Below, piece by piece: positions 1-11,688 of a stretch of DNA of 11,688 nt (its first letter is position 1; every line of letters starts with the position of its first letter). The notes under the pieces are model-generated. The model was given only the letters and a program-made list of their open reading frames with translations. It was not told the origin of the DNA and searched no databases. The DNA comes from SAR202 cluster bacterium (GTDB taxonomy: Bacteria; Chloroflexota; Dehalococcoidia; UBA3495), in contig NVSQ01000005.1 in assembly GCA_002401285.1 (NCBI GenBank), positions 79,008-90,695 on the forward strand, read 5' to 3'. A program made the position numbers and the translations under genes.

Positions 1-1
1 G

Positions 2-286
2 ACACTCGCCGTCAAGCACGATGCCACCGCTCTGAACATAGTTTATAACGACACCACCGGCGGTGTAAACGCGGGCAACGAGGTTGAGTTTTTCAACCCA
101 CCCATCCCCGGCAAGAAAATCTTCGTCAAAGGCCGCATCGCCGACAAGTACCTTCGCCGGGACAAGCCCTATCTCGTGATCGAGGCCACAGCCACTGATG
201 AGGACGGGCGGTTGTTGGAAAGGCTTAAGACGTATCAAATGAAAAAACCCGATGAGGTAGGAAAGAAATGGAATCCACAAACATAG
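2..286 (+). CDS. FAS1/MaoC-type hotdog dehydratase subunit, C-terminal part (partial)
   Basis: The reading frame is open from the left edge of the window to TAG at 284-286, giving 94 residues with the N-terminus missing. The segment NEVEFFNPPIPGKKI, followed by an alternating-strand stretch (GRIADKY, then a pair of beta-strands ending in LKTYQM), fits the second half of the MaoC N-terminal/FAS1 dehydratase hotdog fold. Members of that family usually pair with a second hotdog protein to hydrate or dehydrate 3-hydroxyacyl thioesters. The next gene is such a protein and overlaps this one by 19 nt, so the two are probably translationally coupled and form a heteromeric enzyme. No catalytic residues are visible in this fragment. 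The acyl substrate cannot be told from the sequence. Confidence 0.75.
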   Translation, partial: TLAVKHDATALNIVYNDTTGGVNAGNEVEFFNPPIPGKKIFVKGRIADKYLRRDKPYLVIEATATDEDGRLLERLKTYQMKKPDEVGKKWNPQT

Positions 287-687
287 AGATCGGCGCTCAG
301 ATTCCCTCGGTTACCAAATCCGTGACCACGGAAAGTATTCTCCAGTTCGAGTCCTGTGCGATTCTGGAGCGCGAAAATATCCACAACAACGAAGAACTGG
401 CCAAGCAACGCTTGGGCACCACCTATACGCTGGCTTCCGGCCGTATGTCCATAGCCTTTGCTTCTGAAGCCATGCGCAAGTTCTTCGGCCCCGACGTCTT
501 TCATCACACCGGCAGCGTCAATCTCAAGTTTCTGCGCCCGGTGAAGAACGGGGATACCATTACCGTCACTGGCTCGGTCAGCAGCCAGCGGCAGGTTGAG
601 AATGGGACGGAAATCACGGTGGACCTCCACTGCGAAAACCAGAACCATGACAGGACCGCCGCCGGCATCGGTACCGCCATCGTTTAG
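268..687 (+). CDS. MaoC-like hotdog dehydratase, partner subunit
   Basis: This 139-residue protein starts at an ATG with AGGA (259-262) six bases upstream, inside the end of the preceding dehydratase gene. Its length fits a single hotdog domain. Residues 34-39 (ERENIH) line up with the hydratase motif D-x-N-x-x-H of (R)-specific enoyl-CoA hydratases. His39 is kept but the usual Asp is Glu34. The central FGPDVFHHTGSVNLKFLRPV and the following GDTITVTG are typical of MaoC family strands. It probably acts with the upstream subunit on 3-hydroxyacyl-CoA or -ACP in fatty acid or polyketide metabolism, like two-subunit HadAB-type dehydratases. The partner relationship is inferred from the overlap. 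The Asp-to-Glu reading depends on a by-eye alignment. Confidence 0.8.
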   Translation: MESTNIEIGAQIPSVTKSVTTESILQFESCAILERENIHNNEELAKQRLGTTYTLASGRMSIAFASEAMRKFFGPDVFHHTGSVNLKFLRPVKNGDTITVTGSVSSQRQVENGTEITVDLHCENQNHDRTAAGIGTAIV

Positions 688-726
688 CAACGCCGCCGTA
701 GATCAAAGCACCGGGTGTTAGTCCGG

Positions 727-755
727 TTGCATCCAATATACGGAATGATTACACT
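727..755 (+). promoter_or_regulatory. possible sigma70-type promoter for the selenoprotein gene
   Basis: TTGCAT (727-732) and TACACT (750-755) are separated by 17 bp, in the 100-bp gap before the small SelW-like gene. Both boxes are only moderate matches to TTGACA/TATAAT, so this is a suggestion. Nothing else in 688-787 looks like a gene. Confidence 0.35.
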
Positions 756-787
756 GCGAATATATCGGCCCTTAACTTAGGAGGAAC

Positions 788-1087
788 ATGCCGGATCCAG
801 AGTATGGCAAAGTGGAGATTGAAGTCATCTACTGCTTGGCTTGAGGCTACTATCCCGTCGCCTCGTGGATGGCGACCGAGTTGTGGACCGCCCATGACCC
901 CGGAGATGTGGCGATCAAGCTAACCCCGGTCCATCAAGGCAGGCTTGAAGTCATGCTGAACGGGGAGTTGATCTTCGACCGCAAGGCCGACCCCAACGGG
1001 TTCCCCAACCTCACCAAGATCAACGAGCTAAAAATGATGGTCGCCGAGAAGATATTCGAGTTCGATACGGCGGTGGCTAGCGGATAA
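788..1087 (+). CDS. SelW/Rdx-family selenoprotein, UGA at 842-844 read as selenocysteine
   Basis: The frame opens at ATG 788 behind AGGAGG (779-784) and stays open to TAG at 1085-1087 except for one TGA at 842-844. Reading that TGA as Sec gives 99 residues. The N-terminal strand VEIEVIYC runs into C16-L-A-U19-G-Y, the C-x-x-U-G-Y redox motif of the SelW/SelT/SelH (Rdx) thioredoxin-like family. Downstream, GRLEVMLNGELIFDRK and the later GFPN match the family's second half (x-F-E-V-x-x-x-G-x-L-I-x-x-K, then a G-x-F-P-like turn). Length and motif placement fit small bacterial Rdx proteins, which are thought to be thiol/selenol oxidoreductases of unclear substrate. A conventional call would begin at the internal ATG 869 (72 residues) and lose both active-site residues and the ribosome site. 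UGA is a normal stop in two neighbouring genes, so wholesale UGA reassignment is unlikely. A Cys family member inactivated by a nonsense mutation is the alternative, but the downstream frame shows no decay. Confidence 0.85.
842..895 (+). promoter_or_regulatory. candidate bacterial SECIS region just after the Sec UGA
   Basis: Two stem-loops lie here. Hairpin A starts in the UGA itself: GAGGC (843-847) pairs with GCCTC (860-864), then after one U-C mismatch AC pairs with GT, leaving the loop TATCCC. Hairpin B pairs AT-GGCG (869-874) with CGCC-C-AT (889-895, one bulged C) and CC (876-877) with GG (885-886), leaving loop GAGTTGT with a G in first place. Its loop begins 33 nt after the UGA. From memory, bacterial SECIS elements place a G-containing apical loop roughly 16-37 nt past the UGA, so B fits that rule better, while A has the better continuous stem. 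The pairing was found by eye; no folding energy was computed. Confidence 0.5.
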
Positions 1088-1124
1088 TAGCGTGCCTAGG
1101 CCAACTTAGGATAACTTCGTTGGG

Positions 1125-1161
1125 ATGCAGCTCTGGGGTCTTTTCCAGGGCTGCATATTTT
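1125..1161 (+). terminator. intrinsic terminator after the SelW-like gene
   Basis: ATGCAGCTCTGG (1125-1136) pairs with CCAGGGCTGCAT (1145-1156), giving 12 pairs with one U-G wobble. The 8-nt loop ends in four T, and ATTTT follows the stem. It lies 38 bp after the selenoprotein stop and 30 bp before the pentapeptide gene, so it separates the two transcription units. Attenuation of the downstream gene is a less likely reading. Confidence 0.75.
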
Positions 1162-1190
1162 GTGAAGCACTGATACATGGAGCGTAACTA

Positions 1191-1892
1191 GTGGCCAACC
1201 AAGAGCATCTAGCGGTGGTCAAAGCCGGCCCCAAGTCCATCGCCGATTGGCGTGAAGAGAACCCGGGAGTCGCTTTGGACCTGGAAGGCGTAGACCTATC
1301 CGGCGCCGATCTAAAAGAGTGTAAGATCAGGAACGCCAACCTGAGCGGCGCCTCTCTTGCCGGAGCATCTCTCTTCCGGGCCAGCTTTGCCGGCGCGGAC
1401 CTCACCAGCGCTAACTTAGAAGGCGCCGATATGGGCAGGGCTACTCTAGCCGGCGCAAACTTGGAAGGCGCAAACTTGACCAACGTTAATCTGTATTGGG
1501 CCGACGTTAAGCGGGCTTCGCTACGAGGAGCCAACCTTCGCTGGAGCCGTGTGGTGCGTGCCTGCTTCCTAAGCGCCGACCTGACCGGGGCCGACTTTAG
1601 CATGGCGACCATGTTGGAAGTAGACCTTCGCGGCACGGATCTGACCAACGCTTGCTTTCAGTCGGCCAACATGAACGGGGCGGACATGGACCGGGCGGTG
1701 ATGACCGGCGCGGACTTTACCAAGGCGATGATACGCGATTCTATGTGGACTATGTCCGACATGAGGGGTGCTAACTTCGACCGGGCCAGTCTCCACCGTT
1801 CCGACCTCAGCATGGCCAAGTTCGACGATACCACTCGATTTCCCCAGGGTTTCGATCCCTACCACACCGGTGAGAAGGATGTGCTGGACTGA
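1191..1892 (+). CDS. pentapeptide-repeat protein
   Basis: This 233-residue protein starts at GTG 1191 with GGAG (1179-1182) eight bases upstream. After a short N-terminal segment (IADWREENPGV, about residues 17-27), residues about 29-210 are almost entirely tandem A-(D/N)-L-x-x pentapeptides, such as LSGADL, LEGADM and LAGANLEGANL. These fold as a right-handed quadrilateral beta-helix. About 35 repeats would make a rod of roughly nine coils. No signal peptide, membrane segment or catalytic domain is visible, so it is probably cytoplasmic. Functions in the family range from gyrase protection (Qnr/MfpA) to unknown, and nothing here selects among them. The BioD-like gene follows after 45 bp with its own ribosome site, and the two are probably cotranscribed. 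Confidence 0.9.
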   Translation: MANQEHLAVVKAGPKSIADWREENPGVALDLEGVDLSGADLKECKIRNANLSGASLAGASLFRASFAGADLTSANLEGADMGRATLAGANLEGANLTNVNLYWADVKRASLRGANLRWSRVVRACFLSADLTGADFSMATMLEVDLRGTDLTNACFQSANMNGADMDRAVMTGADFTKAMIRDSMWTMSDMRGANFDRASLHRSDLSMAKFDDTTRFPQGFDPYHTGEKDVLD

Positions 1893-1937
1893 AGTTCTGA
1901 ATACATCAGTTCCGCCGGTATACCCCGGGAGGTTTTC

Positions 1938-2984
1938 TTGGGAGTATTGCTAGTCTCCGCCCATCTTTCCGGCTCCGGCAAGACCAGCCTGGTAGCGGCG
2001 CTTCTGACCCAGCTGCTCGCTGAAGGCCGGAGAGTGGCCTATTACAAACCATTCTCCACCTCCCCGGACAACGACCCGGATATCTCATTTATCTCCGAAA
2101 CGATCCTTGCCGGTACGGACGGCCCGCCGGTTCCTACGCCTTTGGCGCTGCCGAGGAACGGCTCTAACGGCCCGCTCCTGCCGGAGGAACAATCCCAAAC
2201 CATCCGTCAGTGTCTATCAGAAATTCAAAGTACCGCCGGCGTAGTCCTGATCGAGGGCCCCGACGCCGTGTCACCGGATGGAGAGCCTTGGTCCCTGCCT
2301 ATCGACCTGACCGATCTGTTGGCGTGCCCGGCCTTGTTGATATTCCCCTACGCTAACGGACTGGACTTCCAGACGGTGCTAAGCGCCGCCGAGAGCTTTT
2401 CCCCAGGCTTGTCCGGACTTGTCATCAACGGCGTGACTAGCTATCGGCAACGAGACGTTGAGCGGGGATCACTGGCTCAACTGCGCGCCGCCGGAGCAAC
2501 GGTATTTGGCGCTATCCCCGAAGACCGTGTCATGCTGGGAGTGACTGTGCAGCAGATCTCCGAGCAGCTAGGCGGGCGGTGGATCCAAGACCCGGTGAAC
2601 ACGGACGCCTGCATCGACCGGTTCTTGTTGGGCGGCAACATAATGGACGCTGGACACACATACTATGGACGCTACGCCAACCAGGCAGTGATCGTCCGGG
2701 CGGAGCGGCCCGATATCCAGATGGCCAGCTTGATGGAAGACACCAAATGCCTGGTATTAACCGGCGGCTCCGAGCCCTCGGACTACGTTAAAGCCGAAGC
2801 CTTGGAAAAGGACGTGCCGTTGATCTCGGTGACGGAAAGCACGCTGAGCACCGCCGAGGCCCTAGCGGGCGTTTTGGAACGGGCCACGCCTTACTCCCGA
2901 ACTAAGGTAGAAAGGTTCGGCCAGCTCATGCGGCAAAACTTAGACATGGAAGCTCTTTCTGCCGTCTTGACCACGTCATCTTAG
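1938..2984 (+). CDS. BioD-like P-loop protein with C-terminal DRTGG domain
   Basis: This 348-residue protein starts at TTG 1938, five bases after GGGAGG (1927-1932). The N-terminus MGVLLVSAHLSGSGKTS carries a Walker A loop (GSGKT, residues 12-16) of the dethiobiotin synthetase-like (AAA_26/CobB-BioD) kind. Residues about 15-215 form this P-loop domain, with GVVLIEGPDAV in a Walker B-like position. From about residue 226 comes a DRTGG-type domain (FLLGGNIMDAG, AERPDIQ, LVLTGGSEPSD). The same two-domain arrangement makes up the N-terminal half of long phosphotransacetylases, but the catalytic PTA domain is absent, so it should not be called Pta. Stand-alone versions occur in archaea, cyanobacteria and Chloroflexota and may be ligand-sensing or regulatory. 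The partner is unknown. It ends just before a new promoter. Confidence 0.8.
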   Translation: MGVLLVSAHLSGSGKTSLVAALLTQLLAEGRRVAYYKPFSTSPDNDPDISFISETILAGTDGPPVPTPLALPRNGSNGPLLPEEQSQTIRQCLSEIQSTAGVVLIEGPDAVSPDGEPWSLPIDLTDLLACPALLIFPYANGLDFQTVLSAAESFSPGLSGLVINGVTSYRQRDVERGSLAQLRAAGATVFGAIPEDRVMLGVTVQQISEQLGGRWIQDPVNTDACIDRFLLGGNIMDAGHTYYGRYANQAVIVRAERPDIQMASLMEDTKCLVLTGGSEPSDYVKAEALEKDVPLISVTESTLSTAEALAGVLERATPYSRTKVERFGQLMRQNLDMEALSAVLTTSS

Positions 2985-2985
2985 C

Positions 2986-3015
2986 TTGACTTGCAACCCG
3001 CTTCCCACCTAGAAT
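2986..3015 (+). promoter_or_regulatory. sigma70-type promoter for the A-type Fe-S carrier gene
   Basis: TTGACT (2986-2991) and TAGAAT (3010-3015) have an 18-bp spacer. Each box matches consensus at five of six positions. The start codon is 45 bp further on, giving a short leader. This is one of the clearest promoters in the window. Confidence 0.7.
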
Positions 3016-3060
3016 AAGACTAGCTGACCCGTACGGGATTGCAGTGCTCTGGAGGATACA

Positions 3061-3417
3061 ATGGCTATCACAATGGACGGCGTCGAACTGGGCGTTAAGA
3101 TTAGCGAGTTGGCGGCCACTAAGATAAAATACTTCGCGGATAAGCAAGGTATCGAAGAGAACGTAGGCGTAAGGGTCTCGGTCAAAGGCGGCGGCTGTTC
3201 CGGGTTGACCTATGATCTGCAGATCACCGACCAGGAATTGGAGAGCGACAAGACCATCGAGCAGCATGGCGTAAAGGTTATGGTCGACAAGAAAAGCTAC
3301 ATCTATCTGGTTGGGACAGAGTTGGAGTTCTCCGACGGTCTCAACGGTAAGGGATTCGTCTTTACCAATCCCAACGCCAAGACATCTTGCGGTTGCGGCA
3401 CTTCCTTTAGCGTTTAG
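3061..3417 (+). CDS. A-type Fe-S cluster carrier (IscA/SufA/ErpA/HesB family)
   Basis: This 118-residue protein has an ATG start and the ribosome site GGAGG about five bases upstream. It shows the three invariant cysteines of the family: C46 in GGGCSG and C110/C112 in SCGCGTSF. The spacing of 64 and 2 residues is that of IscA. A-type carriers take up Fe-S clusters from a scaffold and pass them to apo-enzymes in the cytoplasm. Sequence alone does not separate IscA, SufA and ErpA, so no symbol is given. It has its own promoter and terminator. The next gene is a YgfZ-type protein, the bacterial counterpart of IBA57, which works with ISCA1/ISCA2 in mitochondria, so the pair plausibly matures [4Fe-4S] enzymes. 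Confidence 0.93.
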   Translation: MAITMDGVELGVKISELAATKIKYFADKQGIEENVGVRVSVKGGGCSGLTYDLQITDQELESDKTIEQHGVKVMVDKKSYIYLVGTELEFSDGLNGKGFVFTNPNAKTSCGCGTSFSV

Positions 3418-3439
3418 CGTCAACCACAACTGAACTTTT

Positions 3440-3476
3440 AGACGCCGCCCTATCGAGAGACAGGCGGCGTCTTTTA
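3440..3476 (+). terminator. intrinsic terminator after the A-type carrier gene
   Basis: AGACGCCGCC (3440-3449) pairs perfectly with GGCGGCGTCT (3463-3472), giving a 10-bp GC-rich stem with a 13-nt loop and a TTT tract continuing after the stem. It lies 22 bp after the stop codon. Readthrough into the ygfZ-like gene would be partial at best, so that gene may have its own weak promoter that I could not identify. Confidence 0.85.
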
Positions 3477-3501
3477 AATTCCGGATGATTCGGAGGACAC
3501 A

Positions 3502-4590
3502 ATGGCTCTACGGCGTTCAGCCCTCCATCCCGTTGCCGCCGCCACTGGAGCAGCATTTCAGGAGCGCCACGGTTGGGACCTAGCCACGGTGTATAGCACC
3601 GTCGAAGAAGAGTACCTGGCCTTAACAACAGCGGCGGGCGTTCACGACGCCTCCTACACGGGACGGCTCAGGGCCATCGGGGCCGACGGCTTGGATCTGC
3701 TGAACCGATTGTCCACCAACAAAGTGTTGGACCTACAGCCGGGGCAAGGAGCTCCAACCATCCTGACCACCGCCCGGGGACGCATCCTGGACTTGATCGG
3801 GGTGGTCAACGTTGACGACTATATATTGTTAATCACCAGCCCTGGAGCCCAACAGCAGGTGATCGACTGGCTGGACAAATACACGATAATGGAGGACCTC
3901 GTCGTCGAGGATATCACCGGGGAATCCACCATGCTGTCGGTTTTGGGGCCGGCCAGCAAAGCTGCGGTGGAATCGGCGGCAGGAACCTCACTGAACGAAT
4001 TGCCGCCCTATCATTCAGTTACTGCGGAAATGGCCGGCCACCAAGTTCGCATAGTCAATCGCCCTTTTGGGGGACTCCCCAGCTTCGATCTCTTGATGGA
4101 TCCGGACGCCTCAGCCGGCGTTTGGGATCACCTATCGAAGTCGGGAGTCCCGCCGGTGGGAGAAGAGGCCCTTGAAGCGGTTCGCTTGAGCTACGCCGTG
4201 CCCGCGTACGGCCATGAACTTGGCGAATCTTATAATCCCTTGGAGGCCGGACTTATCGGGTCCATCGATTTCGCCAAGGGCTGCTACATCGGCCAGGAAG
4301 TCATCGCCAGGCTGGACACTTACCAGAAGATACAGAAGCACCTGGTACGGCTGGAGTTTTCCGCGGACGCCACCGTGTCCGAGGGCGACACTTTGAACGA
4401 TGACGGCCATGACGTGGGTAAGGTTACTTCGGTGACCAAACTACCCAACGGCCTAGGCCTGGTCGGTATGGCGTACGTGCGGAAAGCCAGCGCATCGCCG
4501 GGCAACGTCTTGGAGCTTGCCGATCCTTCCAGCGGCCAGGCTGAGATCACGGCCCTGCCCCATCTGTTCGGACCGGACAAGATTAGCTAA
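3502..4590 (+). CDS. ygfZ: YgfZ/GcvT-family folate-binding protein (IBA57-like)
   Basis: This 362-residue protein starts at ATG 3502 with CGGAGG upstream and ends at TAA. Residues 259-266, KGCYIGQE, are the YgfZ signature K-G-C-Y-x-G-Q-E containing the conserved Cys261. Genuine aminomethyltransferase GcvT lacks this cysteine. The N-terminal two-thirds (HDASYTGRL, FLSTNKV-like LNRLSTNKV, ARGRILDLIGV) and the C-terminal barrel (about 275-360) follow the GcvT/YgfZ tetrahydrofolate-binding fold. YgfZ supports assembly or repair of certain Fe-S enzymes (for example MiaB in E. coli) in a folate-dependent way. No other glycine-cleavage gene is nearby, and the preceding gene is an Fe-S carrier, which favours YgfZ over GcvT. 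It converges on pyrE with a 19-bp gap and no visible terminator. Confidence 0.85.
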   Translation: MALRRSALHPVAAATGAAFQERHGWDLATVYSTVEEEYLALTTAAGVHDASYTGRLRAIGADGLDLLNRLSTNKVLDLQPGQGAPTILTTARGRILDLIGVVNVDDYILLITSPGAQQQVIDWLDKYTIMEDLVVEDITGESTMLSVLGPASKAAVESAAGTSLNELPPYHSVTAEMAGHQVRIVNRPFGGLPSFDLLMDPDASAGVWDHLSKSGVPPVGEEALEAVRLSYAVPAYGHELGESYNPLEAGLIGSIDFAKGCYIGQEVIARLDTYQKIQKHLVRLEFSADATVSEGDTLNDDGHDVGKVTSVTKLPNGLGLVGMAYVRKASASPGNVLELADPSSGQAEITALPHLFGPDKIS

Positions 4591-4609
4591 CCCAGCTACT
4601 AACTATCTG

Positions 4610-5179
4610 CTACATAAATTCGGCGGCTACCTGAATCTTCCCGTCGGGATCGGCCTCCAACAAGGCGATAAAGTCGTAGCCTCGTCTCCGTATCTCCTCT
4701 CCCCCACCCTCCCGGCGATCCAACACAGCCACCACTTTCACGACGACACAGCCCTCTCCCTCGGCCGCTTCGATAGCTTGGAAGAGAGACCCTCCGGTGG
4801 TGCAGGTGTCGTCTATGATAGCTACCTTGCTGCCCACCTTCAGTGGGCCTTCTACTCCTTTGCCCGTGCCATGACTCTTGGCTTCCTTCCTGACGATGAA
4901 GGCCGGTATCGGCGTTTCGTTGATGTAGCTGGCTAGAGCGATGGACGCGACGATCGGGTCGGCCCCCAAGGTCGGACCTCCCACAGCCTCCGCACCGGCT
5001 TGCCGCAGCACGGGCAGTAGGGATCGGGAGATCAAATAGGCCCCTTCCGGGTCCAAACTCAGCAGCCGTCCGTCGAAATAGTAGGTGCTCTTTTTGCCCG
5101 AAGTGAGGGTAAAATCTCCGTACTTCAGCGCGCCTTTCTCCAACGCCAACTGGAGAAGACGGTCAACCCCTTCGCTCAC
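4610..5179 (-). CDS. pyrE: orotate phosphoribosyltransferase
   Basis: This 189-residue protein starts at GTG (complement of 5177-5179) with GGAGG eight bases upstream (5188-5192). Residues 119-131, VAIIDDTCTTGGS, are the PRPP-binding loop with its two acidic residues (123-124). Residues 96-111 (VRKEAKSHGTGKGVEG) are the flexible catalytic loop typical of PyrE. TLTSGKKSTYYFDGRLL near the N-terminus binds orotate and phosphate. The enzyme converts orotate plus PRPP to OMP in cytoplasmic de novo pyrimidine synthesis. It is the last gene of the obg-nadD-pyrE operon, 37 bp behind nadD. Its length is slightly below the usual 200-215 but no motif is missing. Confidence 0.93.
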   Translation of the reverse strand: MSEGVDRLLQLALEKGALKYGDFTLTSGKKSTYYFDGRLLSLDPEGAYLISRSLLPVLRQAGAEAVGGPTLGADPIVASIALASYINETPIPAFIVRKEAKSHGTGKGVEGPLKVGSKVAIIDDTCTTGGSLFQAIEAAEGEGCVVVKVVAVLDRREGGGEEIRRRGYDFIALLEADPDGKIQVAAEFM

Positions 5180-5216
5180 TTACTCCACCTCCCAGATTCA
5201 TACGAACGTATCTGAG

Positions 5217-5822
5217 CTATTGACGCGCGTATAAGTTCCGCTCTTGAATATACTCCGCCACCGAGTCAGGGACCAACTCGCGCACCGATTTCCCTTGCCC
5301 ACTTCGGCGCCGGATCTCAGTCCCGCTAATATCCACCATGGTCGTATCCAACCGTGTCAACCGGTCAGCGGCCTGGGGGAAACTGCTTAACCAGGCGGGC
5401 CATTCAAAATCTTCGTAACCCGGACGGGTCACCACCACCAGATTGCACAGTTCCAGTACCCGCTCCGGCTCCTTCCAGTCTTGAAACCGGCTCAGAATAT
5501 CTACTCCGACGATAAAGTACAAAGCCGCGTCTGTCCCCAGGCTGTCTCGCAACTCGATCAGTGTATCCACGGTATACGTTGGTCCGCTGCGCCGCGTCTC
5601 GTTGTCACAAACCTGGAAATACGGATCGTCGGACGTCGCCAGCTCCACCATGCGCAGCCGGTCCGCCACCGGCGACAGGAACTCATCCACTCTCAACCTT
5701 GGCTGTCCCGTGGGGATGAACAGGACTCGCTCCAGGTCCAGCTTAAGCCGGACTTCTTCAGCGATCTTTAGGTGTCCCAGATGGATCGGATCAAAGGTTC
5801 CCCCAAGAACACCTACCCGCAC
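5217..5822 (-). CDS. nadD: nicotinate-nucleotide adenylyltransferase
   Basis: This 201-residue protein has a GTG start one base after the obg stop, so translation is probably coupled. A GGGTGG ribosome-site-like sequence lies inside the end of obg. Residues 7-17, GGTFDPIHLGH, are the nucleotidyltransferase T/HxGH motif. Residues 165-171, ISGTEIR, correspond to the usual ISSTxIR phosphate-binding motif with Gly in place of the second Ser. LYFIVGVDIL, FQDWKEPERVLELCNLVVVTRPG and the C-terminal VPDSVAEYI are family-typical. NadD adenylylates nicotinate mononucleotide to deamido-NAD in NAD synthesis. Its length matches the family. Confidence 0.93.
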   Translation of the reverse strand: MRVGVLGGTFDPIHLGHLKIAEEVRLKLDLERVLFIPTGQPRLRVDEFLSPVADRLRMVELATSDDPYFQVCDNETRRSGPTYTVDTLIELRDSLGTDAALYFIVGVDILSRFQDWKEPERVLELCNLVVVTRPGYEDFEWPAWLSSFPQAADRLTRLDTTMVDISGTEIRRRSGQGKSVRELVPDSVAEYIQERNLYARQ

Positions 5823-5823
5823 G

Positions 5824-7110
5824 CTAGAACCACCCGATCTCGGAATTGCCGATCCTTATTGTATCGCCCGCCTCTATTCCCGCATCCTCCAACATTCTGG
5901 CCACACCATTCTTGTTCATCTGGTCCCATAGCTGCAATAAGACGCGCCTATCCCTGGTATCGGCCATGCCGACCAGCCGCTCCAATTCCTGGGCTTGCAC
6001 AACGAATACTCCATCTTCTCGACTGACTCGGATCGGGGTCCTCTTGCTTTGCCCCCACTTCACCGGTTCCGGCACGATCTCTTGTTCTGCAGCCTCTTTG
6101 GCCGTCGCCGCAAGCAACTCCACAACCTTTCCCAAGACCTCGTTCACTCCCTCTCCGGTTACAGCCGACATGAACAACACATCCAAGTCGTCTATTCCAT
6201 CCTCTTTGGCCCGTTGGCGTATCGAGTCAGCAATCTCGTCCTGCAGTTCTTTCACGTCGGTGAGATCCATCTTGTTGACGACGACGACCTGGGGTTTTTC
6301 CGCTAGTTTCTCACTAAACTGGCGCAGTTCATTATTGAGCATCTGGTATTGCCGGCCAGGATCTTCGGCCAATCCATCGACTACATGGATATAAACCCTA
6401 GCCCTTTCAGCATGCCTCAGAAATTGGTGCCCCAATCCCACCCCGCTATGTGCCCCTTCCAATAATCCAGGAACTTCCATCATGACGAAATCTTGCCCAT
6501 GGGCGCTTACCACGCCCAACACCGGTTCGACTGTCGTGAACGGATACTCGGCGACTTTGGGTTTTGCTCTGGAACACCGGGAGATCAATGTCGACTTGCC
6601 CGCGTTAGGACATGCCAAAAGCCCCACATCCGCCAGCAGCTTCAACTCGAGAAATAGGATTTCCCGGTCCCCGCGTTCACCATTTTGGGCCAACAACGGT
6701 TCTTGGTTGGTCGGCGATACAAAGCGAGTGTTCCCCCAACCGCCCCGTCCCCCCTGAGCGACCATTACTGGAGATGTATCACAGATATCCGCCAACAAGA
6801 ACCTCTCCCCGTCCTCATCTTCTTTCCAGATCAACGTTCCCATTGGCACGCGGATGATCTGGTCCTGACCATTCCGTCCCGTACGGTCTTTACCACGTCC
6901 ATGGCCACCCCGTTCTACGTAGATAGTACTCGTGAACTTCAGGTGTAGCAGGGTATTAAACGAAGAGTCGCCGCTGATGTACGCACTGCCACCGCCACCC
7001 CCATCGCCACCATTCGGGCCTCCGTTAGGGCGGTACTTTTCACGCAGAAAGCTGATACAACCGTTTCCGCCACTACCGGCGTGAATATTTAGTCTAACTG
7101 TATCAATCAA
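5824..7110 (-). CDS. obgE: Obg family GTPase
   Basis: This 428-residue protein starts at TTG (complement of 7108-7110). A stop lies three codons upstream in frame and no ATG or GTG is available, so the TTG is forced. The domains are the glycine-rich Obg fold (1-158, for example GSGGNGCISF and GGPNGGDGGGGG), the G domain (about 159-340) and a C-terminal OCT domain (about 355-428). G-domain motifs are G1 CPNAGKST (167-174), switch I with YPFTT (189-193), G3 EVPG (212-215), G4 NKMD (279-282) and G5 SAV (315-317). G3 has Glu where nearly all Obg proteins have Asp. Obg binds the 50S subunit and acts in ribosome assembly and stress control. It heads the obg-nadD-pyrE operon, with a weak ribosome site (AGGT) and a likely leader of about 200 nt. 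Confidence 0.95.
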   Translation of the reverse strand: MIDTVRLNIHAGSGGNGCISFLREKYRPNGGPNGGDGGGGGSAYISGDSSFNTLLHLKFTSTIYVERGGHGRGKDRTGRNGQDQIIRVPMGTLIWKEDEDGERFLLADICDTSPVMVAQGGRGGWGNTRFVSPTNQEPLLAQNGERGDREILFLELKLLADVGLLACPNAGKSTLISRCSRAKPKVAEYPFTTVEPVLGVVSAHGQDFVMMEVPGLLEGAHSGVGLGHQFLRHAERARVYIHVVDGLAEDPGRQYQMLNNELRQFSEKLAEKPQVVVVNKMDLTDVKELQDEIADSIRQRAKEDGIDDLDVLFMSAVTGEGVNEVLGKVVELLAATAKEAAEQEIVPEPVKWGQSKRTPIRVSREDGVFVVQAQELERLVGMADTRDRRVLLQLWDQMNKNGVARMLEDAGIEAGDTIRIGNSEIGWF

Positions 7111-7142
7111 ATGGACCTAACCTATAGAGTAATAATAATAGC

Positions 7143-7265
7143 GTTGACAGTGTGGAGAACTTGGGTGAAGGGTGCGAGTTTGTAGGTGGCTCTTGTTATT
7201 TTAACATGGCGTAGATATTTCGGAGAGTGGAGTACTTGGCGCCAGGAGTTGACAGAGTTGGGAAT
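7143..7265 (+). repeat. degenerate direct repeat with GTTGACAG core
   Basis: GTTGACAGTGTGGAGAAC at 7143-7160 and GTTGACAGAGTTGGGAAT at 7248-7265 agree at about 14 of 18 positions, starts 105 bp apart (about ten helical turns). They may be binding sites for a regulator of the divergent genes, or the -35-like core may be coincidence. Confidence 0.3.
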
Positions 7266-7278
7266 AAGTTGGTATGTG
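7249..7278 (+). promoter_or_regulatory. possible promoter for the PD40 lipoprotein gene
   Basis: TTGACA (7249-7254) and TATGTG (7273-7278) are 18 bp apart on the + strand. The -35 box is perfect but the -10 box is weak, and the predicted leader would be about 245 nt. It faces the obg promoter, with the two overlapping by geometry, so the transcripts would cross. Confidence 0.3.
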
Positions 7279-7315
7279 TGCACGGCCTTGAAGACGTTCG
7301 TATTGAGGAGGACCA

Positions 7316-7344
7316 GTAATACATGCCGAACTGGAAATTGTCAA
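7316..7344 (-). promoter_or_regulatory. strong sigma70-type promoter for obg-nadD-pyrE
   Basis: On the minus strand TTGACA (7339-7344) is followed after exactly 17 bp by TATTAC (7316-7321). The -35 box is perfect and the -10 box matches at four of six positions. Transcription would start near 7308 and give obg a leader of about 200 nt. The -35 box sits inside the small inverted repeat TTGTCAACAA (7338-7347, TTGT-2-ACAA), a possible operator half-site pair. Confidence 0.6.
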
Positions 7345-7527
7345 CAAGTAAATGTCAGTTATCCACTGGGGATTCGAGTTGAGGCTGGCGTATTAGAAGC
7401 CGCGGAAGCATGCCAATATCGGCGTTGCGGGGGGGAAAGGCGGGTGGTATCCTGAGGCGGCTAAGATGAGGCGGAGCGGCTGCGGGGAAATAGTGAAGGT
7501 TGGGGAGATACCGTCTAAGAGAAGGTA

Positions 7528-8904
7528 ATGGACTTGGATCGGGTCTCCTACAGCGGGAAGAAAACCGGCGGCTGGGTAATTATACTTTCGTTATTGACGC
7601 TGGCTCTCGCTTGTAATGGGACCAGCGAACCGGTCGAAGAACAACTTGATAAAGTGGTGGAGCCTGGGATCGTCGAGCAAGGAGAGAGCGAAGAGGTGGC
7701 CGTAGACCGGATTGCTTTCATGACAACGGACGGTGAACTGTTCCTGGTGAACCCCGACGGTTCTGAGCAACTAAAGCTTGCGGGAGACACCCAGGTGCAG
7801 GGAGGTCCTTTAGGCGCGGTGATGGCTCAGCCACGCGGCGTGAATTTCTTCTACTCCTGGCCGACGTGGTCGCCCGATGGGAAAAAACTGGCGGCTTCTT
7901 TGATGGAGGTAACCGATGGACAGCCCGAGATATCTGTCCAAGTTATAGATGCGGCGACAGGAGCGGCCACTACCGTATTTCGGAACGAAGTCCCCGGCTT
8001 GGTGGCTGAGAATGCGCCCCATTACCTTTATTGGTCGCCTGATAGCCGGACTTTGGCAGTGCTAGCCAGTACTCCACAAGGATTAACCCTATTCGCCGCC
8101 GACACGGAATCATTGACCGATCCAACGGTGATCGAGTCAGGAGCGCCCCTGTACTTCCATTGGGGAGCGGACGGCCAATCGATGCTGTTGCACGTGGCCG
8201 ATGAGCTTAAATTTTTGACCCGGCCTTTCGGTGCTTCATCGGGTCAGCCTATCGACGCCGATCCGGGGTTTCGCGTGCCGGCCCTGTCCCCCGACGGCAG
8301 ATATATGGCTTATATGGGAACTGGTGCGACCTCGGGGTCATTGCTGATCGCCGAGACGGGCGCTACCGGTACCGCCAGAAATGCACTTGACATCGGTTCC
8401 AGGGCAGCTTTCGCTTGGTCTCCTCAAGGTGGAGACTTGGCGGTGGCGGACCAACAGAACGACAATGCGCCCACCTTTAATAGGCTGAGGGTTGTCCCCG
8501 GTGATAGTGGTTCGATCAAGACCGTGGCGGAGGGCCGCATCATTGCGTTCTATTGGTCGCCCAATGGGGAGATGCTTGCCTGGGTGGGACTGGATGGCGG
8601 TAACAGGGAGTTCGTTTGGTGGGCCGCAACCGTCGAAGGAGGCGAGGCCCGGGAACTGCTGCGCGCTCAACCATCAAACGACATGCTGGTCACGCTGAGC
8701 TTTTTTGATCAATACGCTTATTCCCACTCCCCCTGGTCTCCCGACAGCTCTCGTCTGGTCTTGGCGATCGTCCCGAACCGGTCTAGAGAGGGCCGAAACG
8801 GTTCTACGCCGCCGGGGCCCAGGATATTCGTCGTCGAAGCCAGCGGGTCTTCCGAGCCGGTGGAGGTTGGAGCTGGGTCGCTGGCTTTTTGGTCGTGGAA
8901 TTAG
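7528..8904 (+). CDS. PD40/TolB-like beta-propeller lipoprotein
   Basis: This 458-residue protein has an N-terminal hydrophobic stretch (16-28) ending in LTLALAC with Cys29, a lipoprotein signal peptide though with a loose lipobox (A-L-A-C). A short acidic Ser/Glu linker (about 30-60) follows. The rest contains at least seven propeller blades marked by W-S-P-D-G/S-x-x-x-A motifs (SWPTWSPDGKKLAAS, YWSPDSRTLAV, ALSPDGRYMAY, AWSPQGGDLAV, FYWSPNGEMLAWV, SPWSPDSSRLVLA), plus FMTTDGELFLVNPDG. Such PD40 proteins bind partners or ligands on the outer face of the membrane and rarely have catalytic activity. ATG 7528 is only two bases from GAAGG (7521-7525); the in-frame TTG at 7534 is better spaced and may be the true start. 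An LprG-like lipoprotein and an MFS exporter follow on the same strand. Confidence 0.85.
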   Translation: MDLDRVSYSGKKTGGWVIILSLLTLALACNGTSEPVEEQLDKVVEPGIVEQGESEEVAVDRIAFMTTDGELFLVNPDGSEQLKLAGDTQVQGGPLGAVMAQPRGVNFFYSWPTWSPDGKKLAASLMEVTDGQPEISVQVIDAATGAATTVFRNEVPGLVAENAPHYLYWSPDSRTLAVLASTPQGLTLFAADTESLTDPTVIESGAPLYFHWGADGQSMLLHVADELKFLTRPFGASSGQPIDADPGFRVPALSPDGRYMAYMGTGATSGSLLIAETGATGTARNALDIGSRAAFAWSPQGGDLAVADQQNDNAPTFNRLRVVPGDSGSIKTVAEGRIIAFYWSPNGEMLAWVGLDGGNREFVWWAATVEGGEARELLRAQPSNDMLVTLSFFDQYAYSHSPWSPDSSRLVLAIVPNRSREGRNGSTPPGPRIFVVEASGSSEPVEVGAGSLAFWSWN

Positions 8905-9697
8905 GCGGCGGGCCGGACAATCTTCCCTTTCGCCCGGATACCACTTTAGGTCCGGACGCCGCTGCCCTAGGAGAACGAGGTTCCACGTTCTGCTTGGCTT
9001 GTTGGCGGCCCTGGTGCTGTCATTTGCGGCAGGGTGTGGATCGGCTCCAACTCCCATCCCCACGCCAACGCTTGAACCGCCGCCGGATCCGAAAGCAACC
9101 CTGGCCCTTGCCGTGGCCAACCTGCTCTCGCTAAACTCGGTGGCCTTCACGTTAGAGCACCAGATAGGTAGCACGCAGCTGCTGCCCGGTTTGGTCATGA
9201 AGAAAGCCACGGGGGAGGTGGATATTCCCGACCGGCTACGCCTGACGGTGGAGGCGGAGGTAACGGCCCCCCGCACTTTTGTGGAGATCAACGTTATCAT
9301 CATTGGGCAAGAGGCATATATGACCGATCTCTTCACCGGGCAGTGGCGTATGGTGCCTCCGGAATCTCTGCCGGTGAATTTCTTGGACTTCGGGCAAACT
9401 TTGGCGAGCATAGTGGAAGCTGTCACTGATCCTGCTTTGTCGGGCGTTGAAGAATCGGGAGGCCGGCAATACCAACGTATCACCGGTCTGGTGCGTTCTG
9501 AAGCCCTGGCATCGTTGGTGCCGGGCGCGGCGGAGGGCCTTGAGGTCAAGTTGGAATTGTTTGTGGACCGCGCAGACGGCCTGCTGCGCCGGGTGGTCAT
9601 CACCGGCCCAGTGGTTAACGGTGACGTGCCGGAAACCGTAAGGTTGCTTTCCATTGACGATGTTAACGTGCCGGTAGACATAGCTCCGCCGGAATAG
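8867..9697 (+). CDS. LppX/LprAFG-like lipoprotein (start unresolved)
   Basis: The conserved part is clear. A hydrophobic segment LLAALVLSFAAGC ends in a lipobox Cys (codon 9035-9037), then a Pro/Thr-rich linker, then about 205 residues resembling the mycobacterial LppX/LprA/LprF/LprG family (VAFTLEH, GEVDIPDRLRLTVEAEV, GQEAYMTDLFTGQWRMVP, VKLELFVDRADGLLRRVVI). These proteins have a half-barrel fold with a lipid-binding cavity and pass lipids across the cell envelope. The start is a problem. No ATG, GTG or TTG lies in frame between TTG 8867 and TTG 8999, and 8999 would leave a signal peptide too short and without positive charge. TTG 8867 is used because it keeps the Arg-rich segment before the hydrophobic core, although GGAGG directly abuts it. 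A rare start (CTG 8990 or ATT 8900) or a frameshift is possible. The MFS gene follows after 4 bp. Confidence 0.75.
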   Translation: MELGRWLFGRGIRRRAGQSSLSPGYHFRSGRRCPRRTRFHVLLGLLAALVLSFAAGCGSAPTPIPTPTLEPPPDPKATLALAVANLLSLNSVAFTLEHQIGSTQLLPGLVMKKATGEVDIPDRLRLTVEAEVTAPRTFVEINVIIIGQEAYMTDLFTGQWRMVPPESLPVNFLDFGQTLASIVEAVTDPALSGVEESGGRQYQRITGLVRSEALASLVPGAAEGLEVKLELFVDRADGLLRRVVITGPVVNGDVPETVRLLSIDDVNVPVDIAPPE

Positions 9698-9701
9698 CCT
9701 G

Positions 9702-11192
9702 ATGGGCTCGATGATTGGACCATCTCGCACTTTGCCGGCGCCCATGATCCTCACCGTTGTGGGGTTGGGCGCCTTCGTTACCGCCTTGGATCAAACGGTG
9801 GTGGTTACGGCCCTGCCCAGTCTGATGCTGGATCTGAAGATATCTTTAACCCAACTGGACCGGGCGTCCTGGATCATCACCGCCTACTTGTTGGGCTACA
9901 CGGCCGCGATGCCGGTGATAGGCCGCCTGGCCGATGTCTACGGCTATACCCGAGTCTATCAAGTCTCCTTAGTGGTGTTCGTCATAGGCACCAGCCTGGT
10001 GGCCGTATCTCAAAGCCTGGAGTGGATGGTCGCCGCCCGGGTGATACAGGCCGTGGGCGGTGGGGCAACCGTGCCGATCGGGTTGGCCATCGCGGGCAGC
10101 GCCCTTCCCCGGAAGCAATGGGGGTTGGCCTTGGGCATCGTGGCGGGCGCGGCGGAGGCCGGCTCCATGCTGGGCCCGGCCTATGGCGGGGCCATCATCG
10201 AGCTGGCCAACTGGCGTTGGATATTCTGGCTGAACGTCCCCCAGAGCGCGGTACTGTTCCTGGCCCTGTTCTGGCTGCCCAACCAACCGAACCGGCAGAA
10301 TAGGATAGATTACTTGGGCAGCGCCCTGCTGGTGGCGGCCCTGCTTCTCGTGTCGTTAGGGCTGTCCAGGAGCAGCCTGTTCACGCTTTCGTCGCCGCTT
10401 CCCTTCGTCTTGGGGGCCGCCGGACTGGCTTTGGCGGGGTTACTGCTTGCGGTGGAGCGCCGGACGGAGCAACCCTTGCTCGCGCCCGCCCTATTCCGCG
10501 CGACGTCGTTTCTGGCGGCCAACGGAGCCCAACTATTGGTCGGCGTCTCCCTGATCATCGCCATGGTGACTGTGCCTCTGATGGCCAACACCGTCATGGG
10601 GAAAACGCCGCTGACCGGCGCCATGTGGTTGCTGAGAATCACTGGAGCCATCCCCTTGGGGGCGGTGGTTGGCGGTTTGGTGTTGAGCCGGGTGGGAATC
10701 AGGCCGGTTATGGTAGCCGGGCTAGGGCTGACGGCCCTTGGATTGTTCCTGGTCAGCGGTTGGGAACTGGACGTGGGAGAGCCTCAGTTGACGCTGCACC
10801 TGGCTGTTGCCGGATTGGGATTTGGGCTGGTGATCTCGCCGATAATGACGCAGGCCCTTACCTCCGTGTCCGACGACTACCGGGCCACCGCCGCTTCGCT
10901 GGTGGTAGTTGCCCGCATGTTGGGGATGACGCTGGGCCTGGCGGCGTTGTCCGCCTGGGGAGTGGAGCATTTCCAGACACTTATGTCCGAATTGGAGTTT
11001 CCGCTGCCGCAACCCGGGGAGAGCGCCGAGGAGGTTCAAACCCGGCTGGCTGAGTACAGCGCGGGCCTGAACGCCGTTGGACTGTCCCTATTCCACAATT
11101 TTCTAAGGGTTGCCGCGGGCGTTGCGCTGGTGGCTATTCTCCCCGCTCTGGCAATGGGGACCGGCCTCGGTAGGTCTGGAAAGAGCGACTGA
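9702..11192 (+). CDS. MFS transporter, DHA2 (14-helix) family
   Basis: This 496-residue, highly hydrophobic protein has a length right for the 14-helix DHA2 drug/lipid exporters (EmrB/QacA/P55 type). Residues 29-39 (LDQTVVVTALP) are the DHA2 D1 motif in helix 1. GRLADVYGYTR (74-84) is motif A between helices 2 and 3. The stretch ending GSMLGPAYGG (about 149-163) is antiporter motif C in helix 5, which suggests proton-coupled export. ATG 9702 lies 4 bp after the stop of the LprG-like gene and has no good ribosome site, so translation is probably coupled. ATG 9711 is an alternative start. The lipoprotein-MFS pairing resembles mycobacterial lprG-Rv1410c, which exports triacylglycerides and lipoglycans; a similar role here is inference. 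The gene ends with TGA. Confidence 0.9.
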   Translation: MGSMIGPSRTLPAPMILTVVGLGAFVTALDQTVVVTALPSLMLDLKISLTQLDRASWIITAYLLGYTAAMPVIGRLADVYGYTRVYQVSLVVFVIGTSLVAVSQSLEWMVAARVIQAVGGGATVPIGLAIAGSALPRKQWGLALGIVAGAAEAGSMLGPAYGGAIIELANWRWIFWLNVPQSAVLFLALFWLPNQPNRQNRIDYLGSALLVAALLLVSLGLSRSSLFTLSSPLPFVLGAAGLALAGLLLAVERRTEQPLLAPALFRATSFLAANGAQLLVGVSLIIAMVTVPLMANTVMGKTPLTGAMWLLRITGAIPLGAVVGGLVLSRVGIRPVMVAGLGLTALGLFLVSGWELDVGEPQLTLHLAVAGLGFGLVISPIMTQALTSVSDDYRATAASLVVVARMLGMTLGLAALSAWGVEHFQTLMSELEFPLPQPGESAEEVQTRLAEYSAGLNAVGLSLFHNFLRVAAGVALVAILPALAMGTGLGRSGKSD

Positions 11193-11263
11193 CGAGCTAA
11201 AGCCTTTGGTCGTTACACGGGCGCAAATCGGGACTGCCTGGCGTGGCCACGGGTATTTGGGTG

Positions 11264-11291
11264 TTGACGCCGCCGCTTATTCTAGTATAGG
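11264..11291 (+). promoter_or_regulatory. probable promoter for the repeat-linker lipoprotein gene
   Basis: TTGACG (11264-11269) and TATAGG (11286-11291) are 16 bp apart, 43 bp before the GTG start. The boxes match consensus at five and four of six positions. No terminator for the MFS gene was seen in 11193-11263. Confidence 0.5.
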
Positions 11292-11333
11292 GTAGTCGCT
11301 GCGTACCCAGCCGATGACATTGGAGGCGACCAC

Positions 11334-11688
11334 GTGTTTATTCACCATTTTCTGACCAAGAAAGCAATTCTTCTGATCTTCGCGCTTACCCTTTTTGCGG
11401 TGGTTGCGGCGTGTGGCGGGAGCGATCAGGCTGTCAGACAAGTTGAAGTTATCAAAGAGGTACCTGTAGAGAAGATAGTCATCAAAGAGGTCATCAAAGA
11501 GGTACCTGTAGTAAAGATCGTCAAGCAAGAGGTAATCAAAGAGGTACCCGTAGAAAAGCAGGTTATCAAAGAAGTTCCGGTAGAGGTCATAAAAGAGGTA
11601 ATCGTAGAGAGAATCGTAGAAGTCCAGATAGCACCGCCGGTCAAGGACAAAAGAGAAATCGTTTTTGGTGGGTTGGACTGGGACAGCG
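11334..11688 (+). CDS. lipoprotein with VIKEVPV-repeat linker, probable ABC substrate-binding protein (partial)
   Basis: GTG 11334 lies seven bases after GGAGG (11322-11326), and the frame stays open to the window edge (118 residues seen). Residues 1-27 are a lipoprotein signal peptide: two lysines at 9-10, a hydrophobic core, then FAVVAAC with Cys27. Residues about 34-99 are a low-complexity linker of repeated VIKEVPV units alternating with short Glu/Lys/Val stretches and free of aromatics. It then changes abruptly to REIVFGGLDWDS, which resembles the first strand of glycine-betaine/choline (OpuAC-type) substrate-binding domains. The likely role is a membrane-anchored solute-binding protein held off the membrane by the charged Val-rich linker. 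The binding-domain assignment rests on about ten residues, so the solute is unproven. Confidence 0.75.
   Translation, partial: MFIHHFLTKKAILLIFALTLFAVVAACGGSDQAVRQVEVIKEVPVEKIVIKEVIKEVPVVKIVKQEVIKEVPVEKQVIKEVPVEVIKEVIVERIVEVQIAPPVKDKREIVFGGLDWDS
11448..11630 (+). repeat. in-frame repeat encoding VIKEVPV units
   Basis: The DNA repeats ATCAAAGAGGTACCTGTA-like units within the lipoprotein gene. The encoded VIKEVPV begins at residues 39, 53, 67 and 77, with a variant VIKEVIV at 85, so the spacings are 14, 14, 10 and 8 residues. The copies differ at third codon positions (CCT, CCC, CCG; GAG, GAA), so they are not a very recent expansion. Confidence 0.8.

Follow-up and report, generated by a model that had tools for sequence, protein, structure and literature searches.

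The locus raises the question of whether a single in-frame TGA, at positions 842-844 of the window (the whole stretch of 11,688 nucleotides that was analysed), stops translation or is read as selenocysteine (Sec) within a longer gene. The original prediction had chosen the second answer and proposed a selenoprotein that conventional gene calling overlooks, a reading which the family match, the state of codon 19 and the machinery of relatives support. We hold it nearly certain that this is the gene for a SelW-like (Rdx) selenoprotein, that its host is an uncultured Chloroflexota bacterium of the SAR202/Dehalococcoidia type, and that UGA19 is read as Sec by the standard bacterial route. The host bacterium is probably marine. 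Support comes from sequence comparison: homology, the conserved TGA, the exchange of Sec and Cys at its position, the machinery found in relatives, and the conservation of a hairpin after the UGA. For the window's own organism, Sec insertion is what we infer.

The read-through frame occupies 788..1087 on the forward strand, encodes 99 residues with Sec included, and has the TGA as its sole interruption. On the 5' side it is shut by an in-frame TAA at 773. ATG 788 and the single TGA were found as first described, but the terminal TAG was not: the end codon is TAA at 1085-1087, and TAG is the codon after it, at 1088-1090. A Shine-Dalgarno-like AGGAGG is present at 779..784 (+), as claimed, at a short spacing of 3 nt from the ATG; by a count by eye, 12 of 13 relatives have GGAG or GAGG 5' of the start, L013 being the exception. 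The read-through translation contains C-L-A-U-G-Y at the TGA, as had been noticed. Here TGC at 833..835 (+) encodes Cys16, the Cys of a C-x-x-U motif and a Cys in every homologue examined, and TGA at 842..844 (+) is read as selenocysteine, residue 19, where homologues have TGA or a Cys codon. UGA had also been called a normal stop in neighbouring genes. It is used as a stop, but it ends just two of the 12 other frames listed for the window (terminators at 1892 and 11192); UGA is therefore a stop in the host organism, though a minor one.

The read-through protein belongs to the family that had been proposed for it. It matches Pfam PF10262 (Rdx) with an E value of 9e-13 and 48.7 bits against a cut-off of 22.6, and NCBIfam TIGR02174 (CXXU_selWTH) with 40 bits, above the cut-off of 34.2; the narrower NF041051 (SelTWH_Campy) model was missed, at 47 against a cut-off of 88. 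Solved Rdx/SelW proteins also match it by sequence. Its structure was predicted with AlphaFold from a 21-row alignment with Cys substituted for Sec, giving a moderate mean pLDDT of 74. The model has a strand at 9-16, a helix at 22-33, strands at 41-48, 53-57 and 60-64, and a helix at 75-98, and C16-L-A-U19 (C16-x-x-U19) sits between the first strand and the first helix. Searched against the PDB with Foldseek, this model had Rdx/SelW-family chains as all of its top 22 matches, the 22nd being mouse SelW (2npb), in keeping with a SelW-type thioredoxin-like fold.

The bacterial Rdx structures 2fa8, 2obk, 2oka, 2p0g, 3dex and 2ojl share the same domain and fold. Alignments to 3dex and 2fa8 place a Cys at the first redox position, as here; their motif is C-T-Q-C, with Cys where the window has Sec. 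Mouse selenoprotein W shares the SelW fold (TM 0.72/0.80) at 24% identity, and SELENOW has the C-x-x-U motif according to the available text of PMC8508763. It differs in that the eukaryotic SECIS is located in the 3' UTR, as stated in the part of PMC1088965 that was available, whereas the predicted hairpin of the window is in coding sequence. The product would be thioredoxin-like in fold, with Cys16 and Sec19 placed in the loop that follows the first strand, and its most likely role would be that of a small thiol-selenol oxidoreductase which cycles through a selenenylsulfide bond. The redox cycle and any partner of the SelW-like protein are putative.

A scan of a genome collection found 13 related loci, in genomes titled Dehalococcoidia, Chloroflexi or SAR202. 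The closest are L001, with 94.0% DNA identity over 5,560 bases, and L002, with 91.6% over 7,083 bases. All 13 have TGA at the equivalent codon with the frame open on either side; in L012 the TGA is codon 18, the protein being one residue shorter at the front. A wider survey covered 393 genomes of the class of G002 (the source of L002), drawn from a larger group, and 144 of them had matches at E <= 0.001. Among the best 30 loci, codon 19 is TGA in 29 and TGC in one (L058), and Cys16 is present in 30/30; one of the 30, L055, is the L002 gene again. Another 20 regions were hand-picked, mostly for a reported stop-free match, and yielded 24 frames, with TGC or TGT at codon 19 in 17, TGA in seven, and Cys16 in 24/24. 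Repeats occur among these regions (L100 is L058, and L087 is L073), and L090 enters the codon count as one frame, though the class-wide survey has a TGA copy beside it. The proposed check, that homologues should have Cys or Sec at residue 19, thus came out positive in 13/13 relatives, 30/30 loci and 24/24 frames, which are all of the loci examined; most of the weaker class matches lie outside this set.

The in-frame TGA is not a chance event, because the same codon is TGA in all 13 relatives and is otherwise Cys or Sec. This bears on the reading of the TGA as a sequencing error or the mark of a pseudogene, that is, a mutated or misread Cys codon in a gene that is dead or mis-assembled. TGA is one base from TGC and TGT, and Cys forms do occur in the class, but an error would have to recur in each of the 13 separate genome records and in all but one of the 30 class-wide loci, in a gene under purifying selection on either side of the TGA. 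We give this reading next to no credence.

That selection was measured across 14 orthologues, in an alignment in which L012 is off by one codon at the start. Codons 2-18, before the TGA, gave a pN/pS of 0.275, and codons 20-66, after it, gave 0.281; the two shifted frames of the 5' part had values of 1.09 and 1.57. The two halves are alike, and thus the half before the TGA is kept as protein like the half after it. The same comparison weighs on the 72-residue ORF from ATG 869 (869..1087, +), which was reproduced as the conventional call in the selW frame and which we take to be a truncation artefact. It is the conventional ORF of the frame, and its homologues are deposited in such form, so one might suppose that it is the true product and that the upstream half is a leader or relic. 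However, only four of the 14 sequences have ATG at the position of ATG 869, the other 10 having CTG or TTG there, and a separate 72-residue gene is disfavoured because of this. The upstream half is under equal constraint and supplies the family domain with both redox residues as well as its first strand, and no frame without the Cys/Sec pair was seen among the 30 class-wide loci and 24 frames. The chance that the short protein is the real one is negligible.

The deposited forms were found in a protein database search, which returned 30 homologues at E <= 0.001 out of 31 candidates, all of 67-76 residues. All 30 start after the TGA position, with both redox residues lost. The search needs shared five-residue words, and distant full-length Cys forms would escape it. 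Only one of the 30 comes with a source name, 'predicted Rdx family selenoprotein'. With correct annotation, a selenoprotein family common in the sea would be linked to a host lineage, and these bacteria would be marked as likely selenium users.

Several smaller observations were made during these comparisons. Rdx genes with Sec (TGA) and with Cys (TGC) stand in tandem in L087, L091, L092 and L093, in more distant genomes, and such pairs are natural material for testing why Sec is retained. G002 has a second, distant Rdx gene (L099, G002:C2:6726-6977) with TGA at the same position in the context C-V-P-U-Q-H; the record has several N in the region of this gene. The base 5' of the TGA, window position 841, is T in 14/14 orthologues, where codon 18 is Ala, Pro or Ser, and this T is not conserved in the wider class. 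A plasmid collection held distant Rdx genes in five records, at 34-39% identity, and one pattern-based scan of a viral collection found no relative.

The original prediction expected Sec insertion machinery elsewhere in the genome. Such machinery was found in the genomes of relatives, but the set is incomplete in some of the 13, which are drafts of unstated completeness. tRNA-Sec was found in 13/13 at 62.9-69 bits, against an Rfam cut-off of 47 bits that is not fully specific, since second matches in some genomes and 5 of 14 control genomes also pass it; ARAGORN reported tRNA-SeC with anticodon TCA in the same 13. selB scored above its cut-off in 12 of 13 relatives (controls 2/14), selA in 11 (controls 1/14, E. 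coli) and selD in 11 (controls 2/14). Below cut-off were selA in G003, selD in G001, and selA, selB and selD in G007. G002 carries all four of selA, selB, selC and selD. For the window's organism, the machinery would be assigned by kinship with these relatives. Across the class, selA is no discriminator, as 257 of 393 genomes are positive at E <= 1e-40. By our own count it is present in 23 of the 29 genomes with a verified TGA copy; five of the six selA-negative genomes have tRNA-Sec above cut-off, and G225 has none at E <= 1e-8.

These genomes are also relevant to the idea that UGA is decoded as another amino acid, either as Cys, through an opal-decoding tRNA, or as Trp in an altered genetic code. 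The natural substitute at position 19 is Cys, and recoded Sec systems occur in nature, as Mukai reportedly described in 2016. Set against this, UGA still terminates two of the 12 neighbouring frames, the relatives have tRNA-Sec, SelA, SelB and SelD, and Trp is never found at position 19 in the homologues examined. A reading as Cys or Trp is very improbable, and Sec is preferred. Sequence error, pseudogene, code change and the short ORF were all rejected, on the conserved TGA, the constraint and the machinery of relatives.

In these Chloroflexi, SelD too is a selenoprotein: at 11/11 loci (L042-L052) its gene has an in-frame TGA, set in the context H-[CT]-A-G-U. After the selD TGA comes a hairpin-like stretch, which in several of these loci reads GACCU..AGGUC as judged by eye. 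The relatives' Sec-containing SelD therefore resembles SelW in having an in-frame TGA and a hairpin-like stretch with, by eye, a G in the loop. It differs in that the protein is unrelated, the hairpin has another sequence, and it is farther from the UGA.

Sec-tRNA(UCA) would be made by SelA and SelD, and SelB would deliver it on binding an mRNA hairpin within the coding sequence, whose loop would be positioned 18-19 nt past the UGA. Folding, a published model and conservation together predict such a bacterial SECIS hairpin, GUCGCC-UCGUGGAU-GGCGAC, within the coding sequence at 857..876 (+). It has a 6 bp stem and an 8-nt loop, the stem starting 12 nt and the loop 18 nt past the UGA, and an energy of -10.3 kcal/mol. 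The bacterial SECIS model, as given in the available part of PMC13188914, has a loop of 3-9 nt, a stem of 4-16 bp, a distance from UGA to loop of 16-37 nt and an energy of -7.5 kcal/mol or lower, with a G within the first two loop positions. The window's hairpin satisfies the model in loop size, stem length, spacing and energy. In its loop, UCGUGGAU, the G is third, and it is second only when a U-U mismatch is counted as closing. By our own count the G rule holds in 10 of 14 sequences and all terms of the model in 7 of 14; the hairpins of L007-L009 are weaker than the -7.5 kcal/mol limit.

After L001, L002 and L009 were excluded as near-repeats, all 11 remaining lineages form the five core pairs of the hairpin, where free synonymous codons would give 2.2, and synonymous sites are much diverged (pS 0.68-0.74). 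The corresponding P value of ~1.5e-8 assumes independent lineages, and since the helix was picked from these very sequences, that value is optimistic. Alignment columns 18 and 33 covary, as CG, UA, AU and UG. Among 500 shuffles of the 13 distinct rows, the observed value was reached by one for the covariation score, three for the paired fraction and two for both-side changes; the other two of five covariation measures, pair count and pair types, were weak (54 and 64 of 500). Tested in individual sequences, the hairpin does not stand out, with 11-28% of synonymous recodings equal to it. When 63 nt are folded with the UGA included, 7 of 14 sequences by our own count, the window among them, favour another structure; folded without the UGA, the core pairs have probabilities of 0.59 (L013) to 1.00. 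A lenient-threshold Rfam search of window positions 1-3000 gave no match.

Sec and Cys genes also differ at the helix. Among the loci of the class-wide survey and the further regions, 33 of 36 Sec frames can form it in one or other of two registers, versus 5 of 19 Cys frames; the second register was defined post hoc on the sequences under test. Without L055 and the repeats, the contrast is 32/34 versus 4/17 by our own count, and it is not purely an RNA effect because the protein sequence differs there too. The two registers lie over the same protein stretch, with the loop CGUGG in the window's clade and UGGAU in most of the more distant Sec forms (L059-L084).

The kind of protein is already well known, and SelW-like CxxU proteins are among the commonest marine bacterial selenoproteins. 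In the available portions of the sources, SelW-like outnumbers every other selenoprotein family in the Sargasso Sea set, with 48 genes (PMC1088965), and in the GOS table, with 427 genes (PMC2398784); a later marine survey assigns to it 11.3% of its selenoprotein genes (PMC9402790). The bacterial SelW-like proteins of the Sargasso Sea and GOS, as those sources present them in part, share with the window's gene the Rdx family (PF10262), the CxxU motif and a SECIS-like hairpin soon after the UGA (PMC1088965, PMC2398784, PMC9312934), and they are marine, as are the nearest relatives of the window's gene. They are likened here by description only; the difference is that for the present gene the host group, machinery and neighbourhood are known from relatives.

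Selenium use in the phylum has precedents. The accessible text of PMC1794560 lists three selenoproteins for Chloroflexi, and that of PMC4959059 describes Sec formate dehydrogenases together with selenocysteine translation factors from Chloroflexi single cells, and also refers to annotated Sec dehydrogenases in Dehalococcoidales. SelA and SelB co-occur in most sponge-symbiont bins of various phyla, and SAR202 bins are listed in a table of that paper (PMC5649159, available part). PMC5424206, from what was available of it, concerns a different system, RNA-dependent cysteine synthesis. A limited search of open-access literature found no publication on SelW in SAR202 among the entries listed, and 'Chloroflex' was not found in the available portions of PMC9312934 and PMC13188914. 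Less expected than the protein itself are its conserved gene order, seen in 13/13 loci, and the tandem Sec and Cys copies in distant relatives.

In that order, a dehydratase-like frame and a MaoC-like gene are followed, on one strand, by selW, a pentapeptide-repeat gene and an AAA_26/DRTGG gene. The first, at 2..286 (+), is a frame cut at its 5' end which overlaps the MaoC-like gene and has no Pfam match; its complete copy in L002 has a sub-threshold match to FAS1_DH_region (E 0.032). The conserved upstream neighbour, at 268..687 (+), encodes a MaoC-like dehydratase (PF01575, E 5e-7; 13/13 loci). The conserved downstream neighbour, at 1191..1892 (+), encodes a pentapeptide-repeat protein (PF00805, E 3e-53; 13/13 loci). 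It is followed at 1938..2984 (+) by a gene for a protein with AAA_26 and DRTGG domains (Pfam; 13/13 loci), which, at a score below the cut-off, resembles a long model for phosphate acetyltransferase in its N-terminal half. The neighbours are not always adjacent: L010 has its AAA_26/DRTGG gene about 4 kb farther along, and in both L005 and L013 the MaoC-like match is set apart from selW by some 450-650 bases. The recurring order suggests a possible functional link, and the conserved neighbourhood hints where a SelW partner might be sought. A bolder proposal is that SelW of SAR202-type bacteria would be a dedicated redox partner or switch of the conserved cluster, linking selenium supply to acyl-CoA metabolism. 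We consider this unlikely; if true, it would provide a concrete candidate partner for SelW-like proteins.

Two further frames were noticed toward the far end of the window. An MFS transporter at 9702-11192 resembles the EmrB/DHA2 efflux type, with 193 bits against a cut-off of 230.2, and 11334-11687 contains the first part of a lipoprotein-like frame, with K-E-V-P-V-E-type repeats, that runs past the end of the window.
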